Below, piece after piece: positions 1 through 64,000 of a stretch of 64,000 bases of DNA. The first letter of the stretch is position 1. Every line of letters starts with the position of its first letter. The stretch comes from Hericium rajendrae (Eukaryota > Basidiomycota > Agaricomycetes > Russulales > Hericiaceae). The position numbers and the translations under genes were made by a program. The notes beneath the pieces were generated by a model, which did not search any database, had not been told where the DNA came from, and saw only the letters and a program-made list of their open reading frames with translations. Where the stretch lies: positions 1,178,001-1,242,000 of the forward strand of contig CM065882.1 in NCBI GenBank assembly GCA_033439255.1. The letters run 5' to 3'.

Positions 1-1130
1 CTATGAGGACTAGAGATGCATATAGAGCCCTCCAAGCAGCCAGAATTGGGCTGAAGGAGGAGCTGGAGGCAGGGAGCTGCCCAGAGGAGAAGGAGGCCTG
101 GAATGGCCGAGCGAGTCTTGCGTCAACAGACAGTGGCCGGAGAACACATGGGACATGGTCTGTGTGAAGGTAGAGAGCTCCTGGGACTGCCAGGGACATG
201 GATTCCACGTCCCTGAGGTCCTCAACTCGAGGAGGAGGAGGAGTCTTGATGGCAGGAGGAAGAGCGCCTGCATACTGGAATAGGATATCGACACCTTCGG
301 CGACTCGTGCCTGCAAAGTGCGCCAGGCCCAACGAACGTCCCAGGGAGACGGTGACCCATGGAGACAGGAACAGAGAACGAGATCCCTGTCGACCATAAA
401 GACAGAACTCGGGGGGTATGGCAGGCAAAACCCAACTTGATCGAGCAACGATTGAAGTCGCTCGATGACCTCTAAGGCAAAGTGGAGCAAGGGCTCCCTG
501 ATCCGAAACTGATGGGCTCAGATACCAAGCCCATTGTCGACAAGATCACTGTCGACAAGGGAATGAAACTGGAGAGCAAGAACACGGCTCTCCAGCGAAT
601 GGCGATAAGACGACTTGACATCGTCGCTTGAGATAAGGAACCTGGACATGGATGCCACGTCCAGGGAGAGGGGAACTGAATGAGACATGTGAAGTCCTCA
701 CCAGCCAGCCAGAGACAAGTGGACTTCCGGATATGTCCACCTTTGTAACGGACGATAGAGGTCGAGCCGCTACTGTCCGGGAAGTCCAAGGTAGGCGAGC
801 GAGTGAGGAGGGTATAAAGGTGTCGTAGACCTCCTAGAGAGAGTCCACGAGCTAGAGCTAACAGAACCGAGGATGCCTCAGTCCTGCAGCCAAGCAGATG
901 AGTGATGAGCTGGCACCTCCTCTGAGGGCCAGCAGCAGATATAGACCTCCTGATGAGGGTATTGGGGGCCACACACCTTCCTTTGAGGGTTGGATCCCAA
1001 GAGAACCTTTCAGATATGAGGAGAACAAGCAGAGACTGAGACAAAAGCAGACAGATGGTGGTGAGTTGGCAAGATAGATGCTTATTCCCAATAAGGAAAT
1101 CCGCTCTAAGTACATGATTCAAACTCAGCT
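1..1130 (+). other. Degraded coding-like stretch, possible retroelement gag remnant
   Basis: Plus-strand frames read as hydrophilic, Glu/Lys/Arg-rich protein fragments (for example around 15-180 and 480-620) broken repeatedly, with GC and codon texture unlike the AT-rich DNA that follows. A short motif, GACATGGATNCCACGTCC, occurs near 196 and again near 646, so part may be duplicated. I recognise no domain. The texture resembles the upstream part of fungal gypsy elements, which is inference only. The longer minus-strand frames look like antisense shadows. Confidence 0.25.
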
Positions 1131-2003
1131 ATCCTAATAAGAAAACTCTGCAAAACTCGAAAAGTAAGCCAGGTAGAAAAGAGTAAGAAAGTAGAAGACT
1201 ATAGTAGTAACTTATAAACCATCCGTTACACAAGTGCATAGGGATAGACATTTTGATTATATTTAAAGGAGAAAAACATTCTAACTTGTGCAACATAAAT
1301 TCTCCTCATTCCTGGTAGATCAGGATCATGTTGAATAAAAACACAGTCATGTCATGCAGGTCCATTGTGCCAGTGAGGTAAAAAATAGATACGATGACGA
1401 TGCATGCTTGTTATTCCTGATACATCACTAGGAGCATAATATGTTGCCATAGCAGAGTGAAACACATCAATCTTGTGAGGTGCTGGTAGACAAGTATCCA
1501 AATCAACATCCATAGAGGTTAATTCAGGAGTTCCATACAACTGATCATATAAGAACTGTCGGATAAGTACAGGAAGATTTTGTAGATTTTGTATCTCTGC
1601 AAGCTGTGATAACTTTTGAGGATATCCTCTTTTACGTGTAGCTGAAAGAGTCACTTGAGCAACAATATGATGTCCTTCAGCAACTCCATAATTTGGAAGT
1701 TCTATGTCCTCATTGTTCAATTCTCCTGCAGTTGGATCTGGTAGATTTTCTGACTGTTCTACTTTAAATTGCAAAGACTTGTCTAGTATGCCACGATCAA
1801 TAAAGTCCTTTGTACAAGCATTGAGTTTGTCAAGCCTCTGATTGGTCATGAGCATCTGACCAAGTGCATTAAATCTGCTAGAACGTCTTTATGGCTCTTT
1901 GACAGCTTTGATGTGTTTAGACTCAGCAATTGCAGAATCAAGTCCACCTGGCACTGCAAATTCTTCAATCAATAGCCTATAATGCTTGATTGAATGCTAC
2001 TTA

Positions 2004-2212
2004 CATCAGGAACCCTTACAACTTTCTGATTGTCTGATTCTATCTGATTCTAATCTGAGTCTAATCTGATTGAATCTGACTGAATCTGATTGATCTGTAA
2101 TCTTTTTACAGATAAATCAGATTTTAATCAGATTTTATCAGATTCAATCAGATTTTATCAGATTCAATCAGATTAAAATCAGACCATCAGAAAGTTGTAA
2201 GGGTTCCTGATG
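2004..2212. mobile_element. CATC-ended MITE E1 inside Plavaka copy 1
   Basis: A 209-bp foldback-like element. The first and last ~27 bp are a perfect inverted repeat, beginning CATCAGGAACCCTTACAAC and ending with its complement. TA is duplicated on both sides (2002-2003 and 2213-2214). The interior is built of ATCTGATT/AATCAGAT steps. No coding capacity. It belongs to a family of at least ten members in this window with CATCAGG-like ends and variable 2-bp duplications. Confidence 0.9.
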
Positions 2213-2941
2213 TAGGAAGTGAAATTCCCTTTGTTCAAACATCACTGTCTATGAATACTTGTCGCTCCTCCCAGAATATATTGAGTGTAGCATCTATAGC
2301 ATCCAATGTCTCTTCATCAATAATAGGTTTTTGCACCATATAGGCAAAATCTATGACTGCACAAACAGCTCGCACTATTTGTGATGGAACATAACCAACA
2401 ATAGCAGGAAGAAAAACTTTCATCAGAGTTTTGGAATCATCTCCTGTCTATTGTGAAAATGCACGACCATCAGAAAATCGATGTAGCTCAGGAAATAATG
2501 GAACAGCAGCAATTCTTCGATCAATATTATCAATAATTTTATCTGCAGCAGTTGGTCCATGCACTTTTCTGAAATATTTTTCTGTCCAATCAACCAGATG
2601 ATCATGAAACAAGCCTTTGATGATCTGATGAAGTAAATCTGGTACCAAAAGGTCATGAATATCTGCACACTTAAAAGAGTCTGTAAATGGCTGTATTTAC
2701 ATGAGAGTCAGTTCACAATAAATGATATATAATTTTTAGTCACATACCATGATGTCTCCAACAATCCCATACTCAGACCATAATATTTGCTCATTAACAG
2801 TATTTATAAGTAACGTTGTATATTCATAACTACGTCTTATACCATCACTACTATCAAGATCTTTTGGTGGACATGTACATTTTGGACACCAATTTTTAAC
2901 AATACATGTCATAAGAACCTGCTCAGGATAGTCTGCAATAT

Positions 2942-3029
2942 TTTTTTTTTTTTTTTTTCCAAGTTTATAGTCTATTTAAGGTTGCCCCCATGTCTAGACT
3001 GTAGGTACAAATGTGTGTGATGCATATCG
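2942..3029 (-). mobile_element. Short retroposed insert with poly(A) tail and 13-bp target duplication
   Basis: Read on the minus strand, about 70 bp of unrelated DNA ends in a run of about 17 A (2942-2958 as T on plus). It is flanked by two copies of TAGTCTGCAATAT (2929-2941 and 3030-3042). Taking the insert and one copy of the repeat away restores the conserved Plavaka reading IADYPEQVLM across the junction. A poly(A) tail plus a long target duplication is the signature of LINE-type target-primed reverse transcription. The insert is too short to name its source: a 5'-truncated LINE, a SINE or a processed RNA fragment. Confidence 0.8.
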
Positions 3030-3715
3030 TAGTCTGCAATATATGGACCAATACCATAAATGACTCGATGTAAATGCCCATCAGAACAGCGAACAATATC
3101 TGGCACAGTCATTCCAGGCTGTAGATACTCTAAAATTATTTCCAAAGACTCATGCATCATATGTCTCCTGAATCTTTGAAACTCAATATCATTTCGAGAT
3201 TCTCTGTCTGCTTTTCCAACAGATAAAAATCTAACAACACTAACTGCATTACGATGAGCATGGTGAACATTATTGTGCATATTGCCAATAGATGCATACA
3301 AGAGATAATACTCATTGTTTCCTGTACCAACAGATACAGTTGTCTTATCACTGCCCAGAATAATAGGAACAAACATAGCACTATGAGTTTCTGAGTCTTC
3401 TGCAATTTTATTAGCTTGACACCATGCCCAATTTCCAGACATAAAATCTGACCACTGTCTTTTTCCATTTGCCTTAGAATCCTGACGTGGAGAATAATCA
3501 AAGTCTTCCTCAAAATCAGGATTTGCTAGTTGAATGACTGATTTTGGATTACGATACCATACTTCATATTCAGCCAGCATCCATGACAGTGGATTATGCT
3601 CTGAGATAGGCCCTTTATATTTTACTATAAAAGATAGCCAAGGTGCATTTGCCAATGGTATAACATCAAGAGTGCTTAATAAATCATCATTATTTGCAAA
3701 AGGTGGATCAACATT

Positions 3716-4870
3716 GTGATGTGCAGCTCATGCATGCATCAAATCATCATTGAAATCTGCAGATCATAGTATGTTTCTTATTATTAAAATCTTTGATTTG
3801 ATTACTTTATCTATGACAGAATCGCGAGCCTGAGGGTGATCAAGACATCATAAAAGACTCGGTGCTGATAAAATACAACCTCCGACATCTCCTGCCAGGC
3901 AATCAAGAATGATTCAGCAAGGTGTATGTTTCGAAATGGAAGAAATTCCTGGGCATGCACGAGGACCCTTAGGTCAATGTATCTGACCTGCTCCCTGAGG
4001 TACAGGCCTTGTGAAATGCAACCTATCCTGATATCCCCCGCATCCTAGATCTCAATGGTGTAGTTTTTTCTCTGATGCGTAATTTCTCACGTGATTTTAA
4101 TTAAGTCTGACTCTTTGTTGTGATAGTTACAGCAATGGTTGTACAATTGGTGGAGCAAGTTTGCATTTCATGCATACCATGCCATTTTGGCACATCTGAA
4201 AACTGCCTGGCCAGAGCCAGATGCACAGAGGGAAGATGCTGTGCGCTGGCAGCTCGGTATGAAAAATGTGCCTGAGGATATTTGAGTTCCCTTCGTCTAC
4301 AGTGATGCATATATATGCAAAGCTGAAGGTGACAATGAAGATACAGATAAAGATGAACCTGGTCCAGTAAGTCTTTTATTCCTCTATAGTGGATTTGGTT
4401 TAACTTTCTGCAGGTGGTGTATAGTGGCTCTTTCCTTTTGGTGCCTATTCTGCACATGTTTGCACAGTCTTATCTCATGTATGTCATGCAAGTTCCGGCT
4501 GACTCCTGTCTGCCAGACCCTGCAGTTGGTGCATTGGCCTTGGCCATCAGTGTGGTACATTGCTTTTTGTGTGCATTTGTTCTAGCTCTAATTATGTCTT
4601 AGGTCGAACGGACCCTTTTGCAGCATGTCAAGTTTACAAATGAGGATTCCCTTGATGACAAGGAGAAGGCCAGGGGCCAATTCAATGCTGGACTGTGGCT
4701 CACCACTATGCAAGAGTAGGTGGCCAGCACCAAGCAAATCTCTACAGTAAAGTGGAAGAAGATTATGTCTGGTGCAGTGCTTTATCTTAAATCTTGTTAT
4801 CGTCCATCTGTTTCATCCCATCCTTCTGTTGCTTCTGAGCATCATCTTGTGATGCAGGGAAATATGAGTG
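3716..4870 (+). pseudogene. Broken spliced gene of unknown function
   Basis: Plus-strand exon-like pieces separated by plausible GT-AG introns. One piece at about 4130-4365 reads LQQWLYNWWSKFAFHAYHAI and continues with an acidic tail. An intron with donor GTAAGT near 4369 ends at CTGCAG near 4413. The next piece is SFLLVPILHMFAQSYLMYVM, then PDPAVGALALAISV. A further intron ends TCTTAG near 4602, and the last piece is VERTLLQHVKFTNEDSLDDK and beyond. The GALALA...VER junction resembles a motif I remember from lineage-expanded hypothetical proteins of mushrooms; no domain name is claimed. In-frame stops near 4288 and 4718 make this a pseudogene. Sequence before about 4100 is coding-like but more broken. 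Confidence 0.45.
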
Positions 4871-5039
4871 AGTAGACTACTATAGGATTGTCTTCATTAT
4901 TTCTTGCTGCTTTCTGTCTCTTTTTGCTTTAGACTCCTATATGTTTTCTTTTGCTATGCCTCTCTCTCTATATGCTTTTCTTTTTAGATTCTTAGCCACA
5001 TGGGTGTTAGGTGAATTACTTTACATCTTTTAATCTGCA

Positions 5040-5786
5040 AAATTTAGAGTTGCAGTCATTACTCATCTTGGTCTGATCTGAGCTGACAGTCTCTCTGCAG
5101 TGTCTGATCTGAGTTTACTTAACTTATGAGCCTGATCTGAGTTATCTTAGCTGACAAGTCTGATCTAACTCAGCTTTTTTTGATAAGTCTGATCTGATTC
5201 AGCTTTTCTAACAAGTCTGATCTGAGTTAACTTATCTAATGAGTCTGATTCAACTATCCTGATAAGTCTAATCTAACTTGACTTATCTGATGAGTCTGAT
5301 TCAACTATTCTAATAAATCTGATCTGACTTGACTTATCTTTTGAGTCTGACCTAACTTAACCTTTCTGATAAGTCTGATCTGAGCCAACTTATCTGATCA
5401 ATCTGATCTAAGTTAGCCTTTCTGAAAATTTGAATCATCTCTGATATAACTGATATTTTCATACAAATCTGATAAAATCTGCAATAATTAAGTGACTCTG
5501 ATTAAAATCTAATATATCTGATTTTTATAGAATATCTGACATATCTGACATTAGATGTCAAATCTGCTGTCAAAGATTATTTCTGATATCAGAAGACAAA
5601 TCTGAATAATTTCTGATGTCAACTGCAGTCAGCTTGAGGTCCAATAAACTGATGCCCTCTGATGTCTTCTAATGCCTTCTGACACCTTCTGATGCCTTCT
5701 GATTTGTCTGATTGAACTCATATCAGACTTGTCAGATGCTATCAGCTGACCGCAGATCAATCAGAAATTTGTCAAGGTTTCTGATG
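5040..5786. mobile_element. CATC-ended repeat element E2 (one end clear)
   Basis: About 750 bp of short degenerate tandem steps of the type AGTCTGATCTGAGTTAACTT. The right end at 5761-5786 matches the family terminus (ATTTGTCAAGGTTTCTGATG), followed by TA. I could not find a convincing left terminus, so the left boundary is approximate. The element abuts the C-terminal side of Plavaka copy 2. No coding capacity. Confidence 0.6.
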
Positions 5787-5788
5787 TA

Positions 5789-7023
5789 AAAGGGCACAAA
5801 AAGTGACCAGAAGACCAAAAGGGACTCTCCCAACCAAACAAGCAAGAAGAATCTTTGCCATGTTCTTGTGCTCTGTTCTGGATATTTGAAAAAGAGCGGA
5901 AAGACCATTTTTGAAGTGCCGTACACCAAATGCAGGAGGGAGATGGCAAATGCATTCATCAAGTTCCTCGCTGGTCAACAGCTTTCTGCACCATTTGATG
6001 ACGTACTTGAAAATGCTCTGATGAGGCTGATGCAAAACATTGGGGGTGATGGACCTGTAGATGTTCATGTGCGGAAAGCCCTCCTAGAAAGGATGTTCTA
6101 TGCCTGCAACGCTTTGATCTAAACATGTTTCACTAAAAGCAGATCTTGACTTTGTGTTCACCTTCGACAGTTTGATAATGTCCAGCATCTCCTTGTGGCT
6201 ACGTTTGGTACCTAGCTTGTGAGATTCCAATGTTTTGGGTCTGCATTTAGGGCAGTCACCGTATTTGGTACAGGCTACGAGGCACTGCTCTGGGTAATCT
6301 GTCACATATGCTACAAGAATGGGGTGGATCTTGCGTATTTTCCCGTCACTGCAAGTGATAGAAATTCCTTTTCTTCCAGCTTCCTTCAATGGCTGGAGTA
6401 TCAACCACATGGAATCATGGAAAAAAATCTGAGCACAGGCCTTGCGCTCAGCCTTGATAATATCAGCCTTCCTGATTTTAGCAACAGAGAGATAGCCTAT
6501 GAGAATGTAAGCTTGCTGAGATGGTCGGTGTCATATTGATCGTGAAATGTTGCCCAGCGTGAGGTATACAGGATAGGACATCTTATTGCCAGTGAACTGG
6601 ATAAGCTGTGTTTTGTTGCTGGCAATAATGACGGGAGCATTAAATGCAATGTCCTTCAGGTATTAGATTCTATTAGATGATGAACTGTGAGCAAGCTTCA
6701 AGGAAGGAGCAGTTAAGTTAGTAGCACACCTGAACAGTGTTCCACCATTTACCTGTCCACATTTCTTGGTAAATCCTTGTCTTTCAATTCTTATCAGCAA
6801 ATACTTTAGATGGTCAGTAGACGATATGTTGTGCATGGGTCAGGTTGCCCAAGAGAGCTTGTATTGCATCCAAAGGATTTCGATACTGAATGAAATGCTC
6901 CTCATCGAGTCGGTCCAGAAATATGAACATCTTGGTGAGCCAATCAGTGCGGGCTAAGATGGAGTCGACAATATTCAAAAGTTTTCTCGTATTGTGGTAC
7001 TGGATATCAAGACATTCTACAGC
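5789..7023 (-). pseudogene. Plavaka-type DNA transposase, broken (copy 2)
   Basis: Minus strand, N to C from 7023 to 5789. Recognisable family segments in order are HNTRKLLNIVDSILARTDWL, then APVIIASNKTQLIQFTGNKM with SYPVYLTLGNI, then ILIGYLSVAKI, CSDGKIRKIHPILVAYVTDY followed by PEQCLVACTKYGDCPKC, and a C-terminal part including PPAFGVRHFKNGLSALFQIS. The AYVTDYPEQ and CPKC elements match copy 1 in position, but the sequence is clearly a different subfamily. It is truncated at the N-terminal side by repeat X1 (7024) and at the C-terminal side by E2 (5786), with internal frame breaks. Non-functional. Confidence 0.8.
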
Positions 7024-7093
7024 TACGATTCCTTAGAATCGTTTACTCTATACCGCCTTTTCATAGTGAAAACGACATGCAAACGATGACTAT

Positions 7094-7172
7094 GCCCATT
7101 AGGCAGTTGGCTTATATAATCACACATCTTCAATCTGACGAGTTTGCAGGTTCAATTTCAGCTCTGGCCAGA
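7094..7172 (+). repeat. tRNA-like segment A of X1
   Basis: A box A-like stretch (TTAGGCAGTTGG) is followed 40-odd bases later by a box B-like stretch (GGTTCAATTTC), then a T run. This is the layout of an internal RNA polymerase III promoter and terminator. I could not fold a proper acceptor or anticodon stem, so it is a tRNA-derived relic and not a tRNA gene. Confidence 0.55.
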
Positions 7173-7189
7173 CTTTTTATTTTACACTT

Positions 7190-7780
7190 GTTTACTGTAA
7201 CTTGGTCAGTTCTTGACCAATTCACTCATTCTCAAATGCATCAGAATCTACTCATCTATTGCTTTCTAGCCATATATTATGCATCTTGATCCATGCAGAT
7301 CTTGCAGAATGCAAAGTATTCCTGTATTTTTTTCCTAGTATGTGTGATTCTTAGTTATCTCAGTCAATTCTCCACCGATTCACTCATTCTCAAGTGAATC
7401 AAATCCTACTCATTTATAGCTTTCGAATCATATTTTATGCATCTTGATCCATGCAGAACTCGTAAAACACAAAGTACTTCTGTATTTTTTCTCCTAGTAT
7501 GCTTGATTCTTAGTTATCTCAATCAATTCTTCACCGATTCACTCATTTTCAAGTAGATCGAATACTACTCATTTATACCTTTTGAACTATATTTTTTGCA
7601 TTTTGATCCATGCAGAACTCATAGAATGCAAAGCACTTCTGTATTTTTTCTCCTAGTATGCTTGATCCTTAGCTATCTCAGTCAATTCTCCACTGATTCA
7701 CTCGTTCTCAAGTGAATCGGATGCTACTCACTCATAGCTTTCTAGCCATATTTTATGTGTTATGATCCATGCAGAACTCA
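7190..7780 (+). repeat. Type I tandem units (~160 bp) of X1
   Basis: About four head-to-tail units sharing CCACCGATTCACTCATT, a central TAGCTTTC segment and GATCCATGCAGAACTC. They are homologous along their length to the type II units further down X1, but lack the GTAAGT donor (they read CTATCTCAGTC there). Confidence 0.75.
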
Positions 7781-7952
7781 CACAAAAACTCGGTTTTGTG
7801 ATCTATGTTGCTCAATCATTTTTAGTATACATTGAGCAGACTCAATAAGTACATATACTATATAGCAATCTACTATGTGATCAAATCATTTAATGACTGT
7901 TGAAAGATTCAGTCTTAGTATGAGCTTCAATGTAGCAGCACTTCATCATGGT

Positions 7953-8013
7953 ACGGCTGTACCATGGTTGTGATCACATGAGCACTTCACCATGGTACGG
8001 CCGTACCATGGTG
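7953..8013. repeat. Two palindromes in tandem in X1
   Basis: 7988-8013 is a perfect 26-bp palindrome with core GGTACGGCCGTACC. An imperfect relative lies at 7953-7978. Equivalent pairs occur in X2 (about 26700-26766), X3 (about 40440-40510) and X4 (about 58335-58400), so they are a fixed part of the element. They are candidates for a dimeric protein-binding site or an extrusion-prone hairpin. Confidence 0.7.
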
Positions 8014-8598
8014 GTGATCATGTGATGATTACATAATCAAAACTCGGTGGTGAAGTGTGAGTTTTCTTGAGTTTGCAAGTTCAATTCCAGTTTGTGTCAG
8101 ACTTTTTTGATATTTTGTAATACTAAAAATAATATAATCAATGAGCAATGAGCATTAGTACAATGTCTACTCTTATAGTATATTATAAGTACAGAAATGC
8201 CTATAAATCTATGTGTTGAAGACTGATTACATAATCAAAACTCGGTGGTGAAGTGTGAGAGCAGTAAAGTCTTGCTTCCTCATGAGCTTTACATCCTACA
8301 TGCTTGTCATGTTGGCTGCAAGGCTCGATGGGTATCTCCAAGTTATCCACTGAGTGGTTGACAGTTTGGAACCAGGAGGTACTCAACCCGATGGCTCACC
8401 TTGGTCATCTTGTATGTATCTCACTTGCTGAGCTGGCAGACTAATTTATTCATAGGTCTCTAAATTTAGCACCAACCAGGGTGTATTATACCTTTTCAAA
8501 ATCGCATTGACAGCTGCTTTTAGACAATGCCTTCTGAGCTATGCTAGCATATCTGCTTAGTTGAAAATTAACCAATCATTATTATTCAAATGAGCTTG

Positions 8599-9410
8599 AG
8601 GTAAGTCCCTCAATTCTCCACCAATTTACTTGTTCTCAAATGTGTTGGAATGTGCTGATTAATCGCTTTTCAGACATCCTACATATGTCCAATTCTGTTC
8701 AGAACTTGAAATTCAAGACTCAAATTTGAGATCTCCCCCTCCAAGATCTTGACCTTGAGGTAAGTCCATCAATTCTCCACCGATTCTCTCGTTCTAAAAT
8801 GTGTTTGACTCTACTGATTAATTGCTTTCCAGCTATGCTATATAGCCCCCAAACCATCCAGAACTCGGAAATCAAGACTCGAAATTGAGATTATCCCCTC
8901 AAGATCTTGACCTTGAGGTAAGTCCATCAATTCTTCACCAATTCTCTCATTCTAGAATGCATTGGACTCTACTAGTAAATTGCTTTCCAGCCATACTACA
9001 TAGCCTCCAGATCATCCAGAACTCAAAAATCAAGACTCAAAATTGAGATTTTCCCCTCAACATCTTGACTTTGAGGTAAGTCTAGCAGTTCTCTACTGAT
9101 TCTCTTGTTCTAAAATGCCCTGAAATGTACTAATCAATTGCTTTGTAGACATGCTACATAATGCATAGCCCTCAGATTGTTCAGAGCTCAAAAACCAAGA
9201 CTTGAAATTGGAATTATCCCCTCCAGAAATCTTGACCTTGAGGTAAGTCCATCAATTCTTTACCAATTCTCTTGTTCTCAAATGCTTCAAATTTTACTAA
9301 TAAACTGCTTTTCAGCCATGCTATACAGGTCTTGTATTGTCTAGAACTCAAAAATCAAGACTCAAAATTGAGATTTGTCCCCCAGGCTCTTGACCTTAAG
9401 GTAAGTCTAA
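8599..9410 (+). repeat. Type II tandem units with intron-like segment, X1
   Basis: Five to six units of about 157-165 bp. Most carry TTGACCTTGAGGTAAGTC (donor-like), a CTRAY-type site (CTGAT or CTAAT) and a GCTTTCCAG-type acceptor about 73 nt after the donor. The same array is longer in X3 (41095-42750). Confidence 0.75.
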
Positions 9411-9615
9411 CAGATCTCCACTGATCATACTTTAATTAAGTGATAACAAGTTGTACTTAGTGTTATTATAGACTATTTGCTATAAATTGCATAGAGATTT
9501 ATAATCAATCTGACTAGTAAGACTTTACTCATTTATATACTGTTATTAAATATAACTAATAGTGGAACAAAAAAATTATCTTGCTATGCAAAGCATTGTT
9601 TCTCTTCTCTCAAGT

Positions 9616-9874
9616 ACATCAAGTACATATTGTATAACTGAAGATGTTTAGATCTTCATGATCAAGAGTGACTGGAAGAGGATCAGGAGTGAGCTTAAGC
9701 TCGTTAAGATCTGTGAGGACATTCTTGACTTTGTCAACAAGCATGTCATCCCCTCAGCTGTCTCTGGTGAGTGGTACCCCATTTTATGACAGTGTGCAAT
9801 TGCCTTTGCATACTTAGGATAGCATACGTCACAGCAGTGCATGCACACACATGCACCTGCCATCCCTGCAATTC
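9616..9874. other. Unassigned fragment between X1 and E3
   Basis: About 260 bp with a short plus-strand coding-like reading (KICEDILDFVNKHVIPSAVS) followed by stops, and a competing minus-strand 71-codon frame. No family recognised. It could be a shred of the sequence into which X1 inserted. Confidence 0.25.
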
Positions 9875-10229
9875 CATCAGGAACCTTGACAACTTTCTGA
9901 TTGACCTGCGGCCATCTGATAGCATCTGTCAGAACTCATGTGAGTGAAATCAGATAAATCAGCCAGCATCAGACACTATCAGACACTATCAGTTTGTTGG
10001 ACCTCAAGCTGAGCTCAGAAATTTCTCAGAATGCTCTCAGTTTTGTGTAAATTTTGGATATCAGAAATTATGCTATAGTGAATAGTTACAGGCGTTTGCA
10101 TAAGAAACTGCAGGTCGGGCCTCGTGCTGTTTTGTTTGTAGTAGCCAAACATTACCATAAATGGCTGTAAGGACAGCCCCGATCAACTGAGGCACCGCGA
10201 GAGCAGCCCATTGTACGAGCGACGCACTC

Positions 10230-11309
10230 ATGGCTCCTCCCGTCAAGCAGCAGCTCAGAGAGCGTATCGTGCACTGGCGTCTTGAAGACAGCCTTCCCAT
10301 CTCAGAAATTGCAGCCCTGGCTGACTGCTCCGAGCGTACAGTCTACCAGATCCTCCATGACTTCAGAGAATTCGGTCAATTAAGCAACCCACATGCTCAA
10401 GCTTGAGGTCGACCCCGTCTTCTCGATTTTCACCATGTTGCGTACATTCGAGGCCTCATTGATGCGAGTCTGGACATCTACCTTGACAAGATCCAGGACA
10501 AGATCATTGAAACACTCGACATCGACGTCTCGTTGGCCACCATATCTCGAGCACTTCATCATCTTTTCCTATCACACAAGGCTATCTCAAAGGCGGCCCT
10601 TGAGCGCAATGAGCTCCTCCGTGTGACGTGGATAGCACGCTATGGAGACTTGCCAATGGGTGACATCTTCTGGATAGATGAGTCAAGTGTTGACAATCGG
10701 ACAAACCAGCGCATGCAGGGTTGGGCGGAGCTGGGCAGAGCATGTGTTCGCCGCGACACATTTGTGCGTGGCAAGCGCTATTCAATATTGCCCGCACTCT
10801 CCATTCGTGGAATCATCGCGCTCGATATCGTTGAAGGTAGCGTAAACAAAGAGCGGTTCATTCGATTCTTAAACGAGTCTCTTGTACGTCTACTTCACGT
10901 TCTTTGTTGTCTTCTTGATATATTCATTCTTTTGCATTGCGCAGGCCCCTCATCTCAATCCTTATGGCCATGGCAGTATTGTTATTATGGACAACTGCAT
11001 GATACATCACGATGAGGACATACGACACATAATAGAAGACGAATGCGGTATGTCTCCTTATTTGAACTCCATACTTTGTTCATTGATCTTTTGACATTCG
11101 TAACAGGAGCCCAGCTTGTCTATCTCCCACCATATTCTCCTGACATGAATTCTATTGAGCAAGCCTTCAGTAGCATCAAGGCGTGGCTTCGCCGCCATGA
11201 AGCTGAGGCAATGGAACCAGATATCAGGCCATGGCTAATTCACCAAGCAATAAATGCTGTTAGTTCAGATGATGTGGCAGGTTGGATAGAGAATTGCGGT
11301 TATACATAA
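10230..11309 (+). pseudogene. IS630/Tc1-mariner family (DDE_3) transposase with one nonsense codon
   Basis: Start ATG at 10230 (MAPPVKQQLRERIVHW). Exons are 10230-10883, 10945-11047 and 11107-11309, with GT-AG introns of 61 and 59 nt, giving 320 codons including the stop. The N-terminal helix-turn-helix reads SEIAALADCSERTVYQILHD. Catalytic residues by family knowledge are Asp in FWIDESSVD, Asp in IVIMDNCMIHH and Glu in DMNSIEQAF, with 35 residues between the last two by my count. PPYSPD precedes the final Glu. The only defect I find is TGA at 10404-10406 (codon 59), where fungal relatives have Arg before GRPR; a CGA-to-TGA change would explain it, the expected decay of a methylated CpG. The frame is otherwise open through all exons, so loss of function looks recent. 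Confidence 0.88.
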
Positions 11310-11563
11310 TGGCTGTTGTGAATTATTTTATCCTTCGCAGAAAAATTAAGCATGAGTTTATTTTAGAGCAACCGTAAGGAGTGTGTGAGGAAATATTGTG
11401 AACGTAGATAAGGTAGACGTTGGACTGAAATGAGTGAAATATGAGTTATTGAAGGTATGACCATGTTCAAGTATTAAGTAGATAAGGTATGAATATCAGC
11501 AATAGCGACTCAGCGATCAGAAGCACGTCAAGCGTGCGCAACAGACTTTTCATGCCTTCGACT

Positions 11564-13808
11564 CTACCGCTTTGCAAATTTCTGGAGCTTCCAGAGCTGT
11601 CCTTCGATACCACCAATCACCTCAGCTAGACGTGAGATCTGAATGTCGGGGATGATATCCGGTGTGAACTCCAGCTCAGAAAGTGCCTGCTCGTAAGGTA
11701 AAAAGTCAATTCCAATCTCATCACGAAAAGCTAAGAGGAAACTGTGAAGATGATCTAAAGACATGGATGCAGGCATGGTGGGTGAAGAACCTCTAGAACG
11801 TGAGGATCGTCGACGAGAGAACTCCGGACTGCGTGAATGACGATGGAGCGAGCGCGGACTCGCTGAGCGATGGCGCGAAGATCTGGGTGTGGTAAAGTAA
11901 CGACGTGCTGATCGTGGGCTGATCGGATGACGATGGGGAGTTCGAGGGCTGATTGAGCGATAGCGTGATGAACCCGAGCTCGAAGCCTGTGAAATAGAGT
12001 TTGCGAGATGGGAGGCTGCAAGTGTCGCAAGCACTGGTATGAGTCCACCTGCCAGATCGGCTTGACTCGCAACAGGCTCCTGTTGAGGTCGTGGCCCCGT
12101 CCGACCCCACGGCTTGACTACGACGAGACTGCCATCTTGCGATCCATCGAAGAGATTTTGATTTGGGGGCATATCAATTGTTGCTTTATGAGCCACCTGG
12201 ATATGCATGCATCAGAGCCCACACAATATCGAAAAGCAGTCTACATACCAAAGCTGCAGCCCAGGCCTTCAGACGCCGAGCATTTAGCCCAACGTGCGAA
12301 TCACCATTCTTGTAGCAATAGCCTTGTTCGCCGTGTTCGCCAAGGTGCTCCGTACACTTGTGCGCATTCTTGATCTTCATGATGAGGACACCATGTAGCT
12401 GATCTTGCTGCGAGAAGCCATCAAGTTGAGGAACCTAGCATATTTAAGATAAGCACAATATAGCTCTATTGAACATAAATTCACGTACTTGGGTTCCATG
12501 AACGAGTTCAACTCGGTCATTTTGGTCAAGTGACTAAAGGCAAGACCTCATTCAGCATGTACCAAGGCAGGCAAGCGCGCTGCAGCACTGCACTGCATGC
12601 GTGCATGCTGGCTGCAACAAAAGGCCATACCTGAATGTTTATGCAAAATCGCTCGAGTACATTGGCATTGAGCTCAACCGTAACACTGGCACTTCGCTTC
12701 TTCAAAATCAGTTCTAGCGAGGTCGCCCATTCTTGATTTGTGTCGATCATGCCCGATGACATTTTACTGAGATAAATATTTGTAATTAGTAAAGAGTATG
12801 AAACAGAAGATGAGACGTACTTTACTCCAGTCCACCACAAGCGGAAGCTTGGCCCAGAATGGACACCAGCTTCGTACCGCTCACCGAGGCCATGAGCATC
12901 GAGAATGGCCTTGACGAACTGGATTCGAGTTGCGCCGAACAGCCGAACAGCTACAATCTTTGACACCGGCACTACCTTATTAACATATTTTGCTGAGCCA
13001 TGTTGGACAATCTTCTCGGTCGTTGTCTTGAGCAAGATAACAGTGACCTGGTGGTCTGTCATTAACTTCATCAGCGGTGTTTACAAAGCGAGAAGGTTAA
13101 AATTACCTTCTTTGTGTGCAACACCATGACCTGGTGCCTCTTCCGCAGCAGCAGATGCTACATGTTGTATCGCTGTTCGAGGCTGGTGTGGTCTTTGCAC
13201 GTCATGCTGATGCACTGCAGGTTGCATGGCCGCATTTGCCGGAACAGCGGCCAGATGCTGCTGCTGATTGCGTGTACGAGCGAGCTCTTGAACCAAAGCT
13301 CGCACACATAGATCATCTGGGCGAAAAGCTAACTAAATTTCCTCTCAGCAACGGTCAAAGAGAGCAAAATGAGAACACAGCTTACATCACCTTCGGTGAC
13401 AGCACGAAGAGCAACAAGGCGCGTCCAGTGCTCACACTGAGTCACGAGGATCTCCTCTTCGCTGAAATAGTGCTGAACGGGATCTACACTCCCGTCTAGA
13501 CCAGAAAGGCTTAGAATACGAATAACAAAGGAAAAAAAAACGTACCAATCCAGGCAGGCCTTCGCAGCCAACCGTCAGATGCAGGGCGAACCTGACGGTC
13601 CGCATGAGCACCTGCGACGGGCACATACGGGATGAACTGCCGATCAACAGGTGGATGATGTACATCTGGGGCATCAGTAGAACTACGAGAAGGCTGATCC
13701 GTAGACATCATAGGGATGCTCTGAAAATAGGGAGAGTGAGAATGAGATACCACTACAGACATGAAAACACAAGACTTTATATACCTTGCGATTGAAGCCT
13801 TCGGCCAT
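11564..13808 (-). CDS. Nine-exon accessory protein of the Tc1/mariner element, RS-rich, function unknown
   Basis: My exon model (minus strand) is 13808-13785, 13720-13546, 13495-13386, 13332-13107, 13055-12821, 12766-12631, 12533-12489, 12434-12249 and 12196-11564. All junctions are GT-AG, phases are compatible, and there is no internal stop: 589 codons plus TAG. It starts MAEGFNRK. The middle (about residues 230-340) contains DHQVTVILLKTTTEKIVQHG and VRLFGATRIQFVKAILDAHG. Residues about 315-380 contain QEWATSLELILKKRS, a Cys/His-containing stretch (CTEHLGEHGEQGYCY) and LNARRLKAWAAAL. Then come PPNQNLFDG, an Arg/Ser-repeat region (about 452-517, SPR and RSASPRS steps) and a C-terminal LTPDII-like segment (ELEFTPDIIPDIQISRLAEV). 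Uncharacterised mushroom proteins with LN.R.LK.WA...PPN..FDG and TPDII are familiar to me; no function is known to me. RS domains suggest a nuclear or RNA-linked role, which is inference. It converges on the transposase and lies wholly inside the inverted repeats. Confidence 0.75.
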
Positions 13809-14379
13809 TGTGGGTAGGAATGGAAACGAGTGTCCTACATATTTTGGACCATTTCATCCATGCCGAACAGTAGTGAGGACTACGATGCAAAGCGACGGCA
13901 ACAGCAGCACAGTGTTCAGCTCAATTTGTGTCAAGCCGAAAAATGACTTTACTTACCGAAAATCTTACTTGAAAGTAAGCCATGCGACTTGCATGCTTGA
14001 ACAGAAGATATGTAGACTATGAACACGAGCCTTAGAGAAGAAACAAGCTTGAGAACGACGGTCTTGATAGTGAGGACAGAGAGGCTCGAAGCTCGAGGCC
14101 CAAGGCCGACGCGCGTACCGCCAGGCACCGCAGTTCCTGATATCCATTTTTAGAAATGTTTGGTCGCTACAAACAAAAATGCGCGAGGGTGACCTGCAGT
14201 TTCTTATGCAAATGCCTGTAGAGATGAATAACTACTATGGCTAACAATAGACATTAACTCTTAAATATATAAGCTGAATCAGATATGATCATTTGAAAAG
14301 TAATCTCAGACAGATTAGATCCTACAGTAGGGTTAGAAACTGTCAGACTCATCAGAAAATTGTCAACGTTCCTGATGTC

Positions 14380-14929
14380 TTAGACTGCATGTCCATGTAT
14401 GGCACAGATGGTGCTACCACGTGCCCTTGTGTTTATCTGCACACAACCCCTTACTGCATGTGTGCCTGCTCATACATGCTCCCGCAAGCCCTGTGGCAAC
14501 CTGTGCTATTGAATCATGTCACTTACAGAGTGCGATAGGTAGCAGCAGAGGGTATAGTACAGCAGTATTAGCTCTACAATTATATGTAGTTACTACCATA
14601 AATTAGAGCTCATATCTTGAATAATCATAACACTTTGGCAATTGAAGTTCAAGTTACAGATCACCATGGGTAACCTGTGGGTTGATGAAGTTTAGCAAAG
14701 TCTTGACCTAGATTTGAACAGGTTTTAGCCACCAGGTGATCTGGATCTGCAGGTCAGAAACCTGTGAGTAAATTTCACAGGTTTATCTGTGTTGACACAT
14801 AGGTGACTCTGAATCATGTTGAACCCTACAATGGAGCAACCACTGGTAGACAATGTGAGTTTGAAGGTACTATGCTATCAGATTTTGGCAATTTGCATTA
14901 TGCAAAAGAACAAGAAGCAAGTTTACTTA
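14380..14929. other. No gene recognised; contains a W repeat
   Basis: AT-rich DNA with CA/TG-rich patches at 14385-14530 resembling the minisatellites of the Y elements. 14657-14830 is a copy of a ~175-bp repeat (W here) full of CCTGCAGGTCA-type steps, from GGGTAACCTGTGGG to GTTGAACCC. Relatives lie at 34013-34197, 38285-38460, 51300-51480 and 52868-53050. Confidence 0.5.
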
Positions 14930-15012
14930 TTTATGCACCTTCATAAAATATACTAGCTAACAATAAAAAAGGAATCGTATTGCCGTGCAAAGCATCGGCC
15001 CTCTTCCACCAA
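14930..15012 (+). repeat. Tail fragment of an X element
   Basis: AATAAAAAAGGAATCGTATT, then GCAAAGCATCGGCCCTCTTC and CACCAA, followed by GT. This is the same tail as in X2, X3, X4 and X5. The rest of the element is missing. It truncates Plavaka copy 3 at its C-terminal side. Confidence 0.7.
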
Positions 15013-15748
15013 GTCTGCAAGATAGATCAGCCCCATTGGAAAGTACAACCATGGAAAGATTGAACGTACCCCAGAGATGGCCAGAAATCAGTCAAAGGTG
15101 TTGTGGCCTACATTTTCTTGAACAGCCCACTTCGCAACCCTCCAGTCCATCTCGAATCGAAAAGGAGCCCAGTTTTGGATCTTTTTTGCATCTCCTACTT
15201 CGAGATGCTTGCTGCGCATGAGCTGAAAGAACTGACATCAACTTGCATCCAGGGTAGCATCCTCTTCAAACTCCCGTGCAGCGGTGGGATGGATATCTTC
15301 TACATGCAGATCTTCATCATCATCAAGGGATAAAGCATTCACAGTAGGCCTCAGACAGTAAGAAGCTGAGGCCATAGTAGAAGGTCCTATCTCCTCCACC
15401 TGCAAACTCAGGCACCCCAGAATCTGGTCTCGAAAGAGGTAAAAATGTGTAGAAATCTTCATTAAAGGCTCTCAGTACTTGTGCGGGGTCGTCAGAAATG
15501 TCCTCATCCTCATCCTCATCAGATCCCACTTCATCCCTCTCTGGCATGCACAAAAGGGTCTCAGGGATATCCCATTCTGTCTGCCAGACCTCTTTCTTCT
15601 TCTCCATGTTGTATTCCTTGCAAGATTTTGAGGTGCATTGATGGTAGTAAAGGCCCATTACCATGTCAAACCTGCCTCCACAATTTCTGCAGCGCAGATC
15701 GGTGGTGACGGCGGAACCATTGAGAGAAAGTTGGCAATGTTTGCTCAT
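15013..15748 (-). pseudogene. Plavaka-type transposase, N-terminal fragment (copy 3)
   Basis: Minus strand from ATG at 15748. It opens with a small Cys-rich module (LRCRNCGGRFDMVMGLYYHQ then CTSKSC), then an acidic run of Asp/Glu, then WAPFRFEMDWRVAKWAVQEN near 15150. That last segment matches the WAPF...DW..A.WA signature that follows the acidic linker in Plavaka transposases. Stops near 15238 and 15083 and truncation by an X tail at 15012 make it a fragment. The catalytic core is absent. The N-terminal zinc-binding role is from family knowledge. Confidence 0.7.
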
Positions 15749-16337
15749 TAACTAATACTCATATTAGTCCCCCCCCATTAATATGTTAACATGGACAACA
15801 GTTACTTACCTCAACGAAGTATACCGTAGTAATGAGAGAGCATGGAAATTGTTTGGCTACATCCAAACATTTTCCATACACAGGAAAGTGGCAATCATGA
15901 TGAGCTAGTAAGTGCAATAGCATGAAGATTTTTCTGGGAGCACTCACCGGCACTGGCACCCAAAGTCAATAGGATGGTGTGAACACGCGAATGGCGGTAG
16001 GATAAAGGTCGTTGGGAGCAAGAGCCAAATGACACTAGCATGAGGCACGCATGCACAGTGCCTTCAACATGTGGCACATGATAATCTAAAATTAAAATTC
16101 TTAGAAGAGAAATAGTCAGCATAAGTAATATGGCAAATGTCACTTACCACAGAACAGCCGTAAGTTGTGCTCACAAGTCTCACATGCACTTGGGCTCGTT
16201 TCTGCCTGGAACCACGTTTCTTGACTGTCCTGACTGCCTGTCTGCCACAGCATAATCATATGATAGCAACACCACTGTGAGGAAGGACAATCAGGACAGG
16301 ATGGTCTGCATTAAAGCATACTTACGAGCATTATCAG
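15749..16337. other. No gene recognised
   Basis: About 590 bp upstream of the Plavaka copy 3 start. AT-rich near 15750-15850, then mixed. Only short minus-strand open frames are present, without recognisable motifs. It may include the 5' leader of the Plavaka gene. Confidence 0.3.
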
Positions 16338-16492
16338 TGTTAAATGTGCCCAAGTCGCGAGGCATTAGACGTGCTGTGGGCGGGCTGCTAGTTCCGTGAT
16401 CTTTTGTTGCCTAAATATGGGCAACAAAAAATCACAAAACCAGCGGCCCGCCTGCAGCGCATCTAATGCCTTGCAACTTGGGCGCATTCAAC
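16338..16492. mobile_element. Foldback MITE (~155 bp)
   Basis: Two arms of about 70 bp face each other around TAAATAT. The left arm runs AATGTGCCCAAGTCGCGAGG to TGATCTTTTGTTGCC. The right arm runs GGGCAACAAAAAATCAC to CTTGGGCGCATT. They match with a few mismatches and one small indel. No coding capacity. Terminal sequence differs from the CATC family, so it is a separate family; the target duplication is not clear. Confidence 0.75.
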
Positions 16493-16599
16493 ATCTCGAA
16501 TATCAACTTGCCCTTGTGCTCTCACCACCATCATTCCTCAAGGCTTAACGGTAAGTATCCCCTCTTGTTTTCTTTGCAAGGCAACTCACATCTTCACAA

Positions 16600-18770
16600 A
16601 ATGCTTGTGTGGGACCTCTAGAATATTTATAAAGGCCAGTCCCAACTCGAAGGGCTCTTGATCAAAATCACGGTGTGGTGTCCTGTACACAGCGGATGAG
16701 CAGGCGAGGATGGACACGAATAATGGGAGAAGGAGCCAATGTACATTCGCTTTTTTGGTCACCCCGAGGACCTTTGATTAAGGTGCAATTTCAATATCGG
16801 GAAAAGGACATAACAGGCATTATTGACACTGGCTTTCAGCTCAATATTCTAAGTCTCAAAGCTTGGAGAAAAAAGGTCTGTCTACCCATCGACTTGAACC
16901 AGAAGATAGAAATGCACGATGCAAATGGGAGAACGGGTCAACTCATTGGCTTAGTTCGAAAAGTGCTCCTGTCCTTCGGTGAAGTAACAACTAGAGCAGA
17001 TTTGTACATCGAGGAGCAGGTACCCTTCAAGATGCTGTTAGGAAGACTGTGGCAATGAGGAAATTTAGTCTCAATCGATGAATGAGAGGATGAGACCTAC
17101 CTCGTACAGAAAGACCCCGAGCAGCCCGATCGAGCCCTATGGGAAGTACTGGTCGAGGAGAAAACAGTGCATTTTGGACCATTCATGGTAGAAGTGTGTG
17201 ACCCTCAAGAAAGCATGAGCATTCAAACCTACTTCGCGAGCACCGAGAAGTCAATGTGTCCCGTCATTGGCGACGGGACTCAAATTCGACCGTGAAATGA
17301 TGAGGACGAGGCCCTAAACAAAGAAGCGACAGCTGCTAAGAGAAACAGGGCTGTCCATGTCACAAAAAACAGAGTTGCAGCTGGTTCACCTGTCCCTGGT
17401 AGAGATATGATGAACCCGGTGGATCGAGTCAGGAGCAAAGTGAGCAGAATGGACAGTGATGCAAAATTACAGCATGAAAGATTTAAAATCAATACACTCG
17501 TCATTGACAAGGCATCCAGAGGCAAGGGGCCCAGTGCGCCATCAACGGTTGGTGGAATCATAAAGCTGCAGCCTGAAGAAGAAGGAGTCAACTCTCTGGA
17601 TAGACAAGGAATGCAGAGAGCACGTACCATGACAAATAAAGAAAGCGAGGACATTAGCGTGAGCGGGGAGACGCATCATGCCACTAACAAGCTGAGAAGT
17701 GTGCAGTCTTGGGAACAAGTCATGAGACTGCATCTTGAAAATGTATGGAGCAACGTACAGTTCTCAAGCGATAAGCAGGACGTTACTGACCGGAGTCAAA
17801 CAAATGATGGCCGTAAGGCCATTACTCAACTTTGCAAGGGTAAGTTCAACTCATCGGATGACAAGGAAGGATTCTGGGCAGAGCACATCCTGACGGTCGA
17901 ATTGGACAAGGTTCCTGGCTCAGACGACTCGGCATACTACGCCATGTGCAACACGAGCAGGGCGCAACCCTGGGGCAATGTCAGAAGGTTGGAACTCGAG
18001 GAATGGGGAAAGGAAGTGCTCACCACTGCAAATGACAAAGAAAGGGCAGTGCAGACAACCACTGCCAGCTCACTCGCTTCTCGAACCTGCGCCACTAAGA
18101 AATTTTCACCGGCGGTTGAGAGTCTGCATCAGTAAACTTGACCATTTTTCTGAATGGCTGAAAGTGGTCTGAATGGGTCTGACTATCTGAATATGGTCTG
18201 ATTTGTTAGAATTCAGATGAGTTCAGATTTAAAATCAGACCATTCAGATTATTTTTTAGATTTGAGATGAAGTTCAGACTCATTCAGACCCATTCAGACC
18301 ACTTTTAGCCATTCAGAAAAATGATCAAGTTTACTGATGCAGTGAATGGAAAATCCAGCTGGAGAAACGTTGACATCCTACTTAGCATTGAAGTCGAGTC
18401 TGCACAGCATGCCGGCAACACAAAAATCAGCTCACGAGAGGAGGATAGCAAGATCAGCTTCCCAGGATTTGAGGAAGAATGCCACGGGATACTCACCACG
18501 GCCAGCAGAATCTGTCGTTCAGGCACAATGGGACCAATGGAAGAGAACATGGAAGGAATAAGCAGACCAGAATGGTCAAGCAAGGAGGGCGAGATTTTCA
18601 GGGCTGAGACAGGACGAAAAAATGTGCTAACTCTGACCGGTGAGCTTGAAGTCTCTCCGAGTGTGAGCCAGGGAACGAGGGGTCATGATCAGAATATAAA
18701 AGCACAAACAAAAGGGAGAACGTACCTCCCTCAGGCTCCAGTACCTTTCTCGCCTTCGCTCAAATGACCC
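16600..18770 (+). mobile_element. Ty3/gypsy fossil (gypsy-B): protease and linker part
   Basis: Plus-strand remnant of the mushroom gypsy type with a long protease-RT linker. The protease active-site segment is at about 16808-16850 (IIDTGFQLNILSLKAW), followed by DANGRTGQLIG and a long charged linker to about 18135, resuming after MITE E4 to about 18770. Broken at several points and without recognisable LTRs nearby; a TATA-like TTTATAAAGG lies near 16627. The RT part at 20930-22226 probably belongs to the same element. Old, judging by decay. Confidence 0.7.
18127..18339. mobile_element. CATC-ended MITE E4 inside gypsy-B
   Basis: A 213-bp near-perfect foldback starting CATCAGTAAACTTGACC and ending with its complement, with interior steps of GGTCTGAATGGGTCTGA. 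It interrupts the gypsy-B linker. The immediate flanks are TG (left) and CA (right), so the expected 2-bp duplication is not evident here. Confidence 0.8.
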
Positions 18771-20905
18771 CTTCTACTTATAAACGTGCCGAACGTACCA
18801 CCATTCCTGTATGCCATGAGCAGCAAACTGTGCATTTGCTCGATCCTGAGCAGCCCGCTCCAGGATGCAAACAGCGCCGACTTCCACGAGCTTCTTGGTA
18901 TCCTCTGGCAAATGAGGGCTCAATTTGAAGATATCTGTGATGGCGGATACCTGCACCCTGTGGTCATTCATACCGAGCAGGAAGTCATCGCGAGAATGAG
19001 AATGGAGGGGTGAGGTAATCTGCCCTATATCGACCTGGCTCTGGTTGATAGCAAGCTAAAGGTTTACTTACCTGGCATGGACAACTTCGCTCACTACCTC
19101 GGGCATGGAGTAATGTGGTACTATCTAGATGAGCGCATCGAAGATCGGCCTGGAGAACCCAAGTCAGGATCCAAAGATGGAGAAATTGTGGTGCCGGAGT
19201 GTAGGACAAATCGGTCCTTTCGTACCTTTCAGTCCTTTCAACACGAGTCACCTTTCAGCATCTCCAGTACCCCTCCCAAGACTGATCCTGCACCTTCTCT
19301 CGACTCCAGCGCTATGGGAGGTCTCATTTACCCTCTAGAACCTCTCAGAGCCCCCGAAGTCTACGCCGCACTCAATTATCACCCCGCACTAGCAAATATT
19401 TCTTTCGGCTTTTCTCTGGAGAGACCCTCTTTGCTCGACAACACCTGCACACAAGAAATGGCTTCGGCCGGAGAATTCGTTCATGCACTCACCAAAGTGC
19501 AAGCTGCAGAAGATTGAGAGGAGGACGTTGAAGGCATCAGGATTGAGGGAACAGATTTGGTGGAAAAGAGAGGACGGCTCGGTGGGTCCACTTCTGCAGG
19601 ATCGTCCTGCCCATCTCTCGAATCCATCGCGAGTGACGAAATTAACACTTTAGTCTTTGGCCTAGGACATCTCCATGAGGGGACACTTGAGAAAATTACT
19701 GAGTTATATAGGATTGCCCGCATTGCCATTCCCCCGCCTGACACCACTTACAAAGTGGAATTCATGCTCGCTCTCCTCACACCCACCATCCTCGACGAGA
19801 TCTGCCGGATGGCTGGTGACTCCGACGCCGCATCTGAAGCCTCTACGAGCGACGACTCCTCGCTCCAGATAATTATATCAGTCACACCGCCTTCTCCCGA
19901 CACTCGCTCTCAGATTGAGGCCTGCATCGCGGTGCATATCGGTTTGGACGCTAACGTTTCCGACACACAGTCCTCCATGTCTACTTCCTCGAGTCATGAA
20001 TACTACAAGACAACCATGGAGGTCGACGCGCAAGACGAGCTCGATGCAGGACATGACAACGAATCAACGGAGGGCCTCAAAGAGCGAGCCCATGAAATCT
20101 CTCGCAGGTTTGACAGTGATCAGCCCCCTCTTATCAGCCCTCAGATATCGCTCCCAGGATTCTGCGCCCAAGCAGATGAGTCAGTGCATGCAGATCCGCT
20201 GACCTACCCTCACTCCTTCATGGGTCTGAAGCCCATGACATTCATCACCAGTGAACTTCGTGACCACGTCCTCACGTCCGATCTCCTCGCGCTTGCCGAC
20301 TCCCCATTCCATCTCTCGGTGCTCGGTACCTACTATTATTGGCATGGACTCTGCAGGACTGTCATTCTCTGCGTGTACAACAACGTCATGCTGATCTGCA
20401 GGCACTTCGACCAGGGAAACCCCGAGCTTCAAGACACCCTCGACCACCCGGGGCTCAAGCTCATATAAGAGTATGCTAGATCTCTCGAAGCGCTGCTAAG
20501 CCTGCTCTTTTGCGATTCCGAGGCTCAGTTCCTACTCATCACTGTTAATTTTTTTCGAACCCAGAGACATTTTGAGTTCGTCAATGTGCTCGAGCAGCTC
20601 GTCTCGACGCACTTTGCCGATGACGTGCTTATCTGCAACATCATCAAGAGTGGGCTGGTCGACGGACTTCAACTCCCCATGCTCGCCAAACTTTATGATC
20701 GCAAATTCAAGGAGCGCACCTGGAACCTCTTCGAGCTGGACTCAATATTCAAGTTCCCCGCGGCCAGGCCTGTCTTGCCACTTTCTCCTATCATTGCCTA
20801 CCGTTATGACTTCTCGCATCTGCTGGTGTCGATCGCTATCTCGGACTTGTCTGAATTTGTATGTTTACGTCTGTCTCTTGCTTTCCGAATAATCCATAAA
20901 ACCCA
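18771..20905 (+). other. Unidentified coding-like region between gypsy-B parts
   Basis: Long plus-strand open stretches (19077-19517, 19557-20468, 20586-20900) in one broadly continuous coding texture. There is a Ser/Thr/Asp-rich middle (SMSTSSSHEYY, DAQDELDAGHDNES) and hydrophobic later parts (LADSPFHLSVLGTYYYWHGL, FEFVNVLEQLVSTHFADDVL). A donor-like GTATGT follows SEF near 20858. I recognise no domain. A short minus-strand frame at 18774-18971 (LPEDTKKLVEVGAVCILERA) is equally protein-like. Its position inside an old gypsy element suggests either element-borne cargo or a captured gene; neither is shown. Damaged in several places. Confidence 0.35.
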
Positions 20906-20929
20906 AAAACATCACTATAATCTAGACTT

Positions 20930-22226
20930 AAAATTCCAAAAACATCTTCCTTTCAGTTTTCATCCCTCAGATCCTCTGTACGATAACCCGTTGGTGCCTC
21001 TTCCCCTTCTCTATGCCTCTTCTTCTCTTACTATGAAACCCTTTTTGTTAACCTTGGACTCTCGGGCCTCGGACCTTTGTTTTATTTCTTTGCAAAGCAC
21101 TTTTTGCCATCGGAAATCTGAGATCTCCAATGACACATATTGTGCATCATATGACTCACGTCCTGTAGCAACATGCCTCTTTGCATCGACCTCGCCACAT
21201 GGTAACAATAGTCCTACTAGCATGACAGGTGGGATAGCTTCAGGTCTGCTGAACTTGGTCGAAAATTATGCACAATCCTTCACCATGTACAAATGCATTG
21301 ACAAGAAGGTTAAACCAGTGCCTGGCACATTTCCAGAATCTGCACGGGTCCATCGACGAATTCCTGAAGATCCACTCCTGACCCTGCTGCATTTACCGAA
21401 GTTATCGCCTGACTTCCAGCTGACAGCATGTATCACCAAAGAATGTCATAACATCCTAAAAATCAATACGAAAGGGTTCCTATGGCCAGAAGAGAAAAAA
21501 CTCTTCACGCACATCATGGTACTGAACGAGGAGGCTCTTGCCTTTGAAGAAACTCAGCATGGAACCCTCAAAGAATCTTGCTTTATGCCATACATTTCCC
21601 CACTATCCCTCATAGCCCCTGGGAGTATCGAAACATACTGATCTCACCTGAAATAAAGGACAAGGTCATTGCACTAATCAAAGAGAAAATTGCAGCCGGA
21701 GTATATGAGCCATCTCATTCAGCTTATCGTTCCCGCTGGTTTTGCGTACTGAAGAAAAATGGCAAGCTCCGTATCGTACATGATCTTCAGCCACTCAACA
21801 AAGTGACCATCCGAGATTCAGGAGTCCCGCCTATCTTGGATGACTTTGTTGAACCTTTTTCAGGACGGGCATGTAACACTGTCTTTGATCTCTTCTGGGG
21901 ATTTGATGCACAAAAAGTTCATCCCGAAAGCTGTGATCTCACTGCATTTCTGATGCCACTTGGACTTCTCCGCATCACATCAATGCCCATGAGTTTTACC
22001 AACTCTCCAGCTGAGTTTCAGAATTGCGTGGTGTTCATCCTGCAGCCAGAGATCCCTGAACATGCCAACATCTTCATTGACGACTTAGCAGTTAGAGGGC
22101 CAAAGATCCAGTACCTCGATGAAGAAGGGAAACCAGAAGTATTATCAGAAAATCCAGGAATTCGCCGATTCATCTGGGAACATGCGCAGGATGTTTATCG
22201 GATCATGCACCACATCAAGCATGCCG
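20930..22226 (+). mobile_element. Ty3/gypsy fossil (gypsy-B): reverse transcriptase part
   Basis: Plus-strand RT region of a Ty3/gypsy element. The pre-RT segment (KVKPVPGTFPESARVHRRIP, DPLLTL) is followed by YEPSHSAYRSRWFCVLKKNG, KLRIVHDLQPLNKVTIRDSG and the catalytic-region segment NIFIDDLAVRGP at about 22065. It is cut off within the following region by LTR C1 at 22227. Broken; RNase H and integrase are not present here. Confidence 0.8.
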
Positions 22227-22791
22227 TGTTGAAGTCTTTTGACTCAGCATCCTAGTGCAAAATCACAGCACAGTCAAGGCTCGATCCTAGGTCCTTCTGC
22301 AAGCATGCGGACACCTGGAGTCGAGCCTAGGACTTGTGACTAGCTTGTAGTCTCTGAGATTCGATCTTAGAGACACTTGCTTAGTGTGCACTACTCGGGA
22401 GTTGAACCTATGATCTTATGCTTTAATGCACTAGTCAGGATTCGAACCCGGGACCCTTACAGGTCAGTCTAGCACACTTTACCACTTAGCCAACTGGTTG
22501 TTATTACAGGACTATTTTTCTCGCTCGCATTGCCTTGTCTATTGCTCTGCTTACTCTATGGCTTACTTCACTTTTGCTCTTTCGGGCCTTGCCCTTGTTG
22601 GTTGTGTCTACTGTACAGTTTTGAAGCCACTGCCCGGCAACTTCCGTAGAGCGTCGTACACCTGCAGTCCCATCGACTGTGAGCTCCTTAGTTGCTCACA
22701 TTGGACTGCAGTCTGTAATCGATCCCTGTGTCTCCCTCTCGCTTCCTGCGCTCCTGAGTCGCTCCCTATCGCTCAGATTCGCACTTTAACA
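22227..22791 (+). mobile_element. LTR copy C1 with tRNA-arm-like modules
   Basis: A 565-bp unit with TG...CA ends (TGTTGAAGTC...CACTTTAACA). Its first half holds five reverse-oriented T-arm-like motifs in tandem (for example GGCTCGATCC, GAGTCGAGCC, GATTCGATC, GTTGAACC, GATTCGAACCC), 40-48 nt apart. The last is joined to a box A-like TGGCTAAGTGG on the minus strand. Its second half is unrelated pyrimidine-rich DNA. An inverted copy is C2 (24464-25082) and a further copy C3 (28186-28957). No matching 5-bp flanks here. Confidence 0.65.
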
Positions 22792-23590
22792 CGTCTAACG
22801 GTTCTCGACGGACCAGAGCCACCTGACCCTCGACAAATTCTTGAAGGTATGCAGGGCATCGCCGACCAGATATCCATCGCTGCACATCATCAGAAGCAGG
22901 AGATCGAGACTGAACTTGTCTTCGATGACTGTTCCTTTGTAACGTTGACTGATACAGATGTAGGGGACCTCCGACTGGAGGTAGAAAGGCATGAGGATGA
23001 CGACATCCCCAACATCATGGCCACTGCATTCCCTGCCATGCTCTCTGCTAGCTCCACCCCTGCCTATGCCAACACTTCCTGAGATCAGTACCGACCCGAC
23101 ATTCCATGCCTCCGGTATCATCACCATTATTCCCAAAGGGCCCTTTGGCTACATCTATGCTCGACAGTTCCGTTAGTGTACCGGCTATGTCTGGGCCCCC
23201 TCCTCTGTTGATCTCCCTTTCAACTTCATGACCATCTGGCTCATCACAGGAAACCTGCACTTCCCCTGGATCTCAGTTGTTAAGCTGATGATGCCCATTC
23301 ACAAAGGCCAGTTCATCTTGTTAATCTCGGACATCGAAGGATCCTGCACCTATGGCACTATCAAGGAACTCCTCTCAGTGACGGATACCTGGGCTGTTTG
23401 GAGAGTAAGACTTATGAGGGTTGTGGACAATCTCGGGCCTGATTGGGGGGAGGAGCCAGCCAGCCCTGATCCCGATTCCACTTATGGATCTGGGTGCATC
23501 ACCATGGTCATGCCACGTCATTGGTGCATCGGAGAAGGAAGAGAGAGGCAGAGGCTTACCAGAGACGGGGCAGAGGCAAAGGATCGGCTC
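22792..23590 (+). other. Unidentified coding-like region after C1
   Basis: Plus-strand readings ILEGMQGIADQISIAAHHQK and PEISTDPTFHASGIITIIPK, then FMTIWLITGNLHFPWISVVK and IEGSCTYGTIKELLSVTDTW, in one main frame with damage. No domain recognised. It lies between an LTR and copia RT remnants and may be part of a retroelement or a captured gene. Confidence 0.3.
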
Positions 23591-24463
23591 ATGCCTTACG
23601 ACCCACTGGACATTTTTCACTGCATATACAAGGTCCAAGCTCCTCCACCCTCCATTCATGAAGCTTGGGAGCCTACAGCTGCAGTGTCATCATCTGGATC
23701 GGGCTCGGAGCAGACTTCAGCTGATGCTTCAGAGCCCAAGAAACAGGAGAGAGACATCCCCGATGAGCTTGATCTTCTCTCCGAAGGTGCAATGCTCTCT
23801 TCTGCTGATTTCGAGCCTATGTCCTTTCGTGAGGCAATGTAGTGCCCCGATGCACAGGACTGGCTTCTCACATGTCAGGAGGAGATGAAGGCCTACAAGT
23901 GCAATGGCACTTGGTCTGTAGGTCCACTTCCACCTGGTCGGACTGCGATTGGGTCTCGGTGGGTCTTCAAGATCAAGCCGAACCCGGATGGCTCTATCGA
24001 GTGATACAAGGGTCTTTGTGGACGATGGGACGATGACATCCAACTCGGAGAAGCTTCTTGACGAGCTCTTGGAGGAGTTAGCCTCTCACTTCAAGCTTCG
24101 GGATTTGGGTGCGACTTCATTTCTTCTCGGTGTTGCAGTGACCCGGGATCGCTTTACTCGTCGTCTCTTCCTCTCCCAGCACCAGTACATCCTCGATATG
24201 CTCGAGCGCTACAATCACAACGATTGCAAGCCTCTCTCGACACCGATGGAGCCTGGATTGCAGTTTTCGAAGTCCATGAGTCCGCAGACCCCGCAGGAGT
24301 GCCAGAAGATGGAGAGCATCCCTTACATCAGTGCAGTTGGTTCTTTCCTCTATCTCGCAGGTGGTACATGTTGTCATGCGGAAAAGTGGTTTCCGACCTA
24401 GGGGTGTCTGAGTTTTCTGGTAATTTTTTCGAGAACTCCTAGTTGTTCGATGAGAAATGGATT
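23590..24463 (+). mobile_element. Ty1/copia fossil: pieces of reverse transcriptase
   Basis: Copia-type RT segments are recognisable: the opening motif around 23905-24000 (GTWSVGPLPPGRTAIGSRWV) and, directly after a large internal loss, the later RT region with FVDDGTM and FKLRDLGATSFLLGVAV, then QHQYILDMLERYNHNDCKPL and the post-RT SAVGSFLYLAGGT. It is a reduced, broken copy lying between the inverted LTR copies C1 and C2. Confidence 0.75.
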
Positions 24464-25082
24464 TGTTAAAGTGCGAATCTGAGCGATAGGGAGCGACTCA
24501 GGAGCGCAGGAAGTGAAAGGGAGACACAGGGATTGATTAGAGACTGCAGTCCAATGTGAGCAACTAGATACATGAGAAAGAAACACTATAACACACCTGC
24601 AGTCCAATGTGAGCAACTAAGGAGCTCACAGTCGATGGGACCGCAGGTGTACGACGCTCTACGGAAGGTGCCGGGCAGTGGCTTCAAAACTGTACTGTAG
24701 ACACAACCAACAAGGGCAAGGCCCGAAAGAGCGAAAGTGAAGTAAGCCATAGAGTAAGCAGTGCAATAGACAAGGCAATGCGACCGAGAAAAATAGAGCT
24801 GTAACAACAACCAGTTGGCTAAGTGGTAAAGTGTGCTAGACTGACCTGTAAGGGTCCCGGGTTCGAATTCTGACTAGTGCATTAAAGCATAAGGTCATAG
24901 GTTCAACTCCCGAGTAGTGCACACTAAGCAAGTGTCTCTTAAGATCGAATCTCAGAGACTACAAGCTAGTCACAAGTCCTAGGTTCGACTCTAGGTGTCC
25001 GCATGCTTGCAGAAGGACCTAGGATCGAGCCTTGACTGTGTTGTGATTTTGCACCAGGATGCTGAGTCAAAAGACTTCAACA
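24464..25082 (-). mobile_element. LTR copy C2, inverted relative to C1
   Basis: A 619-bp reverse-complement relative of C1 (ends TGTTAAAGTG...GACTTCAACA on plus). It has the same five tandem T-arm-like modules, on the plus strand here between 24822 and 25040 (GGGTTCGAATTC, AGGTTCAACTCC, AGATCGAATCTC, AGGTTCGACTC, AGGATCGAGCC). It cuts into a gypsy-A fragment at 25083. Confidence 0.65.
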
Positions 25083-25937
25083 TGTTGTAACCCCAGTGAA
25101 CGTCCATCTTGGAGAAGACCTTGACACCCTTGAGCTTATTGACAAGTTCAGAGATGAGAGACAGGGGGTATTCATTCTTGGTGGTGCTTTTGTTGAGGGT
25201 ACGATAGTCTTGGACAGGATGCAGTTTTCCATCTTTTTTCTTGATAAAGAAGAAGGGACTCACCATAGGGGATTTAGAAGGATGGATGTAGCCTTTCTTG
25301 ATCTGATCATCAAGGAATGAATCGAGGTCTTTCTGCTCAGTGGGAGCCATGGGGTAGACCTTGCAAGAGTGAGGTTCAAAACCATCTTTCAGATCAATGG
25401 CATGATCCCAAGGGCGACGTTCAGGGAGGCGATGGGAGGATTCCTCGTGGAAGACAGGTTGGAAATCCTGGTACTGAGGGGGAACCATCTCAGCAAAGGA
25501 CTTCTCTGCAACATGGGTGGCCACACACTCAGCCAGTTTCTGAGCATTAGTGAAAGAGCGACTGATACAAATGGTGTGTTGGTAGTCGGAGTCATCATCT
25601 GGTAGGGGTGGTGTGTCTCAGTCAGGGAGAACACCAGCTAGGCGAAAGCCCTCTTCAACCCAGTCATCATTGACATTAGATTGTGGGTCATCATCCTTGA
25701 TGAACAGGTGTGCAGGAACTTTGGACAGGTGGATGCAGCGAAGGCAGACACCTTGGACTCAGCGAGCAGAGATCACATATTTGGGAAGTGGAGTGGCAAC
25801 AAATGGTGAGGGCAATGGGAGCAATGGAGGAGGGCAAGGTGGAGAGAGCAGTAGAGCAGCAGCACTGAGGACTGGTGGACGAGGGGCTGATTGGCGGTGT
25901 TCAGTGTGAGTGGACAGATTCTTGACCAGAGGTTTAT
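25083..25937 (-). mobile_element. Ty3/gypsy fossil (gypsy-A), partial pol fragment
   Basis: Minus-strand fragment closely matching 63060-63915 of the gypsy-A copy at the right of the window. It covers the region before RT and the first RT blocks (MATHVAEKSFAEMVPPQYQD, PFFFIKKKDGKLHPVQDYRT). It ends against C2 on one side and the X2 hairpin on the other. More decayed than the right-hand copy. Confidence 0.85.
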
Positions 25938-27797
25938 TACGATTCTTTAGAATCATTTACTCTATACTACCTTTTCATAGTGAAAACGACATGCAAACGA
26001 TGACCATCCCCATTTGGCAGTTGGCTTATATAATTGCAAGATCATCAATCTGACGAGTCTGCAGGTTCAATTTCAGCTCTGGCCAGACTTTTTTTTATAC
26101 TTTGTTTACTGTAACTTAATCAGTTCTTGACCAATTCACTCATTCTCAAATGCATTGGAATCTACTCATTTATCTCTTTCTAGCCATATTTTATGCATCT
26201 TGATCCATGTAGAACTTGCAGAATGCAAAGTATTCCTGTATTTTTCCTCTTAGTATGCTTGATCCCCAGCTAGCTCAATCAGTTCTTGACCGATTCACTC
26301 ATTCTTAAATGCATCAAGATCTACTTATTCATCGCTTTCTAGCCATATTTTATTCAGTTTGATCCATGCAGAACTCGTAGAACGTGAAGCACTTCTATAT
26401 TTTTCCTCCTAGTATGCTTGTTTCTTAGTTATCTCAGTCAATTCTCCACCAATTCACTTGTTCTCAAGTGGATCTGATGCTACTCATTCATTGCTTTTTA
26501 GTCATATTTTTTATGTTATGATCCATACAGAACTTACACAAAAACAGTTTTGTGATCTATGTTGCTTAATCATTTTTAGTATACATTGAGCATACTCAAT
26601 AAGTAGATATACTATATAGCAATATACTATATGATTAAATCATTTAATGACTGTTGAAAGATTCAGTCTTAGTATGAGCTTCAATGCAGCAGTGCTTCAC
26701 TATGGTATGGCTGTACCATGGTGAAGGTGGTCACGTGTCGTTCACCATGGTATGGCCGTACCATGGTGGTGATCACATGATGATTACATAATCAAAACTC
26801 GGTGGTTCTCTTGAGTTTGCAAGTTCAATTCCAGTTCATGCCAGACTTTTTTGATATTTTTTAATACTGAAAATAATATAATCAATGAGCAATTAGCATT
26901 AGTACAATGTCTACTCTTGTAGTATATTATAAGTACAGAAATGCCTATAAATCTATAGTTTTGAAGACTAATTATATAATCAAAATTTTAGTTTTGAAGC
27001 AACAGTAGTAAAGTCTTACTTCTTCATGAGCTTTACATCCTGCATGCTTGTCATGTTGGCTGCAAGGCTCGATGGGTATCTTCAAGTCATCCGCTGAGTG
27101 GTTGACGGTTTGGAACCAGGAGATACTTGACCTAGTGGCTCACCTTGGTCGTCTTGTATGTATCTCACTTGCTGAGCTGGCAGACTAATTTCTTTATAGC
27201 TCAGAAGACATGAACTGGAAGCAGCTGTCAATGTGGTTTTGACAAGCTCTAATACATACTGGTTTGTGCAAGATTCAGAGACTTATGATAGGCTATCTGC
27301 CTGATGAGCAATCAACCAATCATCATTATCTGAATGATCTTGAGGTAAGTCCTTCAGTTCTCCACCAATTCACTCGTTCTAAATTGGGCTGGAATGTACT
27401 GATTAATCGCTTTTCAGACATGTTACATAGATCCCATACCATCCAGAACTCGAAAATCAAAACTCGAAACTGAGATCTCCCCCTCAAGATCTTGACCTTG
27501 AGATAAGTCTAGCAGTTCTTGACTGGTTTAATTGTTCTAAAATGCACTGGAATGTACTGATTAGCAGCATTTCAGACATGCTACATAGGCCTCAGTCCAT
27601 CCAAAACTCAAAAATCAAAACTCAAAATTGAGATCTTCCTTTCAAGATCTTGACCTTGAGGTACCTAGAGAATTTATAGAGAGTTATAATTAATCTGACC
27701 AGTAAGACTTGACATCATTTATGTACTGTTTCTAAATATAACTAACAATGAAAAAGGAATCGTATTGCCATGCAAAGCATCAGCCCTTTTCCACCAA
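25938..27797 (+). mobile_element. Composite repeat X, copy 2 (X2)
   Basis: A complete but short X copy: terminal hairpin (TACGATTCTTTAGAATC), tRNA-like A (26008-26087), type I units (26100-26520), the palindrome pair, tRNA-like B (about 26776-26850), the residual reverse open frame (27000-27190), two to three type II units (27330-27660) and the canonical tail ending CCACCAA plus GT. It shows the uninterrupted AAGATCTTGACCTTGAGGTA site into which Y elements are inserted in X3 and X4. A ~90-bp internal segment (27198-27287) is inverted relative to all other copies. Confidence 0.75.
26008..26087 (+). repeat. tRNA-like segment A of X2
   Basis: Box A-like TTTGGCAGTTGG and box B-like GGTTCAATTTC followed by a T run, as in X1. 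A decayed tRNA-derived relic, not a gene. Confidence 0.5.
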
Positions 27798-27798
27798 G

Positions 27799-27824
27799 TC
27801 AGAAAATTGTCAAGGTTCCTGATG
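27799..27824. mobile_element. Orphan right end of a CATC-ended MITE (E6)
   Basis: Family terminus only (AAAATTGTCAAGGTTCCTGA then TG) directly after the X2 tail. The left part is missing. X2 either inserted into the MITE with later loss of the other side, or the two were joined by a deletion. Confidence 0.6.
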
Positions 27825-28185
27825 CAATGAGTGAGGCATGCAAGCCCCCCAGACTGATGCAGGAGATTTGAGTTGAGAGTAGACAAGATTGAATGAGGAT
27901 CACAGAGCATAAGAGCAGCGAGGATTGAGGATAAGCAGAAAGGAATGGATGCCATCCCTAGGATGTTGAAGGAGATGAGGATGGAGAGAAGAGATTTGTG
28001 GAGCAAGGTCATATCAGATTAGGATGTGTGAGAGCGCGTTTTGGAGGTGTGAACAATGCAGAGGAGATACAAAAATCTGCTTGTTGATTAGTGATCTGTA
28101 TGCTGAGATATGGCTGAGCCAAAAGAGGCCTAAATTGTCAAGTGACTTGCTGGATGACTACCCAAGCCATAGAATACCCCAGAGC
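27825..28185. other. No gene recognised
   Basis: About 360 bp of purine-rich plus strand (AGGATTGAGGATAAGCAG style) with no convincing open frame or repeat match inside the window. It may be a remnant of unique DNA. Confidence 0.3.
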
Positions 28186-28957
28186 TGTTGAAGTCTTTTG
28201 ACTCAGCATCCTGGTGGAAAATCACAGCACAGTCAAGGCTCGATCCTAGGTCCTTCTGCAAGCATGCGGACACCTAGAGTCGAACCTAGGACTTGTGACT
28301 AGCTTGTAGTCTCTGAGATTTGATCTTAGAGACACTTGCTGTTGAAGTCTTTTGACTCAGCATCCTAGTGCAAAATCACAGCACAGTCAAGACTCGATCC
28401 TAGGTCCTTCTGCAAGCATGTGGACACCTGGAGTCGAGCCTAGGACTTGTGACTAGCTTGTAGTCTCTGAGATTCGATCTTAGAGATACTTGCTTAGTGC
28501 GCACTACTTGGGAGTTGAACCTATGACCTCATGCTTTCATGCACTAGTCAGGATTCGAACCCGAGACCCTTACAGGTCAGTCTAGCACACTTTACCACTT
28601 AGCCAACTGGTTGTTGTTACAGCTCTATTTTTCTCGGTCGCATTGCCTTGTCTATTGCTCTGCTTACTCTATGGCTTACTTCACTTTCGCTCTTTCGGGC
28701 CTTGCCCTTGTTGGTTGTGTCTACAGTACAGTTTTGAAGCCACTGCCCGGCAACTTCCGTAGAGCGTCGTACACCTGCGGTTCCATCGACTGTGAGCTCC
28801 TTAGTTGCTCACATTGGACTGCAGGTGTGTTATAGTGTTTCTTTCTCATGTATCTAGTTGCTCACATTGGACTGCAGTCTCTAATCGATCCCTGTGTCTT
28901 CCTTTCGCTTCCTGCGCTCCTGAGTCGCTCCCTATTGCTCAGATTTGCACTTTGACA
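28186..28957 (+). mobile_element. LTR copy C3 with duplicated left part
   Basis: A full unit 28340-28957 (TGTTGAAGTC...CACTTTGACA) is preceded by a second copy of its first ~154 bp (28186-28339). The outer flanks share GAGC (28182-28185 and 28958-28961), compatible with a decayed target duplication around the whole. The T-arm-like modules are present as in C1. It reads as a solo LTR with an internal duplication. Confidence 0.6.
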
Positions 28958-28990
28958 GAGCTTGTATAAGGATTCAAAAGCATTCGAGCA

Positions 28991-29162
28991 CATCAAGAAA
29001 CTCCTCACTTTTCTGGCTTCACTGTTTTGAGCCTGATGTCACTGTTTTTGGACTGTTTTCAGACCATGGTCTGAAAACAGTCCAAAAACAGTGACATCAG
29101 GCTCAAAACAGTAACATCAGACCCAAAATAGTGAAGCCAGAAAAGTGAGGAGTTTCCTGATG
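28991..29162. mobile_element. CATC-ended foldback MITE E5
   Basis: A 172-bp hairpin element starting CATCAAGAAACTCCTCAC and ending in the near-complement, with CA duplicated on both sides (28989-28990 and 29163-29164). The centre (about 29030-29092) is a perfect inverted repeat around GACCATGGTC, so the element can fold end to end. Confidence 0.85.
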
Positions 29163-29411
29163 CATACGAGCAGAGTCCAAAAATCCACATCCAAATTGGT
29201 CCAGAAATGAAGGAGATGTGGCAGGATAGAGAGAATGGCTAGCTGCAAAAGCCAGGCAAAGGCTGAATAGGAATGGCTGGGCAGATAACAATGATTGAGG
29301 GCTTGTTCAAATCCCTCTCATGAACGTATTAAGGGACAGAAGAGTTTGCAGTAATAGCACATGTGGATTAAGCACTACAAGCCTTCTAAGGTACTCAAAA
29401 GTAGTGATTTG

Positions 29412-30009
29412 CAGGCTCGGGCCGGGCCTGAAGCCCTGGGCTTAGACCAGATTTTAGTGGGCTTGAGCTGTCAAATATCAAGGCCCAAGCCTGACCGCCA
29501 GGCTCAGGTCAGGCTCAGGTCAGGCTCGGGCTCAAGTTCGGGCTTTCCAAGAACAAGTTCGACTTGTTTTTATTTACAGACATGTAGTCTACTACAGACA
29601 AAATGAAAGTTACACTGGCTTAGGAGGTCTCTTCTTCGTGTGACTCCGAGTCACCTGCCTCCTCCTTCACATCGGAGTTGAGGTCCAGCTCTAAAATGAT
29701 GGTATTGTCATCATTCTGCAGATGCATTGAAGCAGCTGCATCCATTAGGACACTTTTGGCATGCTCTTCAGTGAGAAGACAGTCTTCGTCAACTGAAGAA
29801 GGCTCAGGTTCACGCAAGAGGAGTTCCCGCTTGAGTGCACACTTGAGGCCTTGAAGAGCTTCGACGACATCTCCTTTGAGACAATTGCACCGTTTTGTGA
29901 TGGTGATTCCCACACTCGAGAATGTGTGCTCACTGGATACGAACGATGCCATTATGGCAAGATAGTCGCAGGCCAGTGAAGCCCACACGGGATATCTGTG
30001 TTCGTTGAT
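29412..30009 (-). pseudogene. hAT transposase 3' exon and terminal region
   Basis: The last exon on minus (30009-29620) reads RYPVWASLACDYLAIMASFV and SSEHTFSSVGITITKRCNCL. This is the hAT C-terminal dimerisation motif (W..L..DYL.I..S...SER.FS..G in the family), followed by an acidic tail and TAA at 29620-29622. A 3' splice site (GCTTTAG) precedes it. Downstream, 29412-29560 is a GGCTCGGGC/AGGCTCAGGTC-rich subterminal zone starting CAGGCTCGGGCC, typical of a hAT end. The rest of the gene and the other terminus are missing. Confidence 0.8.
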
Positions 30010-32026
30010 CTAAAGCTGCAGGTCATCAGAAACAGACTGGATTAAAAAAAGAATGAGATACACATCTGAGAAAACTAAATTCCATATAGCTGCAGGTTAA
30101 ATTATAGATGCTATCATTGAGCTATAAGAGCTATGAAGTTTACTTATCCAGCTATATAGAGTTATGAGAGCTATGAGAACTTCCATAGCTTCCATAGCTG
30201 GTAGTGCTAGCTATATGATGCTATCATAGCTTCCATAGGTAGCAGTTTGAAATACATAGCATTATCATACTTATTGAGTTTGAAATATATAGCATTATCA
30301 TACTTATTCAGGTGAGCTATGATTGCTATTAGTATTATGTCAAGTCAGATAGGTAGGAAAGATTTCAGAACAAATTCAATTATATTCATTGTTCCTACAA
30401 GTACATGCGAGTATACTACATCACATGTGGCGTGCAGAGGCAGGATCGGCATGCGCGCTCGCAGGGCACGACAAGATGCGTACCTGCACTAGGCCATGGC
30501 TGATGAGCATGACGCGGCAGTTTCATGTGTGAAGCGCGGTGCCTAGGCCCATGCACAATAGAACGGACCTGCACATGGGAAACGCAGGGCCCAAAACTCA
30601 CCAGACCCTGTAGGGTATTTAAAAACCCCCATAGTAGTTACTGGAAGCCAGGTTACAAACCCTATAGTAAGCTTTCCAGTAACATTATAGGGAGGAAGAA
30701 GGGTTTAAAACCACCCCTATTAATATTCTCCAGATGATTGTGGCTGATCTAGTGAACAGATTGGGGTGTTCTATATATAGCTGCAACCGTATTGATGGGT
30801 AGAATTCAAATCCAGCATTAGTCAGCTTATATAATCAGGAGTAATTTTCTAATTTGGCAAATATACAATATATATATCATTCTGCTCAGAACTGTGAGCT
30901 GAGCTCTAGTCTGATGTTCAAATTATTATATAAGCATTATAAATTTCTTAATTTGGTAAATATACAATATATATATCATTTTGCTCAGAACTGTGAGCTG
31001 ATTCTGAATCTGATGATTATGTGATTATATAAGCAGTATAAATTTTTAAATTAGGTAATTATACAATATATATATTAATTTGCTCTATCTTGCAAGCTAA
31101 ATTCAAAATTTGAGACTTATATACTAATATAAACTACTATATATAGAAGTTTGTAGTTGAATAGCTACATATATTCTTGAATAGCCTATTTCTTGAAATT
31201 ACTTTGATATATGCATTGAGTCTTATAAGAATTGTTAGAGATAACATACATGCTATACTATATAATTGTTCAGATTAGTATATTGCTATTTTTTATTGCT
31301 GTATAAGAGATTATATTTAGCAATATATTAGACCAGATGTAGATTTTCAAGACCTTTTCAAGATCTCATTTTTATGTCAATTGGAGTAAAACTGGCTGAG
31401 ATATTTACAAATCTTTGTTTTACACAAAGCATTTAATTCAATATTTTGCAGTTCGCAAGTGAATCAGAGCAGCTATGACAGTCAAACTACTTATTCACCA
31501 CTCAAATGATATTGTTCTACAATTGAAGCATTTTTTGTTTTGCATCATAGCTACTCATTTTTATCATCCATACTATATCTAGATCTAAATTTTGATGCAA
31601 TCACCAGATAGATAGTTACTATTAAGGTTGGATTAAGTTGATGTACACATATACTTGGTGTACACATCTAGATACATCTTTGATTGAACTACAAGATGTT
31701 TTGACACAAGTTCTATGATTAAACAGGTTTGCATTTAGTCCAACTCATAAACATAAAGTATGAGCATTTGTAAACAATGTCTAGTTAATTACTACCATGA
31801 CTGTTCACTTATCCAGAGCTGTGTAGAAATTGTCTATCTAGTATCTATGTTAAAAAAAATACAAGCATCACATTTAATAATAAGAGAGCACAATAAGGTA
31901 TAATCTAATAATAAGATAGTATAACAGAGAAGGCAAAGATGAGAGTCAGAAGGTAAAAACTTCACCTTGAGCTATTAGACCTCAGACTGACTATCAACTA
32001 CAGACTCAAATCGTTTTGATACTGAT
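30010..32026. repeat. AT-rich repeat zone without genes
   Basis: Contents in order: a block rich in AGCTATGATAGC-like steps (30080-30330), as in Y subterminal zones; a CG-containing patch (30400-30605) resembling the start of the Y3 minisatellite; an inverted-repeat element at about 30608-30720 (GTTACTGGAAGC facing GCTTTCCAGTAAC inside GGGTATTTAAAA / TTTAAAACCACCC); three ~98-bp tandem units starting near 30846, 30943 and 31041 (AATTTGGCAAATATACAATA); then AT-rich DNA. 31270-31510 is a reverse-complement relative of the 45837-46156 spacer. Confidence 0.55.
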
Positions 32027-32097
32027 TACGATTCCTTAGAATCGTTTACTCTATACCGCCTTTTCATAGTGAAAACGACACCAAAACGATGACTATG

Positions 32098-32176
32098 CCC
32101 ATTAGGCAGTTGGCTTATATAATCACACATCTTCAATCTAACGAGTTTGCAGGTTCAACTTCAGCTCTGGCCAAAC
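32098..32176 (+). repeat. tRNA-like segment A of X5'
   Basis: Box A-like TTAGGCAGTTGG and box B-like GGTTCAACTTC, as in X1. A relic. Confidence 0.5.
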
Positions 32177-32880
32177 TTTCTTGATTTAATGTAACTTGAT
32201 CAATTTTTGACTAATTCACCTGTTCTCAAATGCATCTGAATCTGCTCATTTATTGCTTTCTGACAGTATTTTTTGCATCCTGATCTGTGCAGAAGTCACA
32301 GAGTGCAATGAATTTCTACATTTCCCCTCTATAACACTTGAATTTGAGCTAACTCAGTTCATTCTCCACCGATTTACTCATTCTCAAATGCATCTAAATC
32401 TACTCACTTATAGCTTTGCTACCATACTTTATGTGTCCAAATCGGTTAAGAACTCGCAGAATGCAAAGTGTTTCTTTTTTTCCTGTACTAAAATGCTTGA
32501 ACCCTAGCTAACTAGGCCAATTCTCAACTGATTTACTCGTTCTAAAATGCATCAGAATCTACTTATTGATAGCTTTCTGATGGTACCTTAGGCGTTAGGA
32601 TCGGTGCAAAACTCGCAGAATGCGAATTGTTTCTGCATTTTCCCCCTAAAATGCTTGAACTCCAGCTAACTTAATCAGTACTCAACCGATTCACCTGTTC
32701 TCAAATGCATCTGAATATACCAGAAAGCCGGTCTCCAATACAATTTACTACTTACAGAAAGATACAGCCACTAAAATGATACACAGCAAACAAATGTACA
32801 TACTGTTTATTGATAAAATGAGCAAAAAATGCAATTTATCGGTAGCAGTGGGTCCTGAGACTCGGTCATGTGATCTTACA

Positions 32881-33666
32881 AGACCTTGTGCGGCCGAACA
32901 AGGTCTTAGCGCCCGCTTACATAAGCATAAGTCACCTGGAGAGCCAATACACTGTATACAGTGATTGCTTTATAGCTCTGCAACGAAGCAATCAATCAAC
33001 AAACGGTAAATTGTGTTCAAATACCTTGGATTACATCTTTCCAACCCAATTTAGAATATGAAAATTGGATCACTCCAAGCAGAGATATTCTTCGATTTAT
33101 GTGTCATATCAGCAAAACAATATTGTCTCCTATCTCAACAACCAATGGTGCTATGATGTTGTACACTGTATTGTTAGAAAGTTATTGTAAATCTGAGTTC
33201 AACAAGCCCTCATACATCATGATTGATGCAGTATCAGCAGAGCTATAAAGCAAACAGTCTGCCACATCATCACAGACATATAGTCCAATAGGTCAGCATT
33301 TTGTCATGCTATTTTGTTGTTTATGGCACTATTCTAGAGCTATTGTAAATCTGATTCTAATAAGCTTTAACTCATTCTAATTGATGTGGTATTGAGAGAG
33401 CTATGGCCTGATCTCTATGCCACATCATCAGAAGATATCCAGAAAGTTGGTGATGGCCCCACACCATCATTGGACACCTCAGCCGCAACTCGCTGCAGAT
33501 GGGGACTGGGCGTGTCCAAGCCTTGTAGTCAGTGTGCACTACTGGTAGTATCACACTGACTTCAAAGCTATCTGAAGAAAAGAAGAGAGAGCAGAGAGCG
33601 CAACATCAACTACTGCTGACATAAGCTAAGCACAGCCACCAGACCTTGTGCGGCCGAACAAGGTCT
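32881..33666. repeat. 786-bp unit bounded by two identical 26-bp palindromes
   Basis: Near-identical palindromes (AGACCTTGT...ACAAGGTCT around GCGGCCGA) lie at 32881-32906 and 33641-33666. The interior has no long open frame. The right-arm copy is 55719-56504, with the palindromes in the same relative places. The boundaries look like element ends, but no target duplication is evident. Confidence 0.5.
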
Positions 33667-34012
33667 GCTATTGATCACGTGATTGGCCATTAGCTTTGTT
33701 CAATAACACAATGTTTGACATTGATCATATATTCAATCTTGAATCTTGTTTGATTAGACATACAACTAGACTACTACTATAATTGTAGATATTACAAGTA
33801 TCTATAGTATAAGCATATATAATAGTGTATATCATATATCGGGCTGAGTATAATAAGATATGACAAGTGTGTACTGTATAACATACAAGATTATATATAA
33901 AATAAGGTGCTAAGATATATAACATAGCAGAAAATGTAGAGTTATCAGAGGTAGGAGCTGAACTACTCATGATTAGATTAGATTAAATAGTGTTTTTTTA
34001 TATGCTTTAGGG

Positions 34013-34197
34013 TTCGACATGAGTCAGAGCCACCTGTAGGTCAACATGGGTATACCCACGAAATTGACCTGCAGGTATCTAACTCATAGATCTGAATCAC
34101 CTGGTGGCTGAGACCTGTACAAATCCAGATCAAGGTTGTGCTCAAACCCATTGACCTGCAAGTGACCTGCGGGTAACCTACTATCCAAACTTTATTT
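34013..34197. repeat. W repeat (CCTGCAGGTCA-rich)
   Basis: A ~185-bp repeat from GGGTTCGACATGAGTC to GCGGGTAACC with several ACCTG/CAGGT steps. Its inverted-duplicate partner is 52868-53050; relatives lie at 14657-14830, 38285-38460 and 51300-51480. Non-coding, MITE-like; no clear target duplication. Confidence 0.55.
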
Positions 34198-34699
34198 TGA
34201 TTAACATATTATACTGCAAAGTTCAACTCTATATGTCATGATCCCTAACTAACTACATACTACTATATGCCATCTGCCAACACTAACTTACAGCCCCAAT
34301 CATATATGCCCATTATCACTATATCTCACCATACATCTCAAAAATGTGAAATCTACATAGCTGCCAGCCAATGCTATGTCTGGTTTCATAGTGCTATGGC
34401 TACTATGTAGTTGGGCCACACATCTATACAGGACTATGGTAGCTATCATAGCTATCATAGTCATAGGTGATGGGTATATAGTATTACATAGTAACAGGAT
34501 ACTACTATGCCTACTATGTAACTTATGTATCCTCTGTCTACCTCTATGTATCCTATAGAGACTATGTTCCATACAGAGCTTCTAAAGGTTACTATGGACC
34601 CTCAGGCTGCTATAATATCTGTAGTCAGTGTAGAGTCTATGATTTCGAGCAAAATATACTCGAAACAGGTCAAATTTGATTATATTTAATTACTACTAC

Positions 34700-35790
34700 A
34701 AACAAGTATACTACGTGACACGTGCGCCCGCGGGGTGCGACAAAGCATGCACCACACAAAGGCACAGCTGGTGTGCGTGACGCTGCGTGTGAGACGCGTC
34801 AGCCACGTGCGAAGCTCGGGGCCCATGTGCAAGAGCGCGGACTGCGCACGGGAAACGTGGAGGCCCAGGGCCTGTGTGCGACATGCCGGACTGTCGCGGG
34901 CTCACGCAGGGCCGTAGGGTATGTGCGTGAGATGCGGATGCCCATGCGTGGGGGTGCCGTGCTGCCACAGGCACATACGCGAGGCGTGGGGAATGTGCAT
35001 AAGGGCGGCAGGCGGCGGGCCCATGCATGAGGCGCGAGGGACGTGCAAGGGCCGCGGCGGGCGTGCACGAGGTGCGGACGGTGTACGCGAGACGGCACCG
35101 GTGCTGAGTGCGTGCGTGGTGTGTTGAGGGGCATGAGCGAGACGTGGCAGGCATGTGCAAGGCCCGGGACCTGTGCGTAAGTGGTTGAGATGCCGGGCCC
35201 GTGCGCGAGATAGAGGAGCTGGGACGTGGCACGGAGGCCGTGCGCAATGCAGCAGCCTTGCGCGCCGGAGTGTGACGCGAGCTGGCGATGTCGACACGCT
35301 GCCGCGGGTCCGTGCACGGTGCGGTAAGCCTGCGCGCGAGGCGCACTAGCCGCATGCTGGACGGCGACGCGGAGTACGACGTGCGGAGCCCGCGTGTGAG
35401 GCGTCGGCTGCGACATGATTGCGCACAGCTGTGGATGACGTGCGCGCGTGCTTGCCTGTCCCACTGGCCATGCGCATGGACCACGGCGGGGTCGCGTGCA
35501 ACGCGTCGGCCCCTGCGTGAGACGAGGAGGCCGCGCACAAGGTGGCTGGCCCATGCGCCAGGCAGCAATTCGGGACGCGAGACGGCGAGGTCGTGCGAGA
35601 GGGGCGAAGCCCATGTGCGAGGCAGCAGGCCCGCGTACGCATTGTCCGGTGGTGTGCACGCGCCAATGCATGCGGTCGCAGTCGTTGGAGACAGCGCGTC
35701 AGCCTCTGCGGTGGTAGCGGCGATGTCGGGGGGTGAGTCGATGATGTGGAGACGGCGGCGGGAGGCGAGAGGAACGGAGGGGCACGCGAA
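34700..35790. repeat. CG-rich degenerate minisatellite of Y3
   Basis: Irregular 15-35-bp steps of GTGCGCGAGGC / CATGCGC type. CG content makes several frames open over 200-290 codons on both strands (for example 34711-35568 and 34799-35671 minus). They overlap, show no motifs, and are absent as conserved frames from the related tracts in Y1, Y2 and Y4. Confidence 0.6.
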
Positions 35791-35802
35791 GGGGAAGATG
35801 TC

Positions 35803-35876
35803 GAGAGTATCGCTCGAATGAGCGATACTCTCTGCGTTAGCAAAAACAAACGAAAGAAGGTAAATTTCTTACTTAC
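35803..35876 (-). promoter_or_regulatory. Short intron with hairpin at its 3' splice site (Y3)
   Basis: On minus: donor GTAAGTAAG at 35876, branch-like GCTAAC, acceptor CGCAG at 35832, 45 nt. The acceptor G opens a perfect 13-bp stem (35803-35832, loop ATTC). The same arrangement occurs in Y1 (44375-44418), Y2 (47606-47653) and the Y-like units at 38123-38167 and 51599-51643, with intron lengths 44-48 nt. In Y1 the last acceptor bases read AAG instead of CAG. Confidence 0.6.
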
Positions 35877-36264
35877 CTTGAACCCCTCTACATGCTACTT
35901 ATCCCCCGCGGCTTTCGTTTTGAAGGGAGACAGAGGGGAGGGATGAAGGAAAGAGGGTGACTGGAGGAGTGGCCAGGGTGGTTGAGGAAGACAGTCGAGA
36001 CGAACTTCGACGTGCGGTTCGGTGCTTCAGCCACCGAACGAGTCGAAGCTTTAGATTTCGAGCCTTCACTCAGCTAATAAAATCATATAAATTCAAATAA
36101 AAAGGGAACAACTATCTATTGTACATACAATCAAAACTAGTCAGACTTCGAGCCATTTACTATACGTTGCATCCTTGCATAGCAAAATCTACTTAGTTAA
36201 GTCTGGCGCCAGTCTCTGATGCGATGCTCGGCAAGCGTCAAATCCCAGCTCCGCCCGAGCTTCG

Positions 36265-36273
36265 TATATAAGG
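36265..36273 (+). promoter_or_regulatory. TATA box of Y3
   Basis: TATATAAGG followed by a pyrimidine-rich TTACCTCTTGCTCCTAACC about 25-45 bp downstream, where initiation would be expected. Equivalents are at 44829-44837 in Y1 and, on minus, 47187-47195 in Y2. Confidence 0.55.
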
Positions 36274-37289
36274 CTCGCGCGATGCGCGTTACCTCTTGCT
36301 CCTAACCTCCACTGTCTCCTGCCACGTCGATGCCTTCGTCGACGTCCTTTGCTCACTCGTCGTCGTTTCTTACTCACTCGTCGTTGTCTCTTACTTGCTC
36401 GTCGTTGTCTCTTACTCGCTCGTCGTTGTCTCTTACTTGCTCGTCGTTGTCTCTTACTCGTTGAGCATCATTTCTTGCTCATTGTTGCTGTCTTTAAGGT
36501 AATCTTTTATTGTTAGTCTCTTATTGCTCATACTAATACTGATGTCTTTAAGTTTGTCTTCTAGATTTCACTTTTTGTTACTTTGGTAAGTTTTTATGTG
36601 TTATCTTTATCTTTTCAGACTAATGATTTCTTATCTTTTCTTACTTATATAGTTTCTTATATTCTTTTCTTTATCTTATCTTACTCACTCATCTTATCTT
36701 ATCTTACTCATTCATCTTATCTTACTCACTTATCTTATCTTATCTTACTTTTTTTTAAATAAAAATATATTTGTTTTGCTCTTTAGTTAGTAGTAGTGTT
36801 TATAATATTAGTATAATCTTGATGCATTGAAATAGTTTATATCTGTGTGATTATATGTCACTAATTCTGATATGATTGTAAAAAGATTTATAGTTCTAAT
36901 AGACTTTATGATTTCAATATATATATATCAGGCTACATACTGAATATAAGATATGTAAGACACATATTGAATATAAAATATGTAAGATATATAAGCTTTA
37001 TAGCTTTGATAGACACTTATAGCTTTCATAGCTAGTCATACTATCATAGCTGCATAGTTAGCTATCATAGCTATCATAGTACTCCATAGCATCACTCTTT
37101 AGCTCCATAGCACTACATAGCATTCCTCTTTAGCTATGCTGGCTATAGAGAAAAGGGCAGTGCTATGGAACTATGAAATCTATATAGACTTTATAGAGCT
37201 ATGTACCACTTACACATTTTTCTGATGTACCCCAGTGAAGTGTATGAAGTCTACAAGCAAGGTGTGGATTCAAAAGGCTGCATGCAACA

Positions 37290-38260
37290 TACTTGTGGCA
37301 TCAACATGGGTGTACGCATGCCAGTGGGGCAGCTTTGAGTATGTGTGCACACATGGGCTGACACATGTGCAAGGAGAGCATGTGTGGGTGCTGGTGCACT
37401 GGCATAGCTGTGGGCATGCACACACAAATGACATCACCAGCTTGGATGGGAATTGGGAATGAGACCGGGGAGGGTGCATTTTGGTTGTTGAATAGCACTG
37501 ATGGCATATAAAACTTGCCTCACATTGGGCTTCTGCCAAACAAATGACATGACGGCATGCATAGTGGCGTGTGTGACGTCCATGGGCACGAATGTACACA
37601 TGTAGTTTGAGCAATGGACTATGGGATGGTGGGGGCATGCAGTCAAAAATGTGTATGCTGATAGGCATGTATTGGTAGATGCGCACTGTCTCAAACATGC
37701 AAGGATATGCAAAGCTGTTTGCGGACAACTGCACATTGTCGAGGCATGCTAGGGGGCCACTGCTCAGATGATCAGCAAAAAGATGTCGAGCCTTGCTGTT
37801 GTAGCAACAATGCTGTAACAACAAGACCTGACAGGCATTGTGGGCCTTGCAGTTGCAGCGCTAGACTAGCACTGTGCATGCTCTTATCGTTGTGAGTAGG
37901 AATTAAATCTCTGGTGCACATGAGTGCTGGTTGTCGAAGATGGGTGAGGGCTGGTTGGCCAGTTGACCTGTTGATGAGGACGATGGAAGAAGTGCAGATG
38001 GTGCACAAGATATGATGGATGATGTCAAAAAATGGTGGGATGTCATGAAACTTGTCAAACATCATGAAACCTGTTGAAGAACAGTGAAAAATGAGAGCCT
38101 CGCTCGTTATCGAGCAAGACTCCTGAGATCAGTATGGTACAATAAAATAAAAGGCTTTCAGACTCACCTAGAAGCCTCTCAAATCTCCATAACACCCATC
38201 CTGCCATTGAATTGGGGAGATATGGTGAAAAGGGGAGGATTAAAATGAAGAAACAGAGGG
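37290..38260 (-). mobile_element. Y-like unit, TG/CA-rich, inside X5'
   Basis: TG/CA-rich minisatellite (37290-37760) followed in the Y order by a hairpin (38094-38122), a 45-nt intron on minus (38123-38167, donor GTGAGT, branch TACTGAT, acceptor CTCAG) and a pyrimidine-rich leader on minus to about 38260. Its partner is 51485-52735. Terminal repeats were not identified. Confidence 0.5.
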
Positions 38261-38284
38261 GAGGGCATCGTAAAAGTGAGACAC

Positions 38285-38460
38285 AACTTCAAGACCAACT
38301 GACTTGCAGGTGACCTGTAATATCACAGATACCTGACCTGCAGCTCTGGATCACCCAGTGGTGCAAATCTGCATGGATCCAGGTCAGCACCTTGAACAGA
38401 TAGAATACATGTGAGTTCAGATCTGGGTCACCTGCGAGTGCACTTGTGTTGAACCCTAAT
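38285..38460. repeat. W repeat
   Basis: CCTGCAGGTCA-type repeat as at 34013, ending GTGTTGAACCC. Its partner is 51300-51480. Confidence 0.5.
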
Positions 38461-38977
38461 ATGCTTAAAGTGATATTTGCACAATTGATGCTCTCATGCA
38501 TTTGTATGAGTTTTTTGGACCTTCATGCTAATTGACAGGCAATTTTACCAGAAAGTAGTTGCCATATTTGGTCACTAATTTCTGCCAGTATACAAAATAT
38601 GGTTTGAAGGTGAGAATTCAATTTTAATAGTGTTTTATGCATGTAAAATAGAAAAATACTGACTAGATTATACATTGAAGAGATATAAGCTCTATTAAAA
38701 AAACTGGTATGATTTACAAATGATTTATGTTATTTTTTGTAAAAGTCAGAAATCAAATCCAAATATAGAAATTAAATTCTGCCTTTGGTGCTAGCAGCAA
38801 TGCATACAAATTAATAAAAGGTGCACAGGCTAACAGAAAATGTATGAGGTAGTAGGAGCATACATAAGTTTGCTGTGATGCCTATGGGTTGATACATGTG
38901 TAAGCAGATTAACAAAAGTATGCATAGATCAAAAAATGTGAGCCAAGAGTGCATATATGAGTTGGTGTAGTGTGTAT
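38461..38977. other. AT-rich DNA, no gene recognised
   Basis: About 520 bp, AT-rich, without open frames. Found inverted at about 50786-51300. Confidence 0.4.
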
Positions 38978-39821
38978 CATCTGAAAATTTGAAATTTCAC
39001 ATAGCCCAGTGTTGATCTATATGTCCTATCATAGCACTATAAAGTCTATCACTATTTATGCAGCCACAGTTCTCAACTATGTAAGGCTATGAGGTCTATC
39101 ATAGCTATTATAACAGTAGTTGGACACTATATAGTGCTACATGTTTCTGAAGGATAGCTGTAGTTGTTGTACAAATTACATAAATTCAAAGACTTGCTCT
39201 GATCTATATGGTCCCTACTACGATCTCTGCTATTAGTACTGTCTCAGATCAATCAGATACAAGAGATATAAAGCCAGAATCAATTATATTTCATACAGCT
39301 ACTAGTACAATCAAGTATATTACAAGTTCAAACAGTGCACACATGCACAGTGGTGCACATCATGTACAGGTAGAGCTATGTGCAGGCATGTGTGCACTAG
39401 CAAGGCACAACAAAAGCACATATGTGCATAAGACACTAGGTTCATACACAAGGCATGACAAGCATCATGACTGTGCAGGAGGTCCAGTGGCTATGCTCAC
39501 CAATTTTAAGCTGTAGTGGGCCTATATGTAAGATGCAATGGGCAGCGAGGATGTGTGAGATATTGAGAGCCATGCATGAGGCATAGAGAGTGAGCATAAG
39601 GCATGCAGGTCCATGTGTAGGGCTGCTACTAGCCTGTACAGGAGATCAACAGGGTGTGGTGGCCATGCACAGGATGCTGCAAGCATGTGCAGGGTGTCAA
39701 GATGCTGTGGGCCTGTACATGAAGTACAGTAAGCATCTATGGGATGGTGGCTTGTATGCAAGATGTAGTGTAGCATGGTGAGCATGCATAAGGCACTAAG
39801 CCTATGCATGGCTCGGTATGT
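38978..39821 (+). mobile_element. Y element Y4, CpG-depleted, truncated by X3
   Basis: Starts CATCTGAAAATTTGAAATTT with AT before it, then an AGCTATG-type zone and a TG/CA-rich minisatellite (39340-39815) that contains almost no CG. X3 begins at 39822 and removes the rest. The right-arm copy ends CAGATG at 50785. Confidence 0.55.
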
Positions 39822-39891
39822 TACGATTCCTTAGAATCGTTTACTCTATACTGCCTTTTCATAGTGAAAACGACATGCAAACGATGACTAT

Positions 39892-39972
39892 GCCCATTAG
39901 GCAGTTGGCTTATATAATCACACATCTTCAATCTAACGAGTTTGCAGGTTCAATTCCAGCTCTGGCCAGACT
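39892..39972 (+). repeat. tRNA-like segment A of X3
   Basis: Box A-like TTAGGCAGTTGG, box B-like GGTTCAATTCC (the closest to consensus in the window), then a T-rich run. A relic of a tRNA-derived Pol III promoter. Confidence 0.55.
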
Positions 39973-41094
39973 TTTTCTTTTACACTTTGTTTACTGTAAC
40001 TTGGTCAGTTCTTGACCAATTCACACATTCTCAAATGCACCAGAATCTACTCATTTATCGCTTTCTAGCCATATATTATGCATCTTGATCCATGCAGATC
40101 TTGCAGAATGCAAAGTATTCTTGTATTTTTCCCCCTAGTATGCTTGATCCTCAGCTAGCTCAGTCAGTTCTTGACTGATTCACTCATTCTTAGATGTATC
40201 AGAATTTACTCATTCATTGCTTTCTAGTCATATTTTATGCATTTTGATCTGTGCAGAACTCGTAGAACACGAAGTACTTCTGTATTTTTCCTCCTAGTAT
40301 GCTTGATTCTTAGTTATCTCAATCAATTCTCCACCGATTCACTCGTTCTCAAGTGGATCGAATATTACTCATTTATAGCTTTCGAACCATATTTTTTGCA
40401 TTTTGATCCATGCAGAACTCATAGAATGTGAAGCACTTCATCATGGTACAGCTGTACCATAGTTGTGATCACATGAGCACTTCACCATGGTACGGCCGTA
40501 CCATGGTGGTGATCATGTGATGATTACATAATCAAAACTCGGTGGTGAAGTGTGAGTTCTCTTGAGTTTGCAAGTTCAATTCCAGTTCATGCCAGACTTT
40601 TTTGATATTTTTTAATACTGAAAATAATATCATCAATGAGCAATTAGCATTAGTACAATGTCTACTCTTATAGTATATTATAAGTACAGAAATGCCTAGA
40701 AATCTATGATTTTGAAGACTGATTATATAATCAAAATTTCAGTTTTGAAGCACCAGCAGTAAAGTCTTGCTTTCTCATGAGCTTTACATCCTGCATACTT
40801 GTCATGTTGGCTGCAAGGCTCGACGGGTATCTCCAAGTCATCCGCTGAGTGGTTGACGGTTTGGAACCAGGAGGTACTTGACCTGGCGGCTCACCTTGGT
40901 CGTCTTGTATGTATCTCACTTGCTGAGCTGGCAGACTAATTTACTTATAGGTCTCTAAATCTGGCACCAACTAAGGCATATTAGAGCTTATCAAAACCAT
41001 ATTGATAGCTGCTTCCAGATGAGGCCTTCTGAGCTATGCTAGCCTATCTGCCTAGTTGAAAATCAACCAATTATCATTATTCTAATGATCTTGA

Positions 41095-42750
41095 GGTAAG
41101 TCCATCAATTCTCTGTCAATTCTCTCGTTCTAAAATGTATTGGACTCTACTGATTAATCGCTTTCCAGCCATGCTACATAGCCCCCAAACCATCCAGAAC
41201 TCGAAAATCAAGACTCAAAATTGGGATTACCCCCTAGAAACCTTGATCTTGAGGTAAGTCCTTCAATTCTCCACCGATTCTCTCGTTCTAAAATGCGTTC
41301 AACTCTACTAATTAATCGCTTTCCAGCCATGCTATATAACCCCCAAACCATCCAGAACTTAAAAATCAAGACTCGAAATTGGGATTACCCCTAGAAACCT
41401 TGATCTTGAGGTAAGTCCTTCAATTCTCCACCGATTCTCTCGTTCTAAAATGCGTTCAACTCTACTAATTAATCGCTTTCCAGTCATGCTACATAGCCCC
41501 CAAACCATCCAGAACTCGAAAATCAAAACTCGAAACTGAGATCTCCCCCCCAAGATCTTGACCTTGAGGTAAGTCTAGCAGTTCTCCACCGATTCACTCA
41601 TTCTAAATTGGGCCTGAATGTACTGATTAATCGCTTTCCAGACATGCTACATAGACCCCATGCCATCCACAACTTGAAAATCAAAACTCGAAACTGAGAT
41701 CTCCCCCTCAAGATCTGGACCTTGAGGTAAGTCTAGCAGTTCTCCACCGATTCACTCATTCTAAATTGGGCCTGAATGTACTGATTAATCGCTTTCCAGC
41801 CATGCTACATAGACCCCAATCTGCTCAGAACTCGAAAATCAAAACTCGAAACTGAGATCTCCCCCCAAGATCTTGACCTTGAGGTAAGTCTAGCAGTTCT
41901 CCACTGATTCACTCATTCTAAATTGGGTCTGAATGTACTGATTAATCGCTTTCCAGACATGCTACATAGACCCCATGCCATCCAGAACTCGAAAATCAAG
42001 ACTCAAAATTGGGATTACCCCCTAGAAACCTTGATCTTGAGGTAAGTCCTTCAATTCTCCACCGATTCTCTCGTTCTAAAATGCGTTCAACTCTACTAAT
42101 TAATCGCTTTCCAGCCATGCTACATAGATCCCAATCTGCTCAGAACTCGAAAATCAAAACTCAAAACTGAGATCTCCCCCCCAAGATCTTGACCTTGAGA
42201 TAAGTCCCTCAGTTCTCCACCGATTCACTCATTCTAAATTGGGCCTGAATGTACTGATTAATCGCTTTCCAGACATGCTACATAGACCCCATGCCATCCA
42301 GAACTCAAAAGTCAAAACTCGAAACTGAGATCTCCCCCCAAGATCTTGACCTTGGGATAAGTCTGGCAGTTCTCCACCGATTTAATTGTTCTAAATTGCA
42401 TTGAAATTTACTGATTAATCGCTTTCCAGCCATGCTACATAGACCCCAAACCATCCAGAACTCGAAAATCAAAACTCAAAACTGAGATCTCTCCCCCAAG
42501 ATCTTGACCTCGAGGTAAGTCTAGCAGTTCTCCACCGATTCACTCGTTCTAAATTGGGCCTGAATGTACTGATTAATCACTTTCCAGCCATGCTACATAG
42601 ACCCCAATCTGCCCAGAACTCGAAAATCAAAACTCGAAACTGAGATCTCCCCCCCAAGATCTTGACCTTGAGGTAAGTCTGGCAGTTCTCCACCAATTTA
42701 ATTGTTCTAAAATGCACTGAAATGTACTGATTAATCACTTTCCAGCCATG
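41095..42750 (+). repeat. Eleven-unit tandem array with repeated splice-like signals
   Basis: Donor-like sites (GAGGTAAGTC, or ATAAGTC in two units) recur near 41095, 41252, 41408, 41567, 41724, 41882, 42040, 42197, 42355, 42514 and 42672, a period of about 157 bp. Within each unit, about 73 nt later, lies CGCTTTCCAG (or CACTTTCCAG), with CTGAT or CTAAT 14-18 nt before the AG. The remaining ~84 nt of each unit ends AAGATCTTGACCTTGAG or a variant. Units are similar enough to have spread recently. Confidence 0.8.
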
Positions 42751-42831
42751 CTACATAGGCCTCAGTCCATCCAGAACTCAAAAATCAAAATTTGAAATTG
42801 AGATCTTCCGTTCAAGATCTTCATCTGAGAA

Positions 42832-45687
42832 ATTTGAATTTGACATAGCTGCAGGTTACATTATAGGTGCTATCATTGAGCTATCAGAGCTATGAAGTTT
42901 GCTTATCCAGCTATGTAGAGCTATGAGAGCTATCATAATCTACATAGTAGACAGTGTGACATTTATCATAGCCTCCATAGCCTGTAGTCTGATATACATA
43001 GGGCTATCATAATTAACAAGGTGTGCTATGGCTACTATGATGCCTATGATTACTACCACAAGTCAGATAAGCACCAGATATTATAAGTCAGAATTTATCA
43101 TATTAAATTGTAATAAATCTACTACCATACATATGTAAGCTAGTCGAGCTACTGCGTAGGGCACAGGATGCGGAGGGCACGCAAGTCGCCATGGAGGGTG
43201 CAAGTGCAGGTGCAAAGACAGCACGGGCACACAAAAGACAGCACATGCACACAAAATGGCACGGAGGGCACAGGGGTAGGCGTGGGCCGCACACAGCATA
43301 CATGGTCCATGCACAGCAAGCCGGACCATGTGTAGCTGCGTGCGGGTGGCCATGCCCACAAATGGGGTCAGAGCTGCTATGCATGCGCGCAGGTTGCATA
43401 CATGTGCGTGGGATGTTGCACACATACACAGAGCATCTGGAGGGCACAGGGTGTTGAGCGGGCATGTGGGAGCACGCGTGCATGCAGGGCATTGTAGGCA
43501 AGTGGCGTTGAGTGCGAATGCTGAGTGTCGTGTGTGCATTGTTGTGGGATGGGGTCTTGCAGTGCCACCATGCGCTGGCATCTGTGCACATGCAGAGGCA
43601 GAGCTGGGCACGTGCAGGGGATGTCGGGCACGCACGGGTGTCAAACATGTGCGGGAGGCCTGGAGCGAGCGTGCAGGACATTCTGCATGCATGAAGAGGC
43701 ACTGTATGGCACGTCACGCACATGTGGTTGTTGTGCACCTGTGCAGGTCATTGCACACACATGCGGGGCATGTTGAGTTGAGCAGGTGCAGGAGCATACA
43801 TGCAACCGGGCATGGCACACATGTCCGGGGCATTGTGAGCAGGTGCGGGGCATTGTGAGTGGGTGTGGGGGCTTGAGCGCACAGACGGGATGTTGCAAGC
43901 ATGCACGGTGTTGAATGCAAGCACGAGGCCTTGCGGGGATTGAGGTGAGCATGTGGGGTCATGGCTGATAGGCATGAACGATGTCCGAGTCCCATTGCCA
44001 TGGCAACGGGACTACGATGCATGCACATGCACAAACGTGGGGCATGGGCGATGATGTGGCCCATGTGCACATGTCGTTGATGTCACGCAGATGATGTCAC
44101 GTGGTACACGCATGCACACATGCTGTGGCCTTGTGTACGCTGGTGCACGTGGAAGGGGATGGTGGTCGGAGGCATGCGCAGGGGTCGCAGCCTGTTGGAG
44201 TCAGGCATGGGGTGTACGAGCTGCACGCGGGGCGTGGATGTGGCATAGACAGGCCGAGGAAGGGGCGATGAGAGTGAAAAAAAGGCAGCGGGATCATAGG
44301 ATGGTAGCACAGGGATGTGGAGTCAACAGAATAAAAGATATCGACAGTGTCGCTCGAAAAATGATTGACACTCTCTTGATTAGTACGAAAAAATGATAAG
44401 AGGCTTTTTTTTACTCACCTAAGGCCCTCTAAGTATCTGCTAAAAAAACCATCCCAGCCGTATTGAAAGCTGATAGAGAACGAAAAAAATGGAAGAAAGG
44501 AGGCTGGAGGAGAAAACACGAAGGAGGGGAAGGGAGACTGGTAAAAAGGAGTGAAGTCTCGACATGTTAAACTCAGTGCTTCAGCCACCGAACGAGCGAA
44601 GCTTCGTTGCTCGAGCCTCAGCAAATCAAATAAACTTGTATAAATTCAACAAAAAAAGGGACAGTGATAGATTATACATTTAATTAGAATGTATGAGAAC
44701 ACTGTGTATCTACTGGATTGTGAATCTGTGAGCAGCAGCATCAACGTAGTAAAGTCTGGCGTCCAGTCTCTGCCACGACACTCGGCAAGCGCCTGGCAAC
44801 CACAAATTCCGGTTCTATCTGGGATTCTTATATAAGGCTGGCGTGATGTGCTTTACCTCTTGCTCTTTAACCCCCACCATTCCTTGCCACATTGACACAT
44901 TTGTCGTTGTTGTTTGCTCACTTGTCATCGTTTGCTCGCTCATCGTCATCATTTGCTCACTCGTCGTTGTCGTTTGCTCATTTTATTATTATTGTTCTCT
45001 TTGTTGTTAAAGGTATGCTGTTATTCTTAATTATCTTATAACTTATACTAATGTCTTCATACTTATTACACTACCATGTAGTCCTACTAGGTAAGCTTGA
45101 TTATTTTTTATACTGATGTCTTCAAATTGTCTTGTAGATTTTTGCTTTTTTGCTAATCTGGTAAGTCTTCATAGATTATCTTTGTTATCTTCTAATACTC
45201 ATGTCTTTTCTTATTTGTATCTTTTGCTTTTTGTAGTCATTGTAAGTTTGTTACCTTTTGTAGTTTTGTAGTAGTCTCTGTAGCTATAGTAATGTTTTGT
45301 AATGAAATTGTTTGAGTAATATAAGTTATCCAATTTTTGATGTTTGTGACTGTAAGACATCAGACTATTGAATCTATAATATAATTATTTTATATGCTAT
45401 TTTAGCATATTTGATAGAAGTAATATAGAGTAGAAGAAATCTTACTAGCTAGATATAATATAATGATGGAGATATATTATATAGTTAATATAGCTTCTAT
45501 AGTTATCTTATACTAGAATAACTATAACAGCTATGATAGCTTATGCCCTATGCTATGACAGCTATGACAAGCTATGATAGCTTTGCATAGTTTACTTGAC
45601 TGCTATGTATAAAAGAGGACAGCTATGGACCTAGAAAAGCTATGTAGCTAATATAGTGTTATATACCAGTGACATATTTCTCAGATG
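42832..45687 (+). mobile_element. Y element Y1 inside X3
   Basis: A 2856-bp element: left end CATCTGAGAAATTTGAATTT, right end GACATATTTCTCAGATG, TT on both sides (42830-42831 and 45688-45689). Removing it with one TT restores AAGATCTTGACCTTGAGGTA, present uninterrupted in X2. Internal order as in Y3: AGCTATG zone, TG/CA-rich minisatellite with intermediate CG content (43140-44330), hairpin (44343-44375), intron on minus (44375-44418), TATA box (44829-44837), TCGTCGTTTGCTCAC-type steps (44890-44980), donor-like sites (GTATGC 45012, GTAAGC 45090), AGCTATG zone. Confidence 0.8.
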
Positions 45688-45835
45688 TTGACCTTGAGGT
45701 AGCTATAGATTTTATAGAGATTTATAATCAATCTGACAAGTGAGACTTTACATCATTTATGCACTGTTTCTAAATATAACTAACAATGAAAAAGGAATCG
45801 TATTGCTGTGCGAAGCATCGGCCCTCTTCCACCAA

Positions 45836-46156
45836 GTATAGCACTGAGCAACTAGATAACTACTAAAATAATAAACAACATATAAAATTGTTATATATAT
45901 CTTGTATTGTAGAAAAATATCATCTGAATAATGAATAAGTGGTTTGACTGTCATAGCTACTCTGGTTCACTTGCGAACTGCAAAATATTGAACTAAACGC
46001 TTCGTGTAAAACAAAGATTTGTAAATATCTCAGCCAGTTTTACTCCGATTGACATAAAAATGAGACCATTGGAAAGATCTTGAAAAATTGCATCTGGTCT
46101 AATATATTGCTAAATATAATCTCTTATACAGCAAGAAAAAATAGCAATATACTAAC
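45836..46156. other. Spacer at the centre of the inverted duplication
   Basis: About 320 bp of AT-rich DNA between the facing tails of X3 and X4. Much of it matches 31270-31510 in reverse complement (AGCAATATACTAA, CTTGCGAACTGCAAAATATT), so it is itself a repeat into which the X tails were placed. Confidence 0.6.
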
Positions 46157-48883
46157 TTGGTAGAAGAGGGCCGATGCTTTGCACGGCAATACAATTCCTT
46201 TTTCATTGTTAGTTATATTTAGAAACAGTGCATAAATGATGTAAAGTCTCACTTGTCAGATTGATTATAAATCTCTATAAAATCTATAGCTACCTCAAGG
46301 TCAACATCTGAGAAATATGTCACTGGTATATAACACTATATTAGCTACATAGCTTTTCTAGGTCCATAGCTGTCCTCTTTTATACATAGCAGTCAAGTAA
46401 ACTATGCAAAGCTATCATAGCTTATCATAGCTGTCATAGCATAAGGCATAAGCTATCATAGCTACCATAGTATAGGACATAAGCTATCATAGCTGTCATA
46501 GTTATTCTAGTATAAGATAACTATAGAAGCTATATTAACTATATAATATATCTCTATCATTATATTATATCTAGCTAGTAAGATTTCTATCTACTCTATA
46601 TTACTTCTATCAAATATGCTAAAATAGCATATAAAATAAATATATTATAGATTCAATAGTCTGATGTCTTACAGTCACAAACATCGAAAATTGGATAAGT
46701 TATATTACTCAAACAATTTCATTACAAAACATTACTATAGCTACAGAGACTACTACAGAACTACAAAAGGTAACAAACTTACAATGACTACAAAAAGCAA
46801 AAGATACAAATAAGAAAAGACATGAGTATTAGAAGATAACAAAGATAATATATGAAGACTTACCAGATTAACAAAAGAGCGAAAATCTACAAGACAATTT
46901 GAAGACATCAGTATAAGAAACAATCAAGCTTACCTAGTAGGACTACATGGTAGTGTAATAAGTATGAAGACATTAGTATAAGTCATAAGATAATTAAGAA
47001 TAACAGCGTACCTTTAACATCAAAGAGAACAATAATAATAAAATGAGCAAACGACAACGACGAGTGAGCAAATGATGACAATGAGTGAGCAAATGATGAC
47101 AAGTGAGCAAACAATGATGACAAATGTGTCGACGTGGCAAGGGATGGTGGGGGTTAAAGAGCAAGAGGTAAAGCGCATCGTGCCAGCCTTATATAGGAAT
47201 CCCAGACGGAACCAGGATTTGTGGTTGCCGGGCACTTGCCGAGTGTTGTGGCAGAGACTGGATGTCAGACTTTACTACGTTGATGCTGCTGCTCACAGAT
47301 TCACAGTCCAGTAGATACACAGTGTTCTCATACATTCTAATTAAATGTATAATCTATCACTGTCCCTTTTTTTGTTGAATTTATACAAGTTTATTTGATT
47401 TGCTGTGGCTTGAGCAATGAAGCTTCGCTCGTTTGGTGGCTGAAGCACCGAGTTTAACACGTCGAGACTTCACTCCTTTTTACCAGTCTCCCTTCCCCTC
47501 CTTCGTGTTTCCTCCTCCAGCCTCCTTCCTTCCATTTCTTTTGTTCTCTATCGGCTTTCAATATGGCTGGGATGGTTTTTTTAGCAGATACTTAGAGGGC
47601 CTTAGGTGAGTAAAAAAAAAAAAACCTCTTATCATTTTTTCGTACTAATCAAGAGAGTGTCAATCATTTTTCGAGCAACACTCTCGATATCTTTTATTCT
47701 ATTGACCCCACATCCCCGTGCTACCATCCTACGATCCCACTGCCTTTTTTGCACTCTCATTGCCCCTTTCTCGGCCTGTCTACGCCACATCCACACCCTG
47801 CGTGCAGCTCATACACCCCATGCCTGACTCTAGCAGGCTGCGACCCCTGTGCATGCCTCCGACCACCATCCCCTTCTATGTGCACCAGCGTGCACAAGAC
47901 CACAGTGTGTGCACATACATGTACCATGTGACGTCGTCTGCATGACGTCAATGACATGTGCACATGGGCCACGTCATCGTCCATGCCCCACATCCGTGCA
48001 TGTGCATGCACCGTAGTCTTGTTGCCATGACAATGGGACTCGGACATCGTTCATGCCTATCGGCCATGACCCCGCATGCTCGCCTCAATCTCCGCAAGGC
48101 CTCGTGCTCATGTTCAACACCGTGCATGCTTGCAATGTCCCGTCTATGTGCTCAAGCCCCTACACCCACTCACAATGCCCCGCACCTGCTCACAACGCCC
48201 CGGACATGCACACCATGCCCAGTTGCATGTATACTCCTGCACCTGCTCAACTCAACATGCCCTGCATGTGTGCGCAATGACCTGCACAGGTGCACAACAA
48301 CCACACGTGTGTGACGTGCTGTACAGTGCCTCTTCGTGCATGCAGAATGTCCCACACACCCGCTCCAGGCCTCCTGCACATGCTCGACACCCGCATGTGC
48401 CCAACATCCCCTGCACGTGCCCAGCTCTGCCTCCACATGTGCACAGATGCCAGCGCATGACGGCGCTGCAAGACCCCATCCCACAACAATGCATGCACGA
48501 CACCCAGCATTTGCACTCAACGCCACTTGCCTACAACGCCCTGCATGCACGCATGCTCCTGTGTGCTCGCTCAACACCCCGTGCCCTCCAGATGCTCTGC
48601 ATATGTGTACAATGTCCCATGTGCATGTACGCAACCTGCATGCATGTACAGCAGCCCTGACCCCATTTGTGAGCATGGCCACCTGCACGCAGCTACACAT
48701 GGTCCGGCTTGCCATGCATGGACCATGTATGCTGTGTGCAGCCCATGCCTACCCCTGTGCCCTCCGTGCTGGCATTCGTGCATGCTGCGCCACCTTTTGT
48801 GTGCACATACTGTCTTTTGTGTGCTCATGCTGTCTTTGCACCTATGCCTGCACCCTCTATGGTGACTTGCGTGCCCTCTGCAT

Positions 48884-49264
48884 TGTTAAGGTATGGACGT
48901 CGGGGGATCTAAGAATAAATGCAGAGCATTCTCAGTGCCTGGAATAAGTCACTCATATTATTCGGGCTGTACCTAAGAATAAATGTGGAGCGTTCTAGGT
49001 ACAATGTATGAGTACGACAGTCCATCAATCAAAGAAGCATGATAGCTCACCTCAGTGCTTGGAATAAGTCACTGAGGGGAGCCGATTGTGTCCTGCACTG
49101 ACAACACCGGTGCGAGGGGCTGAGAGAACTGTACAGTACATTATGTAATCAGTCTGGGGCTCCAGGCCCGTAATCTAATCAATAGCAGATGCATTAGATA
49201 AGATAAGCAAGAAATAGCACTTTATCGTGCTTTGGCTGAACGGGCATTTGGCCTGAACATAACA
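48884..49264. mobile_element. Solo LTR inside Y2
   Basis: A 381-bp unit with ends TGTTAAGG...CATAACA, flanked by TGCAT (48879-48883) and CGCAT (49265-49269). The homologous site in Y1 (about 43165) has one uninterrupted copy of the target. The sequence differs from LTR family C and from the gypsy-A LTR. No internal region remains. Confidence 0.8.
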
Positions 49265-52200
49265 CGCATCCTGTGCCCTACGCAGTAGCTCGACTAGCTT
49301 ACATATGTATGGTAGTAGATTTATTACAATTTAATATGATAAATTCTGACTTGTAATATCTGGTGCTTATCTGACTTGTGGTAGTAATCATAGGCATCAT
49401 AGTAGCCATAGCACACCTTGTTAATCATGATAGCCCTATGTATATCAGACTACAGGCTATGGAGGCTATGATAATCCTATGAATGTCACACTGTCTGCTA
49501 TGTAGGCTATGATAGCTCTCATAGCTCTACTTGGTGGAAGAGGGCCAATGCTGTGCATGGCAAAACGATTCCTTTTTTTTATCATCAATGAAGGTATATA
49601 AATTACCATCATGTATGGCCATGTACAGGTACACTGACATCTTGCATGCAGGCCTGTACCTCATGCCTTATACTTGGCATGTAGCATTGTGCTGGGGCCA
49701 GTGCCTCATGCATGCCTGCTACACCTCATGCCAGCTCACTATGCCTCATGTTCACTGGTTACACCCTATGCTGATCTACCACATCTCGATGTACCTTGTG
49801 GATGGGCCAGTGACAGCTTAGAGATGACTACAGCTGAATGTGAGCATGTCAGCCAGCACAACCACATACATGCATTGTGTGTTGCTATGTACAGGTGTGT
49901 CACCTGCCTGTACCTTGTGCCTCATGCCTCATACACAGACATACCAAGCCATGCATAGGCTTAGTGCCTTATGCATGCTCATCATGCTACACTACATCTT
50001 GCATACAAGCCACCATCCCATAGATGCTTACTGTACTTCATGTACAGGCTTACAGCATCTTGACACTCTGCACATACTTGCAGCACCCTGTGCACAGCCA
50101 CCACACCCTGTTGATCTCCTGTACAAGCTAGTAGCAACCCTACATATGGGCCTGCATGCCTTATGCTCACCCTCTATGCCTCATGCATGGTTCTCAATAT
50201 CTCACACATCCTCACTGTGCATTGCATCTTACATATAGGCCCACTACAGCTTAACATTGGTGAGCATGGCCACTGGACCTCCTGCACAGCTATGACACTT
50301 ATCATGTCTTGTGCATGAACCTAGTGCCTTATGCACATATGTACTTTTGTTGTGCCTTACCAGTGCACACATGCCTGCATATAGCTCTACCTGTACATGA
50401 TGTGCACCATTGTGCATATGTGCACTGTTTGAACTTGTAATATACTTGATTGTACTAGTAGCTGTATGAAATATAATTGATTTTGGCTCTATATCTCTTG
50501 TACCTGATTGATCTGAGACAGTACTAATAGCAGGGATCATAGTAGTAGGGACCATATAGATCAGAGCAAGCCTTTGAATTTATATGATTTGTACAACAAC
50601 TACAGCTATCCTTCAGAAACATGTAGCACTATATAGTGTCCAACTACTGTTATGATAGCTATGATAGGTCTCATAGCCTTACATAGTTGAGAACTGTGGT
50701 GGCATAAATAGTGATAGACCTTATAGTGCTATGATAAAACATATAGATCAATACTGGGCTATGTAAAATTTCAATTTTTCAGATGATACACACTACACCA
50801 ACTCATATATGCACTCTTGGCTCACATTTTTTTTTACCTATGCATACTTTTGTTGATCTACTTACACATGTATTAACCGATGGGCATCATAGTAGACTTA
50901 TGTATGCTTCTACTACCTCATACATTTTCTGTTAGCCTGTGCACCTTCTATTGATTTGTATGCATTGCTGCTAGCACCAAAGGCAGAATTTAATTTCTAT
51001 ATTTGGATTTTTTTTTCTGACTTTTATAAAAAAATAACATAAATCATATCAGTTTTTTTTTAATAGAGCTTATATCTCTTCAATGTATAATCTAGTCAAT
51101 ATTTTTCTATTTTACATGCATAAAATACTATTAAAATTGAATTCTCACCTTCAAATCATATTTTGTATACTGGCAGAAATTAGTGACCAAATATGGCAAC
51201 TACTTTCTGGTAAAATTGCTTGTCGATTAGCATGAAGGTCCAGAGTAACAAAAAACTTATACAAATGCATGAGAGCATCAATTGTGCAAACATCACTTTA
51301 AGTATATTAAGATTCAACACAAGTGCACTCATGGGTGACCTGGATCTGAACTCGCAGGTATTTTATCTGTTCAAGATGTTGATCTGGATCCATGCAGGTT
51401 TACATCACTGGGTGATCTGGAGCTGCGGGTCAGGTATCTGTGACATCACAGGTCACCTGCAGGTCAGTTGGTCTTGAAGTTGTGTCTCACTTTTACGATG
51501 CCCTCCTCTTTGTTTCTTCATCTTAATCCTCCCCTTTTCACTATATCTCCTCAATTCAATGGCAGGATGGGTGTTATGGAGATTTGAGAGGCTTCTAGGT
51601 GAGTCTAAAAGCCTTTTATTTTATTGTACTGTACTGATCTCAGGAGTCTCGCTCGATAACAAGCGAGGCTCTCATTTTTTACTGTTCTTCGACAGGTTTC
51701 ATGATGTTTGACGGGTTTCATGATGTCTCACCATTTTTCGACATCATCTACCATATCTTGTGCACCATCTGCACTTCTCCCATCATCCTCATCAACAGGT
51801 CAACCGGCCAACTGGCCCTCACCCATCTTCAACAATCAGCACTCATGTGCATCAGAGATTTAATTCCCACTCACAATGGTAAGAGCATGCACAGTGCCAG
51901 TCTAGCACTACAACTGCAAGGCCCACAATGCCTGTCAGGTCTTGTTGCTACAGCATTGTTGCTACAACAGCAAGGCTCAACATCTTTTTGCTGATCATCC
52001 GAGCAGTGCCTAGCATGCCTCGACAATGCACAGTTGTCCGCAAACAGCTTTGCATATCCTTGCATGTCTGAGACAGTGTGCATCTACCAATACATGCCCT
52101 GCCAGCATACACATTTTTGACTGCATGCCCTTACCATCCTATAGTCCATTGCTCAAACTACATGTGTGCATTCATGCCCATGGACATCACACATGCCACT

Positions 52201-52321
52201 ATGTATGCTGTCATGTCATTCGTCTGACAGAAGCCCAATGTGAGGCAAGTTTTATATGCCATCAGTGCTATTCAACAACCAAAATGCACTCTCCTTGGTC
52301 TCATTCCCAATTCTCATCCAA

Positions 52322-52516
52322 CATCAGGAACCCTTTCAGTCTTCTTAGTAACCTTGTTGGTCTGGTTTGGATCTGGTGGATCTGGTTTCTGTCTGGTTTG
52401 TCTAGTTTTTGTCAAATTTCAGATAAAAATCAAATAAATCAGATAGAAACCAGATCCACCAGATCCAAACCAGACCAACAAGGTTACTAAGAAGACTGAA
52501 AGGATTCCTGATCTTG
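52322..52516. mobile_element. CATC-ended foldback MITE E7
   Basis: About 195 bp, starting CATCAGGAACCCTTTCAGTC, with a long perfect inverted repeat (TTAGTAACC, CCAGATCC) and right end GGATTCCTGATCTTG. AA flanks both ends. The left arm shows the empty site with a single AA (near 37445, CCATCCAAGCTGG on the complementary strand). Confidence 0.85.
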
Positions 52517-53124
52517 AAGCTGGTGATGTCATTTGTGTGTGCATGCTTACAGCTATGCCAGTACACCAGCACCCACACATGCTCCTCTCACACATGTGCC
52601 AGCCCATATGCACACACATACTCAAAGCTGCCTCACCGGCATGCGTACGCCCATGTCGATGTCACAAGTATGTTGCATGCAGCCTTTTGAATCCATGCCT
52701 TGCTTGTAGACTTTATACACTTCATGGGTATGACAAGATATAGTGATAATGGGCATATGTGATTGGAGCTGTAAGTTAGTGTTGACAGACGGCATATAGT
52801 ATGTAGTTAGTTAGGGATCACAACATATAGATTTGAACTTTGCAGTATAATATGTTAACCAAAATAAAGTTTGGATAGCAGGTTACCTGCAGGTCACTCA
52901 CAGGTCAATGGGTTTGAGCACAACCTTGATCTGGATTTGTACAGGTCTCAGCCACCAGATGATCTGGATCTACGAGTTAGATACCTGCAGGTCAATTTTG
53001 TGGGTACACCCGTGTTGACCTACAGGTAACTCTGACTCGTGTCGAACCTTAAAGCATTAAAAAAAACACTATTTAATCTAATCTAATCATGAGTAGTTCA
53101 GCTCCTACCTCTGATAACTCTACA

Positions 53125-55448
53125 GGCCATCAGGAAAAACCGGAGTTTCGCTAAATCAGGTGATGTGCCTACAGAAGCACTGATGTGCCTATAGAAGCAC
53201 TGATGGTAACTACTGGTGTTCTTCAGCAGATACTGTAGCTCATCTCATTCTATGGTAGCCTTCTGTAGCTCTCTGTAGTTATACTATGTTTTCAATTCAT
53301 TATATTTCTTGAATGTTTCTGAAAAATAAAGTTGTGCTTGTGTTTTTCATATAGTTTGACTTCTTTGATGACTCATGTACTGTCACCACAAGTGACATGT
53401 CACATACACATGTAGCGCGTCTCTTGCAGCTCCTCACTCTGCATTTGTGTCCTAGGGCAAGCAAAGCACAAGTCAAAAAAAATGTGAGTGTATTCAAATA
53501 ATCCTGATTAACATCTTCTAGGAAGTTCAACAGCACATCAGCAATTTTAGTTATCAAAAGGTACGTGTGATTGATGCTCTAACTGACTATTTTATATCCT
53601 AGATTTCGATGTTGTGCATCAAGAAGTGCACCGATTTGCATGTATGTACATGCGTTCGAAAGATACAGATCGCCGCTTTCTGGAACACGCAACACATCTC
53701 CGGTGCGTTTCCTCGTTGTAACAATATTCCAGAAACATGTTTTTGCTGACAGTTTTAGGGATTTCATTCTAGTGGCTCCAGTTTTGCAGCTACCAGGTCG
53801 CATGATGGCGCGTTTGAAAGCTCTTGATGAGCTCTTTCCAACACGCCAAAAACGTCTGCAGTACGTCCATTATTCGCTATGATACAGCCCATTCTTGTTT
53901 AGAGGGGCGATTTTTAGAAGTTCTCAGATCGGGTCATGCATGACACCGTTCGAAAGCTACAATCAACCGCTTTCCAGAACAGTTGAAACGTTATCTGTGC
54001 GTTCTCTCGTTGTTGCGATAGGCCTGAAACAATATTTGACCTCCATTTTCAGAGATTTTGCCCCTATGGGATGAGTTCTGCCCCTATCATGGGGCATGAT
54101 GGCTTATCAGAAAGCTCTTGATTAGGGCTTTCAGACGGTCCGATCAGATTTGTAGTGCGTGCAGTATTCAAGGCACTATGCCACTTTTTGTATCTACTAA
54201 AGGTCACCCATAGTGTTCAGGCTATAGTGCCTTCAATATTCAACGTATCACATCGTATAGGGCACCGTTCGAAAGAGACGAATCACACGGTTCGAACGGT
54301 ACTAGGTACATGCTAATCGGATAAGAATTGATCTTTGTAGAAGAGAAAGGGAGATCTGTCAGGGGGACCCGGACACTCTCCCACGCCCCTTTCAGCTGCG
54401 ACACATGCAACTAAGGAAGACAGATTGCCAAGTATAGCAATCTTATTTTTGCCAGTACAAGGTAAACATAAGTTGGTGTAGAACTAGCATTACTAGATGT
54501 TTTAAAAAAAACTTGTAAATAGTGTAACTTACAACGTATTCTGCAAGGGGGCAGAAACCAGATTGCCAAATATGGCAATCTGATTTCTGCCTTTGGTGTT
54601 GTTTGGCCTCAGAACTTGCCAGCAATGCGCGTCGTCTTTACCACTCTTCCTCACTCTCTCCTTACTCTCTCTCCTCATCCCTTTTTTTCTTCTCTTTCTT
54701 TTTCTCTTATATTATTGTAAGTCTTTTTTTTCTTGGCTTCTCATTTCTTTTCAAGCCAGTTGGGTGCAAGAGATGGCAACAAGAACGTAAAAGGTAAGTA
54801 AATTTGTTTGTATCTTAGAAGCTTCAGTACTGATGTATACGTCTATCTGCCCATCCACATGCTTGCCCATCCGTCCACCTGCTCATCCACCCACCTGCCC
54901 GCTTGCTCACCCACCTGCCCGCTTGCTTGCCCACCCACCTGCTCACTTACTTACCCGCTCACCCGCTTGCCTGCTCATCTGCACTTACTTGCTCGCTTGC
55001 CTGCTCACCCGCTTGCCTGCTCACTCACTCACCTGCTTGCCTGCCCACCCACATGCCTGCCTGCTCACATGCTCACCTGCACATCTACATGCCTGCACCC
55101 TGCACCCTTGCATGCCTCCCTTATATACATAGATGGGTTGTAATAGTATAGATTAGAGTACTTAGTTTTTTTGTAGTTAATACAACAATGAGAATATTGA
55201 ATGATCTGATTTATTAATATTGTGTGAAATAAACTGCTAACATTAGTAGTCTATGCTTAAGTTTGTAGAACTACTATAACATGTTTGGTTTCTACAGTAG
55301 AAAGATCCTCACTACAGGTCACTACAGAAGCCACCGTAGAAGGGGGGGTTCCTATGAGTACTATGAGTACTATAGGATCTACAGGTAGCTACCGTAGACT
55401 ACAGATTGCTACTGTAGCCAATGGTAGCAACTTCGGTTTTTCCAGATG
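53125..55448. mobile_element. CATC-type element E8 (2.3 kb)
   Basis: Ends CCATCAGGAAAAACCGGAG and CTTCGGTTTTTCCAGATG, CA outside both (53123-53124 and 55449-55450). The left arm has the empty site with one CA (near 33935, complementary strand). Subterminal GTAGCT/CTACAG steps face each other. The interior has two related ~310-bp modules (about 53620-53885 and 53935-54200, sharing CGTTCGAAAG and GAAAGCTCTTGAT), a pyrimidine-rich zone with donor-like GTAAGT sites (54717 and 54793) and the 54840-55110 minisatellite. No protein recognised. Confidence 0.75.
54840..55110 (+). repeat. CCACCTGCTTGCCTGC-type minisatellite in E8
   Basis: Degenerate 8-12-bp steps of CACCTGC / GCTTGC / GCTCACC. All three plus frames are open and read as Pro/Thr/Cys/Leu/Ala repeats, which is a composition effect and not a gene. 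Confidence 0.7.
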
Positions 55449-57212
55449 CATTTCCTGCTATGTTATATATCTTAGCACCTAATTTTATATATAATCTTGT
55501 ATGTTATACAGTACACACTTGTCATATCTTATTATACTCAGCCCGATATATGATATACACTATTATATATGCTTATACTATAGATACTTGTAATATCTAC
55601 AATTATAGTAGTAGTCTAGTTGTATGTCTAATCAAACAAGATTCAAGATTGAATATATGATCAATGTCAAACATTGTATTGTTGAACAAAGCTAATGGCC
55701 AATCACGTGATCAATAGCAGACCTTGTTCGGCCGCACAAGGTCTGGTGGCTGTGCTTAGCTTATGTCAGCAGTAGTTGATGTTGCGCTCTCTGCTCTCTC
55801 TTCTTTTCTTCAGATAGCTTTGAAGTCAGTGTGATACTACCAGTAGTGCACACTGACTACAAGGCTTGGACACGCCCAGTCCCCATCTACAGCGAGTTGC
55901 GGCTGAGGTGTCCAATGATGGTGTGGGGCCATCACCAACTTTCTGGATATCTTCTGATGATGTGGCATAGAGATCAGGCCATAGCTCTCTCAATACCACA
56001 TCAATCAGAATGAATTAAAGCTTATTAGAATCAGATTTACAATAGCTTTAGAATAGTGCCATAAACAACAAAATAGCATGACAAAATGCTGACCTATTGG
56101 ACTATATGTCTGTGATGATGTGGCAGACTGTTTGCTTTATAGCTCTGCTGATACTGCATCAATCATGATGTATGAGGGCTTGTTGAACTCAGATTTACAG
56201 TAGCTTTCTAACAATACAGTGTACAACATCATAGCACCATTGGTTGTTGAGATAGGAGACAATATTGTTTTGCTGACATGACACATAAATCGAAGAATAT
56301 CTCTGCTTGCAGTGATCCAATTTTCATATTCTAAATTGGGTTGGAAAGATGTAATCCAATGTATTTGAACACAATTTACCGTTTGTCGATTGATTGCTTC
56401 GTTGCAGAGCTATAAAGCAATCACTGTATACAGTGTATTGGCTCTCTAGGCGACTTATGCTTATGTAAGCGGGCGCTAAGACCTTGTTCGGCCGCACAAG
56501 GTCTTGTAAGATCACATGACCGAGTCTCAGGACCCACTGCTACCGATAAATTGCATTTTTTGCTCATTTTATCAATAAACAGTATGTACATTTGTTTGCT
56601 GTGTATCATTTTAGTGGCTGTATCTTTCTATAAGCAGTAAATTGTGTTGGAGACCAGCTTTCTGGTATATTAGGATTCATTTGAGAACAAGTGAATCGGT
56701 TGAGTACTGATTAAGTTAGCTGGAGTTCAAGCATTCTAGGGGGAAAATGCAGAAACAATTCGCATTCTGTGAGTTTTGCACCGATCCTGACGGCTAAGGT
56801 ACCGTCAGAAAGCTATCAATAAGTAGATTCTGATGCATTTTAGAACGAGTAAATCGGTTGAGAATTGGCCTAGTTAGCTAGGGTTCAAGCATTTTAGAAG
56901 AGGAAAAAAAGAAACACTTTGCATTCTGCGAGTTCTTAACCGATTTGGACGCATGAAGTATGGTAACAAAGCTATAAGTGAGTAGATTTAGACGCATTTG
57001 AGAATGAGTAAATCGGTGGAGAATAGACTGAGTTAGCTCAAGTTCAAGTGTTATAGAGGGAAAATGTAGAAATTCATTGCACTCTGTGACTTCTGCACAG
57101 ATCAGGATGCAGAAAATACTGTCAGAAAGCAATAAATGAGCAGATCCAGATGCATTTGAGAACAGGTAAATTGGTTGAGAACTGATCAAGTTACATTAAA
57201 TCAACAAAGTTT

Positions 57213-57289
57213 GGCCAGAGCTGGAGTTGAACCTGCAAACTCGTTAGATTGAAGATGTGTGATTATATAAGCCAACTGCCTAATGGGCA
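57213..57289 (-). repeat. tRNA-like segment A of X5
   Basis: Reverse complement of the X head segment, with box B-like GGTTCAACTCC and box A-like TTAGGCAGTTGG on minus. A relic. Confidence 0.5.
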
Positions 57290-59032
57290 TCGTCATCGTT
57301 TTGGTGTCGTTTTCACTATGAAAAGGCGGTATAGAGTAAACGATTCTAAGGAATCGTAACATAGCTGGATAAACAAACTTCATAGCTCTAATAGCTCAAT
57401 GATAGCACCTATAATGTAACCTGCAGCTATGTCAAATTTAAATTTCTCAGATGAAGATCTTGAAAGGAAGATCTCAATTTTGATTTTTGATTTTTGAGTT
57501 CTGGATGGACTGAGGCCTATGTAGCATGGCTGGAAAGTGATTAATCAGTGCATTTCAGTGCATTTTAGAACAATTAAATCGGTGGAGAACTGCCAGACTT
57601 ACCTCAAGGTCAAGATCTTGGGAGGGAGATCTCAGTTTCGAGTTTTGATTTTCGAGTCCTGGGCAGATTGGGGTCTATGTAGCATGTCTGGAAAGCGATT
57701 AATTAGTACTTTCCAGCCTAATTTAGAACAAGTGAATTGGTGAAGAACTGAGGGACTTACCTCAAGATCATTCAGATGATGATGATTGGTTGATTGCTCA
57801 CCAGGCAGATAGCCTATCACAGCTCAGAAGACATGAACTGGAAGCAGCTGTCAATGTGGTTTTGACAAGCTCTAATACATACTGGTTTGTGCAAGATTCA
57901 GAGACTTATAAAGAAATTAGTCTGCCAGCTCAGCAAGTGAGATACATACAAAACGACCAAGGTGAGCCGTCGGGTTGAGTACCTCCTGGTTCCAAACTGT
58001 CAACCACTCAGCAGATGACTTGGAGATACCCGTCGAGCCTTGCAGCCAACATGACAAGCATGCAGGATGTAAAGCTCATGAAGAAGTAAGACTTTACTGC
58101 TGGTGCTTCAAAACTGAAATTTTGATTATATAATCAGTCTTCAAAATTATAGATTTATAGGCATTTTTGTACTTATAATATACTATAAGAGTAGACATTG
58201 TACTAATGCTAATTGCTCATTGATTATATCATTTTCAGTATTAAAAAATATCAAAAAAGTCTGGCATGAACTGGAATTGAACTTGCAAACTCAAGAGAAC
58301 CACCGAGTTTTGATTATGTAATCATCATGTGATCACCACCATGGTACGGCCATACCATGGTGAACGACACGTGACCACCTTTACCATGGTACAGCCATAC
58401 CATAGTGAAGCACTGCTGCATTGAAGCTCATACTAAGACTGAATCTTTCAACAGTCATTAAATGATTTGATCACATAGTATATTGCTATATGTTATATAT
58501 ACTTATTGAGTATCCTCAATGTATACTAAAAATGATTGAGCAACATAGATCATAAAACCAAGTTGTTGTGTGAGTTCTACATGAATCATAACACATAAAA
58601 TATGACTAGAAAGTGATGAATGAGTAGCATCTGATCCACTTGAGAACAAGTGAATCAGTGAAGAATTGACTGAGATAGCTAAGGATCAAGCATACTAGCA
58701 GGAAAAATACAGAAGTGCTTCGTGTTCTACAAGTTCTGCATGGATCAAAATGCACAAAATATGGTTCAAAAGCTATGAATGAGTAGCAACTGATCCACAT
58801 GACAACACATGAATCGGTGAAGGATGAACTGAGATAACTAAGGATCAAGCATACTAGGAGGAGAAATACAGAAGTGCTTTGCATTCTACAAGTTCTACAT
58901 GGATAAACACACATAAAATACAGCTAGAAAGTGATGAATGAGTAAATTCTCATGCATTTGAGAACGAGTGAATCGGTCAAGAACTGACTGAGCTAGCTGG
59001 GAATCAAGCATCCTAGGAAAAAATACAGGAAT

Positions 59033-59458
59033 TGTCAAGACTCGGTCATAGACAGCAAAGAACCACCCAAGTCACCAGCGATGATGAGAGCGAGAGAGCA
59101 GAGAGCGACTAGCAGTGCAGTGACCTGTATTGGAGGTACAGTACGGTACAGACGAAATGAACAATCTAGGGAAATAGGCGAGCGACAGGAAGCCTATAAG
59201 TACTGGGACGACAATGGGAAAAGAACAATGGACACCATAACGGGTCGAACAATAGAGTGAGAACAATGGTGGCCAAAAGGAGAACAATGAGAGGGAGAAC
59301 AATAGGATGTCCCAAAGGGGAACAAGGGCATGGGTGAAGGATAGCCCCAGGTCATGTGAGGAAGTGAACATGTGATGGGGCTGCTGGAGCACATGACTGA
59401 TGCGATGCCTTGATGGCAGAGAAGAAGGCGGAGAGAAATGGAGCGATCTGTGACATCA
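59033..59458 (-). mobile_element. LTR of gypsy-A (3' LTR)
   Basis: A 426-bp unit with TG...CA ends (TGTCAAGACTC...GTGACATCA on plus) immediately downstream, in element orientation, of a purine-rich tract (TTAGAGAGGGGG on minus). It cuts X4's type I array. The other LTR would lie beyond the right edge, so LTR divergence, and hence age, cannot be estimated here. Confidence 0.75.
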
Positions 59459-59516
59459 CCCCCTCTCTAAGACGCACTTTCGCCTGGAGTGCATGATGAG
59501 CATGGACAGGATCGAG

Positions 59517-60097
59517 CATCAGGAAGGTTGACAACTTTCTGATTGACCTGACAATTTCTAACCCTACTGACAGCTCCTAATTGACCTGATCCACCTGAAA
59601 GCAATCTTAACAGGCAAATATCTGATCAAACTTTTACATTTAAGTAAAGACATTTATTGTCAGATATATAAGTTTGTAATCTCTAACTAATAGATATAAC
59701 AAAATCTCTGATATCTGAAATTTTCTAAATCTGAGAGTGTCTGATCTGAGATTTTTTTCAAATCTGGAGGTCAAATATCTGAAAATTATCTGCAACTGTC
59801 TGAGAGCATCTGATGGTGTCTGACACTGTCTGATCCATCTGACTGATATTTGACCTCCAGATTTGAAATCAGACACTCTCAGATTTTCAAAAATTTCAGA
59901 TATCAAAGATTTTGATATATCTATTAGTTAGAGATTAAAAACTTATATATCTGACAATAAATGTCTTTTCTTGAATGTAAAAGTCTGATCAGATATTTGC
60001 TTCTCAAGATTGCTTTCAGGTGGATCAGGTCAATCAGAAGCTGTCAGTAGGGTTAGAAATTGTCAGGTCAATCAGAAAGTTGTCAACCTTCCTGATG
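59517..60097. mobile_element. CATC-ended MITE E9 inside gypsy-A
   Basis: A 581-bp element, starting CATCAGGAAGGTTGACAACT, with inverted arms of about 120 bp or more (CTGACAATTTCTAACCCTAC pairs across it). AG is duplicated on both sides (59515-59516 and 60098-60099). It lies between the end of the chromodomain frame and the LTR. Confidence 0.9.
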
Positions 60098-61260
60098 AGG
60101 TAGATGAGTCCACGAAGATTGGGAGCCTTGAGTGCATGCGGATGGTGGGTGTAGAAGTCAGTGATTGCACCATGGGCATTGGAAAGGGAGGTACGTGAAA
60201 GCCACTGATTTTCCGAATCAGGGTAGCCTGCCCATTTGACGAGATATTCAATGCCGCGTTTGTTCCAGGTGAGATGAGCATCGAGGACAGACTCAACTTC
60301 GTACTCTTCCTCACCCTCCACAAGGTCAGGTGGTGGTGCAGGGAAGTTGGGACCATGAGCATCAGTTTCCTTGTAAGGGGACAACAGGGACGTGTGGAAC
60401 ACCGGGTGGATACGCCAGGTGGGCGGTAGCTTCAGTCGATAAGAGACTGGGCCCAGGACGTCAGTGATTTCGAAAGGTCCCAGGCGTCGATCAGCAAGCT
60501 TAGCTTTGGGTCGTGTGGTTTTGATGTTCTTGCCATCGAGCCAGACCTTGTCACCAACCTGGAAGTGGATGGTGTCATGCATATGGTCCTGGTTGTTGCA
60601 CTTCATGAGATCAGCAGCTGTTTGAAGGCTGGCCTGGACCTCAGTGCGAAGTTGTTCGAGATGACGGAAACAATCCTCGATGGCGGGTGTAGACGATGTG
60701 GGGTTGACAGTGGGGATGGCAGTGGGAATATAGCCGAGGAGCATTTCAAATGGAGCTCGGTTAGTGGCGCTGTGGATACGGTGGTTGTGCGAGAACTCAG
60801 CGTAAGGGAGCCATTGGACCCAATCATCCTGACGGTAGTTGCAGAAGGTACGAAGGAACTGCTCGAGTTCTTGATTGACACGTTCTGACTCACCGTCGGT
60901 CTGTGGATGATAGGCGGTGCTGAGGGAGGACTTAATACCAAGTTTGTCAAAGACGCCACACATGACTTTGCCTGCATACTGTGGGCCACGATCAGAGATG
61001 AGGCATTCCCAGAGGCCATAGTTCCGATAAATCCTGTCAAAAAGGATGTCGACCGTGCCATCACTGGTAATGGTCTCTTTACAAGGAGTGAAGGAGACGT
61101 GCTTTGTAAAACGGTCGATGACCACATTGATGGAGTCATAGCCTTGGCATTCTGGGAGTTTGACGATGAAGTCCGAGGTAATGTCTTGGAAGGGACGGGT
61201 AGGGATGGCATTGGGAATTGTTTCAACATGAGGGCGGTGATTTTGAACCTTGGTGGCCTG

Positions 61261-61661
61261 CATCAGGAACCTTCAAAACTTTCTGATGGATCCTGCAGAG
61301 TCTGATCAACTGCAAGACCTGATCCAGCTGCAGGCTCTAATTAGAGGTCAATTTTTGATCAGAGATTTCATATTTTGAAGTCAATAACTATTGGCAGATA
61401 TAGTAGTCATCCAACTCTAATCATTAGATGCAACAAAGTTTTCAATATCTAAAATTTACATAAATCTGAGCAGTTCTGATCAGTCTGTGAGCATTCTGCA
61501 TTGATACTTTTTTGAATCTTAAGGTCAAATATTCTGCAGCTAGCTGAGAGTAGCTGATGTTATCTGAGAGTATCTGATGTGTCTGATGTAACTGCTGCAG
61601 GTCATGCAGACACTATCAGATGCCTTGCAGGTCAAACAGAAAGTTTTGAAGGTTCCTGATG
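61261..61661. mobile_element. CATC-ended MITE E10 inside the gypsy-A integrase
   Basis: A 401-bp element, starting CATCAGGAACCTTCAAAACT and ending in the complement (AGTTTTGAAGGTTCCTGATG with one substitution). TG is duplicated on both sides (61259-61260 and 61662-61663). It sits between the integrase zinc-binding part and the integrase core. Confidence 0.9.
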
Positions 61662-64000
61662 TGGCAGGTAGCACAGCCATCAACATAATCACAAACAAAG
61701 ACAGACATACCGGGCCACCAGTAGTTGCGACTGAGGAGCTTGTAGGTCTTGTAGCATCCTGGGTGACCAGCCATGGGGGTGTCATGATGCAGCTTGATGA
61801 TGTCCCGATGAAGGTCCTTGTCAGCAGGGATGTAGACTTTGCCACGAAAGAGGATGAGGCCATCCTCGTAGTTCCATTCTTGGAGGTTCTTGACGAGGGA
61901 GCGAGGACCATTGTTCAGGATCACATCAAGGGCTTGAACAACCTCAATGTCCTTGGTCTTGACATTGCGAATGCGTTGGCGAAGATCAGCGTTGCCAATG
62001 GACTTGACAGCAGCTGGACGTGTAGCACAGATCTGGAAGTACTTGGGGTCAAGGAGGACTCGATCTGAGTTGTCATCGTCCACACCCTCTCTATGGTCAG
62101 GTCATCTCGACATGGCATCTGGCCGGTGATGAACACCGGGTTTGTGGATCAGGGTGAAGTCGAAACGAGTGAGGAAGAGAGCCCAGTGAGCTTGACAACG
62201 ACTCAGCTTTTGGGCAGACTTGAAGTATTCCAGGTTCTTATGGTCGGTCCAGATCTCCACAGTATGGGGAGAACCTTCCAGGTAGTGGCGCCAGGCTTCG
62301 AGGGCATGGATGATGGCCAGGAGTTCCTTGTCATAGATGTCATAGTTGCGTTCAGGGGCGGTGAAGGCCTTGGAGATGTAAGCAACAGGGTGCCATTGCT
62401 CGTCCTCCCCGCGCTGGGATAGGATGCCTCCTGTGGCATAGTCTGAGGCATCGACCTCAACTAGGTAGGGTTTGGATGGGTCAGGCATGATAAGGACTGG
62501 GGATGAGGTGAACGCAGCTTTAAGAGCCTCAAAGGCATGTTGACATTCAGCAGACCAGGCCCAAGGATGGTCTTTCTTGGTAAGGTCAAACATGGGACAA
62601 GCGACTTTGGAGAAGTCCTGGATAAAGCGTCGATAGAAGTTGCCAAAGCCAACAAAGGACTGGACGTCCTTGACATTACGAGGGGCAGGCCATTCAGCAA
62701 TGCCTGCAACCTTGATGGGGTCCATGGCGAGCATGTTATGGGAGACGATGAGACCGAGGAACTCAACTGAGGGCTGCTCGAAAGAGCACTTCTCTGGTTT
62801 GAGGAAGAGGTCATTGTCCTGGAGGCGTTGGAGGACCTTGCGCACAAGGTCGCGATGTTCTTCGAGGGTTTCGGTGAAAATGAGGATATCGTCCATGTAG
62901 ATGACGACTTTGCCTGTGTCGATGAGATCCTTGAAAAGTTCATTCATCATTCCTTGGAACGTGGCAGGGGAGTTTGTAAGACCAAAAAACATCACCAGGG
63001 GTTCAAAGAGATCGCGGTTGGTTTTGAAGGCAGCTTTCCATTCGTTGCCCTCCTTGATGCGAACGTTGTTGTAACCCCAACGAACGTCCATCTTGGAGAA
63101 GACTTTGGCACCCTTGAGCTTGTCAATGAGTTCAGAGATGAGGGGCAGGGGATATTCATTCTTGATGGTGCCTTTGTTGAGGGTGCGATAGTCCTGGACG
63201 GGGCGTAGTTTTCCATCCTTTTTCTTGATAAAGAAGAAGGGACTCGCCATAGGAGATTTGGAAGGACGGATGTAGCCTTTCTTGACCTGGTCATCAAGGA
63301 ATGAATCGAGGTCCTCCTGCTCAGTAGGAGCCATGGGATAGACCTTGCAGGAGCGGGGTTCAAACCCATCTTTCAGGTCAATGGCGTGATCCCAAGGGCG
63401 ACGTTCGGGGAGGCGATGGGAGGATTCCTCGTCGAAGACAGGTTGGAAATCCTGATACTGAGGGGGAACCATCTCAGCAAAGGACTTCTCTGCAACACGA
63501 GTGGCCACACGCTCAGCCAGTTTCTGAGCATTGGTGAAAGAGCGACGGATACGGATGGTGTGTTGGTAGTCGGGGTCGTCGTCTGGTGGGGGTGGTGTGT
63601 CCCAGTCAGAGAGAACACCGGCTAGGCGAAGGCCCTCTTCAACCCAGTCATCATCGACATTAGGTCGGGGGTCATCGTCCTCGGTGAATAGGCGTGCAGG
63701 GACTTTGGACAGGTGGATGCAGCAAAGGCGGACACCTTGGACTCAGCGGGCAGGAATCACGTATTTGGGAAGTGGAGCAGCGACAAATGGTGGGGGCAGT
63801 GGGAGCAATGGAGGGGGGCAAGGTGGGGGGAGCAGTACTGCAGCAGTGCTGAGGACTGGTGGACGAGGGGCTGACTGGCAGCGTTCAGTGCGAGTGGACA
63901 GGTTCTTGACCAGGGGTTTATTCAGAGTGCAAGAGGGAGGGCAGCGAGTCATGTCGACACGACGAGAGACCCAATCAATTTCAGGGTTGTGCTCCTGTAA

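Follow-up and report, generated by a model that had tools for sequence, protein, structure and literature searches.

Tc1/mariner elements are textbook one-gene transposons that are widely used as genetic tools, and Sleeping Beauty is likewise a single-gene element. Catalytic residues in the IS630-Tc1-mariner group follow a DD(34-41)D/E spacing, and the transposase of PIF/Harbinger elements belongs to a different family. Among fungal elements, TIR_1 of Pleurotus ostreatus is described as 1.6 kb long with 214-nt terminal inverted repeats (TIRs) and as encoding a transposase (PMC4905642). Further proteins are on record in other systems: PIF/Harbinger elements enclose two separate, conserved genes between a single pair of TIRs and occur together with MITEs, their ORF1 being Myb-like, their target duplication 3 bp long and both proteins shown to be necessary (PMC2836001), and for the Tec elements of ciliates a site-specific recombinase is named as an extra protein (PMC7325037). 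No description of a two-gene Tc1/mariner element in fungi was found among the matches listed from the open-access literature, Repbase excluded.

The locus described here is part of a stretch of 64,000 nucleotides (the window), in which positions 10089-14218 constitute a 4,130-bp element of the IS630-Tc1-mariner group. It has TIRs, is flanked by TA duplications and encodes a transposase as well as an intact second gene in convergent orientation, which we call the partner. Its features are as follows:

10087..10088, no strand: left TA target-site duplication (flank comparison, single-TA unoccupied sites)
10089..10153, plus strand: left TIR (inverted-repeat alignment, comparison of copies)
10230..10883, plus strand: transposase exon 1, with HTH and first part of DDE_3 (gene model; Pfam on the intact relative L018)
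10945..11047, plus strand: transposase exon 2 (gene model)
11107..11309, plus strand: transposase exon 3, up to the stop codon (gene model)
11564..12196, minus strand: partner exon 8, with PPN..FDG motif, low-complexity RS-rich linker and C-terminal helical SAM-like region (gene model; profile search for the putative SAM-like part)
12249..12434, minus strand: partner exon 7, core motif C..H..EHG...CY...H.GLN.R.LK.WA (gene model, comparison of copies)
12489..12533, minus strand: partner exon 6 (gene model)
12631..12766, minus strand: partner exon 5 (gene model)
12821..13055, minus strand: partner exon 4, middle domain with F.KA...H....F.LWWTG (gene model, comparison of copies)
13107..13332, minus strand: partner exon 3, variable Q/A/P-rich linker (gene model, comparison of copies)
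13386..13495, minus strand: partner exon 2 (gene model)
13546..13711, minus strand: partner exon 1 of the preferred eight-exon model, beginning MMSTDQ (gene model; length equal in L018)
13777..13784, minus strand: TATATAAA, putative partner core promoter (TATAAA in six of six copies)
14154..14218, minus strand: right TIR (inverted-repeat alignment, comparison of copies)
14219..14220, no strand: right TA target-site duplication (flank comparison, single-TA unoccupied sites)

The ends at 10087-10116 and 14191-14220 are 97% complementary over 30 nucleotides, and complementarity extends to 10173/14135 at 78% over 54 nucleotides. Within the left TIR, two blocks are common to copies, CAG...TTTGCATA...CTGCAG and TTTGTTTGTAG..CCAAA. 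When joined with one TA, the flanks reconstitute a repeat that occurs uninterrupted elsewhere in the genome (no fewer than 17 matches among 40 scored candidates, covering 189-192 of 192 query bases at 94-97% identity), and the two unoccupied sites compared at nucleotide level show a junction free of gaps with a single TA. The element has thus transposed and was inserted as one unit. A TA is found at both ends of all seven coding elements and all four MITEs examined. One natural MITE of this genome is located at C3:544465-544815.

The transposase is described by a three-exon model with a single in-frame TGA at codon 59 (10404-10406), and its DDE_3 domain scores 69.4 bits, above the Pfam cut-off. 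Alignment, flanks, Pfam and this stop codon thus bear out the TIRs, TA duplications and DDE_3 transposase with one nonsense codon of a first-pass annotation. In the related transposase L018, DDE_3 is recognised with an E-value of 4e-32 (111.5 bits, cut-off 28.6), preceded by an N-terminal HTH_32 domain (38 bits, cut-off 33.7). Its residues D234 and E270, which are invariant between L018 and L019 and separated by 35 residues, fit the DD(34-41)D/E spacing and are presumably catalytic. In a PDB search with a transposase profile, Sleeping Beauty SB100X (5cr4) was the sole match at E ≤0.01 (E 1.3e-4). The DDE_3 transposase, TA duplication, TIRs, N-terminal HTH and catalytic spacing are those of the IS630-Tc1-mariner group, whereas in classical single-gene Tc1/mariner elements the transposase is the sole gene between the TIRs and here the partner gene is present as well.

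For the partner, a nine-exon model had been proposed, which indeed comprises exactly 589 codons with all junctions GT-AG and no stop. Its exon 1 (13785-13808), directly followed by TATATAAA, is doubtful: it lacks conservation and overlaps with a TATAAA motif, which is located upstream of the downstream partner ATG in each of the six copies compared. In L018, the ATG equivalent to the nine-exon start reads into a TAA at that place, and in L019 and C6 the motif is immediately followed by AAAG/GTGAGT; the partner may thus possess an additional small exon, or an intron, at its 5' end. We regard eight exons and 578 codons as the safer model, and the gene probably has its own TATA-type promoter. Exon lengths of 166, 110, 235, 136, 45 and 186 are common to the window and L018 partners, and eight-exon models were obtained for six copies, with introns at equivalent places within conserved stretches. 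For the more distant L058-L063, L065 and L066, partner models combine spliced alignments with open frames, and their junctions are approximate.

The pairing of the two genes, which the first-pass annotation had seen at a single locus, recurs. The window's own genome (46.8 Mb) contains at least 26 transposase loci, a lower bound since searches score the best candidates and exon matches were merged into loci by hand. The partner is present in 23 of them, convergent in all 23, and the remainder consists of two transposase-only loci (C1 and C17) and one fragment. These counts cover one fungal genome, in which 12 further DDE_3 loci are located outside the 26, three of them (L072-L074) being retrieved. 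Profile comparisons support partner homology across the branch: the close group and C3 gave 97.7%, and the core compared with groups A and C gave 95.9% and 96.1% and with group B 88.2-95.3%, while shuffled decoys (40 in total, ten per sequence from four sequences) reached 2.9% at most. Single-sequence profiles gave weak values (4.6% for the core with L061, 19.3% with L062), as did group A with B (0.5%). A seeded search of viral, bacterial and archaeal contig collections found no relatives, which has no bearing on mushrooms.

The distribution bears on whether the partner could be passenger cargo: a gene of the host, picked up a single time and either kept for host benefit or simply riding along. 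Cargo is frequent in transposons, and the presence of introns in the partner resembles a host gene. Yet our partner searches of this genome detected it away from a transposase only as the fragment C17:318736 and a weak, stop-ridden match (C14:325238) and found no stand-alone full-length relative; its convergent orientation is constant across transposases down to about 30% identity, and it was not seen with the three classical Tc1 copies examined in the same genome, two of which are closely related. We thus consider cargo, one of the roles originally suggested, highly improbable.

On a transposase tree of 22 rows, which includes 17 of the 23 partner-bearing loci, two changes suffice to explain the distribution of the partner, namely a basal change and a single loss. 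TIRs enclosing the transposase alone, named beforehand as a sign of accidental capture, do exist at C1 and C17, but both loci are nested inside the two-gene clade and therefore reflect loss of the partner, not capture. Both carry a TA at either end and their transposases differ by 0.5%, which suggests that they have moved recently; the partner would therefore not be needed in cis.

The proposed comparison of dN/dS between copies yielded ratios of 0.13 (0.09-0.17) for L019 and C6, 0.17 (0.08-0.26) for the window and L018 and 0.14 (0.06-0.19) for L019 and C14a. The partner is thus under purifying selection between copies, a claim that rests on L019 and C6, since dS above about 2 is saturated and ratios of distant pairs are rough. 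In this pair of diverged copies, introns show 0.35 differences per site compared to a partner dN of 0.064, which is about 1.8 times the transposase dN of 0.035. The earlier argument that the partner had stayed open after the transposase acquired its nonsense codon says little, as it concerns a single copy. Because the pairing recurs, the solo copies are nested and dN/dS is 0.13 with introns at 0.35 per site, the partner is an ancestral, selectively preserved protein of a whole branch of elements in this genome and not an accidental capture. Coincidental proximity, or a spurious gene model drawn from intergenic sequence, might have been suspected while the description comprised one locus and no transcript data; the eight-exon models in six copies, the 23 loci and the contrast in exon and intron divergence refute it, and we assign it practically no weight.

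Pfam provides no match for whole partner proteins, that of C3 included, and recognises no DNA-binding domain in them, and PDB searches by sequence gave best E-values of 0.88 for whole partners and 1.6 for the middle domain. Among seven C-terminal pieces, Pfam found no SAM domain and two sub-threshold, chance-like matches (SpnB_Rossmann and MerR_2). A profile of 11 C-termini obtained eight PDB matches, among them a Caskin-1/EphA6 chain (E 0.0021, the sum of two SAM domains with individual values of 2.4 and 55), the EphB2 SAM domain (0.02), Rad51 (0.038; N-terminal domain, a helix-hairpin-helix), MspI (0.91) and a hydrogenase (1.7). Restricting the profile to the six core C-termini gave SLA1 as the top match (E 0.34). 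A fold model of the C-terminus was poor (pLDDT 64.6), and a fold search with it gave no match below E 8. The profile matches point weakly to a SAM-like C-terminus (the SAM fold comprises five helices), and the C/H-rich core is possibly zinc-binding. The guess of a PB1/ubiquitin-like middle domain found no support from either the PDB sequence search or the model, which was poor (pLDDT 34.0). The RS-rich region, initially highlighted as a partner feature, is not conserved: the window partner has 18 RS/SR pairs, whereas five further full-length copies have 5-10. It is a poorly conserved linker, and its reading as an SR splicing factor is rejected for this reason.

Of the two roles suggested at the outset, cargo or a mobilisation/regulatory factor, cargo is disfavoured; the partner most likely serves as a cofactor or regulator of transposition. 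We somewhat favour the reading that the element belongs to a two-gene branch whose partner is an element-encoded accessory factor that would operate on the TIRs in trans, together with the transposase. In such a mechanism, the partner would multimerise via its SAM-like region, its conserved C/H-rich core would contact DNA or the transposase, and it would assist assembly or positioning of the transpososome or set its level, comparable to PIF/Harbinger ORF1. Full elements would then supply the proteins with which MITEs and solo transposase copies move. Counting against this reading are the apparently recent movement of C1 and C17, the faster evolution of the partner relative to the transposase, the weak single-sequence profile values, the poor fold models and the lack of a recognised DNA-binding domain.

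The fixed pairing and the selection are equally compatible with a partner that counters host silencing instead of taking part in transposition, as VANC does for the VANDAL elements of Arabidopsis. Host silencing is likely, as of 33 transposase substitutions between C4b and C6, 30 are C>T or G>A and 20 reside at CpG, and a SAM-like, linker-rich protein would suit chromatin work. Still, Pfam recognises no chromatin-type domain in the partner, and an anti-silencing factor need not track one transposase clade, yet the three classical Tc1 copies examined showed none, so we deem this role unlikely. It is improbable, in our estimate, that the partner acts against the transposase, as a repressor or titrator that keeps copy number down, with solo copies as escapees: copy numbers look low (at least 26 loci in 46.8 Mb) and two near-identical solo copies exist, but these are the only two found, and element-level selection for self-restraint is usually weak, yet the partner was kept throughout the branch.

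Beyond the accessory-factor reading, we tentatively propose, at somewhat less than even chances, that an old IS630-Tc1-mariner branch in mushrooms is obligately two-component, that the partner defines a new family (middle domain, C/H-rich LN.R.LK.WA core and SAM-like end) needed for efficient transposition, and that many unexplained lineage-specific Agaricomycete proteins sharing the core either belong to transposons or descend from transposon proteins by domestication. The gain and retention of a second gene in one branch would imply that Tc1/mariner chemistry can come to depend on, or be regulated by, a second element protein. A protein family for which no annotation was found gains a testable function, natural one-gene derivatives allow the partner's role to be addressed, and mushroom gene catalogues may include transposon proteins as host genes.

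The relation to known systems can be summarised as follows. With PIF/Harbinger, the element shares two conserved genes per TIR pair and MITEs, and it differs in its DDE_3 transposase, its TA duplication and a partner without Pfam match. Compared to Tec and TBE, its partner is intron-rich and belongs to no Pfam family, and the recombinase named for Tec is not recognised in it. Sleeping Beauty (5cr4) is matched by the transposase profile and is a single-gene element. TIR_1 (PMC4905642) has the DDE_3 transposase, TIRs and TA duplication in common with it and is resembled in size and TIR length by L072 of the same genome (1.6 kb, 213-bp TIRs), whereas in the window element the second gene more than doubles the length.

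The paired inverted repeats, TA duplications, DDE_3 transposase and convergent second gene ascribed to this locus by the first-pass annotation are all present in the sequence:

10089-14218: two-gene element of the IS630-Tc1-mariner group, 4,130 bp, bounded by a TA dinucleotide on each side
10230-11309: transposase, three exons, single in-frame TGA at codon 59

The terminal inverted repeats (TIRs) are 97% complementary in their outer 30 nt and recognisable to about 85 nt. The element is an insertion, because its flanks, when joined with a single TA, match uninterrupted copies of a repeat (at least 17 copies, 189-192 of 192 bases, 94-97%), with a gapless empty-site junction in both copies checked. 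This host site is itself MITE-like, a repeat about 371 bp long whose inverted ends measure 27 bp (window 9875-9901 and 14351-14377) and of which many copies are without the element; at L073, a classical Tc1 element of the same genome, it adjoins a frame that by eye resembles a retrotransposon integrase. In Pfam, the uninterrupted transposase of the relative L018 hits DDE_3 (E 4e-32) and HTH_32; in the PDB, a transposase profile built from two relatives finds Sleeping Beauty SB100X (E 1.3e-4).

The pairing recurs within the window's own assembly (46.8 Mb, 19 contigs). A transposase search at E up to 0.01, with exon pieces merged by hand, identified at least 26 distinct loci, of which 23 have a partner relative in convergent orientation.

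Transposase loci in the assembly (C, contig; L, locus)
Window copy, L018, L019, C6, C14a, C14b: convergent pairs, from partner search and gene models
C4a: convergent pair, split by insertions
C4b: convergent pair, last partner exon alone remaining
C2c: convergent pair, contig-end fragment
C3, C18/L058, C10/L059, C6/L060, C2/L061, C1/L062, C6/L063, C2/L064, C14/L065, C12/L066: convergent pairs
C7 and two on C17: convergent pairs, from positions only
C14/L070: convergent pair, transposase interrupted
C1:4687152-4688622: solo transposase between TIRs
C17:251496: solo transposase between TIRs, carrying a nested insertion
C1:2672568: 83-residue transposase fragment, partner not seen

A partner relative without transposase was found as one fragment (C17:318736-319107); a weak, stop-ridden match at C14:325238 (E 0.010) was not counted. 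Long foldback insertions split the partner in C4a (C4:2352194-2354084, 842-bp arms at 99%) and the L070 transposase (L070:3249-5343, 711-bp arms at 95%). Two degenerate two-gene copies with similar stop numbers and opposite orientation (C17:50471-52261 and C17:175047-176837) are possibly an inverted segmental duplication.

Since the distant partners are too diverged for BLAST, we compared profiles, for which 40 shuffled decoys reached a maximum of 2.9%. The close group matched C3 at 97.7% over 307 columns, and the core group matched group A (L059-L061) at 95.9%, group C (L058, L066) at 96.1%, L065 at 89.9% and group B (L062, L063) at 88.2%, rising to 95.3% when the query was broadened. The core group aligns colinearly with groups A and C for about 307 columns that take in, in this order, a middle domain, the C/H-rich ..L..WA core and a helical end; the alignments with group B span the core, to which the broader query adds the middle domain. 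Single-sequence comparisons were weaker (core against L061 4.6%, against L062 19.3%), L061 being tied in through L059/L060 at 98.6%, and groups A and B matched each other at 0.5%, or 0.8% with L065 added.

The between-copy comparison of dN/dS proposed by the annotation gave partner ratios of 0.13-0.17 in three pairs. For L019 and C6, both open throughout, dN is 0.064 and dS 0.495 (ratio 0.13, 95% 0.09-0.17, 551 codons), with 0.35 differences per site in the seven partner introns; the ratios for window against L018 (0.17, 0.08-0.26) and L019 against C14a (0.14, 0.06-0.19) were obtained at saturated dS. The L019-C6 ratio and the intron divergence above all indicate that the partner was preserved as copies drifted apart. 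The transposase changes more slowly, its ratio for L019 against C6 being 0.056 (0.035-0.089).

Of the nine-exon partner model, the 589 codons were reproduced, but exon 1 is doubtful. We prefer eight exons and 578 codons because exon 1 terminates on TATATAAA, all six copies compared have a TATAAA ahead of the downstream ATG, and the corresponding ATG of L018 runs into TAA. In L019 and C6, AAAG|GTGAGT located after the motif may mark a short 5' exon or 5' intron. Exon lengths of 166, 110, 235, 136, 45 and 186 are common to the window and L018 partners; those of L019, C6, C14a and C14b likewise have eight exons, with introns matching in conserved stretches and not in the variable linker. The stop codons of transposase and partner face each other across about 63-254 bp (six copies).

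Accidental capture of the partner, the reading that the annotation had attached to homologous TIRs enclosing a transposase alone, bears on the two solo loci, where this arrangement is found, yet the transposase tree nests both beside L018, as one loss. This tree has 22 rows and takes classical Tc1 elements of the assembly as its root. A 100/100 branch sets apart 17 partner-bearing rows together with both solos, which group with L018 (99/98) and next with the window copy (100/99). Two changes of partner state, one basal and one loss, are sufficient, and a second tree agrees; the long branches of L058 and L072 leave the deep branching order unsure. The solos are near-identical, with long TIRs of 182 bp and 155 bp (88% in each), and could serve as natural test cases for the partner's function. 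No partner was detected in three classical Tc1 copies, taken from twelve DDE_3 loci outside the 26 (best match E 0.13); of the three, L073 and L074 are close relatives of each other:

L072: classical Tc1, 1.6 kb, 213-bp TIRs
L073: classical Tc1, 1.3 kb, 38-bp TIRs
L074: classical Tc1, TIRs not seen within the piece examined

The same ends are found on four MITEs (332-351 bp), half of them having window-type and half L018-type termini. When their TIRs are aligned with those of coding elements and of the C1 solo, the blocks CAG...TTGCATA...CTGCAG and TTTG...CCAAA are common to all. At the right ends of L019, C6, C14a and C14b the inner TIR block differs similarly by side, being TTCTGACCAAAGC-GTGACA-like (partner) or TAGTAGCCAAATA-GTCACA-like (transposase), hinting at functionally unequal ends. 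Relative to C6, copy C4b (L044, C4:3540344-3543444) has 33 substitutions in its transposase, of which 30 are C>T or G>A changes and 20 fall at CpG, a pattern expected of methylated, silenced copies, whether by DNA methylation or a RIP-like process.

Whole partner proteins have no Pfam match. A profile of eleven C-termini retrieved SAM proteins first from the PDB (Caskin-1/EphA6, E 0.0021 for two SAM domains added together; EphB2, 0.02; ANKS1A, MAP3K20 and aveugle, 0.28-1.1), besides Rad51 (0.038) and two unrelated enzymes (0.91 and 1.7); the stretches matched in the SAM proteins we take to be their SAM domains. The six core C-termini alone found SLA1 best (0.34), and a poor, helical single-sequence model of this end had no match in a fold search. 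We call the C-terminus tentatively SAM-like, and the C..H..EHG...CY core looks by eye like a putative zinc site. The RS-rich region, singled out in the annotation, is a linker: the window copy has 18 RS/SR pairs there, the five other full-length copies 5-10.

The element inserted as a unit, with both proteins kept and their orientation fixed. We infer that the partner would assist or control the transposase; as the latter has its own HTH, roles in assembly, localisation, level or silencing are more open, and the solo copies show that a partner can be dispensed with in cis. Our literature search, which covered sources other than Repbase and most subscription papers, found nothing among the papers listed on two-gene elements of the IS630-Tc1-mariner group in fungi, and until other mushroom genomes have been searched we rate the partner provisionally as an undescribed protein family. 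Tc1/mariner elements with several ORFs are known from ciliates (PMC7325037), and among fungal elements TIR_1 of Pleurotus (PMC4905642) has a build like that of the classical L072.
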